From NCBI GenBank assembly GCA_004369045.1, contig ML213528.1, positions 169,662 to 233,661 of the forward strand: DNA of 64,000 nucleotides, written 5' to 3'. This DNA comes from Heliocybe sulcata (taxonomy: Eukaryota; Basidiomycota; Agaricomycetes; Gloeophyllales; Gloeophyllaceae). This document shows positions 1-64,000 of the stretch, in pieces. Under the pieces are notes generated by a model. The model did no database searches. It was not told where the DNA came from and saw only the letters and a list, made by a program, of their open reading frames with translations. The stretch's first letter is position 1. Every line of letters starts with the position of its first letter. The position numbers and the translations under genes are program-made.

Positions 1-47
1 ATGGTAAATTGCAATCATACAAGCGGTCGTGGTGGCGACATGGCCTT

Positions 48-572
48 CTAAGAACTGTGAAGGCGCAGCCTATGCAAACGGCGTCCAGGAGCTGCGTCGT
101 TGGGTGCGGCCGCGAGCAGCCCTCGAAAGACGTAACTCATCCCTGGTTCTCCCTCCAAATCTCGTCCTGCGACTTTCCACAACTTCTGTGGCCCTGATGA
201 TTCCTTCGCACCCCGTATTCCATCGTTCTCATACTTTTCAATCTCCAAAAACTTGACTTCTCCCGGGATCTGACCGAAGTCGATATCGAGGTGCACTAAG
301 GACAGTACATCCAGCAAAGCCTCGCTCGTAGCGATCCTCAGCAGCTCTTGATTCCCCTCGCTCTCAATCCATTCACGATGTGCCGCAATGCACTTCCATC
401 CTGAAATCAGAATTATTTGCGCATAATCGTCTGCTTTCTGAAAGAATTTTAGGTCGTGACCTGACCAAGCGCTTTGTCGTTCGGCAAGTGTACAGAAGAA
501 CGTGCGTGATTTGGGAGACTCCCAGGTGTGAGGGGGTTTAAGTTGGAGGACAGCAAACTCAGTGACGGTCAT
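48..572 (-). CDS. ABM-like (dimeric alpha/beta barrel) hypothetical protein
   Basis: A single open frame of 174 codons starts at an ATG (complement of 570-572). The middle holds the pattern QSAWSG...FF...ADDYAQIILISGW...AAHREWIESEGNQELL, followed by a conserved-looking LVHLDIDF. I recognise this as the antibiotic-biosynthesis-monooxygenase-like fold of small fungal proteins, whose substrates are mostly unknown. There is no signal peptide and no membrane segment. The last 40 residues are rich in Ala, Pro and Arg and look unconserved, so the true 3' end might involve an unseen intron. It lies 290 bp downstream of the esterase gene on the same strand. The fold assignment is an inference from the motif pattern; no catalytic role can be stated. 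Confidence 0.6.
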   Translation of the reverse strand: MTVTEFAVLQLKPPHTWESPKSRTFFCTLAERQSAWSGHDLKFFQKADDYAQIILISGWKCIAAHREWIESEGNQELLRIATSEALLDVLSLVHLDIDFGQIPGEVKFLEIEKYENDGIRGAKESSGPQKLWKVAGRDLEGEPGMSYVFRGLLAAAPNDAAPGRRLHRLRLHSS

Positions 573-862
573 CGGGAATATGACGAGTTACCTGCTTATG
601 CAGTTGAAGGAGGCATATCTATACCCGGGAGGCTGTGTCTTACGGGGACGCGTCAGCGGCTGACGTTCCCGTTCGATTACCCTCGAGACTCCTCATACAA
701 TGTCTGGAACTACTCGGTACGACTGCATAGGCGGTCTAGTTTGGTAGCCGTGCCTAATATGCAATACCAGTGTACATGTTAGTACTGAGGGCAGTCGAGA
801 TAGCCTTTGCAAGGATACTGCGAAGACGTCAGAGTATTACGGCATGGTCGGTTTGAATCGAC

Positions 863-2200
863 TCACTCATGTATCGTGAACACAGGATGGAGGGTGTTCA
901 GCCAGCTGAGGTTTCGGATGATCAGCAGGAGCCCAGTCAAAATCAGAACAAGAACTCACAAGTACGTAGACACTGGCGCACACCCCTCGACCTGCGTTGT
1001 CCTGGCTGGTGTCCCATTCTCATACGCCGCACAGTACCCAGTCGAGTTGAAGAACCCAAACGTCTCCGCGGCATCAAGCAGTGTGTTGAACACCGGCTGC
1101 GTGTCAAAGATCGTCACTTGATCGAGGTCGGTGTGGTTCGCCTGGAACTGGCGGACGTAGGACACGAGTTGCGCGTTGTAATCGGCGATGGCGGACTGCA
1201 CGGCAATGGTGGCGTTGATACCTTGCTCGATGAAGAGGGGTGCGCGGTTGGTAGGCGGGACCGTGAGGAAGAGGAACGAGCGGGCGCCGGATGAGTAGAG
1301 TTCTTCCACCTGGGTTGTGGTGAGCTAGTGGACGACGAAGAGATGTGTCTGCAGACCCACCTGCCCGAACAGCCTGTTCATGAGGACCGTATAGAACTCC
1401 GGTTGAGAGATGTTAGTCTAATAAACCTGATTAGAACACCAATCGGTTCATCAGGTCACAAACAAGCCTACCCATGCCCAAGAGTTCCCCTAAAGTCACA
1501 AGACGTGAAAGTGGGTGAGATGATTTCCAGATTAAAGACTGAAATTTAGGCACGTACCACATCGTTTATACCGATCCAGACAGCGAAGAGCGAATCTGAG
1601 CTGTTCCAGGGAGCTTCGGTCGGCTTGCTTGCGAGGTACTCGTTGAATTCACTGACTTGGTCCACAATTGACCTGTGAAGCATTGTTATTTGAGTTATGA
1701 GAGCAATCACAAAATATGAACTCACAGGACCGTCGGCAGGTAAGGCTGAACGAGCGCAGAGTCAATGGTAGCACCGCCGTATGCCAGATTGTACGTCTAG
1801 TTCGAAGGGCAAGCTACGATTTACATTCGTACGCGACGGAGGCACGATATTCCACCTACAGTCGTATTGGTAACATTGTACGTGTTGCCTACATCCCTAC
1901 AGTTTGAGATGACGGATGAAAGACGAGCGGAGCCATTTCTTACTCAAGAACTCGACCCAGTTCGGTCCGTTCGACGATGTCTACGGGAGATCCCAGCAGC
2001 ATCAGGACTCGCTCCCAGTCAACCGGCAGTGCCAGACTCACGTATCCCGGGTCTCCCGAGTTAATACCAGCAGAAACATTGTATCCATCGGTTGTATACG
2101 AGTCTCCGAAAACGAAGAAGTACTTCGTGGTGCCCCAGGTAAGTTGTCCCAACGCTGCAGACGCCGTGCAAAGCAGAGAGAGACCGGTAAAGAGCTTCAT
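863..2200 (-). CDS. Secreted CE16-type acetylesterase (GDSL/SGNH hydrolase)
   Basis: The gene is spliced from about seven exons. It starts at the ATG complementary to 2198-2200, with signal peptide MKLFTGLSLLCTASAALG. The block I motif FVFGDSYTTDGYN carries the nucleophile Ser. After a short intron comes GYTSSNGPNWVEFL, then TYNVTN, then YNLAYGGATID (block II/III Gly), then FAVWIGINDV with the oxyanion Asn. The last exon reads FWLNTLHPVFTIHE and supplies the catalytic His, ending at TGA 863-865. Together these are the SGNH blocks of carbohydrate esterase family 16. In wood- and litter-decay fungi this family removes acetyl groups from hemicellulose oligosaccharides outside the cell. The Asp-x-x-His pair is replaced by a block of the form LxxLHP. 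Substrate specificity cannot be read from sequence. Confidence 0.88.
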
Positions 2201-2537
2201 GGTCGGAATCGCGTGCACGAGAATACCGCAGGAGACCTTATACACCAGGGTATACCAGGAGTTCTGCATCCCATCGCTGTGGTTTTTATAGTTGACGAGC
2301 AGGGAATCGTTTCATAAGCCTTTCACTCCAGTCTTCTTTGCGTCCCGAATATTCGCCGTCGATATTTCGAGCATCAGAGAGTAGAGAATGAGATGAAGTG
2401 GGTAATAATACGACCGCGAGGTGGTGGTCAGCTGAAAGGTACTGCAGGTGCGGGGAAATTGAGGGAAACAGTGCACCGGTGATCGTGATTCGATTCGCAG
2501 AGTGCCGCCGGCGAGCGCGTCACAGCACTCGACCTCC
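2201..2537. other. Divergent intergenic region between the CE16 esterase and AP-2 mu
   Basis: These 337 bp separate two start codons facing away from each other, so they must hold both promoters. I see no gene, RNA or clear TATA element in them. Confidence 0.5.
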
Positions 2538-4306
2538 ATGATCTCTGTGAGTGTATACTCACGAATACACCTACATGCTGCTGATTAGTGTTCCAACTCG
2601 CTAGGCATTCTTTATTTTCAACCAGAAGGGAGAGGTATGGGCCATGCATACGGGAAATCATTCGCCAGCGCTGACATATTCAAGGTCCTCATCTCCAGAC
2701 TGTATCGGACGGACCTGAAGTAGGTAAAGGAACAACAACGTCGTCGCGGACAAGGCTTACAGAAGTTATGGTTGTGCAGGAGGTCGATTGCGGACGTCTT
2801 CCGGATACAGGTCGTCTCGAACAGCGATGTCCGGTCTCCTATCATCACCCTTGGCTCGACCAGTTTCTTCCATGTGCGGATTAACAACCTCTACATCGTG
2901 GCGGTGACCAAGTAAGTAGCATATATTTAAGATGTTTCGTTCCTCATAAATAAGTCAGATGCAACGCCAATGCTGCCCTCGTCTTCGAATTCTGCTACCG
3001 ATTCATCTCAATAGCCAAGTCATACTTTGGGAAGGTGGACGAGGAGGCGATCAAGAACAATTTTGTCCTGATTTATGAGCTGATAGACGGTAAGTGGAGT
3101 CGACGCCTGCACATGCACGGCCGACTGATGTGATATATTTCGACCAGAGATTGTAGATTTTGGATACCCGCAGAACAGCGAGATCGACACACTCAAGAGC
3201 TACATTACGACGGAGAGTGTCATGTCGAACTCTATCGCGCCTGTCAGTCACTCATCTGTTCTTCCACTTCCAGTTCGGTACTGACTTGATTTCGATCACA
3301 TACAGGAGGAGTCTTCGAAGATTACATCGCAGGCGACAGGTGCAATCAGCTGGCGCCGGGGTGATGTCAAGTACAAGAAGAACGAAGCCTTTGTAGACGT
3401 GGTTGAGACAGTCAACCTCAGTATGAGTGCCAAAGGTACCGTCCTTTCGCCAAATGCGAAGTATCACTTACTGATTAGGATGGAAAGGAACAATCCTGCG
3501 CGCGGACGTTGATGGCCATATTCAAATGCGTGCATACCTGACGGGCACGCCCGAGTGCAAGTTTGGGCTGAACGACAAGCTCGTTATCGACAAGAACGAC
3601 CGCACGGGGGCGAGTGACGCCGTCGAGCTGGACGACTGCCGCTTCCACCAGTGCGTGCGACTCAATGAGTTCGACGCTAGCCGCACAATCAGCTTCGTCC
3701 CACCAGACGGGGAATTTGAACTGATGCGGTACCGGGCGACGAGCAATGTCAAGCTGCCGCTGCGTGTTCTGGCCAACGTGAACGAGCTCGGGACGACAAG
3801 GGTGTCGTATGATGTCTCTGTAAAGGCGAATTTTGGCAATAAACTATCTGCGACGAACGTGGTCATACGTATACCGACACCTCTGAACACCACGAATGTC
3901 GACTGCAAAGTGGCTACTGGGAAGGCCAAGTACGTCCCAGCAGAGAATGTTGTCGTCTGGAAGTGAGTGGGCGCTTCTCACCATCATCGTGCTGCCTAAC
4001 TCGTCTCAGAATTCCCCGAGTACAAGGCGGGCAGGAGTGTACTTTCACTGCCATGGCCGAGCTGACGTCCACGACAACACGGCAAGTATGGGCTCGGCCG
4101 CCCATCGACGTGGACTTCCAAGTGCTCATGTTCACTGCATCCGGACTCATCGTGCGCTTCCTGAAGGTATTTGAGAAGAGCAACTACCACAGTATCAAGT
4201 GGGTGCGATATCTGACGAAGGCGAGTGGGACATACCAGATTCGGGTACGTTGGTCGTGCGCCTTCATAACGCGATATTGGCTCACTTCTGCTTGCTGTAG
4301 TACTGA
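2538..4306 (+). CDS. APM4: AP-2 clathrin adaptor complex, mu (medium) subunit
   Basis: The gene has many exons; the first codes only MIS (2538-2546). It continues as [10 protein letters not shown] and [12 protein letters not shown], then [37 protein letters not shown] and [11 protein letters not shown]. That is the N-terminal longin-like half. The mu-homology half follows: [84 protein letters not shown] and [18 protein letters not shown] with a stop at 4304-4306. The order and spacing match mu2 over its full length of about 430 residues. The protein recognises sorting signals in membrane cargo during clathrin endocytosis at the plasma membrane. The WARPPI block and the [11 protein letters not shown] run favour AP-2 over AP-1. 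Confidence 0.93.
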
Positions 4307-4551
4307 TTTAGTTTTACGCTTGGTTATGGTGTATGTTACATTACGTAGTTACGCAATATAATGATCTCTTCATCTTGCGCGTTACCCGAAGCCTGGGTGC
4401 GGGGTAGGACCGGTATGACCGCTATTAGAGCCTATAGGGAAGCGGTCGCGCGCTTCTCACCTCCGATCTCCCGTCTGCTAGCGGCTGCTAACACTGTTCG
4501 GGTCAATTACGCGTCGACCTCCCAGCTACAAGGGACTGCAAAGAAAACTCT

Positions 4552-7500
4552 ATGTTCTGGAGGTATATGCTTTACTCCTGCAACGTCGGGCGTGAGCTGA
4601 GCACTTTGGCAGATTTGGGTTATACCATTCGCTCGACAGTCTGCTGGACAAGGAAGATGTCTCACTCGAGGAGATATTGGACGAAGATGAACTCTTGCAA
4701 GAATGCAAGGAACAGAACTCGCGGCTTATAGATTACTTCCAGAGGGTGGATGTGCTGCAGAAACTGCTAGGGTACGTCACTGGGCAGATAGAGTGCGAGG
4801 AGAAGGGCCGGTTCAAGTGAGTCCCCTGCCAGTGATGCGTTGTGGTGGTAACTAATGATTTCCATGTTTCATTATGTGGGGAGATATCCGTATGTTGCGA
4901 CCGAAGTGTTGTGCAGTGAGATATGGTCCATAGTGGAGACATGTCTCAACCATTCCGACCAGCTTCTGGTACCCTTCTGGGAGACGGTGCTAAATAGACC
5001 GCCAGAGGAAATGAAGACTCAGATGGTCATGGCCTCCCATTTTGCCAAAATCAACGCCGTATTCCTGAACAAGAAGCCGCTCGAGGTGAATCCGCCCCCC
5101 CTCTCCGTGCTGCCCATGTGAACCCCCCACACTCAGATGCTAGCCTTCATGCAATCGCAACCGGACATTGTCGAGCGCCTCTTACGCCACATCGAGGCGC
5201 CGTCGTTCGTGGACCTGCTCGTCCGAATCATCCAGCTCGACGAGCACCCCGCGTGCGCAGGCGTTCTAGAAGTAGGTCCATATCTGACTGCCCTTCGAGT
5301 GTGGACGAAATCCTCTTATGCATAGACGTGCAGTGGCTTTCTGATGAGAACCTCATGGGCCGGCTGATAGACATGATGGCGCCCACCTCGTCGCCGGACA
5401 TACACACCGTGGTCTCGGAACTTATAAAGGGCATCATCTCTATGGCGGCTCCCTCACCAGGCGCTGGTTTAACAGAAGGCCTGCAGAATGGCCCTGCATC
5501 GAATCTCTTTGCTCGCCAGCTCGCGCACCCAGCCTGCATATGGAAGCTCACGGACTATATCTTGGCTGAGTTTGGAGGGGAGGACAAGCCCGGAGATGAC
5601 CCACCAAAGTCCCAGAAAGCTCAAGAAAAGCAGCCGGAGAATACTGGAGCATCTGCCTTTGATGACGATGACGATGAAAAGCTACCCAACGTCGCATCGC
5701 ACACTTCCGCGGTTGTGCAATCCGTCTCTATCATCATCGAACTGATACGGAAGAATAATTCTGACTACTTCGAGCCATACCTCTTCCATACCCTGCGGAA
5801 TCGGCTTATCACATTGCAGCAGCAATTGCCTCCGAATCCAGACGAGTCCCGAGAGACGCTGGAGCGTGCCATGCGCGAGATGGTCGACAGGATGGGTGTC
5901 GTGCACCTGGGTCCTATGCTGGCAATCTGCTCTCATCGACTAGAAGACTTCCAAAAGTATCTCGACAAGCCTAGGACTTTGGTGAGTTCAAAACGCTAGC
6001 TCCGCAGCCATCATCAGTTAGATGTGACTATCTGACGAATTTGTAGACCGGCCCTATGACCACCACTGTCGGCACTATCGCCCCCCTCACCTTCGAGCGC
6101 TACCGAATATGCGAGCTCTACGCGGAACTCCTCCATTGCTCCAACATGTCCCTCCTCAACCGCCCACCAGAGTACAACCACATCTACGACGCCGAAGGCC
6201 GGCTGCAGGGCGGCCTGCCGGCGCTGGAAGAGCTTGCTAGAGTGATTGCGATGAGCAACGGTGACGACGGCGAGGAAGAGGAGAAGGAGGAGATGGAGCC
6301 GGCGCAGGAGTTGCCGATCTCGAACGCGTCGCATGAGAGCTCGTCTGTCCTGGACTCGGATGAGGATATGGAGGGGGACTCGGACGACGACGAGGCGATG
6401 GACGAGATTGCGATGAGCGACGAGCCGCCGTTCCCCATATCGGCGCCTTCTGCGCCTCTCAGCGCTTCGCCGTCGCCTTCGACACCGGTTTCTGAAGCTA
6501 GTGCGTCAAGTCCTGGGACGGTTACTGTTGAGAGCCCTGGATCGACGGCCTCGGTAGCTTCGCCGCAGCGCAAGAACTCGGGGGCGTCCAGTTTGGACTC
6601 GGAAGGCACGAGGCCGCGATCCAGCAGCTCTCGCAAGAGGCGCTCGACTGTGGATAGTCAGACAATACCTCCGCCGCCGGCCCCTCCGGCCCCCTTACCT
6701 GTTGGCGAGCGGCTGAAGCAGCAGTTCTTGGAGAAGCGTGTGTTGATAAAGATGCTGGCAAGTGCTCAGTGTCCTCTTCTGTTCGAAGCGGAAGTGGATA
6801 CTTATATGTTGCTTAGGATCTTTTCTTCGATTTTCCGTTGAATAACTTCTTGCATAGCGTTGTTTATGATTTACTGCATCAGATCTTGACTGGTCGGGTG
6901 GATGAGGGTATGAACCGCGAACTGACCATCTCGCTGTTCCGGGATGTTCATATCATGGAACGCATCCTCGAGGGTCAGCGTAGAAATGACGCGGAAATGT
7001 GAGTACACATATAGGATCTTCTACATCTGATGTAGATCTAACTTCCTTCATTAGCGCCAAGCCAAGAGGTGTCAGACTGGGCTACATGGGTCACCTCACG
7101 CTCATCTCCGAAGACGTGATCGGCGCGCTGCAACACTACCCGCCAGACCTGCGGCTCATTATCTCATCCTATACACCACAGCCCGCCTGGGAAGAGTACG
7201 TCTCCGGGCGGTATAATGAGACGAAGAAGAACGACACGTCGTTGCTCGGAGGAGGGAAGCCGGTGGTTGGCCAGGCGGCGGCGAGGAATGGGCAAAGGTG
7301 GAAAGTGGACGAGGCCGAGGCGGGTGCGGGCGTGGGTGCGGATACGGCTGAGATGGTGGTTGAAGGGGAGAGGGAGGAGGAGGGGCCGGTGCATAAGATG
7401 AAGAGGCGGGAGGGGAGTGGGGATTTTGGGACGGGGTTGATGGATGACGACGAGGACGAGCGGGCGGCTGGGCCTCCGCAGGTGCGTGTGCTCCTTTGCG

Positions 7501-8197
7501 CTCCTATGCCGGGATACTCATTCTCGGCGCAGTTTGCGAGGTATTTGGCACAGGAGATGCAGTCGTCGAATCATTTTGGGAGTTCGTCGAGTAGTGATGG
7601 GAGCGATGAGGAGGAGGAGGAGGGTGGGTGGTTGGCGCAGAGTACGTTTAGTCTGGGTGCGCCGGCGAATAGGCAGGATGAAGTTACCAGAAGACCTTTG
7701 AATTCGAACGGCTTTGATGTATGTTTACTGTTTTCTTGTATGTTTGCGCGCTCACATGATCGCAGGATGCATTCACGCCTCATGGTGGCTTTGACGATCC
7801 CTTCGCAGATGATGTACGTCGTGTTCTTTCTGGCTCTACTTGTCAACTCAATAACTCACGCATGCGCGTTTAGGACGATAACTTTGGCCCCTTCTCGGAC
7901 TCGGCCGCGGCGACCAGGTCAGACCCGTTCACCTTCTCATCTTCATTCAACGACGAGATGGAGCACGCGTCGTTTGACGATTTCGGCGACTTTGGAGACT
8001 TCCAGGGCGCGGGCGAGAGCGACGGCGAGCTCACGCCGACCGCTGGGAGCTGGTCGTTTACGAGTAGCGAGAGCGGCGGGAGCTCGGGTGGGTTGGAGCA
8101 CGAGATTCGGAAGGCGATGGAGGAACCGCGGACTGCGACTGCTCAGAGTAGTACGGGCGACAAGCAAACGACGGGTCTGAACGCGAGTCCGTCGTGA
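4552..8197 (+). CDS. SAPS-domain protein, Sit4/PP6 phosphatase-associated regulatory subunit
   Basis: Exon 1 is 11 nt (ATG at 4552, reading MFWR across the splice). It joins FGLYHSLDSLLDKEDVSLEEILDEDELLQECK, the classic N-terminus of SAPS proteins. Further blocks are LIDYFQRVDVLQKLLGYV, YVATEVLCSEIWSIVE, PSFVDLLVRIIQLDEHP, WLSDENLMGRLIDMM and RNRLITLQQQ, forming an all-helical repeat scaffold. An acidic Ser-rich insert lies near 6.25-6.45 kb, then more SAPS sequence (SVVYDLLHQILTGRVDEGMNREL and LGYMGHLTLISEDVIGAL). The tail is low-complexity and acidic, ending FDDFGDFGDF...LNASPS at 8195-8197. Family members (yeast Sap155/185/190, human PPP6R) bind the PP2A-like phosphatase Sit4/PP6 and steer its role in the G1/S and nutrient response. 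The tail is too divergent to say which yeast Sap it matches. Confidence 0.88.
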
Positions 8198-8951
8198 TAC
8201 TTGGCTGCGTATTTTTTTTCTCTTTATGTATGTAGTGTCCTGAAATATCTACTGCTGTAGGCTGTCCACTGGTGTTAGATGACTGCGCTGATATTAATAT
8301 TATTGCATGGCTGTAAATTGTTCGATAACATTGCGGATCCCTAGGCGAGGCGGTCGCGGTCAAACTGCGCTACCGGTGCATGTGCGAGCTAGACTGCGTG
8401 ACCTTGTGCCACAGCGGCGAAGTCCTCTATCATCTCGTCCCTACAAGTACATCTTCCATCCATTTTTTGCTGACTGCTACGCCTTCGAGAGCAAATAAAG
8501 AAACAGGCTTTACTTAAGGTTTTTAGCAGGAACAGCACCATGCTTGGCCTCCTGTAGCTCTGGCATCCATGCCACAATCCTACTTCATCCCGATGTTATG
8601 GGGCATGGTCCCATTCAGCATGTCTTTCACGGCACTTTTATATCTGCTCAGCTCAGGTTTAATGGCATGGCCTTCCAGGAATGCTTGAACGGTTTATATG
8701 TCTGAGAGGTTCAAGCTTGCAGGACAGATCATCCTGAAATAACACATCCTCAACAGGAAACGTGGCGACCAAGTTTAAATTTGTGCTGGTCGGGACGACT
8801 TTGCGGCGCGGCGTTGACCTCACCTTTGACGTCGTTGGCGCAGGGAGCGTACTCGCCCAGTCACCAACGGACCTCGTATTTAACCTCTGCACTCAGCGCA
8901 CGATGGCGACTACAGTTACCCCTCCTCGATATCCAGCATTAATCATCCAAG
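8198..8951. other. Intergenic region, no gene supported
   Basis: About 750 bp lie between the SAPS gene and the oxidoreductase. A minus-strand open stretch near 8590-8890 ends in a peptide reading YKSAVKDMLNGTMPHNIGMK, which has a protein-like look. I could find no ATG or full set of splice sites for it, and I do not recognise it. Confidence 0.35.
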
Positions 8952-10219
8952 ATGGCGATGGCAATTCAGGCCCTGACCTTTCTGCAAGAATACTTCTACG
9001 AGTCGGGACACAAAATTAGGAAGAACGACAATGCCCTCCGAATTGGCGTGCTGTCGACGGCGATGATCAACCCCGCCGCCATCCTGCGCCCCGCAGACAG
9101 CCATGGGGATGTCATCATCTCCGCCATTGCGTCGCGCGACCTCAAGCAGGCCCAGAAGGCGGCAAAGTCGTACGGCATTCCCCAGGCATTCGGGTCGTAC
9201 GAGGAGCTGCTGCGCGAGCCCGGAATCGACGCTGTCTACATCTCACTGCCGAACGGGATGCACGCCGGTACGTCACACGCCACGAATCCTCGTAGACGAG
9301 GTGCTGACTGCGGCCCCCCCAGCCTGGGCCGCGAAGGCGCTCGACGCGGGCAAGCACGTCCTCCTCGAAAAGCCCTTCACCGCCAACGCCGACGAAGCAA
9401 AGTCGCTCGTCGCGCTCGCAAAGTCCAAGAACCTCGTCCTCGTCGAGGCCTTCCACTGGCAATGGCACCCCGCCTCGCACACCGTCAAGGCCCTCCTCGC
9501 CTCGGGCAAGTACGGCAACATCCTCAGCACCTACGCGCGCATGACCACGCCCGTCGGGACCATGCCCAAGGCGAACATCCGGTGGAAATACGATCTGGCC
9601 GGGGGCAGCCTCATGGACATGACGTACGTCGTCAGCTCCACGCGCTACTTCCTGGACGCGGGTGCCCCCAAGGAGGTCGTATGGGCCAAGGCCCGGCCCG
9701 CGAAGGAGGACAGCAGGGTGGACGAGGCGATGGAGGCCGTGCTGAAGTTCGAGGTCGGCAGCACCGGGCGGGTGGTCGAGTCGAAGGTCTACACGGACAT
9801 GGCCCGCGAGAACGTCGCGTGGGTGGTCCCGCGCATATGGGAGCTGCCCAGCATCGAGATCGAGACCGAGAAGGCTACCATCTACTACTACAAGTGCGTA
9901 TCGCCCGCTCTCCCCGGTGCCACCAGCTAACCTCTCTTGCAGCTTCATGATGCCCCACCTCTACCACTACATCGCCATCACCGACAAAGCGACCGGGCAC
10001 ACGTCCTACACCAAGGCATACCAGGGCGGGCCGCTCTGGGGCACGCGCGGCGAGTCGTGGTGGAGCACGTACCGCTGGCAGCTCGAGGCCTTCGTGGACA
10101 AGGTGCGCGGCAAGGAGCCCGTGCACTGGGTCACGCTCGAGAGCAGCATTGCGCAGATGGAGACCTTGGATGCAGTGTATGAAAAGTCGGGATTGGGCAA
10201 GAGGCCGGGTCATCAGTAG
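8952..10219 (+). CDS. Gfo/Idh/MocA-family NAD(P)-dependent sugar/dihydrodiol dehydrogenase
   Basis: There are three exons, with ATG at 8952. The N-terminal Rossmann unit reads LRIGVLSTAMINPAAIL, then VIISAIASRD and YEELLREPGIDAVYISLPNGMHA before intron 1 (about 9270-9321). Exon 2 opens AWAAKALDAGKHVLLEKPF. The EKP Lys is the conserved catalytic/cofactor residue, and EAFHWQWHP is the usual next motif. The C-terminal substrate domain has GGSLMDMTYVVSSTRYFL and NIRWKYDLAGG. Intron 2 interrupts YYYK|FMMPH. The protein ends GKRPGHQ. The family includes D-xylose 1-dehydrogenase (NADP) and trans-1,2-dihydrobenzenediol dehydrogenase; the HWQWHP form is usual among fungal members of that group. The natural substrate is not determinable here. 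It is a cytosolic enzyme by absence of targeting signals. Confidence 0.88.
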
Positions 10220-10626
10220 GAGGTGAAAGTAGTTCGTAAGGACTGAAGATTGGAACAAATTGACATGCGCTTGAACTTTGTATCGTTAGTCATGCTGTAA
10301 TCATTAGTGTACTCTTTGACCTTGTCATCTCCCCTTTGAATGCATTACGAATTTACAAAGGACTGACTTGGTATAGGCTGCTTAACTATAGCGAGTCACA
10401 TTGATTCGTGCTACTTGTGCAACCTAAACTGAACGATATACAATACATGTCCTAAGAGCAGGAAGAGACGGAGAAAGACAAAATACATCGGGATATGCTT
10501 TGATTCAGCAGTGAGAAATGCAGTGATGACAATGAATGCAAAGGGAATTAATAATGTTATAACCAAAGAAAACCGACGCCTGGGCGTCTTTTAAGTACCT
10601 CCTCCAACCTCAAATCTTCATGAGTT
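10220..10626. other. Convergent intergenic gap
   Basis: About 400 bp of AT-richer DNA lie between two converging genes. I see no frame, RNA or repeat in it. Confidence 0.5.
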
Positions 10627-12946
10627 TTACGACGAAGACTTGGCGCTGTTTCCCAAGCTCGGATGCAACAACTGCTGATGCAGCGCCTTCCCTGCGGGCA
10701 CCATGGGGAACACATGCTCGTTCGTCTCCACCACGCACTCCAGCAGCACCGGCTTGCTGTTGTCGTACTCCAACAACTCCTTCATTTTTGCTGGGAGCTC
10801 GGCGGCGGAGGTGCACTTGATCGCGTGCACCCGCATCGACTTGGCGAGGGCGATGAAGTCGGGGTTGACCATCCGCGTGTGGGAGTAGCGTGCGTCGTAG
10901 AAGAGGTCTGGGGGACATCATTAGCGAGGAAATACCAGAAGACAGTACAGCCAAAGCAGACCTTGCCACTGCAGAACCATCCCCTGGAACTCATTATTCA
11001 ACACGATAACCTTCACACCCACTCCCGACGCGGACGCAGTAGCCAGCTCCATAGCCGTCATACTAAACGACGCGTCCCCATCAATATCAATCACAATCTT
11101 CTCCGGAGCAGCCACCTTCGCCCCAATCGCCGCGGGCAAACCGAAGCCCATTGTCTTCACACACCCAAAGCTCGTCAGTCTCCCTCTTTCAACAAGTTAA
11201 CAGGCAAAGGCACGTACCCCGAGACCGCCCGACGTAACCACACTCCTCGGCGTCGTCCACCTATAGAACTGCGCCGCCCACATTTGATGCTGCCCGACCC
11301 CAGTAGAGATAACCACATCCCGTTTCCTCCCCATCGCGCCCAACTGGCGATCCATCTCCTCCACCACCTCTTGTGGCTTCATCGCCTCCCCCTTCTCAGG
11401 GTTACTCTTCACATACGTGAACGGATACGCCTCCTTCCACTCTCTGATCTCCCTTAACCAGCCCTCTCGCGCGTCGTGCTTGATCATCGGGACCAGTGTC
11501 ACAAGATTCGACACGACGTCGCCCAAGACGGGGATCTGCGTCTCGACAACCTTGTTTATGTTCTTCGGCTGGATCTCAAAATGGATAATCCCTCCTCGGC
11601 GTTCCAGAGCGGCTGCGCGGGCAGCGGGCGCAAAAGTATCCACCTTGCCCGTGACACGGTCATCAAACCGCGCACCCAAGGCGATGATCACATCCGCCTG
11701 CTGCATCGCTAGATTCGCGTAGGCGCTCCCGTGCATGCCGAGCATATGCAGACTTCGCTCGTTCGTCTCGTCAAAGGCTCCGAGGCCCTGCAAGGTAGTC
11801 GTGACAGGGATATTACCCTTCTCCGATAATTCGGCCAGAAGCTTCGGGCCGAGGGGCGAGGACAGCACTCCATGGCCTGCGTAGATGAGGGGCCGCTTTG
11901 CATTGTTGATCATCTGCGCGGCCTGGCGGACGAGCTCGTGGTCTGGCGCAGGCGCATCGGGCTGCAGAGGGTTCGCGGGGAGACCGAGGTTCAGGCCCGG
12001 CGTGGTGATCCGGTAGGGCAGAGGCGTACGGAGGATACCTGCCGTAACATCCTTCGGAAGATCGACCAGGACGGGCCCTGGACGACCTGAGGTGGCGATC
12101 TTGAACGCCTCGTTGATCCTCCTTGGGAGCTCAGCGATGTCCTTGACCATAACATTCCACTTCGTGCAGCTCCTCGAGATGCCGACGATGTCCGCCTCCT
12201 GGAAGGCGTCGGATCCGATGGCCGACGTCGCGACCTGACCGCAGAAAACGACGAGAGGGACACCGTCGGACAGGGCATCTTGCATAGCCGTAACGACATT
12301 TGTGGCACCGGGACCTGAGGTGACGAGGACGACACCGGGCTTGCCCGTGACGTGGGCATAGCCCTCGGCCATGTGCCCAGCCCCTTGTTCGTGGCGGGGG
12401 AGGATGAAGGTAAAGTGGGGGGAGTTGTAGATAGCGTCGAAGACGGGCAGGATCGCACCACCAGGGTAGCCGAAGACGTGCTTGACGTTGTGGCGAAGCA
12501 TCATTTCGTGGAAGATCTGGCCGCCGGACATGCCGACAAAGGAGTGGTCGAGAGAGGCGGGGCTGGTGGGGTACATTGTCGGTGTGCTGTGGGGAACATT
12601 ATTTTTGGTCGGGAGTTGTTGAAAGCCTGGTGCTGGTGACGGGCGCCTAATATTGATAGTGTCAATACGGTCGTAATTCAGATAAGATGGAATTTTAGAG
12701 ATCTACCCGTCCCAGCACGGTATCACCCATAGAGAACGAGGCATCATGCATCACTACTCACGTTTGAGGTGCAGCTACAGCTTGCTTTGTGCTCGACCGG
12801 CTGATATTCCTAGCATGTTCCCTGACCCTCGATTTTGCATCGATTATGGAGGAGCTCGCGACACTCGACTTTGCCCTCGAGAAGACCATCGCCGTAGATA
12901 TTTTGGGTGTGCTAGAGACACGCATCGTGGAAGTAGTGAATGACAT
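10627..12946 (-). CDS. ILV2: Acetolactate synthase, catalytic subunit (mitochondrial)
   Basis: First enzyme of Ile/Val/Leu synthesis: a ThDP- and FAD-dependent enzyme condensing pyruvate in the mitochondrion. Exon 1 (12946 down to about 12758) encodes a basic, Ser-rich presequence containing [19 protein letters not shown]. It splices in frame to [16 protein letters not shown] and then [15 protein letters not shown]. Motifs are [30 protein letters not shown] (catalytic Glu), [26 protein letters not shown] (FAD region) and [14 protein letters not shown]...[13 protein letters not shown] (ThDP/Mg site). The C-terminus [20 protein letters not shown] ends at 10627. Three in-frame ATGs (12946, 12925, 12889) could start it; the last gives the most compact presequence. 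Length and domain order match the family. Confidence 0.95.
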
Positions 12947-13568
12947 GGCCGGCGTCGTCGTCGTCGCCGTCGATAGAGAAGAGAGGAACAGAGGAGGGAG
13001 TCAGAGGCCTAGGGAGGAGATTAATGCAGAGTGCCTATAAAACTGCAAAAGTGACTCGGAAGCATGGCCGAATATAACCGATGGTCGAGGTCTTGTGATC
13101 GCCCCACTACCAGACTTCGTCACGCACCGGAGCTGACTGCGGGACTTCGCGTGACAGCAGTGAAGTCTCTACGACTTCGGCAACCAATTTTTAATTTCTT
13201 GACGAGCGAGTACAAATACCAAGTACTAGCTTTATCCTGTTCCATATTTATTAAGTAACTCAGTCAAATACCGGCTTTAACTTGAGTCTTTAGCAGGAGA
13301 ATTCGGAGACGATTGAGGGACAACACTGCAGGGGGAAATGAAGCGGGGAAGAAGATAATGGCCTAAAAGAATAAAACTGGGCTTGAGATACCCAAACAAC
13401 ATGCAGATATTACAAATATGCAGCTTGGTACCACCAGATACAACAGAAAATTAAGAGAGACGCAATGTGAGCTGGCGTGTGAAGACATGTCAGGAAGGGA
13501 AATATCGAAGCCATATTGGACTAAAAATCACGTGACTGGTCATGGCACGTGAGTAATCCGAGTGGTTA
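12947..13568. other. Upstream region of ILV2
   Basis: About 620 bp lie between the ILV2 start and the left end of the transposon relic. I see no gene. It becomes AT-rich beyond about 13.15 kb. Confidence 0.45.
13052..13057 (+). promoter_or_regulatory. Possible Gcn4/CPC1-type half site (TGACTC) upstream of ILV2
   Basis: TGACTC sits about 105 bp upstream of the most distal ILV2 ATG. Amino-acid biosynthesis genes of fungi are commonly controlled through TGASTCA elements bound by Gcn4/CPC1. The final A is missing here (TGACTCG), so this is only a candidate. Confidence 0.3.
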
Positions 13569-13965
13569 CCACAGCGGGAGTTGCACCATTTCGGACGTTA
13601 CAATATGTTGGTCAAAATGGAAATCAAATACATTTAATTTAATAATTGATTCCCTAAGTTGCAAAAGTTATTATTCTTGAAACCCTTCATGGCTCCCTGT
13701 ATATATCATCTATTGTGATTCCTTTTGCAAGACAGTATAGCAGAGATAAAAATGCTATGCATAATGCTGGTAATATATCTTCCTTTGCAATCAATTTAGA
13801 GTGTGACAAAATTTGGGATTTTGGGGGTTCCCTCAATGTTGCTCAATAGATATTTTTAAATAGATCATAATTAAAAAAAATATTACAAGATACATAATAT
13901 CAGCTGCCAACATTGTCCGAAATGGTTATGAAAATGATATATTGGGCAACCTTGCAAAAGATATT

Positions 13966-14098
13966 GGCCCAGTAGCCACCCAGTACACGCCCAATAGCCG
14001 CCCAGTAGATGCCCAATAGCCGCCCAGTACACGCCCAGTAGCTGCCCAGTAGCCACCCAGTAGATGCATGATAGCCCAGTAGACAACCAGTAGACACC
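13966..14098. repeat. Minisatellite of GCCCAGTAGCC-like units
   Basis: About a dozen degenerate copies of an 11-base unit (GCCCAGTAGCC, GCCCAATAGCC, GCCCAGTAGAT, ACCCAGTACAC) run head to tail inside the larger transposon. Translated, they give meaningless Trp/Leu/Gly repeats. Confidence 0.8.
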
Positions 14099-14239
14099 TG
14101 ATAAGGGTTCATGCACATGGGAGGGCACATAAGAGTTCCTACTGTAAAGACTGACTGTTTTATTCACTACCCTGTGGTGTAGCTGCACCACACCTGGCAG
14201 GAACCTGCACACAATATTGCCGGAGTGCAGCTCATACAC

Positions 14240-14898
14240 AGGACCCGGGTGACTACTATGTATGTCTGTCGGGAAAAAAGCCTCAAATCGGCCTCAAAAA
14301 TGCGACGATTCAGGCCTGAAAAATGCTATTTCCGACAGACATGTCACAATGTCACAGAGATGTGTCACGCTTTTACAGATGCGTACATACGTACATAGCA
14401 ACCTCCATCTACCGTAGCGTTAACCGCCTCATCTGTGCCTCCAACTAGCAGTACTATCCAGGAAGAAAACACAGAAATCCTCATCACCTGCAGCATCTGC
14501 TTCATTCTGTAATTGTGCTCTGTATGCATTCAAAACCGTGCCGTTGATCTTAGTTTCGGTGTTGGGTAGGAGGCATTGAAGGTCACTTCTTAGAAGCTGA
14601 ATGTTCCGAATCTGGCGAACATGAGGATCAAGCTCAGGCTGTGGGTCCATGATGGGAAGACGGCAAAAGAAAACGAGGGTCTGAGCATGCATAGCAATAT
14701 TTATTGGCCGGGATGTGGGCCGAAATGGCTGACTCAGCCACCCAAGCGGCCTCAAAAATGCTATATTCCGACAGACATTAGGCTGCGGGAGCCGGCGGAG
14801 GGCCTCAAAAATGCTATTTCCGACAGACATACAGCCAATTTTTTGCCCTCAAAAATGCAAAAACCCCGACAGACATATATAGTAGTCACCCGGGTCCT
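14240..14898. mobile_element. hAT-like MITE inserted in the Tc1/mariner-like element
   Basis: This 659-bp element begins AGGACCCGGGTGACTACTAT and ends with its inverse, ATAGTAGTCACCCGGGTCCT. It is flanked by an exact 8-bp target duplication TCATACAC at 14232-14239 and 14899-14906. An 8-bp duplication with short inverted repeats points to the hAT superfamily. Just inside both ends, a sub-terminal block (TGTCTGTCGG plus CATTTTTGAGGCC) is repeated several times in both orientations, near 14263, 14310-14342, 14750-14780, 14803-14830 and 14848-14872. Such sub-terminal repeats are usual transposase-binding sites. An open frame on the minus strand (14429-14830) is not recognisable as a transposase. 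The near-perfect duplication and repeats suggest a fairly recent insertion. Confidence 0.8.
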
Positions 14899-14967
14899 TC
14901 ATACACCCCACAATATGTACCGGGGCATTTATCGGGTGGTGGCTGTGCCGGTACCGGGCAGCCTTTG

Positions 14968-15013
14968 CCCGGTTATTGCCCAGTGATCGGGTCAGCAATG
15001 GGCAATAACCGGG
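14968..15013. repeat. Perfect 15-bp inverted repeat (hairpin) inside the relic
   Basis: CCCGGTTATTGCCCA at 14968-14982 is followed, after a 16-base loop, by its exact inverse at 14999-15013. It belongs to the right arm of the larger element, or marks yet another tiny insertion; it is not near a gene end. Confidence 0.7.
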
Positions 15014-15412
15014 GCAATACCTTTAGATGTCCGGCTATAGCTTTACTTTTGGTATCAATTTTTAGATCGTTGCAAATGTATTTCCATATTTTGATTTCAT
15101 CTTCCTTCTCTGATGGTGTAAAATATTATCTTTTTAATCGCATATTCTCGTTCCCTTAATCTCAGATTTGACAACCTTCCCACAGCATCAGCTTGATGTG
15201 ATATTTTGTAATACATATTGATATCATCAAAATACCATATATTGAATGTCAATACAATGTTGAATTTAATAAAATAAATTGCTTTGTATTTGCATCACTT
15301 CTCATTAATTATATTGGCTGCCACCAAAAGCTACTCCTATATATTTACTGAGTGTAATCCATTTCGACCAACATATTGCAACGTTCGAAATGGTGGAACT
15401 CCCGCTGTGGTA

Positions 15413-16103
15413 TACTGTTCAGGATCCGGACTTCGAGTCTCTCTAGCTTTACCGGCCTGGATTTTCTCAACAAATTATCACATCAGGGCTGAAATCATAA
15501 TCAGGTGACTTTACTACTGTCACACCAAAACGTAGCGAGACTAACCGTAGTCAAAGCCCAACACGGATTAACACCCACAAGGAAATATTGACAATAGCAT
15601 CGATCTCCAGCGGCCACCGAGAGCAAACGAAATTACCCAGCGAGGCCGTTGTGCTATGGGCCATTAACTATATTTTCCAAATGCTTATTTGGATAAGCAG
15701 ACATGGTAGAAGCGCGTAGAAGCGCTACAATATTCCGCGAACGTTCTGCTCTCCTCGAAAGGTGCCGTTACTGGTCTGCGTACTTGCTCAGAAGACGCGT
15801 TTCGCTTGCGGTCTCTATCCATCTGAAACTCCATCGAGACTTCACGTACGTCGAATGGTGAGGAGAGCCAAGGCATTCCAGTCCGGCAATGATCTCCTTC
15901 GCTGGGAGAAGAAGAGAGAGAGCCAAACAACCTACCTTCGATGACTTGCGAGAAGAGGCTTAAATTATTAAATGCAGTGCGGCAGCAAGAGTGCAGAATC
16001 CCTGCACAAAACGTCATTCTGGATGTCATTCGGTAGAGTCTTGAGGGTCAGATACAACGACAGATCACAAATCAAAGAGAGAAGATGCACCAAAAGGAAA
16101 AGC
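15413..16103. other. Region between the transposon relic and the Trf4-like gene
   Basis: A minus-strand ATG frame (16029 down to 15685, 114 codons) exists here. It has no recognisable motif, and I do not call it a gene. Part of this DNA must be the 3' untranslated region of the Trf4-like gene. Confidence 0.4.
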
Positions 16104-18546
16104 TTAGGCATGGACCTTCAGCTTATCATCATCGCTGTCCTCGGGACCAATGCCCTTCGACAACCAATAATCCCTATTCCTCTCCGAATACCGCCGCCGC
16201 TTCCTCTGAGCATTCCTCGCATTCCTCGCCGCATTGAGATTCAGCGCTAGATCCTCCCCGCCATCCGAGTCGTCGTGGACCACCCCCTCCTCATCCTCCT
16301 CATCCGTAGTGAAATACGTCGTATGCGCGTCCCGAGCGGTCCCTGTTCTTCTCCGCTTACGCGGCGGTTGACGCTTGTCGATGTCATACCGACTCTCCTG
16401 TCCCTCTTCCTCGCCCACGCTCCCGTCCGAAGCGGCGCTGACCTCCATGTCCGCCTCACCCCACGCAGATGTCACGCTCGCAGACTCGTGAATACGCGAC
16501 AGAAGCGATCTAGGAGGTGATTTGCGTTTTGCAGGCGGCGAAGGGGAGCGTGATACATGGAGGTCGGATTTGAGCGGAGCGTTGGGAGAGATTCCGAGCA
16601 TCCGGTGTAACACGCCCTTGTCGAAGACTTCTTGCACCAACCGGCGGTGGTTAACCGTCTGGAATGCGGGTTACCCGATGACATTAATAAGAGGACAGGA
16701 CTTGTATAATGACATGCACCCACCTCCTGCGTTACTCCAAGGACGCTAGACAAGATACTCATCTCTTCGGGATCAACATTGTCGTGCAGGCGTACGGTGC
16801 GATTTTCCTTGCGAGAGCTGATCATGCCCGCGCGCAGGTAGGCCTGCGCGCGCATGATCCCATGGGCGCCTGCAAGCGTCGTCTTGACCCTATTGATCCC
16901 ATACGAGCCTTTCGAGATGTCATTGGCTAAAAGTCACGGTTAAAGATCATGGATCCGCTCTACAACACAGACGCACTCACATGGGTCAGCAGGATCTTCA
17001 ATCGACAACAACTGACTCCGGTTATAATCTAACCATCCCCTCGTCGCCTTGGGAAAATACGTGCCCCCATCCCTCAACGAGATCCCCACCTCATGGTAGT
17101 TGAAGTAGCAACCATACAGCTCAAAGAACTCCATCACCAGCACTCCCAGATTTTTACTGGGATCAATCTCGCCCCTCCGAATCTTCGGGTGCATCTGCAA
17201 AAAGCTAATAACCATACAAACCAAACTGTAACTCCCTAGCCCGCCCGTGAAGACCTCGTTCATACTGCGCTGGTGCAGGAAGGTCTTGATGATCATCACA
17301 AGGGGCTTGAGAGCAGGGAGAGCCCGCAGGAATTGCGAGATCATCTTCACCACAGGCAGGCCATTGGCCTGGTTTATGCTGATGTCAACACTGAACCGGC
17401 CGTGAGTGGTGATGAACTTGATAATGGGCACTTTGGCTTTCGCGATGATTGTCACTCTGTCGGTGATGCCCGAGCGCTTCATGGTGCTTGCGAGAACATT
17501 CAGGACGCTGACTTTATCCCAGTTGGCAATCGAGTCGGACTGCACGACGAGGTCGATGTCGCTGTGAGTAATGAGCATCATTGAATAGGGAGGGAATAGG
17601 GGGCCTTACCCCAAGGGAAGGTACAGCTTCGTCTCGTAGCTGCCGAAGGGATGGACCTTCGCGTCTGGGAACTGCTTTGTGATTTCCTTCCTCACAATTT
17701 CAATGATCATTCCTCGGACTTCATCCTCCACGCGAGTCGGCGCAATATAGCGGTTGAACGCCTCTACCTCCCGGTGTAGCCTGCATACTGTCAGCACTGA
17801 GGCTCCAATATGCCAGACAGGATGAGCATAACGTACATCTCTGCCACGTTATTGCAACTGTCCCAATCCACATCGTGTACCCATGGCGCTCTCCGACATG
17901 CGGCATTCGTCCTCTCCCTCTTGTTCGCGTACCCATCATCCTGATCGTACTCCTCCACCTTCCTCTTCTTCCCTGGGCTATCCGCCGCCTTCCGCTTGCC
18001 CATGTCCCATTCGCGTACATGTTCCTCGCGTTCTCGCTTCTTCTCCTTGCTCCTCCCGCCATCCGCGAGGCCATCATCGTCCAAATCAAAGTCGAAAGGG
18101 ACAAAGTCCTCCCCAAGCTCGAAGGTGTGCTTTTTCTCTGGCTCAGTCGCTGCTAGAGCGGACACGGCGACGGATGCGGCGTTATCGGAATGCAGAGCTT
18201 CCCGACGTGATTCCGTTTTCCTGGACGAGGACGGCTCATTGGGGGCCTCCACATCCTCCAGTCCATCATACCGTCCACCGTTAAGAGCCGGTGCTGGCGA
18301 GCCCAACCGGTCCAGTAGCGATTTCTTGCCCTTCCCCTCCAGCACCTCTGCCCCTCTGTCCCTGTGCTTCCGCGCCGTCTGCTTAGCCTTCCCCTTCCTT
18401 CTCCTGTCCGCCACTTCCGAGTCCTCTCTTTCCGACTCCCTCGACACCTTCCTCGACGGGCCTGGGTCCTCGCGGCTCTCCATCCGCGCAGACCTCTTCT
18501 CTCTCCGCGGTTTCAGTTTCGGTTCTGCTTCGTCAGGAGTGGTCAT
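16104..18546 (-). CDS. Non-canonical poly(A) polymerase of the Trf4/Cid14/PAPD5 type
   Basis: The first ATG of the frame is at 18546 (MTTPDEAEPKLKPRREKRSA), followed by about 230 charged, disordered residues. The catalytic part starts PWVHDVDWDSCNNVAEM and splices to LHREVEAFNRYIAPT and FPDAKVHPFGSYETKLYLPLG. The next exon has HSDIDLVVQ; the HPFGSYETKLYLP...SDIDLVV unit is the nucleotidyltransferase Gly-Ser plus Asp-x-Asp site. Then come VDISINQANGLPV (third Asp), LVMIIKTFLHQRSMNEVFTGG, GSYSLVCMVISFLQ, LGVLVMEFFELYG and QLLSIEDPADP, the PAP-associated region. The C-terminal tail is Lys/Arg-rich and ends DDDKLKVHA. In yeast this enzyme adds short A-tails to aberrant nuclear RNAs in TRAMP for exosome decay. 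An open frame without ATG continues 137 codons upstream, to about 18957, so the N-terminus may be incomplete. Confidence 0.85.
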
Positions 18547-19167
18547 GACGTCCTGAGGTTGCAGTTCGGAGAAGAAGGGAGCGTCCTTTCCAGCGTACTG
18601 TTCAGGAAGCACCGTGGATCCTTTGACTGACCGTTTCTTTGCTTCCTGGACGAGCAGCGCTCGGCCCTTGGATCTCGTAGGTATCGCAGTGTCCTGCGGT
18701 ATCTCCGGCTTGGCTCCTGAGAATGCTGAAGCTTCAGAATGAGTAAGAGACTCAGGAGCTATACAGAGCCACGGTTGGGGAGTATATGATGCCGATTTTT
18801 CAGACACAGCCTTTTCTTGCTTCACGAGAGCCTTCAGCTTTCCCAGAAGTTGCTTTTTGGCTGCAATACCTTCTGGAGACGAGTGCCAGTGCCGGTAAAA
18901 TGTAGTCTTGATGAGTGCGCCCGGCCGCACAGTCCTTGGTAAAGAGAGTGCCAGCACGATGGCAGACGCAGCGGTGCAAGTGCAAGTGCATGAACAGAAG
19001 AAGAGGATCTCAGGAATTCAACATATTAATTTACAATAATTTCCACCTTCGCGTCAATAGTAATCGCCTTGATACCTAATTTGAAACCAGTGAATAATCC
19101 TCTGTTGGGCGCCATCACCGGTCTTGCTCACGGTGCGCACGTCGTCGACGTTTACCGCTTAACCTCC
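18547..19167. other. Divergent region upstream of the Trf4-like and RING genes
   Basis: These 620 bp lie between two outward-facing ATGs. In both directions the coding frame stays open upstream of the first ATG: on the minus strand to about 18957 or beyond, on the plus strand from about 19069. True start codons or first exons may therefore lie within this stretch. A plus-strand ATG at 18960 opens a 26-codon frame only. Confidence 0.4.
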
Positions 19168-21606
19168 ATGGTATCGGCGCACGCGCAGACGCCTGTTCCG
19201 CGCCTACGTGATGCATTAACAGCCACCAGTAATACCACGTCGAAACTTGGCTCACTTCTAGGCTACCCCTCCCGTCTCCTGCATCGCGTGCGGGGCAGCC
19301 TCGACGAGCTTTTACACCAAGAGGAGCAGGCAGCGCTCGCGTATGCTGCAGAAGGAGATAGCAATATCAGTAGCAAGTCCTCGCGGTACGGCGCGGTGGT
19401 GCTTCCAGGTCCGTGGGGTTTCCTGACGAGTGGGTATGTGGTCGGGTTGTTTGCTATGGTGAGTGCGTCCAGTCCACTTCGATGTGCGTATATAGACCTC
19501 CGTCAGGCTTTGGTCTTAAACCGCATACAAAACATTGTTGTGCCACCCCGACGCCCTCTAGCGTACCGTGCACACCGATCCAGACAGCCCGCGTACCAAG
19601 GCCGAGGGTCATGGTACCGTCTGCTCTATGGTTCCATCTTCCCCGTCGACCTCTCCTCAACGTTCTGTCGCCTCGTCCTGCGCATACCCTCCCTGTACTT
19701 CCTAGCCAAAGCGTTGGCGCTGTGGACCATTATCCTCATCCAGACCTCTGACCTCTTTCCGTCCTGGCAGTGGAGCTGGCTGCAGGCAATCAATAAATGG
19801 GCGGCGACGAAGGAGATGGAGGAGGTGTGCTGGTTCACGTTCACGGCGATATGCGGTGGGCTTTGCGTAGGTGCTCTCACGCGAGGGCTGGAGGGACAGG
19901 GATCCCCCAACAGTTCCCCATTCAACCTTGTGCGCCGCTCTTATCCTTTCTCTCTCCCTATCCTCCTGACCAGTTCATGGGTAGTTTGGCTACGCATTCC
20001 TCCTCCACATCTACTCCTCCCCACTGACCCACACGCGCAAAGCTCCCGGCACACCGAGCCGCCCCGAAGCGCACGTCATCGTCACGATCCTCCTCCCTCT
20101 TCTTCAGGTGCCGTACTTTGGTCACGACCATTGGTGTGTACTAAGGGCTTTCCAGGTCGTCCTGATCCACGCCCTAGGAATAAAACAGCGCTGGTCACGC
20201 CAGCGCCTCGCGCCCACCACATTCACCTCTATCCTCACGCTCGTACACTTCCATTATGTGTTGTGGTTCTCGGAGAAGCCGTATCCGCTGCTGAACTATC
20301 TCCCGTGTGTGCTTGAGTCGACATTGGGTGCAATTACGCTGTTGACGGTGGCCCTGAATGCTGTTACGCAGCTGCTGTTAGAGGGCGAGGTGACAAGACC
20401 ATTGTTTGGGCACGCACAGGCGCTGCTGCCGAGATGGGATGAGGACTTCTCTGTGGCGCTACTCCGACTTGGTACTGCGAGCCTGGAAGCCACGAGTGTC
20501 GCGGGGCTAGGCAATGAAGTCGGCGGCGTGCACGCGTTGCCCATGGTCAAGCACTCTCAACCTCTGCACACCGAATATGGCGAGGTTGAATTAAACCGAT
20601 TTGGTGTGGCGTCTGTATCAAGTGCGGTACAAGGGAGGAGGAGGAAGGAGGGGTTCGCGAATGAGATCAGACACGTAAAGACGGGTGCCGGGCAGGACGA
20701 CTTATGGTGGGACGCGGTATGGTATAAAGAGTTCGGGAGATTTGGTGTAGCTATGTGGAAGATGGGGAGAGGGTTGGGGCGGTGGGTATGGGGTGTGGTG
20801 AGGATGAAGCCGGTGGCGCTGTTTGAGCACAGGCATACTGCGCCCGAGCCCGAAAAGGAGGAGAGCGAAGAGGGTGGGGGAGAGAGAGGGCGGTGGGTTG
20901 AGGAGATGTATGACAGGTTCAGGAGGGAGGAAGCGATCAGCGATGACGAGGAAGATTGGCGGCCTCCTTCCGCGTCAAGGAGTGACTCTGATTCGGGGGC
21001 TTCGGAGGAGGAGGAGGATGGGGAGGAGGACCCGGCGAGTGAAACGGTGAAGCTGTTTGCTGATCTCGCAGAGGCTTCCTCGTCAAATCGGACAGCCCCA
21101 GTGATGATCGCGCATATGACGAACAATGCAGGGTCGCCACTGACAAGGCAGAGGTACAGCCGCATGCTGGTGCGCTCGCCGAGTCCGGATGAGGATGGTC
21201 ATTCGGAGTGGGCGAATCCGGAGAGGCAGCTGCGGGAGTGGCTGGCGAAGAGGAGGGATGGACGGCAAGGCGATGGGGAAGACGACAGTCGAAGAAACTG
21301 TGTGATTTGCACTGTGGAGCCGAGGCAGATTATTTGTTGGCCTTGTCGGTGAGTCGGTTTCAGATTCATATCTCTTGTTCTTGTGTCCTTGCGGTTGGTG
21401 CTGATCTCGATCGCATCGTGATATATAGTTGCCTAGCGCTTTGTGACGACTGTCGGGAGAACTTGGCGTCGAGGAGTTCGGCTTCGAAGCATACCTGCCC
21501 ATGTTGTCGTCGGCTGTAGGTATCAGTAATGTCCTTCCACATCGCCCTTGCTGACGCATATATCCTTTGCAGGGTAGAAGGCTATTCAAGGATCTTTGTT
21601 CCTTGA
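19168..21606 (+). CDS. Multi-pass membrane RING ubiquitin ligase, Asi1/Asi3-like
   Basis: The first in-frame ATG is 19168 (MVSAHAQTPVPRLRDAL). The N-terminal half has hydrophobic stretches: FLTSGYVVGLFAM, SLYFLAKALALWTIILIQ, CWFTFTAICGGLCVGAL, FTSILTLVHFHYVLWF and TLGAITLLTVALNAVTQLLL. These fit four to six membrane spans with introns between. A long acidic Ser/Glu-rich loop follows (about 20.8-21.1 kb). The C-terminus is an all-Cys RING, CVIC-x9-CRCLALCDDC...CPCC, ending RRLVEGYSRIFVP with stop at 21604-21606. That Cys pattern and the terminal GY(S/C)R(I/L)-type tail match yeast Asi1/Asi3. Those proteins sit in the inner nuclear membrane and target mislocalised membrane proteins and latent Stp transcription factors for degradation. 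Assignment to this clade is from motif shape only. Confidence 0.75.
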
Positions 21607-21906
21607 TTGCCTATCGCACTGTATATTATTGATATTGTACACTGTTGTACTTTTATAACTTTCGTGGCGTATGTTGCGTAAAGTGACACTTCCAATAGAT
21701 GTCTGGTAAACAGTACTGTCGCAAATGTTGCCTTGCTACCCTCGAATCAGTGTCGCTACCGCATTATTCCCTGCCGCTCATGCACTGGGAGCACGGTGGT
21801 CTCAAAGGACTTGGTAGTGTCCCAACCGAGTACTTACCATATACACGAAGATTACAGGATGAGGTATCTGTGCAAAGGAAAAAAACTGAGGAACTGTCAC
21901 TACAAG
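21607..21906. other. Short intergenic stretch before tRNA-Ala
   Basis: About 300 bp lie between the RING gene and the tRNA. I see no gene in it. Confidence 0.45.
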
Positions 21907-21991
21907 TGGACACTACCGGAATTGAACCGGTCCCCTCCCGCAGACTGGTAAGTGCTAAGCGGGCGTGATAAACCAACTACACCAAGTGCCC
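21907..21991 (-). tRNA. tRNA-Ala (anticodon AGC) with a 10-nt intron
   Basis: The complement reads GGGCACT TG..., with acceptor arms GGGCACT/AGTGTCC and discriminator A. The pair at position 3:70 is G:U, the alanine identity element. The anticodon stem CCCGC/GCGGG closes a 17-base loop, TTAGCA plus CTTACCAGTC plus T. Removing the ten bases after position 37 (plus-strand 21943-21952) gives the normal loop TTAGCAT with anticodon AGC. The T arm is ACCGG TTCAATT CCGGT, a good B box. The D arm is GTG/CAC with GG in the loop. All parts fold, so the gene looks functional. Confidence 0.92.
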
Positions 21992-22070
21992 ATGCTGTAT
22001 ATTAGTCTATCTATTAAAATCATATATGTTATAATGCATACCTGTCGAAGTTGCATTATCCAGTGTAACT

Positions 22071-25000
22071 CTAAGCATCAAGTGGACGACTGGCGCTCAA
22101 CACACTCCGCCCAAATGCAGATGCTACCGCATCAAACCCGCTCTCCTTCACATCCGAAAGGAAGAGATCATGTTGATCAGCCAAGCGCTCATTATTTCTC
22201 CGGATTTCCCTGATAACTCCATTGACCCTCGCACAGTCCGGGCATTCAGTGTCGTGGTCTGCAAGACATCTATGAAAGACAGAAGAATCAGTCTTATGAT
22301 CTTAGACAAGAGATACACCGTAGCAGACCTTTGATGGTAGCTGTGATTGCACATGAAGTGTACGCTGGGGAGATCCAGCTGGCCTCCGCACCTCGAACAT
22401 CGTGTGACATGGAAGACGCGCGGATGTTCAGGATCTGACAGCTCCTCGACTTGCTTTAGCTTCGCCTTAGTCTCCACCCGGTATGAGTCAGTCAATTGCT
22501 TGTCCTAGTCCATGTCAGCCGTGTCTTGGAAACAGGATGATTGATTGCCTGACCGTCTGAATCTCGTCCCGGGATTCCTTAATTCTGGTCAACAGCCACT
22601 GTTTTACCAATCCAACGCTCGCCACTCCATTCCTACTCAACACTTGGATCACGCCCAAAGGTGGCATGATCTTCTCGCTATCGATATAGTCAAGGATACG
22701 TCCCAAATCCGAGGCATGTTTGGACAGTAATGCTGGCGTGGAGGTCAGGAACCTCAAAACCAATGGATAGAGGTGGCGATTTGCAGGACCGTACTGATCC
22801 AAGCACTTGATGACCTGACCAGAGGCCTCGGACGACACTTCTTCCTTGTCCTTGTCCATCCAGAAGCGGAGCACCTCTTCGTACATGCCCATTTTCTCCC
22901 AGAGCAACACCAAACCAGGCGTATATTGCTGAGTTGAACATAGAATCAAAGCATGCGTGGAGTCGCAAGGAATGTTGTCGTTCTTCAGAATAAGAAGGGC
23001 TTTGTCTCGCAGCGAGGCAGCTGCAGAGTTGGCACTGGGTAAGCTGAGATACAACTCCAGCAGGGTGTTCCACACCGCCATCTGGTCCTGCTTATCGGCC
23101 TCCTCATCCGCTGGTGGTTCTATAACCGCAGGTACACTGGACAGCTTCGACTCGTCCACAGTCTGTCCCCACCGCTTCAGTGCAACCGTCTCGAGGAATA
23201 TCACAAAATTATCGAGATGGTCGACAAAATGCGCGAAATAAAGTCTTGGTGAAGGCCGTTTGACGGGAGCAGGCAGCGTAAGCCTAGGCAACGTTGCGGC
23301 GCGTTCAGGACCCGGCGTCGACGTCCGCGAATCCGATCCATCGACCACGGCCGAGTCTCGCCGAGATGGCTGCTCTCGTGCTCGGATAGTAGACGCAGGC
23401 GGCGTAGTTGTACCAGCGGTGTCGGAGCTTACAGTCGCGGGAGCCGCAGTAGTCCGGTTGAGAGCCAAGTAGGACAGGTAAGACGCTCCGGTGTTCGGAC
23501 TCGACTGCCGAGCGGATGCCGGCTGTTCCTCAGAGTCAGCAGATAGAGAACCGGTGGACGTGCACAAATCGATCAGTAGCTGCGTCGTTTCGTCCGGCAG
23601 AGACTCCAGCATTGCCCGTCCATAACGAGCCAGATTCGCTTCAGCCTGACATAGAAACAGTCAACAACAGTTTAGAAAACCAATGAGTCTCCTTACCGCT
23701 TCCAACCCCAATTTCCGAAGATAAGATAGTGCGTCCTTATAATTCCCCGCATCCTCTATCTGTATCCTCAGGTAATCCTCATGCCGCTCATACTTCTTCG
23801 CCAAATAACTGGCGTGCTCAAAATACCCAGCCTGGCGGCAAACACGAATCGCCGTGTCAAGATCAAAAGGCAGCTCGTCCTTCTCGCCATCGAGAGTCGA
23901 AGACAGCCGAGACTCTGTCTTAATAAACGAGTCCAGTCGCGAAACATCCTTGAGCTTTGTGTAAGTGTTGAGCAGGAGGGTGGTATGGTCCGAATTAGCT
24001 AGGCCGACAGAGTGCAGCTCTTGCAAGTATGTCACGAGATTGTGAATCCGTTGGGCATCTAGGAACTACGCCGCAAGCATAAGCATGAGGGGACACCTCC
24101 AGAGGACTGAGGCAGCTAACCTTCCGAATCACGTAACTAGCCTGCAGATGGCCAATAGTCTGCAGATACTGCTGCATCGCACCATCATAGTCGCCCTTCC
24201 CGTATAGATGGTCACCGTACTGTCGATGGATATCCGCCACACTTGAGTCATCCAACCGCTGCGTCTTCGCCACATTCAAAGCCAACAGGTACTGTCCCCT
24301 CTGGTACATCATGTCCAACTTCGCCGCAGTGGGCCTCTCTTGGAGACAAGTAAGCTACGGCAGGCTGTTAGCATGGGAGCAGGAAATCCAAATAAAATCC
24401 AGAAAACCTACGTTTCCCTCATTGGATAGGATGTAGACATTGCCCCATTGCGATATCACTTCTCGGACGCCTTCCGTGAACGTGTTCGTGTAGGCGACAA
24501 ATTTGTTCTCCGGATCGAACACGGTAACTTTCGTGATATCCGTATTGTTGGCAGTGTTAGATCTTGCCACGAAGTTGCGCACGGTCGCCGATGCAGCGGA
24601 AGCAGAGGGCGTGAACGGCGGAGAGACGATAACCAGATAGTTAAGATGCGTATGGACCGATGCCTTGGGCCCTGGGCAGCTGTTCAGCACCCTTATAAGC
24701 AGGACGAGAAACCCTCCCACCTTCGTATGCGTAACACTGCCCCCGCCCTTCAGTTCCGCACATATAAATCGCCTCCTCCCTTGCAACAACCACATCCCTC
24801 TTCTTCCAATCCATCGTTGCACACCCCAGGCCACACCCCACCTCATGCACCACACTAGCCTGCCCGCCACTTCCCTTCCCAGTCGCCTGGTAGCACAGCG
24901 CACGGTTCGTGGTGACGATGAAGAGATAGAGGTTGGGGGAGCTGTCGTCCTTGCCCGTTCCCGGTTCTCGGAAACCCAGGCCTGTCACCGGTTCTGAGGG

Positions 25001-25796
25001 AGATTCGTGGATGACGCGTGGTTTGGGGACGGAGGTGAGAGAGGCAGAACCGGAGAACAGGGACTGATCCAGGTGGCGGTAGAGAAGGACTGTGCCGTCA
25101 CCGAGACCTACGGCGAGGTGAGACAGGGACGCAGATAGTGCGACTGTGGAGACCTGTAATACAATGTTCATTAAGACAATATATCCAGCGTTGAAGGGCT
25201 TACGGGGTGGGGCCGTGATGTGTGCTGGACCTTGACAGACCGGAGAAGATTCGGGACACCTGTGTTATGGTCGATCCTACCGAGCTCCCAAATCTTTAGC
25301 AATGGATGCTTGACCGCGTCTTCTTCCTAGACAAAAGCCATCATTAAATGTGCATTTTGACTGGGATGATTCGAAATCCGCATACTCCTAGGGTTATGAG
25401 GATTCCCCTCCGCTCAGCCATGTGCGTCACGCGTCCTCCGACATGGGCGAGCCAGCTCGTTACAGTCTCGAAGTCTTTATCGAGGAGATGCACACTTCCG
25501 TGGATGTCAGCGACTATGACTCCAGAAGTAGACGGGGCCATGGTCGATATCTCCATAGCACTCTGCCGCAACATGGTGAATACATGGTTCGTGCTTTAAA
25601 GGCTATGCGCGTCAGATACTTGCCTTGAAGATCTCAGGTGGGCTAGCAAGGTCGTGGACATCTTTGACTGGTACGGCGTCGAAGAAGGGGAACTGACGCC
25701 ACTACCTGGATTGCGTTAAACGAGGGATCTGTCAGTCATTATCCTCTCACTCACAGAAGGCGCTGCAGAGGCATTTGCAGAAATCGGAGACGACAT
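22071..25796 (-). CDS. VPS11: Vacuolar protein sorting protein Vps11 (Pep5), HOPS/CORVET subunit
   Basis: Exon 1 (ATG at 25796, 14 codons) joins WRQFPFFDAVPVKDVHDLASPPEIFK. Next comes SAMEISTMAPSTSGVIVADIHGSVHLLDKDFETVTSWLAHVGGRVTHM, the start of the N-terminal beta-propeller. The propeller continues through SHLAVGLGDGTVLLYRHLDQSL. The alpha-solenoid (clathrin-heavy-chain repeat) includes YGDHLYGKGDYDGAMQQYLQTIGHL, KLKDVSRLDSFI and CRQAGYFEHASYLAKKYERHEDYL. The C-terminal RING reads RCSRCGGQLDLPSVHFMCNHSYHQR and continues after an intron with DHDTECPDCARVNG. The stop is at 22071-22073. Vps11 is a core scaffold of the HOPS and CORVET tethers for endosome and vacuole fusion. The junction after EIFK uses a GCAAGT donor. 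Confidence 0.94.
25563..25623 (-). other. Probable GC-AG intron in VPS11
   Basis: To keep the frame from EIFK to SAMEISTM the intron must begin GCAAGT instead of GT. It runs 61 nt and ends GGCAG. GCAAGT is the usual donor of the minor GC-AG class of U2 introns. Confidence 0.6.
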
Positions 25797-26252
25797 CAAT
25801 GCAGTTGATGGTTATTCAGGATATATGCCTTATGTTCGAGGCAGTCCAAGACAGGAATGCTGCACAGGAAATGCGATCTTGCCTGAATGCGCTGGTAATG
25901 ACGAGACAACAGCCACAAGCCACGCTTTTCCCGTCAAGCTGTAAGCTCCAGGGAATTTTGCAGGAAATCTCAGCCTCTAGCCAGTAGTTGAAAGGGCCCA
26001 GAGATGAAGCAAATAGCAGAGGCAGACTCGAGCGTAATGACAAGGAGTGTCAAGCCGGCGCGTCGCAGCCACAACGCTCGTGGCAGCCACGCGCACTGTC
26101 CCGATAGGAATTCCTTCCGAGTCCGCGCCCGTCATCCTTGCACAGACGTTCCACTTGCAACTTCAGTACGTGTTCTTGCTTCATACGAGTCTCCACCGGG
26201 GATGCATGTTCAAGTTGATCGCGGCTTATAGCCCTTATTTACTATCAAAATC
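25797..26252. other. Divergent promoter region of VPS11 and ATP18
   Basis: These 456 bp lie between two outward-facing starts. Open frames here have no recognisable product. Confidence 0.5.
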
Positions 26253-26573
26253 ATGGCTTTCCTGGGTATGCGCAAGTGGCCGACACCCGTACGTCTTTTC
26301 CTCTGCTCACCCTCGCCTCCAGTACTCACGAAGTCTTCGCCTACATTGCATATGGAAACAGATCCTGAAGCCCATGTGGCCTTTCATTGCCGCTAGCGGC
26401 GTCACTTTCTACCTCGTCAGCAAGATGCAGGCAATGGGTATCAGATGTGAGTATCATTCCGTTGCGTGCTCGGAGGTTCGTACTAACGGACTGGTTTGAT
26501 AGCACCTGAATATGCCAACAGTCCCAAGAATCCTTATGCCAATGAGATTGCCAGGGAGAACGCTCACCACTAG
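26253..26573 (+). CDS. ATP18: Mitochondrial ATP synthase subunit i/j
   Basis: Three small exons (26253-26288, 26362-26446, 26503-26573) code about 63 residues: MAFLGMRKWPTP, then ILKPMWPFIAASGVTFYLVS, then SPEYANSPKNPYANEIARE, with stop TAG at 26571-26573. The short N-terminal matrix part, one membrane span and a polar tail with PKNPYA are the signature of subunit j. In yeast it is a peripheral-stalk/dimer-interface protein of the Fo part in the inner membrane. Splice sites are GTACGT/ACAG and GTGAGT/ATAG. It is converging on COX16, which acts in the same membrane, though neighbourhood is weak evidence for shared control. Confidence 0.93.
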
Positions 26574-27014
26574 AAAGTGCGTTGACGGGTATCGAGACGT
26601 TGATTCCCGGGTTTGTCCGGCAGGGAGCGTTGCGAGGTTGAACGGAACGTATAGAACCAGACTGCACAATGAATTGACTTCGCTGGTCACTTCATACGCC
26701 TGCCGAGGAAAATGAAATCCCCTGGATGACCGGTAGCCCTTCCGAGTTACATCGTCCTCGCAGTCGCCGTTGAGCCATCAAATCCTCCCGACATTGACGA
26801 CCGCCACGGTGGTCCCCGTCAAACGTGCATTCCATGGGCCAATCTCTCCGCGTTACAATGACAGTCTGCGTGCGCCGTAACCTTCTTCAGCTTCGTCGCC
26901 ACTCTCGCGTAAGACACGTGTGGAAGATGGGTCTTCGATAAATACATCGACACATGATTACTAGAAATACAGTAGAGCATGAAGTAATATCAGGGATACC
27001 AAATGAACGACGTC
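26574..27014. other. Convergent intergenic gap between ATP18 and COX16
   Basis: About 440 bp with no gene or repeat that I can support. Confidence 0.5.
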
Positions 27015-27480
27015 TTAGCGACTTCTGGCAGGAGGCTCCTCAGGCGGGACACCCCACTCCGGGAGGCCCTTCGGCCGTTGTATCCTCTTCATCTCATAGC
27101 TATCCTCGACTTCTTGAGTTAGTTTCTATAATGCCATCAGCATGGCAGGGTCTCGGTCCAAAAGTTGTGGCACGCACGAAGTATTCCTCTCTGATGTCGA
27201 ACTTCTTCCGATTCCGCTTGAGACCTAGCTCCTGCTCTTTGCTCATCTTACCCACATATCATGAACAGACTCAGTTTCCGATTACCTGGTAAATCAATAG
27301 AAGACATACCGTCGACACCTTCTGGTCCTGCAACTCATACCGCGTCTTCGTGAACTGCTGTAGAGCAAATGACGCGCCGACTATGATCAGGATGAAGGGC
27401 ACCCCAAATAAGGCGGGATGCTTCCTTAGCGTTCTATGTATCGGCGGAGAGTTCAACGGCTGTGAACGGAATACAGCCAT
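27015..27480 (-). CDS. COX16: Cytochrome c oxidase assembly protein Cox16
   Basis: The ATG is complementary to 27478-27480. Exon 1 reads MAVFRSQPLNSPPIHRTLRK, then HPALFGVPFILIIVGASFAL (the single membrane helix), QQFTKTRYELQDQKVST. Exon 2 gives MSKEQELGLKRNRKKFDIREEYF, exon 3 KLTQEVEDSYEMKRIQRPKG and LPEWGVPPEEPPARSR with stop at 27015-27017. The KHPxxFGxPF...R.....(T)KV motif and the RKKFDIREEYF block are diagnostic. Cox16 is an inner-membrane factor that helps Cox1 join Cox2 in complex IV. The start lies only 207 bp from the divergent ADE12 start, so the two share a compact promoter. Confidence 0.93.
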
Positions 27481-27687
27481 CGTAGTTCATGAATCAGAAT
27501 TGTGGCCCAGAGTGTGTTGTGGCCCAGAGTGTGGCTGCGACGATGCAGGCCGTCGGCTTTTCGGGTAGATCCCCGGATCTGCATACGGAACGGGAGTCAC
27601 GCCCGTATTTACTCTGCTTTCTACCTCATCGTATTGTCAGGTGCCCCACAAGTATAGCAGCTCTCTCGCAGAGCAGGCGTAGCAGTC

Positions 27688-29386
<1,699 letters not shown>

Positions 29387-29713
29387 ATGTAACCTGTATC
29401 ACTGGGATAAACAATCTAGACTGGTCATAACTGCTACCAATGCACCCAGCTCCTGCACTCGGCCTTTTTGGCCATCGACTTGGCCATCGACAAAGGACAA
29501 AGGACGCGCAGTCGCACGCCACCGTATAAGAGGAGCTGTGTATCCGTGTTTGGATTCAACCACTCACTGTCACTCTCTCGTCACGAATTGTCACTGGCGA
29601 CCCCGCGACGGAAACAAGGCGCATAACGCATAACGGGCCACTCGTAACGGTCTTCGAAAGTTGGAATACAACGTCGAGAGATCACGGAACGGATAGGAGA
29701 CATAGCATTGAGA
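29387..29713. other. Intergenic region
   Basis: About 330 bp lie between ADE12 and the next gene on the same strand. I see no gene or repeat. Confidence 0.45.
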
Positions 29714-30811
29714 ATGGACGGAAGTGGACGACACGACATGCACGGTGTGGCCAGCACGAGCGGTACGCCCAACAGGAGGAGAGCGATCCCCCGAGACAAC
29801 GAGACACCGAGCCAAAGGCAAAAGCGGGAGAAGGCTGCTGAACGCCAGAGGCGCAAACGCGAGCGCGATCGGCTTGCAACGCAGGGGGCATTGAACGGGC
29901 TCCCTGGTAACAACGGCATTCAGCAGCCCGCGCATAATGCGGCGCAGACACCGGATTATCTGCTCTCGCCGGAGGAGCAGGCGAGGCGGGAGAGGGTGAG
30001 GGCGGCAGCGAGGGAGAGGCAGAGGAAGCATCGCGCGCTGGTGAAGCAGAAGAAGCTTGCGCAGCTGGGGCTGGATATGGGGAACGAGATTATGCCTGGG
30101 ATGGAGGCCGGCCAGTACGTCGATGGCGTACCGGCAGGGTTCGAGCAGATGATGCCACCCGATGTCGGAGGGCAGCCTCCCCCACCTCCGCCACCGCATG
30201 CGGGGATGGGACAGCATGAGCCACCGTTCCCGCATGGTCAGCCTCTTGGAGGACAGACGTTTGCGTCGACACTGCTGTTATCCTTCTCATGCGCTCCATT
30301 ACTCAAGCAGCATCTACTCCGTTCGCTCTCCATGACCAACGAAGAACTGGCTTCCTTGGAACCAGTTATCGCCCATGCATGGGATCAATGGGATCAGCAG
30401 GTAAGTGGCATGGTGCTTTGTCCTACCCCACCGGGAGTGAAGACCCCCTTATAGCGCCGTATGCACTACGCCGAGCAAGCCAAAGCTGCTGGTGGCACTT
30501 ATGAACATCCTGGCAATCATGGGTACACAGACCCGTCGCAGCCACCACCAACGGACTTCCGTGCTCGCTTCCATCGACCGCTTGTCGCCCCCTCGCCTTT
30601 CCAGCCACCTCCTGCTACGACGTCAAGCCCGTCCTCCAACACTGCCTCGGGGCAGCAGTCTTCGGACCCCATCGATCCCAATCTTACGGGTCAGCAGGGC
30701 CAGCAGGAACAAAGTGAGCATTGGTCCGAATCGAATTTCTCGGCGATCGTTGACTCTCAAGTACAGACAAAGGCTGAGGCATACGGCCTAGCAGGAAAGC
30801 TCGAGGAATGA
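29714..30811 (+). CDS. Unknown protein with two copies of a basic Ala/Arg motif
   Basis: Two exons join across an intron at about 30401-30454. The first in-frame ATG is 29714 (MDGSGRHDMHGV). Two similar basic helices stand out: SQRQKREKAAERQRRKRERDR at residues about 33-53 (R-x2-AA-x-RQR-x-KR), and EQARRERVRAAARERQRKHR at about 85-104. They look like an internal duplication. Between and after them lie low-complexity Gly/Pro/Gln segments, including a run of prolines (about residue 155). A short hydrophobic-helical part follows, MTNEELASLEPVIAHAWDQWDQQ. Exon 2 is Pro/Gln/Ser-rich and ends YGLAGKLEE. The basic repeats recall the DNA-contacting half of bZIP proteins but no leucine zipper is visible. 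A nuclear nucleic-acid binder is a guess. Confidence 0.6.
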
Positions 30812-31170
30812 GAGAGTGCTTCTCATCAAGGTAAAGTCGATATATCTGCTGGTGGTTTCCCTCTGTCAATGAGGTTCTGCTCTCGGGCGGACTAGGTACT
30901 GTTAGGACGACTGCTCGAGATCTGCTGTATTATTATTTCGTTGTCCTGTACGCGAGTAGTATTTAATGCATCGTCGTCTCGGAGCAGCGTTCGGCCTGTT
31001 AACCTTCCACATCCGATTCAAGCCACCGGCTTTCAAAGGGAATTATGAAAGCGGAAAACGTGGGAAAACATATCGGAAATATCCAGAGTCCGAGAAAGAC
31101 CATCACACGACGGCGGACGCGTCTTGCAACGTGAACCAAAACATACCTTGCTCTTTTCCTCCGTCCTGCT
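30812..31170. other. Intergenic region upstream of SCD6
   Basis: About 360 bp; no gene or repeat recognised. Confidence 0.45.
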
Positions 31171-32759
31171 ATGGCTCTCAGTTTCATCGGGTCAGCTTGA
31201 GAGTACGATGCTTTTGGTCCTTTTCTGACATTGCTGCGCACAGAAAGCCAATTTCCCTCATCTCGCACTCAGATGTACGATACAGAGGTATTCTTGCGGG
31301 TATAGACCCTGCTGCCTCGACAATCCAGCTTTCAAATGGTGGGCATACCATCACCCTTCCTTAAGCACAAATCTCTAACGAAAGCCTATGTAGTGTATTC
31401 TATGGGCACGGAGACGAGACGGTTAGTACAAGCTCTTCGTCGCCATTGCACACACAGCACTATGATGAAGTATTACGGATGTAAAACCAGCTCAAAGCTG
31501 TGGTCCGAGAGCGCATACAACCATGTGGATTTTTTTGTTGCCTTCCTTCTGAAATGTGCATTGAAGACGCCCATCTCAACCTTCTGTATCCTGAGTAAAA
31601 AGTGGTACTGACGTGTTTGCATTGCTCGGTACAGGCCGCCGTCAGACTACATCCCTCCAGTGCAAGATCCGTACCAATATATCATCTTCCGAGCGTCCGA
31701 AGTGAAAGACCTGTCTGTGGATGAAGCGCAGCCCCCACCAAGACGGAGCGTGCATGATGATCCAGCTGTCCTTGGGGTGAGTGGTTGTCATCCTACGTTA
31801 CGTCTCTCCCGAGCGTGTTGATACGCTTCGTTTGCTGTGATGAAACCTATACGGATGTAAACCATTAATGTCCGAGAGCGCTTAAACTCATGTGGATATT
31901 TCCGTTGCCTTCCTTCTGATCATGTTCAAACGCCCTTCGCGAGACGAGTACACTGACAATCAGTGCATAGGCTTCCGCGCCCGGCCCAGTACCACCTAAT
32001 GCATATCCGCAATATCCCCAAGGCCCTGGTGCACCACAATATCCCGGTGCTCCTGCAGGCGCCGTACCGCACCAACCCGCACCCCCGGTCCAGCAACAGC
32101 CTCAGCCCCCCGCCCCGCAACCCGCATACAACCAGCGCTCGAACAGTGCGCAAGGTGCTGGTAGTGATATTCCCTCACGCACGCAGTCAGCTAACAGACG
32201 CACGCACCATCCAGCCGGCTCTGTTATGAACGCTAAAGTCTCTTTGGAGTCGGTCGAACGTGCGCTGGGCGACTTGCGTGTCAACAACGGCGGTGGGGGT
32301 CGGGGGAGGGGCCGGGGCGGAAGGCATGAGGGGAAGCCTGCCAGCGTGACGGTCCCGACGACGGATTTCGACTTCGAGAGCTCGAACGCCAAGTTCGACA
32401 AGACTGCGTTGTCGCCCAAGGTCCCCGCTCCCGCGGAGAATGCCGAGAATGGGGATGTTGCGAAGGAGGGCGAGGGTGAGAAGGATACGGCATACAACCC
32501 TAAGTCGTCGTTCTTCGATACTCTATCTTCTTCTGCGAGTGAACGTGCTACTGGCCGTGGAAGGGGAGGCGGGCGGCGCGGCGGTCTGGGCGGCAGGAGC
32601 CGCAGGGAGGAGGAGAGGGAGAAAAACGTGGCAACATTCGGCGAGCCAGGCGGTGTGGGTCTGATGGGTCCTGGAGCGTATGTAGGTGGGTGGGGCGGAT
32701 ATGGCAGACGAGGTGGAGGAAGGGGCAGGCGGGGACCGCCACCGGGAGCTGGCCGTTAG
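31171..32759 (+). CDS. SCD6: Lsm14/Scd6-type decapping and translation-repression protein
   Basis: Exon 1 (31171-31190) MALSFIG splices to KPISLISHSDVRYRGILAGIDPAASTIQLSN, then AYVVYSMGTETRR, then PPSDYIPPVQDPYQYIIFRASEVKDLSV. This is the N-terminal Lsm14 domain. A Pro/Gln-rich linker and the FDF region follow (VPTTDFDFESSNAKFDK), then NPKSSFFDTLSS (FFD box), REEEREKNVATFGEPG (TFG box) and RGG-rich blocks on both sides. It ends GRRGPPPGAGR at 32759. Scd6 proteins bind eIF4G and Dcp2/Edc3 partners and work in P-bodies. Introns 3 and 4 (31422-31634 and 31777-31970) are 213 and 194 nt, three to four times the usual length here; each holds a box C/D snoRNA-like sequence. Confidence 0.93.
31457..31559 (+). 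ncRNA. Intronic box C/D snoRNA, copy 1 (snR52-like 18S guide)
   Basis: Inside SCD6 intron 31422-31634. Box C is ATGATGA at 31462-31468 and box D is CTGA at 31549-31552. The ends pair as GCAC (31457-31460) with GTGC (31556-31559). The twelve bases before box D, GTTGCCTTCCTT, are complementary to the conserved 18S rRNA run AAGGAAGGCAGC with one G-U pair. By the box D plus five rule the methylated base is the third A of that run. From memory this is the site called A420 in yeast 18S (guide snR52; U83 in human). Shared blocks with copy 2 include TACGGATGTAAA and GTCCGAGAGCGC. Confidence 0.8.
31829..31932 (+). ncRNA. Intronic box C/D snoRNA, copy 2 (same guide)
   Basis: Inside the next SCD6 intron, 31777-31970. 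Box C is GTGATGA at 31837-31843 and box D is CTGA at 31916-31919. The terminal stem CGTTTG (31829-31834) pairs perfectly with CAAACG (31927-31932). The guide before box D, GTTGCCTTCCTT, is identical to copy 1, so both target the same 18S position. The terminal stems of the two copies differ in sequence but both pair. That is compensating change and argues for RNA function rather than chance duplication. Confidence 0.82.
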
Positions 32760-32958
32760 GGTTCATGCTCCTGCATTTCGCATTATCATCACCTCTTGGG
32801 GTCAGTACTCGCGCTGATGCGCTATGAGACAGTATATTCTCTGTTGACTCTCTTGTGCACTGCAATGTCATGGAGAGGACGAAGGTCATTTCGGGAGTAT
32901 AATGTACATTGATGAGGCACAACAGAAGTCGGCCATGGCTATCGTACTCATTAGGAGC

Positions 32959-33788
32959 TCATACCTGCTTGACCGGGACATGAATGACAGTTCCGTCGTC
33001 TGCTATGATTTTGAAGCGCACTGTTCGGGCGTGATATGATCAATCATTGCCCCCTCATGCCGACCGTGTACTCACGGATAGTGAAAGGTTCGCCTTTTGC
33101 TTTGCGCACGCTCGTGAAATAGAGAGTGCCGGCACCTGTGTTGTCGCACAGCAAGCGCACCACAAGGGACGTGCAATTGTCAGCTCTAGGCGCAGGTGCA
33201 CCGCGTGATCGAACCTTTGTGTCCCTTTACTCGGAAACTGACATCAGCGCGGCCTTGCAGCATGTTTATCTGAAGCAGGGAAGTCAGCGGAGATTTGTAT
33301 CATTTATATGTCCGTCGACGTACCGAGCCTTCAATCCAGGGATCACCGTTCAGATACCATTGGGGTTCAGGCCGTATAGCATCTCCGAGAACTGCCGTAG
33401 TTTGTGGATCCTCTTTGATTAAATTCAGAATATGCTTGATGACCGAGCTAGACAGCTTCTCTTGGTTCCCTGTGTACAAGTAGAATGCGACCCAAGCTGT
33501 TATGCCGAGTGCCCCAGCCGTGAGGACCTGCGGCCATCTGTTCTAACCATAAATGAGGAAGAACACGAGCACTTGACGCGATATTAAACATACCTGTAAT
33601 GGTGGAAGGTCTCTTTGGACGTTTGGCCGAGCATAGAACTTCCTCGGGTTGGAAGGCTCAGAGAACGTCTCTGGCTGTGGCTGTTTCGGAATGTCTGTCG
33701 CATACAGTCTCTGCGTTCCATGGTTAAGCCGCGAAATTCGACAGGGAATGAGCAGGCGGTGCAGCTGTGTACGAGAGGAGGAGGCCAT
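32959..33788 (-). CDS. COA1: Cytochrome c oxidase assembly factor 1 (Coa1)
   Basis: ATG complementary to 33786-33788. The N-terminal presequence (MASSSRTQLHRLLIPCRISRL) is basic and Ser-rich, as expected for mitochondrial import. It is followed by the Coa1 core: NRWPQVLTAGALGITAWVAFYLY (membrane helix), SSSVIKHILNLIKEDPQTTAVLGDAIRPEP, WYLNGDPWIEGS, INMLQGRADVSFRVKGHK, GAGTLYFTSVRKAKGEPFTI and FKIIADDGTVIHVPVKQV, stop at 32959-32961. The pattern LGD.I......WI.G..N.L.G..D.SF.VKG is diagnostic. Coa1 is an inner-membrane chaperone of newly made Cox1. It converges on SCD6 (199 bp apart) and diverges from the HSF gene (217 bp). Confidence 0.9.
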
Positions 33789-34005
33789 AGTACTGGTTGA
33801 TCATGAGTAGCTTGTCTCGGACGCGTTTGTGGCTATATGCGGGCACGTGGCTGACCGCGCCTAATTACTTATAGAAAGCTGTACCGACATGCACTCTTCG
33901 CGTTTCTTTTGACGCTGACCAGAGGCTGACGGTATAATACACTTGGTTCACCAATTGCTGTGCATCGCACCTTTCCCCTAGATATCATTCTGCAAGACCG
34001 CGACA

Positions 34006-35908
34006 ATGGAGGAAACAACTGGGTGCGAGTCCAAAGACTTCAAACCCATTGTGCCCGTATTTTTGCAGAAGCTTTACGAGTGCGTGCTAGGCCTCCTGTC
34101 GATAATGCCCGTTGTTCTGATCATCTTCCACGAATGCAGGATCGTCAATAACCCGCGAAATAAGGGCCTCATAGAATGGTCTCCAAGAGGAGACTCCTTC
34201 TACGGTGCGTCCATTAGTCTTAGTTAGGACTCGAGGGAAAGTTCATAGCATTGAACGGGTATGATCGCCAGTCCTTGACCAGGATCGCTTGTCCCGCGAA
34301 GTGCTCGGTCACTGGTTCAAGCACGAGAAGTTTACGTCGTTCATACGCCAACTAAACATGTACGGCTTCCGCAAAGTGCAAAACCTGCAGCAACACGTCG
34401 CGAAGAGTGACGCCAATTCGAGACGTTGCCACTTTGAGCATCCACACTTCATCCGTGACCGACCGGACCTCTTGGGTCATATACAGCGCAAGAAGCCTGC
34501 CAGCCCTGCGCTCGGCAGCAAGTCTCCCGTAGACCTAAGTCCCAGATCGCCGCAGGCTTCTATGGCTGCAGATCAGGCTGAGCACAACACTGACGCGGCG
34601 GTCCTTCTCAGTGGAGCCGAAGATAGACTTTCCGGCAGGCTCGAAGACGAGTTGGCTCGGACGCTGGACCCGGTGATCTCCGAGTTCCAGCAGTCCCTAT
34701 CACATCTCCAGCAGGAGCTCACTGAGGTGAAGGATAGCCAGAGCAAGCTTATGAACATGGTAGCACCTCTCCTTCAGTCTGTCTACGAGAGACTGGGCCG
34801 CTCAAAGCTACCGCTGCCTTGGCTCGATGGCGGTGGTATGGCTATCCATGCATCTGGATTCTCGGACTCTGATATCGAAACCTACTATGGCCAAGGATTT
34901 GGAGAGGAAAAGTGGGACATGCATGGAGATGCCTACAACATGCCCATGTTTGAGGGCAGTACTCTGAGTCCAAGGACAGATGGATTGTACCACCCTGGAG
35001 AAGGGACCATCAAGATGGAGTCAGGAAGTGGCCAGGACAGTATTTTCCAGTGGGACCATGCGATCTCTGCTTGTGGATATGCTTATCCCACACCCTCAAT
35101 GGATCATCTCTCTCCTGATGGGCAACAGAGCACCAGCACAGTAAGACTTGACTTGGGGCAAGGTTCTGGGGCTCTTGGTGTCCAACTTGCAGGATTCAAG
35201 GCTAACACAGAAAATCCTGTGAAGGATTACATACCCAGCCTAATATCAAACAATACTGGATCACCTGGAGAGGAAAGAATCAGCTGTGGCAATTCCTATG
35301 CATCCTTCAGACCACTGGGGAGACTGGTGGATGATGCTGGTCTTTCTCCTTCCCTCTACAGAAGGTCAAGTCCTATATCAAGCAGCAGAAGGAATCATCC
35401 ATACTCAAATGCAAGGAGGCCATCTACTTTAACCTCTGCAGGCTCACCAATGAGCCCTGCAGTGGAACCAATGAATCCCAATACCAGCAGTCCAGAGGTC
35501 ACATATAATGGAAGTCAGGGCCACTGGATTATGAGCCCATCAGGCATGGTGCCTGACCACAGCCATGGAGAAAGCAAATGTGTACCCACTGATATAAGTG
35601 GGTATACAAACAGCATGTCAGGAGCCAAAATGCAGTCATCACCTGTTCCCTTTGCTCTTAGCCATTGCCTGATGGGCCCCACTCTGGAGGGTGTTTGCAA
35701 TGTACAGAGCAGTCCAAGTCTTGCCGAGTTACACGGTGGACTCACTGGTACATCCACACTTCTACAAGCCATGCCAAAATTGGCATCAGTACCATGGTCA
35801 ACCCCCTCAGATATAAATGATCAATCAAGATCTATGCTGCCTTCTGAGCAAGTGGCTGCTCCATGCCCTGAGATGGACACTCAATACGTGCTGCCACTGA
35901 TACCATAG
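34006..35908 (+). CDS. Heat-shock-factor-type transcription factor
   Basis: Three exons: 34006-34079, 34140-34204 and 34272-35908. Translation gives FKPIVPVFLQKLYEIVNNPRNKGLIEWSPRGDSFYVLDQDRLSREVLGHWFKHEKFTSFIRQLNMYGFRKV, a complete HSF DNA-binding domain at residues about 10-105. The recognition helix is SFIRQLNMYGFRKV. A heptad-rich region at about residues 165-215 (LDPVISEFQQSLSHLQQELTEVKDSQSKLMNMV) should trimerise. The remaining 330 residues are Ser/Pro/Gly-rich and disordered, with no recognised motif. The protein is nuclear and binds inverted nGAAn elements. The DBD with adjacent coiled coil fits Hsf1 better than Skn7, which would carry a receiver domain. From 34878 on, the coding DNA loses almost all CpG dinucleotides. 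Confidence 0.92.
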
Positions 35909-36208
35909 TTATCCAAGGCATGAGACAAGCTTGCAGTAGAAGAATTTACTGATAGTCTCTGAGTGGTTCAGTTGCTATGTAGGCCTTGCATCTATGCTGA
36001 ACATTTCCAACCACTATCAGTACTGAGCTCTTTCACACTCCATCTACTTCTCCAGAACCTCCTCCCTTGGTTACTTGAGACTTGTCCATGTAGCCTCCTA
36101 CTTCTATGTAATACTACTTAAACAGATGCATGCTCATAATAGAATCCTCTTGCTGTGATTGAAGTGGGATACACCCATAGTACAAAAAGTGTTAATGCTA
36201 ACAGGAGA
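34878..36208. other. CpG-depleted block covering the 3' half of the HSF gene
   Basis: My count finds only four CpG (near 35061, 35725, 35734, 35887) in about 1.33 kb. At roughly 48% GC some 70 would be expected. Flanking DNA on both sides has two to five per 60-base line. TpG and CpA look enriched. The HSF frame remains open through it. Confidence 0.85.
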
Positions 36209-36247
36209 CGCTACATTCCTAGATGTCCTATGCTCGAAGGCTCTAAT
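35909..36247. other. Convergent 3' region between HSF gene and HEL2
   Basis: About 340 bp without a gene. Most of it belongs to the CpG-depleted block. Confidence 0.5.
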
Positions 36248-38821
36248 TTAGGTGGGGAATGTACCCAAAGTAAATAGTGTCTGCTTCTGTTTGCCCTTAC
36301 CCTTCTTCTTGCCACCCCCACCAACCTCATTCCTCAACTCTGACGGCGGAGCATCATGCTCATCAACAGCATTGCCTCCAGCATCTGGTACACCATTCCC
36401 GGTCTGCGATCCCGCACTCCCGCTTCCCCACGCACTCGGTGCTGACTGAACAGGCTTCCCCAGTATATTCTTCAACGACTGGTTTCCGCCTACGTGAGGC
36501 CTAACATAGCTCCCCCCACCGGAACTCGGCAGTTCAGGGAACGCCGCCTTCGATAACGCAGGCGGCGGTCGCCCATTGGTCTTCTTAGCAGCAGGACGGG
36601 ACACCGAAGAAGGCGTCGGGAAGTGTGACGGACCGGACGAAGCAGCCGTAGCCGCCCAGGGCGTGCTCCGCTGAGGCTGTCGGTATCCGGGGACGGGTGC
36701 TGGTGCTGGTGCTCGCGCCTGAGGGTTCAAAGGCGGGAAGCGGTCCTGTGGGCGAGAAGGTCCAGTTGCACCAGGGACAGACGAGGAGGCTGCAGCCTGC
36801 GCGACGCGATCCCAGACATGTCGCGACGAGGATGCAGACGACCGAGTAGCAGTCGAGTGTTTCGCATTCAGGACCCGCCCGGCCGCGATCCCCGAGTACT
36901 CTGTACCTTGTGCCGTGGGTACGAGGTCAGGGAAGCTCCGACGTTGCTGCACAGGATGTGAACTAATCAATACCAAACTCTTGTCCACAGCTATGAAGAG
37001 ACGCACCTCGATCTTGAATCCGTTCCACGCAGCAAGTAAATCTCGTTTCTTCTCCTCTTCGTCCAAGAGGTCAACGAGCGCATTGACAATACTTGCGGTG
37101 TTGTCGAGGTCGCGATCCAGGACATTCCATATAGTCGAAATGAGATCCCTCGCGGCGGACTCGGAGGCACGGTAGGACCTGATAGCGGCCTTGACCCCAG
37201 GAACGATGTTTGCATTGTTCGGCGCGACCGACATCAGGCGAGCAACAAATGCAGAATGTTTCCTATTGGGAAGTTGAGATAGAGCGGCACGAGATGAAAA
37301 ACGTCCACCTACTCCGCTACTTCCGGATCGACATCTGCACGCACTGGCGACGGCGATGGGCGCCGACTCGGCTCCGGACTAACATTCGACGCCCCATTCG
37401 CATTGGCCTCCGTAGACAAATGCGCGCCGAAGCCTTCGCGCCGCCGCCCACCACCAGGTCGTGACGGTCCAGCCGGTGGAGGCGGCTCGCGGTCCCGTTC
37501 ACGGTCACCCCTGCGTCCACCTCTGCGGCCACCGCCACCGCCACCTCCGCTATCGAGCTGAAATTCTGCTTGGACGCGGAGGGCGTCTTTCTTGTCCCGA
37601 GACGACATGTCTGCCCCATGCTCTTCGACCATATGCGCTTTGAGGTCCATGGCTGAGCCGAAGACCACGAACTTGCGGGCTTGGCATTGAGAGTTCGGGC
37701 ATGGATGGTGTGCATTGTTAAAATGTCGTTCCTACTCGCGTTTAGATTGATAGCATGCCATTAAGATCCCAAACTCACTAATGCTTCGTAATTCTGGAAG
37801 CTGGACATGGATTACTCTATGTATAAAGGAGTGATGCATACAATCACACTCACTATTGGTCTCGAACCTCGTTCCGCTTGCAGATAAAACACTCTTCGTG
37901 TCGCTCTCGCATGTGGGAGTATAGTTCGTCGTCGCTGAAGAAGCATTCACGGCAGAAGCCGCACAGCGGGTGCACGCCGCCTTCAATCTGCTCTTTGGGA
38001 GGCGGAGCTTTGCGAGAGCGCTGAGCCACGGACGGTAAATGCCATGGCAACTGCCATGGGGCGTACAAGGCCTGTTCATGTGCAAAGACTTTCTTGTGAC
38101 GGATGCACATATCGCTTCGGAGCAGTGAGTCGTGAGATAGACTTACAGTACTGAGTACAGGTGCTCACCACATTACTTTACCATGCATTTCCCGCACATG
38201 GAGCTTGAGATCGCCCCACCCCGCCACCGCTATATAGTCGCATTTCGGGTCAGGGCAATTGAAGCGGAGTAGAATCAGTGTTTCTTCCATCATTTCTTGG
38301 CTCTCGAAGAAGATGGCTAGCTTAGTGTCCTTGTACGATATCTCTTCCGGAGAGTAGGAGGAGAAGAGCGCATCGGGCGAAGTAGTGAATATAACCGTGT
38401 TTTGTGGTTCCTTGACCGCCTTATCAGGTCTATATTCACCAACGACCGAGGCTACACGCACCTTGCAAAATGTACAGTCCAGTTTCTTATACAACGCACG
38501 CAAACGCAATGCACAGACATGGCAGGTCCTATGGTTACATTCCGATACGGACCAATACTTGACCGGCTCAGCGCAGATCCAGCAGACAGAGCCGTCCTCT
38601 GCATCCGCAGTCTGTTCAGCGTCTTGCCCGCCTCCTTCTGCAGCCTCCGGCGTCTTATCCTCCACTTTATTTTCCTCCGAGGGCCGCGGTTGTCCTCTCC
38701 CCATTCCACCGTTCATATTCTTCGGTGTTCCCCGCGCGGGGCGCCGTGCCCTATTGACCCGCCTAGCTCTGGGCGGCGGGCTCTGCGATTGGGTCTGGGT
38801 GGTGGTATTCTGCGTAGACAT
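36248..38821 (-). CDS. HEL2: RING/C2H2 ubiquitin ligase Hel2 (ZNF598 orthologue)
   Basis: ATG complementary to 38819-38821. After a basic disordered start comes the RING SVCWICAEPVKYWSVSECNHRTCHVCALRLRALYKKLDCTFCK. Then FNCPDPKCDYIAVAGWGDLKLHVREMHG, the HPLCGFCRECFFSDDELYSHMRERHEECFIC block, and HHPCPNSQCQARKFVVFGSAMDLKAHMVEEHG, which are its C2H2-like fingers. A Gly/Arg-rich linker leads to HSAFVARLMSVAPNNANIVPGVKAAIRSYRASESAARDLISTIWNVLD. A Pro/Ser-rich tail ends KQKQTLFTLGTFPT with stop at 36248-36250. Hel2/ZNF598 senses collided ribosomes and ubiquitinates the 40S subunit, starting ribosome quality control. All family parts are present over about 700 residues. Confidence 0.93.
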
Positions 38822-39343
38822 TCTTCAGTTCTGTCGACAGTGATAGCTATGTGCGAAGTTGCTAGAGGGAAAGCGGACTGGTAGCGCGCGCGAGGGATGA
38901 TGCAGCGGAATCGGGACCGACGCTAATGACACATCACCCGGAAAAGGTAAGTAAGATCGAAACGATTTGATTGGTGCACCAAAATTGTATTTATTCTTCG
39001 AGTCTTCCTGCATGGCGCGTATCTCTTCCAGGGTAATATGCGTGCTTTCGATTATGTCTAAACTCACAAATAAATAGAGGAAGTTGTATCAGACTCTCAG
39101 CAACGTGCAGCCGGAGTACCGCGATTTCGGAGGACGGTTTAGAGGCCGATGAGTTGACGGAAACCATCATATTGAATGGTATATGTGGTGCTCTTTGTGG
39201 CATCCATGTCCTACTGACAGAATCGTTCGCGACCATGTATATCCAGTGTAGGAAGCATCACTGCATATGATGGCGAACTTGTCCGGCCCAGTGAATGTAC
39301 GGTAAAAGACAGCAAACACATCTAAACTTCCAGACTCTGACTT
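38822..39343. other. Region between HEL2 and the coiled-coil gene
   Basis: About 520 bp. Minus-strand open frames at 39236-38994 and 39067-38828 have no recognised motif. They overlap the likely HEL2 promoter and are not called as genes. Confidence 0.4.
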
Positions 39344-42300
39344 CTACTCTACGTCAGTCGGTTCATCCGAATCAGAGTCCTCTGTCTCCGTCTCTGTCTC
39401 TGTCTCGGTTTCCGACTCCTGATCTGTTACATTCCCATTATCCTCCTTGATGTCATTTTCAAGCGTGCGTGGCGTCGACGCAGCAGGTTGACGTTGATTG
39501 ACTGGAATGCCCATAGAAGAACTTCGCGAGCCAAAACCCAGGGCATACAGTCCTGACAACCCTGACGTCGTCCTGGTCCGAGTGGGCGGAGGCTGACCCA
39601 ACGTGATACCACCGCTCGGGGTAGTGGTCTGAGGGAAAGAAACATGCGAGGGCATAGCAATCCGCAGATCCAGGCTCGCAAAAGGATTCTGAGCGGCCTT
39701 GAGCTCGGACGTAGATGCGTTCGTTTGCAAGCGCGAGGAGGACGAGGTATGTCGCAGCCTCGGCGTTGTCATCACCGAGCCAAACGTCGGAGCAGGACTA
39801 GACGAACGAGAAGTGGAATTCCCAAGCAAGCCGGATGTCCACGACGACCATACAGGCGACTTCTTGGTTGGCGACTCTGGCGGCGTGGTCACCAGTTCAA
39901 GCTCGTGCGTGGCCTTCTTCAGCACGGCAATGTCATGCTGGAGGTCCTCCAATTTTTTGCTGAACTGCTCCCGGTCCTTAGTCGCAGAAGAGTTGCTCTT
40001 CTGAAGGAATCCCCGAATGTCTGTCTCGACAGCGTCCCGCTCCTCCTGGTCTGGAATTGCGCCTTGCACGGTCAGAAGCGTTTCATAGCCCCGAATCACT
40101 CTTTCTTCGTCAGCCACGCGAATCTCGAGCTCGACCCGGGTATCTTCGTTATAGTCATCGAGTCGCTGCAGAGCAGTCTGCAAAATCGGAAGGGCAGAAG
40201 AGGACGAGGAAGCCACCATCGGGGAAGAGGACGAAAGAGTAGACTTGAGTTCTTTCAGTGCTTGATGGCATTCACGGAACGCTCGCTGCAGGTCGTCGTA
40301 TCGATTCTTGACTTTGAGCAGTTCTGAAACGGCAGATTGCTCGGACATACAAGGCGGTGGAGAAGGCGGTGTAGACACTTCGTTCTGATCAACTCGGATC
40401 TCGATTGCAGACGGAGGTAAAGTGGACGCGAGAGCAGAAGTGACAATCGACGGGGTTACTGGAGAAAGCTCGTGGTCATTGTCAAGCATTCTTTCGCGGG
40501 TATCGGAAGAGGGGAACAGGATGCCTCCACTGGGGGCTGAGAACGACACAGAGGATGTTTCCGCCGAGACAATATCAGGTTCCTTGGTTGCTCCTAGCTC
40601 GTCAGAATTGGACAGAGAAGGGCTATGGTGGGTACTTGGCGGCGTCTGCAAGAGGATAGATGACTGGTCCGAAATGGATGACAATGATGCTAATGATGGA
40701 GTGTCCGGTATACCATCACGGGATCTAAGGGTCTGCTCGGTCGGCGATGCGGGACTTTCATGCTGAGCGATAGTGATATCGGAAGACGAGGTTGTTGGCG
40801 AAGTGCGGACTTCCTCCTGTTTGTATAAATCATAAACACCATCGACAGACGGTAAGGGTGTAAGTTTGGGTGTCGTTGGAGAGTCTAGACTGATAGGAGC
40901 AGGAGTGGCGGCATCCAGATGAAGTTGTGCGCCTGTTGGTTCAGGCTCCTGCTTTGGGGGCGGCGATAGAGAGCGATGCGACAGGACCGGTTTGATCTTG
41001 ATATCTGGAACGGCCGAGCCGCCATTGAGCTTGCGCGTATCCGCCAGCTGCAGAAGGTTCCTCTCCGCCGCCAACCGCTTCCCAATCTCGAGCTGCAACT
41101 CCTTCACCATGTTATTCACCGCGTCCTCTGCCGCCACAACCCTTGAAACGGACGCAGGTACCGGCTCGTCCACCTCCGGCGTCCCTTCAACCTCATTCAG
41201 CAGCACAGCAGCCGATCTCAGAATCTTCTCAAAGGCTCCCTGAACCTGGCCTGGATCCGCAAGTGCCGTGCGCGCAAGCAGCTCCTGGGTCCGTCTTGAC
41301 CACCGCCTCAGCCCCTCCATCATAGTCTCCTCCCGACTGAGGAGTGCGAGGCGCAGACTGACCTCGCGCCGCCGGCCATACGCCTCGCGGGAGAGGTCTT
41401 CCGAGAGCTCATCCAACGCGGCGCGTAGGCGCTCTGATTGTCGCTTCTCGTCCACAAGGGACTTGCGTAGGCTCTGCATGTCAGAATCCATGGACGCGAG
41501 GGTGGTTGCGTGGCGTGTCTTGAGGTTGGAGAGCGCGGTTTGGAGGTTGTCTGTAGTAGCTTGCGAGAATTTCCTTTAGACGCTGTCAGTATATGCGCAT
41601 ACGGCCAGGCCAGATCCCATACATGTAGCGCGAAACCACCTTAGCGGCAGCATTGTCGTCGGCCTTGAGCTTGTCCAACTCGGTGCGTGCTCTTGCAAGA
41701 CTGGCACGGTCATCTTTTCTGCTGTTTTCTTCTGCTTTCAGTTTGGCCTCGGCGATGTTGAGCTGCCCTCGCAATGTCTCGATTTCCGCGTTCAGCTTCT
41801 CAGTTTCCTCGCCAAAGTCAATCAGCAGCTTCTGCAGACCCAGCTTCCCCTCTGAAAGAGACTCCACCAGCGTAACGGATGACCCTGAAGCGGTACTCGT
41901 GATGCTGACACCGCCGTCGTCAGAGGCAATCCGTCGAGGCGAGACAACTGAACTCTTCCTGCCTTCCAGGGAACGTACGAGGTCAGCGTATTCCTGCACC
42001 ACAAGGTCGGTCATCTTCCTCTCTTCCTCCGCTGCACGCAGTCTCCTCTCCAATTCCCTTTCCCTCGCCTTCCCTTCTTCCTCCCGTGCTCGACCCTTCG
42101 CGGCAAGCTCATAAGCAGCTTCCGCATCGTGCTTAGCCCGGCCGACTTCTCCGAGAGCATTGGACAGTTCAGTTGTCCGTGTAAGAAGTGTTTCTTCCGT
42201 GTAGGTGAGTTTGTCGGACAAACGGCGCAGGGACAACGTGAGCTCATTCACTTGGAGAGTGGCTGGGTGCGGAGAGAGGTCTGGGTGTGAGCGGAGAACT

Positions 42301-42605
42301 GCAAGCTCTTCTCTCAGCAACGCATTCTCTCGTTCCAGGACATGAGTACGCTCTAAGGCGTGTGACGTTTCAAGAGAATGCCGCTGAAGCTTGACAGATG
42401 ATGAATGCGCTTCATGCTGCAGTTACAAAGTGATCAGAACTGGGTACATTCAGCCTCGACTCCCTCCACAGCGACCCGACTTACTGCATCCCTACAGATG
42501 GGACACTGGGGCACTCACCTGGTACCGACTGACCGCCGCACGCAGACTCGCTAACTCCAAGGCCAGAGGATGGTCCTCATTAATCTGCACACCCAAGCTG
42601 TTCAT
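39344..42605 (-). CDS. Large coiled-coil protein of unknown function
   Basis: ATG complementary to 42603-42605. Exon 1 MNSLGVQINEDHPLALELASLRAAV splices to HEAHSSSVKLQRHSLETSHALERTHVLERENALLREELAVLRSHP. Then come long heptad segments: LQVNELTLSLRRLSDKLTYTEETLL, AAKGRAREEEGKARERELERRLRAAEEERKMTDLVVQEYADLVRSLE, LDKLKADDNAAAKVVSRYM, and, after another intron, KFSQATTDNLQTALSNLKTRHATTLASMDSDMQSL. About 550 N-terminal residues are coiled coil. A disordered Ser/Thr/Pro-rich stretch follows, then a second coiled coil (VKNRYDDLQRAFRECHQALKELKSTL...). The tail is Ser-rich with an acidic ETETETETE run ending DEPTDVE. It resembles cytoskeletal or septum/spindle-pole scaffolds but I cannot place it in a named family. 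Confidence 0.82.
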
Positions 42606-43046
42606 TGCCGCATGCTACACTTCGTAGACCTTTTGACAGCTGGTGCATAGAAATAGTCAGGAAGAACGAAATACTGGGAAATATGCACCCACCTGGACCT
42701 ACACCTACACGTAGCTATAGCGGATTAGGGGCTAAAGCTGACAGTTGCGCGCAGCGCGACCGTGCGATCATATCGTGATTCGCGAAGCTCGGTCCGGAAG
42801 TTCGTCCGCTTGGTCGCATTAATATCAAAGCTTTAAACACATTATAATTGATTAGAAAACTGGTGAAATCCTTTTACATACGCACAAGGCATTCTGGGAT
42901 CACTGGAGATACAAGCTCTTATGACCCTGAGCGCCGAGCTATCGCAGAGATTGGTTTTAAACATATTATCCCTCTCAGGCATTCTGATTTCCAAACATGG
43001 ACTTACAATGCTCGAAATGCAGCGGCAATTGTCACGTCACGCTCAA
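42606..43046. other. Divergent region upstream of the coiled-coil gene and mL54
   Basis: About 440 bp with the two start regions. An in-frame ATG at 42921 could extend mL54 by 42 residues. Confidence 0.45.
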
Positions 43047-43426
43047 ATGTCCCTTCTGCGTGCATTTCGACCATCTCAGGCGCGCTATGCTGCAGCCAAA
43101 CCCATAGCGGCTTTCATTCAGAGTGCTTCGTCTACTCGTAAGGTACTCCTTCTCACATGGTCGAACTTGCAATGACTGGACGCTGGTTTGTTCTCGCAGC
43201 AAAATCTTCATGTCCAGCCAACACCGTCTTGAACGGGGTTAACTATCTGAAAGGCCAGCCTGAAGTATTGGCCTTACCCGACGAGGAGTATCCGCAATGG
43301 CTATGGACGCTGCTTGACAAGAAGGAGCTGCCTGACGATGGTCCCGGTGGAAAGGCGGAGAAGGTCCGGCTACGGAAAGAGAATAGGCAGCGTATACGGG
43401 AACAGAATTTCCTGAAGACGCAGTAA
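43047..43426 (+). CDS. MRPL37: Mitochondrial ribosomal protein mL54
   Basis: Two exons. I prefer the ATG at 43047, because MSLLRAFRPSQARYAAAKPIAAFIQSAS is a textbook import signal: basic, no acids. An in-frame ATG at 42921 exists but gives a less likely leader. The junction ACTC|GTAAGG...CGCAG|CA keeps the frame and reads SSTPKSSCPANTVLNGVNYLKGQPEVLALPDEEYPQWLWTLLD. The SSC.ANT.L.G.NYLK......A..D.EYP.WLW.LLD pattern is the hallmark of mL54 (yeast Mrpl37). The tail RLRKENRQRIREQNFLKTQ is basic and ends at 43426. The protein is a component of the large subunit of the mitochondrial ribosome. Confidence 0.92.
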
Positions 43427-43773
43427 ACTCCTTGTATCTCCCTTTTGTCCTGCTGTACACGAGTGAGTCTCAAATGAATGGCATTGCGTGTTTCTATAGT
43501 GATTTTTGGTTTTGTCAAGTGGGATGTTGCATGCATAGGCCGCCGTCACGACTATGGTCGCATCCAGTATGGGCACGCCATTTGCCACTCGTCCATAAAT
43601 ACAATGCATGAAAGATTCCAACGACTTAGCAGGCCGGACGCTGTGAGTCCCAGAGTCGAGCAAGTACATGCTATTTCCAAGGCATAATACATCACAGATC
43701 TCCACGTGAGCCACGTTATCCAGAATATCATACATTGGTATCGATAGAAGAGCTCTCAAACTACACCCCTTCG
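43427..43773. other. Convergent intergenic gap
   Basis: About 350 bp with nothing I can support. Confidence 0.5.
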
Positions 43774-45265
43774 CTACAACTTCGCGAATCCTTCTCTCCC
43801 GTGCCTGATCCTAATTACGACCTTTCCGAAATGGGCTCCCGACTTGATAAGGTCGAACCCTTCCTGCGCATTTTCCAGACCGTCAATGGTGTGCGATACC
43901 ACAGGTACGATACGGTGCTCTGCGAGGAACTTGGTAGCCTCAATAGTGTCCTGGTGTGAACCCATCGTGGACCCTGTCAATCCGATTAATTCAAGTCTAC
44001 CTTGACTGTGGTACTTCAGTGTCTCACCTATCAACTGCTGGTTCTTGAGGACCTCACGCATCGTGAACGTGATCTTTGGCACCGCAGTCCTGTAGCTTCG
44101 TTAGCATATAACAAATCCTCGGGGCGTATGTACCCACATTCCATAGCAAACGACGCGGCCACCAGCCCTGAGGATCTTGTTCGTCGTTGTCATAATCTCG
44201 CCGCCTCCAGAATCAACAACAACGTCTAGTAGTGGCCTGTCTTTTGAAGAAGCCTTCAGAGCTTTCGCGAGTTGGGAGACCCAGTCCGCTTGCGGGGTAT
44301 CAGCCACCTGCAGTAAGCGCACGATGCAAGAACTCCGTACCATCTTTGTAAGAGAAGCCAGCCATAGCGCCCATCTTGATGGCGCTGTCAATCTTTTCCT
44401 TGCTTCCGCTTGTGACGAAGACCTTCGCACCCTTTGCTAGACATAGCTGCATAGCGACGAGTGCGACGCCGCCGCCTATCCCAGTTATAAGTACGTTGTC
44501 GCCCTTCTTGACTCGGCCGTTCACAATAGCAGCTCTACCAAGTTCAGCCCATTGTAACCTTCTAATCCGAGGATAGTGAAACGAACCTCCATGCTGTTGT
44601 GCCTGCGACGGGCCATGCAGAGAGATGCTCGTCGTCGAGGTGATCCGGGCTCGACACGACTTGATCTCGCTCGACGATCACGTATTCGGAGAAGGTACCT
44701 AGGGGAATCTTCGCCGAACCACCCAGAATCACTAGACTGCATAACATCTAGTCAGTGTGATGCTGCGATGAATGATGGTGTCCCTACTTACTCTGGTGAT
44801 TCTGGTGCCTCCGGATCGCTCTCCCAGCCACGCATCGGCACAAGGAAGACTCGCTTGAAGAGCAGCGGGTCATTATCGTCTGCAGCTCCTACTACTGTAC
44901 CTACAGAAGTACCTTGAAGTCAGGCTTCTCCTCGTAGTTAACATTAATTCAACGATAACACCACGTACCGGCGCCGTCCGCGCCGAACGGACTGCCTTCG
45001 CCAATGGCTGGATATTTGCCCAGCCGGATCCATAACTAAAGCAAATAATTCAGCGACAGTGCTTCTCGAACCGACCAGCAATCCCACCGACATCTCGATG
45101 ATTGAACGAGACTGCATTGATCTTCACAAGAACCTCCCCCTTCTTCAGCGGACGTAGCGTCTGCTCCTCAAGCTTCGCATCGTACGAACGCGCACCCTTG
45201 GGTGGGGCTAACTGTGCAGGCCTCACTAGTAGTGCTCTCGTAGTCAGCGGAAGTTTCGGTGCCAT
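43774..45265 (-). CDS. Medium-chain (zinc-less) alcohol dehydrogenase/quinone-oxidoreductase family protein
   Basis: ATG complementary to 45263-45265. Exons read LKKGEVLVKINAVSFNHRDV, then LGKYPAIGEGSPFGADGAGTVVGAA, then LGTFSEYVIVERDQVVSSPDHLDDEHLSAWPVAGTTAWR, VKKGDNVLITGIGGGVALVAMQLCLAKGAKVFVTSGSKEKIDSA, LDVVVDSGGGEIMTTTNKILRAGGRVVCYGM and VPKITFTMREVLKNQQLIGETLKYHSQ. The order GroES-like domain, then Rossmann domain with GIGGGVALVAMQ, is that of MDR proteins. Structural and catalytic Cys pairs for zinc are absent, so it is probably an NADPH-dependent enone/quinone reductase type. The N-terminus (MAPKLPLTTRALLVRPAQ) could be a weak import signal. The start lies 223 bp from the divergent TFIIIC gene. 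Confidence 0.85.
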
Positions 45266-45488
45266 CGCGGTCGATGTGGGCTCGGTCGAGGGCGATTCTG
45301 AGATGGGAGCATAACGGACTCGGCGAGGATGGCAGATGCCCGAGTGCGGGGTTCGGTAAACAGAATCCCGGTAAGTGCCCGTTGCCTTTTCCGTCCATTA
45401 TAGCAGATCCAAGTGTGAGATCGCTTCTCCACCAAGTCCTTTCTCCAAAGGCCTCCTGCTTTCGAATTATCACGACCTCGCTCTTATT

Positions 45489-48430
45489 ATGACACGACAG
45501 CTACGGCAGCGCAAGTCTCAAGTCAATTACGCCGCCTTGATCGAACTCGAAGGCGACGAAGCGCAACGAGCACAAGTCTTGGAAGAACTCGAGCAGGATA
45601 GCGGGAGTGATTTTGCGCCCGAAATCGCAGTGCAGGCCGTAGCCGAAGACGAGGACGATGATATGGACGCCGATGCCGATGCCGATGAACTGGACGAAGA
45701 AGACGAGAAGGACGAGTCTCTGCCTCCCGAAATCCCAAAGCCCAAGCGTCCGAAGGGCAAAGGCAAAGATACAGCTGCGAAATCTACGACAGGACAGCGT
45801 CAGCGGGGCACAGTTGAACTGGCTCCTGGACTGTCTCGCCCGTCAAACAAGCAAATGCACGCCTTGCCGATGCCCAGCGGCAACCATCGCCATCGGGCTA
45901 CGCCTATATACTGGAGGCAAGGCAAAGTGGAACGGCTGCTGAGTTCTCCAAAGCTTTTCTGTGCACCGCGTATTGTGGCTGCAAATAGCTCTACTGCGCA
46001 CCCTGCCATCGCTTCTCGCATAGGAAAGGCGTGGGGGTATAATGTCGGCTCTGGACCTCTCTGGGACATGATGGAGGATAGAGCATGGTTTAAGGAAGCT
46101 ATTACGGATGCAGAAACAGAATATCGAGAGGCTTCTCGCAGGCCAAAGGTCTATCGCAACCTCAACATGCCCACTGGTCTAGATATTCTCACTCGCGAGT
46201 GAGTGTATGCGTGGGCAGCTCTGACTGTATGCTTACTGAACGTATCAGACAAGCGTCGCCATATCTCCCGTCTGATGTAGTCACCACTGAAGAAGGCAGC
46301 TTAAAGCCTCCGCCGTCAGTCCCTTGTTTTTTCGGGCTTCTAGGAAAACAAACAAGGCGAGAACTGAGTATGTTCGATACGCTGCGGATATGTGGGTTTA
46401 CGTTCCGTTACGCCGTGCAGCAAGGAACGAACTAGGATGTGATAGCAGAACACATCCCTCGGAGCAAATCCCTGGTCTTCAATGCTGGAGCACCCGTATG
46501 GGGCTTGGACTGGTGTCCTCTTCACCCAGACGATCGTCCCTGTAAGTAGACTACTTCGGGCACAGTTTGTCCTACTTACACAGCATCTACTGTTAGCTCG
46601 CAATAATAAACAGTACCTTGCCGTCGGCCCCTTCCCTTCCCGCTCGCACTCCCCCGATATCGGCGCAAAAGCTGCCAGACCCAGTCACGCGTGCATACAG
46701 ATATGGTCTCTCAGCCCATCCTCCGAGGATGTCGAGATGTCCAACGCTGACGGGAAAGCGGACGAGACCGGCACAGACGATCCGGGGCGGATGAAATGCG
46801 AACTGGTTGTGTGCATCGAGTCTGGACCGGCGCATGAGTTGAAGTGGTGCCCTCTCCCGGCCAATGACGGTGTAGGTGTGTTCGATCATTGGGAGTACGT
46901 TACTGGATTCATTGGCTATAGCCCCAGCAAAACGATATGACGGTGCGCAAGCTGGGACTGCTTGCAGGCGTCTTCGACGATGGGTCTTTGTCGATATATG
47001 CTGTTCCAGACCCAGACGATATCCAATCTGATGGCGACGGCGCACATCCAAAACTCGGTAAAGTTCCCTCCATCGCCTCTGGGCGGTGGCGCCAGCGGCT
47101 GAAACTTTCCCAGTGAAGATACCGGAACCTTTGATTCGCATAGAACTGCAAGAAACTTCTTGCATGACACTGGACTGGGCCAACAGTGAGATCATAGCAG
47201 TCGGCTGCACGAATGGTAAGCTCAGTGATCAAATTCTCTGGCTCGGTCTCATGCTGGAGCATGAACAGGTTCGATCGCTGTGTACAATATTGCCGAAGCT
47301 ATCAATAATGGAACCCAGTCAAGTCCGTACGTCTCTCCACGTACGGAAGGCTGTCGTTGACGATCGCCCCGCTCCTTAGATATCCTGCCTATCTACTACA
47401 TGTCCGTCCATCAGTCGGCCGTCCGAGGCCTTGCATGGGTCCGCGCCCCGCCCGCTTCAGCCTCAGGGACACCATTAACATCCGAAGACCCAACCGTCCT
47501 TGCCAGTGGTGGGTATGATGGCCTTGAGTGCTTTACCGACACCAGGGATCCGCACGGTAACGTGTTCAATCGCACGCGAGGTACGTATATGCGCATCATG
47601 GTTGAACCGCTGCGTCTGATCGTGCGGGTGTGAACATAGATGTCATAAACTGCCTGGCCAACTCCGTGTACGCTGGCGGCGCGATCACGATTGACCACGA
47701 GAATACCGTCAAGGTGTTCCAGACGACCCCGACGATGCTTGGGCGTGGGCATACGTTCATCGAACCTGGAGGACCTGTCTGGGTGCGTAGTGGCAAGAGC
47801 TAGTTTGTGCTCGCGCTGACTGAATGCAATAAAGAGTGTGGGCGTATCGGACTACCACCCGCAACTGGCGGTGGGGTGTGCGGACGGTGCATGCTCCACA
47901 ACGAATTCTCTTAGGCCTACAAGGAAAGGTGGAGCAGTGGTATGTCTTCCCAAGGCCGCGACTCGTTGCTTTCAGTGCTTTCACACAACGTTTCACAGCC
48001 GTTCTTCGTCTACAAAATCTATCAGATGGACTATAGTCGGAAGACTGGGGAATATCGCATGCTCGAAAACTTTCTCCCACAGGTGCGTACGAAGACGCAG
48101 CTGACCGTGATAATGACTTTGACACCCCTTACCGCACAGGAAACACAAGACAGACCTTCAGCAACCCGCGCTAAGAAGCAAGGCAAGACCGTGGAGATCA
48201 TGCCCGTAGGAACAGGAGCCTGGCCGGCGGAAGTGGGTGTTCACCGGACAGCCTGGAATAGCGGCAACGGGCTGGCCAATGCACCGTTGCTAGCCTCCGC
48301 AACGGCTTCGGGTTTGTGTAGGGTAGACTGGCTTCTGGGGAGGTGGATGAAAGATAAGGTGCCGTATGGTGGTGTAGACGCCATGAGAGCAACGGCTGAG
48401 ATGGATAGTGAAGAAGAGGATGAAGACTAA
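45489..48430 (+). CDS. TFIIIC WD40 subunit (Tfc6/Sfc6/GTF3C2-like)
   Basis: ATG 45489. The N-terminal third is disordered and charged (MTRQLRQRKSQVNYAALIE, an acidic DADADADELDEED run, then basic KPKRPKGKGKD). Next a conserved HAIASRIGKAWGYNVGSGPLWDMMEDRAWF-like block. A seven-bladed WD40-type propeller follows: FNAGAPVWGLDWCPLHP, QYLAVGPFPSRSHSPD, ACIQIWSLS, LLAGVFDDGSLSIYAVP, DWANSEIIAVGCTNG, HQSAVRGLAWVRAPP, ASGGYDG, VKVFQTTP and DYHPQLAVGCADG. It ends with an acidic SEEEDED tail at 48430. The layout of disordered front plus divergent propeller, with the APVWxLDW and CAFD/SL-type blades, fits the TFIIIC module that binds the B box of tRNA genes. Yeast Tfc6 similarity is low, so confidence is moderate. 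Confidence 0.7.
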
Positions 48431-48562
48431 ATCCTTTGTCTCTGGAGCGAGCAGTCATAGTCTGGTCATTACCCACTTGCCGTTCAGAACTCCGGAAGTC
48501 CATGCGATGCGAAGCACAAATGGATCGATATGAGACACTAAAGCTACAGCTACAAAATGTAA

Positions 48563-51488
48563 TCATGTCCGTACAGCCTGCGCACCCCATCCCACTCTTC
48601 GATACATAAGCAGATAAGCGTTCCGGTCATCCCTGTCGAAGCTGTTGAAAACATCTTCAGGTCTAACATCTGAGACGAACTCGTCGTCGATGCGGATCCA
48701 GCCTTCGCGCGGTTTCATGCCGCCCTCGCGGTTAGGATGAAGGACGTCGATAGTGTAATGTCCGCCAGACGCTGACAAGCCATGGTGGTACAACACGCCA
48801 AACAGCTTATACCGCGCCGGTGTCACGTTTTTACGGGTAGCAGCCATCAGCTCAGGCGGGATCTCAACCTCCGGCCCGAACGATATCTGTTTGCAGACTT
48901 TCACGACCCCGCCTGCCGCTGGGTCGTACAGGAAGCGCTTCATGTGCAGGACCAAGATCGGCGGAAGCAAGTCAATGAGGACCTGCTGGCTCGCCTCGAT
49001 GGTGACGCCAGGGCGGTTTGGCGCGGACATCTGTACTGGCTGAGGGTGCGAGACATAGCTGAGCGCATCCTTAATTGTGTGGATATTTTCTCGCTGCGAC
49101 GGAAATTAATAAGAATGCAATATCATGTACGAGGGAGAAGGCAACGCACCTGGATGTCAAGCCGTATTGACCGCCAATCCTCGACAACGACAGAGTCGCG
49201 CTGTTGCGGCGCCCGGAGCGTAGACCTGAACTTGCCACCAAATATCCTCGTTATAGGCGACTCAGTCGTCTTGATCTATTAGACCCAACCAATTAGTGAT
49301 CTAACCTGTTATGGGTTCTAAGGAAGACCCAACATACCGTACGCGTAACCACTGTCCTATTCCTCCTCCCCACCTCCATCCACCCCTCATCCTTCTGAGT
49401 TGGCTCTTCCTCCAATCGTTCCTCCACCGCCTGCCTCTGAGTCACCTTCACACTAGTCGGACTAAGCCTCGTCTGCAATCCCAATAACTCCTCCTCCAGC
49501 GTATCCAAATAGAACCCAAAGAACTCCTCCGCGTCCTCCTGGTGCCCGCCCCGCATGCTCTCAAACCGCTTCTTCTCCTTCATCGCGTCGTAGACATACC
49601 CGGGGACGAACCAGTCCGTCGCGTCCCCGTCCCCGTCTTCCTCCGTCCTCTTCTCCTTACCTTTGCCCTCAACTCCGAGCTCCTCCATGGAAAACTCTTT
49701 CAAGAACCGGATCGTCGCGTTCACGAGTGGCGTGCCCGCGCCCGCGCTCTCGGTGGTACCGTTCAGAGCAGGGGGAGGGGGGGGAAGGGGAAGGTACTTC
49801 CCGAGCTCCGTGAACAGCCGGTGGAATGGCGGGCAATAAACCAGCACCTGCAGCACCGAGTTTGCGAAGCACATGTTGCCCTGGTTCACAAGGCCGCGCG
49901 GACGAATCTTCGTAGGGCCGCCAGACGCATTGTTACCAGGCCCGGAAGACAGGAGGCTAACGAGCTCAGCTTTATTAGGAACGGAAAGGCCTGTACCATC
50001 GGGGACACTCCCTGCCGACGACGAAGGGGAAGACAGCGACGCAGCAGGAATGGAAAACCCGACAACCGATGACCTAGGCAGCTTAGACGTAGAACCTGAG
50101 CCGCTGGGCTGGAGGAGGGACGCCCACGACTTGGGCGCCGCCTTAGTCGGAGGCACCGGAGCAGGAGTAGAGGATGTGGACGCCGAGGGAGTCTCACCCG
50201 CGGAGGTCCCGGCATCCGCTGACTCGCTGGCCTTGGGTTCTGTCTTAGGCGAAGGCGTGGCTGCTCGCGCATTCTGGGAGATGGAAGTTGTCGTAGAGAA
50301 GGGCGATCCCGGTGCTGTTGACGTTGATGGTGTAGTCTCGGTAGCAGTTGCTGACGAAGGTATCTCAGGCGGTGTCGACGGTTGCTCGCTCTCAGCTACA
50401 TCGTGGCCGTCGCTGTCTGTGATAGCAGGAGTGACTACAGCAGACTTGCTGTCAGCTTCAACTGTCGCCAGCGATGGGAGATCCGCCTTCTCCCGCACAG
50501 GTGACGGGGGAGGCGTCCGCTCCTCCAGCGCGCTATCCAGGACCTCGGGCGGAGGACGCGACCGGGAAGCGAATATGATACCAGGAGCATGGGACGGATT
50601 TTTAGGCCGTCTTGACCAAACTGCCCATCCGCCTGTTGTAGGCTTCGAAACGCTCGGTAAGGATCCAGTGGCGGAGTCAGGGGAAATGGGAGAGGGAATG
50701 AATGAAGTGGGTCTTGGAGACTTTGGTTCAGATGGCGGAGGATCCGCGGGCTCAACTACTGCAGGTAGTGGAGAGGGCTCTCGAATCTCCGGAGTTTTGG
50801 CTACGTCGTGCGTTTCCTGTTCCACAGGGTCCACCGCCGGTATTTCCTCCGGCCTCGGCGAAGCCTGTGGGATAGGCGAGTGAGCGGCGCGTGGTGATGC
50901 ATATGAATGATTAGTTGACATCGGTGGAGGCATCATCAATTGTTTTGGCAAAGGGGACAGAGGTGAAGAAACTTCCGCGGACCATGCTGGTGAGAACGTG
51001 GCGGGAGAAGCGCCAGGTTGTGCAGGCGCCGGTGGATAGCCAGCTGGAGGGGAGAAGGGAACCTGATATTTGGGTTGCGAATGGTGCACGTGAGTGTAGT
51101 TGTCTTGAGGAGGCATGGGCGCCTGATGTGATGGATGGTGCATGTAGGGGTTGGGGTGGTGGTGGTGTACGGGCGGTTGGAAGGTCTGGTAGGTCGGCCC
51201 TCCGCCCCTTGACGGGTGATAGCCGCCTCTGCCACGATATGAAGTAGGCGAATGGTGCATGGGCGCACCGTGTACAGGAGACTGAGGATACGGGGCGTAC
51301 GGGTACGGGGCGTTAGGTGGCGGCGCGCCGTAGACGTAAGGCGGGGGGATCGTGGGCTGCATGGCGTGGTAATACGAGGGTCCTGGCTGGTTGAACGGTG
51401 GTTGTGGGGTCGCCATTCCTGGTGAGGGGCATATAGGATCTTGTAATGCCTGCAGAAAGTTGATGAATGTCGACGACCGTGCATTCAT
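48563..51488 (-). CDS. Ubiquitin-specific protease of the Ubp3/USP10 type
   Basis: ATG complementary to 51486-51488. About 480 residues of Pro/Ser/Thr-rich, disordered sequence with RGRGG patches precede the USP domain. The Cys box is RGLVNQGNMCFANSVLQVL, followed by FHRLFTELGKYL, GHQEDAEEFFGFYLDTLEEELL and, after further introns, DLLPPILVLHMKRFLYD. The His box is GLSASGGHYTIDVLHPN, then WIRIDDEFVSDVRPEDVF and DRNAYLLMYRRV, ending at 48563. Asn, Cys, His and Asp of the active site are all present. Ubp3/USP10 with its G3BP/Bre5 partner edits ubiquitin on ribosomes and secretory proteins. That is interesting next to HEL2, but the genes are 10 kb apart and not obviously linked. Confidence 0.9.
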
Positions 51489-52185
51489 AAGGACGTACGC
51501 GTACCTTTATGTAACGGACGGACCTTGCTTAAAGATGTCTTCTGTCCTGTTTCCTAGAAGCACAGACTGACCGAGCAGTCAGATACATGCCTCGGCCATG
51601 AACTCGAGCAAGTATACCTGTTCCAAGGGAGAGGATGTGTTGTTCTATGATCCACTGAGCGTAGGGGCTATCTGGAACGAGATGAGTAAGCCGACGCTCG
51701 AATAAAGAATCTGCGACTGTACTTCAGCGACCGTGTTCCAGTGTAGTATACTTTCAGGTAATGTATGCACGACTATAAAGGTCGTATGCTAGCCGTTGAG
51801 TAAGATGGAGGGTAAGGCAGAGGGCAAGCGGCAGCGCGAACGCGCAGGGCATGACTCGGGGTCGCACCACAATAATATTCGGATTAGGAAGTGGCACACA
51901 CTCAAAGACCCCGGACAATACTAGCGCAGAGGCTGAGTTACGGATTACACCAGCAAACTCCAGCTATACAAAATCCGCAGGTCTACTTGTGGACTCAGAG
52001 TGTTTTTGATTCTCATTCTGCCATGATATTCTGAACCAGATGAAGACTTGAAGTTCTGGGCAGTGGCAAGTGTGGTCCTAAATGGACCATATATTCTCAC
52101 GCATCTGATATGAGATCCAGCCAAGTTTGCTCAATCCAATTTTCTGCAGTGCAGGCGATCACCTCCGCACGAACGCAGCAGTAAA
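51489..52185. other. Divergent promoter region of the Ubp3-like gene and fibrillarin
   Basis: About 700 bp, longer than most gaps here. I see no gene. I looked for box C/D snoRNA signatures because fibrillarin is next door and found none. Confidence 0.45.
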
Positions 52186-53437
52186 ATGGCATTCGGTGAG
52201 TGAGCAAGGCCCTATGAACGTTCATGTTTTAGTCCAAGTGACTCTGATGTGGTGATTCAATCAGGCGGTTCAGGAAACCGAGGCGGATTTGGAGGCAGAG
52301 GCGGGGGACGAGGAGGAGGACGAGGCGGTGGTGACCGTGGCGGATTCGGCGGGCGAGGAGGTTCACGGGGTGGTGGAAGAGGTGCGTCATAACACTACTG
52401 CTCCGACTCTCTGTTAACTTATTTCTCCCAAGGCGGAGGCGTTGTTAAACGCGGAGGCGACCGAGGTGGACGGGGTGGTGGACGAGGTGGACCGCGCGGT
52501 CGCGGTGACCGAGGCAGAGGTGGTCGTGGCGGCAGGGGTGGTGCCAGAGGCGGAGCAAACGTCGTCCTAGAGCCTCACAGGCATGCAGGCATCTTCATCG
52601 CCAAGGGCAAGGAGCATCTCCTGGTCACGAAAAACATTGCTCCCGGAGAATCTGTCTACGGTGAGAAGCGGATATCGGTCGATGGAGGTGTTGATGGGAC
52701 GAAGATCGAGTACCGGGTGTGGAATCCGTTCCGGAGCAAGCTCGCAGCGGGTGTCCTGGGTGGATTAGATGAGGTGTATATCGCGCCTGGGATGAAGGTG
52801 CTGTATCTTGGTGCGGCGAGCGGGACGAGTGTCAGTCATGTCGCGGACATTGTTGGACCGGTAAGTGATGCGCGCAGTTGATATTGCAAGTATGTTCTAA
52901 CGTTATCTAGGAGGGTGTCGTGTATGCAGTCGAATTCTCGGCAAGATCAGGGCGTGACCTGATTGGCATGGCAAAAAAGCGGACGAATGTCATCCGTACG
53001 CACATTTCGTTCTCATGCTCGTCAGGTTTAATCACTGACGGCGCTGATGTTGCAGCCATTGTGGAGGACGCTCGTCTGCCTCACAAATACCGGATGCTTG
53101 TTTCCACCGTGGATGTCATTTTCGCTGACATCGCGCAACCAGATCAGGGACGTATCCTCTGCCACAACGCACATATGTTCCTGCGGAATGGCGGTCACGC
53201 CGTCATCTCAATAAAAGCCAATTGTATCGACAGTACGGCAGAGCCCTCGGTCGTCTTCGCCCGGGAAGTCGACGGTATGCGAAAAGAACATTTCAAGCCT
53301 CTCGAGCAGGTTACACTTGAGCCTTACGAGCGAGACCACGCGATGGTCACAGGTCCGTCTCTGAGTCCTCCTTTCTCCGCCCCTTCTTACTCACTGCACG
53401 CCTTCTTGCAGCACTTTACGACAGAAGACAATTCTGA
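52186..53437 (+). CDS. NOP1: Fibrillarin, box C/D snoRNP 2'-O-methyltransferase
   Basis: Exon 1 is only 10 nt (ATGGCATTCG) and splices to GGSGNRGG. Residues 4 to about 90 are a Gly/Arg-rich domain with RGG repeats. The catalytic domain starts [26 protein letters not shown], then [70 protein letters not shown] (SAM site), [16 protein letters not shown] (acidic catalytic residue), [14 protein letters not shown] and [15 protein letters not shown]. The final exon gives ALYDRRQF with stop at 53435-53437. The Lys-Asp-Lys-His set of fibrillarin is present. It methylates rRNA in the nucleolus guided by snoRNAs such as those in SCD6. Confidence 0.96.
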
Positions 53438-53773
53438 TTATGCATCTCATCTCCTCCTACTCCTCCTAGCTATCTGTTCTTTCCTAGTGTACTTTCTCCC
53501 CGCATGATACTTGTTTGGCTCTGCTCTCTGAATGCAATCTGCACATTTTATTCCCCAAGGGGTTCCTGACAAAGCTAAAAATTCTTCCGCTATAATTATC
53601 TCTGCACCGATGCCCGATCTCGACGTGGCTTCTCACGCCACGGGCCGCAGCGCCTCTATACAGACCAGAACCAGCGCATCGAGTAGCATGCATACCTTCT
53701 CTTTGATTATTCCTGGCTACAGCTAAGGCTTCGCCTTCGTCGAGTCTGCCGCCCATACCATCCGGAGCAGCGC
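53438..53773. other. Intergenic region between NOP1 and PMT2
   Basis: About 335 bp; nothing recognised. Confidence 0.45.
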
Positions 53774-56772
53774 ATGCAGAGGCCGTCGCAAGTTACGATA
53801 TCCGTCGGCGACCCCCGCGAAGAAGACCCGTTGTCCGACTTTGAAGAAGTTCATTACCCGACGCATACTACTAATAGCTGGGCCGCTCGCCAGGAAGAGG
53901 AGCTGCCCCTTCACTACATGACCGAAGAAAAGGCACGCCGAAGAGTGCCAAAAGGGCCTGGAGCGCCTGCGGGTAACGGGCTACATGACGAGAAGGCGGA
54001 GGCGTTCTATGACGATGGCGGGAGGGACGTCTACAACAAAATTGGGGGTGTGAAGGGCGCTATGGGTGGTGGACGGCCCAGGAGACCTCCACCACCGCCG
54101 CCAGCATCGTTCGTGAGTACTTTTCGAATAGGATCTGAATGCTCAGATGACACGCTGCGTTCAGACAGAGTTCTTGCAGCAGAACCTAGAGCACCTCCCG
54201 CCAGTAATATACACTCTGCTCTCCTGCTGGACTCGCTTCCACAAAATAGGCAAGGCGCCGTATGTCATCTGGGATGAAGCGCACTTTGGGAAGTTCGGGT
54301 CGCACTACCTCAAGCGCGAGTTCTACTTCGACGTCCATCCGCCGCTGGGCAAGATGCTCGTCGGACTTGCCGGGCTGCTATCGGGCTATGATGGGAGCTT
54401 TGAGTTCAAGAGCGGGGAGCAGTACCCGGAGACGGTGCCGTATGTTGCGATGCGGGTTCTCATGGCGATGTTTGGTGTGGTCATGGTGCCTTTGGGGTGG
54501 TATACGGCGGTAGAGCTTGGGATGAGCTCTTGGGCGTGTCATTTGGTCGCAATCATGGTCCTATGTGGTGAGTAGCAACATTCTGTATCGTTATGCACTC
54601 TTATTCCATCCTAATCACCGTGTATAGATGTTGCCTGGTTATGTATCTCGAGATTTATTTTATTGGATTCAATGTTGCTGTGCTTCACGTTTACCACTGT
54701 ATTCGGCCTCACCAAGTTCCACAATCAGCAATATCAGTGTGTACCAATTTGGGCTGCCTTGTTATCGAGCTGATACTTTGGAACTCAGGTCATTCTCTTT
54801 CGACTGGTGGTTATGGTTGGCATTCACGGGTTTGTCAATCGGCAGTGTGATGAGGTAAATAATATTTCCTGCTGGTAATCTGTACTAATTCTTGCGCAGC
54901 ATAAAATGGGTCGGTCTCTTTGTCACGGCGCTTGTAGGGCTATACACCATCGAAGATCTATGGGAGAAATTCGGGGACGTCAAGATGTCTGTGGTAAGTA
55001 TCCGTCGTTCTGATTATTCGCCTGTTCATAAATTGCGCGGCATAGCAAGACCAAGTAAAGCACTGGGGTGCGCGAGTAGGGTGCCTCATTGTCCTGCCGA
55101 TACTGGTCTACATGGCGTCCTTCAAGATGCACTTCCTCGTATTGAACCACTCTGGTCCTGGAGACTCGCAGATGAGCTCCCTGTTCCAGGCTAACCTTGT
55201 GGGCAACGAGTTTGCTAAGAACCCGCTGGGTATGTCTAGTCATCGGCTTCACGAGATCGCACTCACCACATAACTAGATATTGCGTACGGTTCCAAGATG
55301 ACACTGAAGAACATGGGCTGGGGCGGCGGTCTCCTCCACTCGCACGTCCAGACGTATCCCGTTGGTTCCAATCAGCAGCAGGTGACCTGCTACCACTACA
55401 AGGACGAGAACAATGACTGGATTATCCTGCCTCGGTGGGACGAGCCGGACTATGACCCGAATGGCCCGTTGCGCTACCTCAAGGACGGGGACGTCATCCG
55501 TCTTCAGCATGCCTCCACGACCAGGAACTTGCACTCGCACACGGTACCTGCCCCCATCACTAAACTCAACAATGAGGTATCGTGTTATGGAAACGCGACG
55601 ATTGGGGACTTTCATGATTATTGGGTGGTGGAGGTCGTGGATGATATCAAGAGAGGGCGGAAGGACAACTTCAACGAGATACACTCGTTAACGACGAGGC
55701 TGAGGTTTAAGCATGAGGATTCGGGATGCTACTTGAGGGCTGCGAACGCGATCTTGCCACAGTGGGGATTTAAACAGGTGGAGGTCAGCTGTGATAAGGA
55801 GAATAATCCCGGCGACGTGCATACGTACTGGAACGTCGAGAGTCACTGGAATGATCGACGTACGTGTCCTTGACCCTCCTCCGATTGTTGTCGGCTAATA
55901 TGCGGCCTCTTGAAGTACCCGCTGGTGACGCCAAATTCTACAGATCGCCGTTTCTTCGTGACTTCATCCACCTAAACGTAGCCATGTGGACGTCCAACAA
56001 CGCTCTCATTCCCGATCCCGACAAGGAAGACATACTCGCGTCGAAGCCGACCGACTGGCCGTTGCTTCGTCTTGGTCTGCGGATGTGTGGCTGGGGCGAT
56101 ACACAGACGAAGTACTACCTCCTCGGGACGCCGGTTATCTGGTGGGGAGGTACCGCGAGTCTGATGGTCTTCCTGGCTGTGCTGGGAGCGTACCTGCTCA
56201 GGCAGCAGCGGAAGTACGTCGATATGGAACCTCGTGAGTCCAGTGTTCTGCTGTCTGGATGTCGCTCACGTATAACGGCCTCTAGGTGAATGGGACCACT
56301 TCTTGTATGTGGGCAAGATCGCGTTCGTCGGCTGGTTTTTGCATTACTGTAAGCCCATCCGCGTTTCGGCTTCAGTGCGCGCTTACCTTCGCTTGCAGTC
56401 CCTTTCATGATCATGGGTCGTGTGACATACGTCCATCACTACGTGAGTAATCTCATACTTTGTCTCCGCCTTATGCGGTGCTGAGTGCCGCTTAGCTGCC
56501 AACGTTATACTTCTCCGTGCTCATGCTAGGTCACCTCCTTGACCACTTCATCTTCTCCTCCCGTCGACTCAGCGAGCGAACAAAATGGATATCCTTTGGC
56601 ATCTGCGTCTTCGTCATCATCGGTACCTTCTGGTGGTTCAGTGGTTTGGCATTCGGCATCGATGGACCGATCAATGACCATTGGGGGCTTCAATGGCGGA
56701 AAGTGAGTGGAATGTCCTGACGTTTACTACGCTTGCTAACCTACTTCCTTGCACAGACCTGGAATATATATA
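53774..56772 (+). CDS. PMT2: Dolichyl-phosphate-mannose:protein O-mannosyltransferase, PMT2 family
   Basis: ATG 53774, many exons. The cytosolic N-tail is followed by the first membrane helices, with the catalytic loop [39 protein letters not shown] holding the Asp-Glu pair. More helices follow ([64 protein letters not shown]). Three MIR repeats occupy about 55.3-55.86 kb: [44 protein letters not shown] and [24 protein letters not shown]. The C-terminal helices contain [27 protein letters not shown], and the protein ends WRKTWNI. It transfers mannose from Dol-P-Man to Ser/Thr in the ER lumen; PMT2 types act paired with PMT1 types. The [10 protein letters not shown] form separates it from PMT1 and PMT4. 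Confidence 0.93.
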
Positions 56773-57016
56773 ATGATTTGTAGTATCATACCCTCGCTCT
56801 CTGTCAGTACCGAAGTATATATCACTAGTCGCCGTTTTCTCTATGGCGCATCTTTCCGGAACTTGTCTTGCGCGTCTGCTGCAAAGCTAAGTCGTTCAGA
56901 CAGGCTTCCCTCTATACACTACTGCTCACACAAAATCTATCAATACAAGTACATCCGAAAGCCAGGAATGATGACAGCGGTACAGTGACACGGTCGACAT
57001 AAAAAAACTGATCCAA

Positions 57017-60000
57017 TCAAATAAATTCCTTCTTCCTCCAATACGCGACCCATCTTTCAGCATCCGCAGCAGAAAGCTGACGAACTCGTCTGATCGACTC
57101 ACTCCTGCTCCGCGCTTCCTCAGTGGCGAAACGCACTAGACCACCTGCCTGGACATCACCCGAATCTGCACCAGAAGCAGCCATCGTATGAGCCTCCGCG
57201 AAGCGCCTGAAGAAATCTAGCAATCTAATCGCGGGCTGAAACACACGGTGACAGCTCAGCATCCGATGTCCACTATGCGTATCCGATGTGCACTTACGAT
57301 TTTTTCGTAATCCTCTTTCGAGGCTTGCAGAGCCGCCTTCTCTAGTTTGTCCACCCAATCTGGGAATGGTACTAGCGGCAGAGACCGAGACCCCAGTGCG
57401 GCGGCGATGTCGCTCATAACCGCAGACCAGCCGACAGGCTCCGGGTGGACGACGTTCAGCGCCAGAGGGACCCTCTGAGAGGCAAATACGAGATCGGAAA
57501 CGACGAACGCGACGGTGTGCATCGGGATCCATGACACGACCTGGCATCCTACGATTAGCCAGAGCTGCAGCATGCTGGAAGAGTCACCTACACCCTGTGT
57601 ATCCGGTAACGACCCGAGAGCCACGCTCGACTTTACTAGGATCGGGACCCAGTCAGTCGTAGCCCACGCGCCCCGGGGCACACCGCCGCAGATCTGGCCG
57701 ATACGCAGCGTGGTGCTGTTCAGGCCGTGCGCAGATGCCTTTGCCAGGACCTGAGACGCGCTCAGCCGCCGCTGTCAAATCGCATGACAGGCACATGCTC
57801 ACCTGCTCCACCACGTACTTGCCCTCGCCGTACCCCGCGCCCACAGCACCGTCCGGCTCGGGCACGACTTTCTCGGGATACGGTCCCTTCGCCGCATCCC
57901 AAGATTGCCCGACAGATATGGATGACGTGAAGATGAACTTCAAACTCGACCCCGCCTTCGACGTCAACGCAAAGTCGACAAGACCCCGCGTCGCCTTGAT
58001 GTTCGACTCGAAAGACGACAGCGAGAGGTTAAAGTCCAGCCGCCAAGCAGTGTGGATGACGTGCGTGACCGTAGAACGCAACTGCCAAATCATTCAACAC
58101 ACACTCCTTGCATTATCAGACAGCACTCACCTCCTCATGCAACTCCCCACTGAGACCCAGCTTCTCCTGCGTAGCATCTCCTTCCAGAAGCACCAGTTTC
58201 GGCGAGTTCAACAGGAGCAGCGCAAAGTCCTTATCCGAGAAAGCCGCCTTCTGCCTCTCATACAACGTCCCCTCGCTCGACTTGCGATTGAACGCGTAGA
58301 CCTTCGCCACTCTCTCGTCGCCCAGCAAGTTCCACAGAATATATGACCCAAGACTCCCGGTGGCCCCCGTGAGGAGCACCACAGCGGGCCCCTGTGCCCC
58401 CGTCCCCGACGCCGTCGGGAAATCCTTGGAATACTTGTCAACCATAGCCAGAATCGCCTTCCCCGGCGCCTTGTCGTGCAGCCCACTAGAAGTAGCAGGC
58501 GCCACGAGCGCGGCAACAGCCGCCGCCAGCTGGTGGACCGTCGGGTTGCTGTACACGATGTTCTGCGTGAGCCCCGCCAAGGCCTGCTTAGCACCGAGGC
58601 GCAGCGCGCCGATGATGCGGTTGCGCAGGAACGTCGCGCTCAAGCTGTTTATTAGAACGTCAGTAAGGTGTATCAGCGTCTAGCGGCGGACTACCTCCTA
58701 CCTGTCGAAGCCTTGCTCGAAGAGATCGGCATCTGGGTCAACCTTCCTTCCGTTATTAATGTGCTCCGCGTTTGCAAGCAGCCAGGGCGTCAAGTCGCCA
58801 GTGGTCCAGCTCAGAGGTGGGTCTACGTTCTCCGACTTGAAACTGGACTCTACAGCTTCATACCTACGAGCATCAATGCATCTGTCAAACGACCTTAATC
58901 CAAAGTGCAGAATCGGAACTCACAAAGCCTCTATCTCCTTCTCGTACAGCGCCACCGTCGGCTTCCGCTGAACCGTCCCCTTCGCAGCACGCGGGAGCGG
59001 CCTCTCGGGGTCGCTAACCAAAATCATCTCCTTGAACAGCCTACTAAACGCCGGCGCATCCCTATTCGATTCCTCCACAATCGGCCTATATACCCACCAA
59101 CCTCACATCAATTCTCCACTCTACTCCAACGCAGAAAAATCAACGCACCAGATCTGATTCCTAAACTCAGCCAGCGCCTCCTTGTCCTTGGGGTCGACAG
59201 CAAACTCCGGCGTCGGCTCGACGATGATGCCCACTTGGTTGCGTCCCCGCCCGAACATGAGCGTGCCCTGCACCATCGGGCTGTGCAAGATATGCCCCTC
59301 CATAGGAGCGGGGACGGTCTTCTCCCCAGAGGCGAGGACGAGCACGTCGTCTGTCCGGCCGACACTGCACAGCGTCAGAATGCCCTGTCCTGCGGTACGG
59401 CGAGTGCGGTGCTCACATTCTCCATAGCCCCTCCGCCGTCGGGTGTTTCTCCCACAAATCAGAGGTGGCGTACCCTCTCACGTCGTCCAGGTTCTCCACT
59501 GACAGCTGATGGTTCTCGTTCGTCTGTTGCATATATAAATGCATATCAGTCAGAATAAGAGGGAACAGAGTGCACGAACAAGCATATGGAGCTCGTACGT
59601 CCCATCGCCCTGGTCGACCCAGCGCCCCTTCAACCGGTCGCTCAGGCGCATCCAGGCCCAATCCTTGGGGTTCTTTTTGATATGCGGCGCCTTGTTGTCC
59701 GGGTGGATATCAAAGATATGAGAAGGCGCGCCGAACTCGGTCCCTCCGTACCCAGCATTAACCTTGACGCTCTTGGAGACGTAAATATCGCCCGCCTTCG
59801 CCGACAGCGGCCCCCCTGCGAAGCCCTACCGCCTCCTTTAGCTGCAGTGCATGTCTTTGCAAAATCGATACTGACCACCACCTCCATCGTCCGCAGGTAC
59901 TCCACCCACTCTGGGTTCTGCGCCCAGATTTCGAGGAACGCGGGGACGACGATCGTGGCCGTCGCGCGCCCCTTCTGGCAGTGCTCGATGGTGTTCTGTG

Positions 60001-60920
60001 GGTTCGGCGTGATGGGCGGCGCGGGGGCCTTGGGGGGGAAGAGGACGGACGGGTTGGCGGCGACGAGCGGGGCGTAGAGTTGCATGTAGATGCCGAGGGT
60101 GTGGAAGGACGGGAGCATCATCACGCCCCATGCGAGGGGGTGCGGGTGGTAGCGCGCTTCCGTCACGGTGGCTGATAGAGATGTGAGTTTCGCAGGGGAG
60201 GAGACGACTTGGGACGTACGGAAGGAGCACCAGTGCAGGACGTTCTTGTGTGTCTGCGGGATGGGCTTTGGGAAACCGGTCGACCCAGAGGAGTGCAGGT
60301 ACAGGCAGAGGTCGTCCATACCGGGCTCGTGTGCTAACGCAGGGTACGGCTGGAACGGGTCGCTGCTGGCCTCTTTCCCCAATTTTGGGAAAGCTTGGGA
60401 CAGGGTGGGTATCTCCTCGACGTGCAAGTCGTGGCCGTTCGCAGCAAACTCGGCTTTGCAGCTGTCGACGAGGGGTTGCAGGAAGGCGGAGGTGGTGAGG
60501 AGACGGTGGCAGGAGGTCTTTGAGAGCATGTTGGAGATTGCAGCTGGCGAGTTGCGGGGTGAGATGGGGAATGGCTGGGAACGGTTAGTGGTTTGATAAG
60601 GAGGTGTTCAGAGGTACGTGACGTACCACCAGGCCTGCGCGGACCATGGCTACCATGAGCGGGAGGTAGAGGAGGGTATCGCAATGTGCGATGAGTGCCA
60701 CCACTTCTCTGTCCTTGCCCGTGCCCTCGGGGCGGATTGCACGAGCGATCCGATGCGTAGCCCGCGCGAACTCTGCGAATGAGATGTTGACCACCTCGCT
60801 GCCGTCGTCCGCCGCATAGCGGAGGATAGGCAAGTCGGGGTTGTGTGCATGGTGAAAGTCGACAAAGCCGGGCAGGACGTGGAGGGAGCCGTCGAGAGGG
60901 GGGACGGCGCCGGGGGACAT
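57017..60920 (-). CDS. Stand-alone adenylate-forming reductase (A-T-R, NRPS-like)
   Basis: ATG complementary to 60918-60920. The adenylation domain has CLYLHSSGSTGFPKPIPQTHKN (A3), ATIVVPAFLEI, NAGYGGTEFGAPSH (A5), VGRTDDVLVLASGEKTVPAPME (A8) and a Lys-containing end RAAKGTVQRKPTV. The thiolation domain reads DADLFEQGFDSLSATFLRNRI, whose Ser carries phosphopantetheine. The reductase domain has VVLLTGATGSLGSYIL (NADPH), VTHVIHTAWRLDFNLSLSSFE, FTSSISVGQSW, YGEGKYVVEQ (Tyr-x3-Lys) and LRIGQICGGVPRGAW. No condensation domain is present. Such basidiomycete enzymes activate a carboxylic or amino acid and release it as an aldehyde. The SGSTGFPK core is normal; substrate pocket residues cannot be assigned by eye. 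No other clear biosynthetic gene flanks it. Confidence 0.9.
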
Positions 60921-61870
60921 GCTAGTCGACGGTCAGGCTGCGATATCGGTGGTCTGATTGATGCTTTCTGTTAACGCCGGACCTAAATATGTTTGACCAG
61001 GGTGCCCACAGAGTTCTTGCCTGATGCATCCCGAGCACGTCTGATACGGAAGGGGATGATGATGCATGAAGACATTGCTAATGATCTGAAGTGATCTCGC
61101 CGACCCTCATGAGAACCACTCGTTAATATGCTCGGCAGATACCCGTAAGCCCGATAGGCGCCATCAGGCCGGCCTCATTTAAGAAGCAGTGCGGTGTCGA
61201 GTCTAAGAAAGGTGCGTACGAATCCCCTCTGATACTGGGCAGGCAAAATGCAGCCCGACTGCTTTAACAAACTGACTGGCTGGTTCAATTCCGCGAGTGC
61301 GCGGCTGAATTTAGCGATCCAGAAAGTATTATTGACACCGGGGATATGTGGTATGAAACGGATGCATATCTAGAGTCCTAGTTCCGGGGCCGGGATTCCG
61401 CCTGCCACAAACTCAACGTTCAACTCTCACAAATACCATGTTCAGAGCTGGCTCGCATATCCTGTGTCGAAACCGAAAACATGCTCCATCGTCCGCTGAC
61501 TGAACTTGTTAACGTAGCAGCCGCCCACACCGACGTCGGGTCGCGGCTAGCACTTCTTATGATCATCATTCCACCCAAAACATGGATCGGAACGCTAATC
61601 TACCAAGACGAACCGTGCCCCAAGCAGATATTATTTCGAAGCGCCACCAAGTCTTAGTACGATTGCGCATCACGACTTCTCTCGTCTATCACGGTGCGGA
61701 GCCCTTCGTGATGACGCCCGATTATTTCGCAGTCACGGCCTTAGTCGCTTGTGGGCCCCAGACATGTCCCATAAAGAGGAACGCAGTCCCAACCACCGGA
61801 GCTCTCATCGTCCTTGGACGACCGACCGCTCTTTCACCTTTGTTCCTGTTCCTCTTACTGCCTTTCCACG
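60921..61870. other. Divergent region between the reductase and DUF6534 genes
   Basis: At 950 bp this is the longest gene-free stretch apart from the transposon region. No frame, RNA or repeat is supported. Its length would leave room for more complex control of one or both genes. Confidence 0.45.
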
Positions 61871-63406
61871 ATGGCTGTCGTCGACGAGATCCTGGGCAGC
61901 GTCCTCGTCGGTATTTTTATCGCAGCAATGTGAGTGGCACTCTGCCTTTATCCGCCCGAGCATCTTTTGACGTTCATCCCTAGCTTGTACGGAATTACCA
62001 CCACACAGGCATTTATGTATTATCAGAATTATCCTAATGACCAGAAAATGCTGAAGAGCATGGTAAGCTCAGAGTCTTGTCTGCAAGCGCCTTGCTGATT
62101 CTGACATTAGGTCGGAATGATATGGTATGAACATAGTAGACCTCACTCGCTTCTCGGACTTGACCTTCTTCTTAGGTTCATGGAAACCCTTCATACGGGA
62201 TTCTGCATCGACTTTGTCTACAAGTACGTGATCACCGAGTTTGGCAACGCAAAATACATGAACCATATCTACTGGTGCGTCCGACGTCTCTCCTCCTCGA
62301 GTACCCAGGGTAACACAAGCCTTCATTCCAGGAGCGGCGGGGTGCGCGCACTTGTATCTAATCAGCAGAGTTCCGTGGCTTACGATCTTATTCATCGATG
62401 CAGATCACAGTCTTGCTTGGGGTACGTCTTCCTGCTTCCATCCATGTCCTCTAGACAATCTAACCCGACCTAGGTGCTCATCACCGCAATGGTCCACGGC
62501 TACTACGTCCGCCGCGTATGGATTCGTGAGCCTCGACCACCCCCTGCCTTCTCGACGACATCTCATCATACCTGCAGTCAGCGATAGGAACATCTTCCTC
62601 ACTCTCCTCGTCGGCTTCCTCGCGACACTGCGCTTCGGTCAGTCACCTCCCCCGCTTTCCGCGCCAAACTAACCGATGCCTTATTGTTACAGGGTTCGGA
62701 ATCGGTAAGTCTCCAACCGCTCTCACAGCGTACCGCACGCCTGATATCCGGCCGCGCACCCAGCCACGACGGTGCTCAGGTACGTCAACAAGTTCCGCAC
62801 CTGAAATGAAGCAAATGCTAACCCCCATGCCCAGCTACACCCTGAGCGAATGGAGCGTCTTCCGCGCGAAAAAGGTCCCCCTGATGACCCTCGCCGGCGG
62901 CCTCTCCTCCGCCGCCGCAGTCGACCTCATCGTCGCCGCCGCCCTCAGCTACTTCCTCGAAAAGAACCGCACCGGCTTCCAGCGCTCCGACACGCGCATC
63001 AACCTTCTTATGGCCTACATCATCAACACCGGCGCCCTCACCACCATCTTCTCCCTCATCATCGTTATCGCCGTGCGCGCCCTCCCATCCTTATCCCCGG
63101 CTGATATTTATAACTGATGTGTAAATGCAGTTCGCGGCGATGCCGGGGTCGCTCGTGTTCCTCGCGTTCGTCGAGATTCAGAGCAAGCTGTACGCCAACT
63201 CGTTCCTCGCCTCGCTCAACGCGAGGAAGCAGCTCATGAAGTCCGGCCAACGCGCGACGGCCTACACGTCCTACGAGCTCAGCCACGGCCGCACGGGCGC
63301 GACGCCCATCATCGAGGTCTTCCACGAGACGACGCGCACTGTCGACGGACCTCCCACGCCGACGAAGAGTGTGATGAGCATGGGCAAGGAATCGTATGCC
63401 GTATAA
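61871..63406 (+). CDS. DUF6534 seven-helix membrane protein
   Basis: ATG 61871 (MAVVDEILGSVLVGIFIAA). Many short exons follow: LYGITTTQAFMYYQNYPNDQKMLKSM, ETLHTGFCIDFVYKYVITEFGN, then VLITAMVHGYYVRRVW, SDRNIFLTLLVGFLATLRFGFGIATT. The C-terminal DUF6534 block is VPLMTLAGGLSSAAAVDLIVAAALSYFLEKNRTGFQRSDTRINLLMAYIINTGALTTIFSLIIVIA, with AMPGSLVFLAFVEIQSKLYANSFLASLNARKQL. The INTGALT and KLYxNSxLASLNxR motifs are diagnostic. The cytosolic tail is polar and ends KESYAV. Agaricomycetes carry large lineage-specific families of these GPCR-like proteins; no ligand or function is established to my knowledge. Confidence 0.9.
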
Positions 63407-64000
63407 TCGAGACTAGTTCGTCATTGCATTTTCTTGCCTTTCCCCCGCTGTGTAAGTTATTTGTTGTATTGCCGTTTTTGTAGATACCCTTGTCGAGTTG
63501 CTGGAGACCAAGTCTATACTGTGGATAATTCTGTAATGCACCTTCGTTCGTTTACTGTAATACAATACAATACAATACAATACATAGGAAGTATACCCTC
63601 CGATACTGGTCTACTCTGGATACAACAGACGATCTTTCCAGCTGAGCTCAAGTGCGCGTTTCATGAGGACTTGGTGAGTGTTCGAATCTCCCGGAGGCTC
63701 TAAACAAACTCGGAGTCGGATCCATCATTCTTCTAGAGTGTCACTCCCGCGTCGTCATATCAAGAAGCTTCCATTCTTTGATTTACGTGCGGGAGGAGGA
63801 GATGCAACCTCAATCGCGCAAGTCTCAAGAGTTATCGGACTCGGTTCACTACAGTCCTTACCCGTGATTAATTGATTCTTGACACTCGGCGGTAGGATCT
63901 GGGTTCCCATGAAGTATGCATAGGCCGCGCACTAGCATGATCGTAAATCGGGGTTTTGATGATCCGTCCTGATCGTCTTCCAAATCTATGGACCGCTTCA
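63407..64000. other. Terminal intergenic stretch
   Basis: About 590 bp run to the window edge, with a pentanucleotide microsatellite and no supported gene. Confidence 0.5.
63559..63586. repeat. (AATAC)n microsatellite
   Basis: Five perfect tandem copies of AATAC plus a partial sixth lie in the 3' flank of the DUF6534 gene. Confidence 0.9.

Follow-up and report, generated by a model that had tools for sequence, protein, structure and literature searches.

How could the 3' half of a heat shock factor (HSF) gene lose almost all of its CpG dinucleotides and keep its reading frame open? The question is raised by positions 34878-36208 of the Heliocybe sulcata window, that is, of the whole stretch of 64,000 nucleotides that was analysed. 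These positions hold 4 CpG where 74.4 are expected from base composition (observed/expected ratio, o/e, 0.05; GC 0.47), and the o/e across the whole window is 0.97. Among 2000 base shuffles of the same segment the lowest CpG count was 53, so that the near-total loss reported in the preliminary description was borne out.

The gene lies on the forward strand and its parts were delineated from open reading frames (ORFs) and domain searches. A scan for ATG codons gave a candidate start at 34006, about 870 bases upstream of the left edge of the block and within the ORF at 33982-34227, and the likely 5' exon or exons of the predicted gene model occupy 34006..34264. The main ORF is open from 34265 to a stop codon at 35906-35908. 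Its CpG-normal part (34265..34877; 44 CpG, 48.5 expected) encodes the remainder of the HSF DNA-binding domain, followed by a coiled-coil-like stretch that was judged by eye and gave only sub-cut-off Pfam matches. Residues 3-76 of this ORF match the HSF-type DNA-binding domain PF00447 (E=2e-20), which makes the product a member of the HSF family, and chains labelled heat shock factor protein 1, 2 and 4 were matched among solved structures. The CpG-depleted coding part, with the stop, extends over 34878..35908 and comprises 342 Ser/Pro/Gly-rich codons (4 CpG, 62 expected; TG 1.60, CA 1.48), for which searches with Pfam and NCBIfam returned no domain match. It is continued by a CpG-free 3' flank at 35909..36205 (0 CpG, 12.4 expected) and by a right edge zone at 36206..36344, which enters the 3' end of a convergent minus-strand ORF ending at 36248. 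Neither a direct repeat in the block nor a bacterial-type promoter or terminator pattern at its 3' side was found.

In a two-edge fit the best left edge was 34878 (range within 3 log units, 34682-34912), where the change is abrupt and falls inside the open HSF exon, and the best right edge was 36344 (36310-36400). The left boundary proposed in the preliminary description is thus the best-fitting one, while its right boundary has to be shifted: the CpGs at 36209 and 36235 are isolated, and the edge is therefore slightly past 36208. When the 342 residues of the block were re-encoded 5000 times according to the codon usage of the reference ORFs, the mean was 71.7 CpG (sd 6.2, minimum 47). The real count of 4 is far under this minimum, so that amino-acid composition is ruled out as the cause of the depletion; for the upstream part of the ORF, re-encoding predicted 42.1 CpG and 43 are present.

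Within the 263 kb examined of the HSF contig (C26), the block is the most extreme CpG-poor stretch. Its gap of 664 bases between CpGs is the longest there, bar one run of N, and the HSF ORF has the lowest o/e (0.44 for the whole ORF) among the 59 long ORFs, defined as those of at least 250 codons; the next value is 0.79 and the median 1.01. A further short CpG-poor stretch, AT-richer, was seen at C26:34751-35250, with 5 and 0 CpG in 250-base windows where 11.9 and 9.3 are expected.

The intact frame noted in the preliminary description was confirmed, about 8 stops being expected in the block from its own all-frame stop frequency and 12 being present in each of the other two forward frames. Since CpG-directed transitions create stops solely by changing CGA to TGA, they are mild on reading frames, and an open frame is less surprising than had been held.

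Codon contexts disclosed the nature of the loss. Among C/T-ending codons followed by G, C was kept in 3/50 in the block against 2226/4098 (54%) in reference ORFs (p 5e-13), and with A, C or T following, pooled, the choice equalled that of the reference (p 0.93). With the choice of C/T-ending codons unaltered outside CpG, neither a general drift to AT nor a relaxation of codon usage can be the main cause. Of the NCG and NCA codons taken together, 1/45 was NCG, compared with 61% in the reference. Across 34878-36208 the roughly 70 CpGs lost are matched by excesses of about 41 TG and about 38 CA. NCA made up 44/101 of the non-NCG codons, a share compatible with the 0.50 predicted by transition (p 0.20) but not with the 0.28 predicted by proportional purging (p 0.0008); the comparison of NNT codons before G, applied to the HSF and DNMT1 genes, gave no separation between the two models. 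The CpG deficit is therefore balanced by TpG and CpA with other contexts unchanged, apart from a mild additional shift from G to A in G/A-ending codons whose second base is not C (56% G against 68%, p 0.007). In the 3' flank, the gain of TpG exceeds that of CpA (1.53 and 1.14, respectively). A loss confined in this manner almost wholly to CpG is the signature of 5-methylcytosine (5mC) deamination. All 12 Arg codons of the block are AGR, an outcome that CpG transitions alone cannot yield and that requires gain from Lys codons, transversion or selection.

Four other HSF loci of the genome (L001, L002, L004 and L005, with L006 overlapping L005) are CpG-normal, hence the HSF gene family as such is no target. 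Three HSF-domain matches lie on C26 within 145 kb (93855-94232, 203932-204153 and 237679-237909), and the CpG-poor block occurs in the middle one only. Windows of 301 bases on 8 Fungal_trans, 3 Piwi and 1 SRA matches, drawn from the 40, 10 and 2 matches listed, were normal in all 12 cases (o/e 0.79-1.24). A depletion of all HSF or transcription-factor genes is ruled out by the normal HSF loci together with the normal Fungal_trans windows.

Matches to PF00145 were found at four loci of the genome, on contigs C1, C3, C17 and C19. By ORF reading and Pfam, those on C1 and C3 are DNMT1-type with RFD matches; that on C17 is DNMT5-type, with DNA_methylase and SNF2 ORFs, and that on C19 we take to be DNMT2-like. 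CpG methyltransferases are thus encoded in the genome, the CpG specificity of the enzymes being taken from reviews. The C1, C17 and C19 loci are CpG-normal (o/e 0.67-1.26 over 500 bases), and the second DNMT1 gene, on C3 (L031, C3:46000-53000, and L040, C3:38001-46000), shows a loss similar to that of the HSF block, with 500-base o/e of 0-0.37 over C3:46001-49000. The depleted stretch of about 3 kb has CpG-normal DNA both upstream and downstream. CpG drops over about 500 bases where the RFD-coding ORF begins; on the 3' side recovery is graded over about 1 kb (0.45, then 0.67) and lies ahead of those exon segments whose counterpart in the alignment is the C-terminal part of the C1 enzyme.

In the aligned exon segments of the C3 gene, AGR accounts for 16/21 Arg codons in the depleted part and for 0/10 in the normal part (p 7e-5). 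At the 25 positions of the depleted part where the C1 paralogue has a CGN-encoded Arg, the C3 gene has 6 Arg (4 of them AGR), 6 His or Gln (CAN) and 13 other residues; at the 8 such positions of the normal part it has 6 Arg, all CGN, and no His or Gln. His and Gln are the products of CpG deamination in Arg codons, so that 6/25 against 0/8 is as deamination predicts, with the proviso that C1 and C3 are distant paralogues and the direction of the Arg change is an inferred one. NCA codons (27/77) are fitted better by purging (p 0.16) than by pure transition (p 0.009). The switch to AGR in this gene shows either that exposure was long and the protein under selection, or that CpG itself was selected against.

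A third affected gene, located on C8, encodes an NB-ARC domain (PF00931, E=2.2e-6) and TPR repeats (PF13424, E=7.9e-39). CpG is normal in its 5' part, and the body holds 8 CpG where 115 are expected over C8:299801-301900 (2.1 kb). Copies are present at C8:298001-302300 (L081, L065 and L082) and at C17:632600-635500 (L095), with N within the repeat stretch, and the copy number of two rests on a 300-base DNA query. The C17 copy is 81% identical to that on C8 in the best alignment (about 19% divergence) and is likewise CpG-depleted. A position was counted as a YpG/CpR site if the copies share a following G and one or both have T, or share a preceding C and one or both have A. The copies differ by a transition at 12/326 of these sites and at 175/732 of the equivalent sites outside such contexts (p 1e-18); with the alignment cut before the repeats the counts are 8/246 and 134/596. 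At third codon positions, the T of TpG and the A of CpA differ in 3/99 cases and other sites in 86/221 (p 3e-13). TpG and CpA being nearly invariant at such divergence, CpG must have been kept away after the copies split, which means sustained loss and no single burst before the split. On the evidence of this alignment, new CpGs in the pair are removed about as fast as they arise.

For a wider view of the genome, 59 arbitrary round-number positions were sampled, 57 of which were readable. An o/e below 0.5 was found at two (95% interval 0.4-12%, repeats included), namely the C8 NB-ARC/TPR gene and a dispersed repeat on C22. The preliminary description had foreseen the case that such blocks are common and unrelated to methylation; at 2/57 they could be called common only in a weak sense, and both sites fit methylation. 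The affected gene loci number three (HSF, the C3 DNMT1 gene and the NB-ARC pair), the latter two having come from the methyltransferase search and this small sample. The repeat on C22 (L114, C22:200001-200200) is CpG-free and has 33 matches in the genome including itself, several of which are paired in inverted orientation at distances of a few hundred bases. Among eight reverse-transcriptase loci, two of which hold N counted as length, o/e was 0.30 and 0.40 in two and 0.68-1.06 in six, hence transposons are not uniformly depleted. In the window itself, a CpG-poor dispersed repeat with 84 matching pieces was observed at 13000-15000 (o/e about 0.55-0.6 over 13567-15000), together with an apparent nested insertion at about 14239-14898, which is bounded by 34-base inverted repeats and recurs on C19 and C7 outside the element that encloses it here.

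Exonisation into the HSF gene of a foreign or transposon-derived CpG-poor segment, as contemplated in the preliminary description, would account for the sharp left edge and for an encoded sequence of low complexity devoid of domain matches. It is nonetheless highly improbable: the homology search of 34878-36208 found no other copy in the 31.6-Mb genome, neither as DNA (E up to 10) nor as a protein relative (E up to 1), nor any match in the non-fungal collections of plasmids, GTDB contigs and viral contigs, and its non-CpG C/T-ending codon choice is that of the host. For want of another copy in the genome, an exonised transposon or repeat is ruled out. The single-copy state of the block, as DNA and as protein, bears equally on a RIP-like, CpG-directed burst, given that RIP targets repeated DNA. 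Such a burst would have struck a former partial duplication of the HSF 3' half and flank, the second copy of which was later lost; the block edges would be the ends of the duplication, and their sharpness is well explained. Passages of PMC4352252 report, for transposons of basidiomycetes, a C-to-T bias directed at CpG, and repeated, renewed RIP is possible for the NB-ARC gene, which has two copies, and for DNMT1, which is one of two paralogues. We regard a burst as unlikely, however, for beyond the missing second copy CpG stayed scarce in the NB-ARC pair throughout its divergence, unlike the outcome of one burst, and the C3 DNMT1 depletion is graded at its 3' side; moreover, the same passages state that a RID/Masc1 gene was not found in basidiomycetes, and those of PMC7862722 that RID is seldom present there.

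The Arg codons speak for CpG having been selected against directly within part of the gene, for example to stay free of methylation or to meet codon or RNA constraints. It would explain the exclusive use of AGR in the HSF block and its prevalence in the depleted part of the C3 DNMT1 gene, where it also encodes 4/6 of the Arg residues conserved with C1 (CGN there), compared with 0/6 in the normal part; the NCA codons of that gene fit purging, and selection would likewise maintain the low CpG of the NB-ARC pair. On the other hand, the HSF depletion runs on through the 3' flank past the stop, the dispersed repeat is CpG-free too, and His or Gln stands opposite some of the CGN-encoded Arg residues of the paralogue in the depleted part of the C3 gene. 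Selection of this kind is accordingly held to be quite improbable.

The probable origin of the HSF block is CpG methylation that persisted over long times in the bodies of certain genes, with purifying selection acting on the protein. The distal part of the gene would have been CpG-methylated in the germ line over a very long time, and its methylated CpGs would have deaminated to TpG, or to CpA via the other strand, until almost all were gone, while selection on the protein would have held the frame open during the decay. The footprint would begin several hundred bases into the gene, downstream of a CpG-normal promoter side and 5' coding part, and extend about 300-440 bases beyond the stop. 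A spared 5' end and an affected body, with starts deduced from ORFs, are common to the HSF gene, the second DNMT1 gene and the C8 NB-ARC copy. Both DNMT1-type enzymes and DNMT5 would be the likely writers. The methylation and deamination proposed in the preliminary description thereby gain support from the codon contexts, the TpG and CpA excess, the methyltransferase genes and the similar loss in a repeat and two gene loci; from these sequences we infer the presence of 5mC, now or formerly, its writer enzyme and the reason for the choice of these genes. More tentatively, the three loci may point to targeted gene-body methylation of a small, evolutionarily stable gene set that includes one of the fungus's own DNMT1 genes and immune-type NB-ARC receptor genes, over an interval that would start some hundreds of bases into each gene and have been inherited for long enough to remove nearly all CpG, possibly with a methyltransferase feedback loop.

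The background on fungal methylation used here rests on passages of PMC13297926, PMC7862722, PMC5974365 and PMC4352252. In these, gene-body methylation is given as absent in most fungi (PMC7862722) and as generally negligible (PMC13297926), Uncinocarpus reesii and Metarhizium robertsii being named as having it (PMC7862722). Basidiomycetes are credited, in passages of reviews including PMC7862722, with DNMT1-RFD and DNMT5 and a CpG preference, and methylation both within and around genes, correlated negatively with expression, is mentioned for two Pleurotus species. None of the titles and abstract openings listed, a body of work to which subscription literature was largely external, concerned a basidiomycete with gene bodies, or a DNMT1 gene, erased of CpG. 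The HSF block is notable against the view of fungal gene methylation as little or none. If the methylation reading is true, very old and stable methylation of genes would be legible in a small set whose bodies are stripped of nearly all CpG while under protein constraint; fungi at large could then be searched for such genes from sequence alone, and it would become clear whether a methyltransferase gene is its own target.

Gene bodies that are CpG-methylated, as in animals and plants, become depleted of CpG while their 5' end stays CpG-normal. The loci described here resemble these in their loss of CpG and gain of TpG and CpA over gene bodies, in the spared 5' end and in the intact frame; they differ in belonging to a fungus, in being apparently few (1/59 long ORFs in 263 kb), in an o/e as low as about 0.05, and in the HSF and DNMT1 genes being affected over part of their length only. 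With the methylation and deamination footprint on basidiomycete transposons they share the change of CpG to TpG or CpA, the DNMT1-type and DNMT5 enzymes, and the company of a CpG-free dispersed repeat and two depleted reverse-transcriptase loci out of eight; unlike that footprint, the HSF block affects coding DNA that is present once and whose protein is under selection. Neurospora RIP prefers CpA. It has in common with the present case C-to-T changes on both strands and sharp edges, whereas here the target is CpG, the HSF block is without a repeat partner, and the loss in the NB-ARC pair was continued and not one-off.
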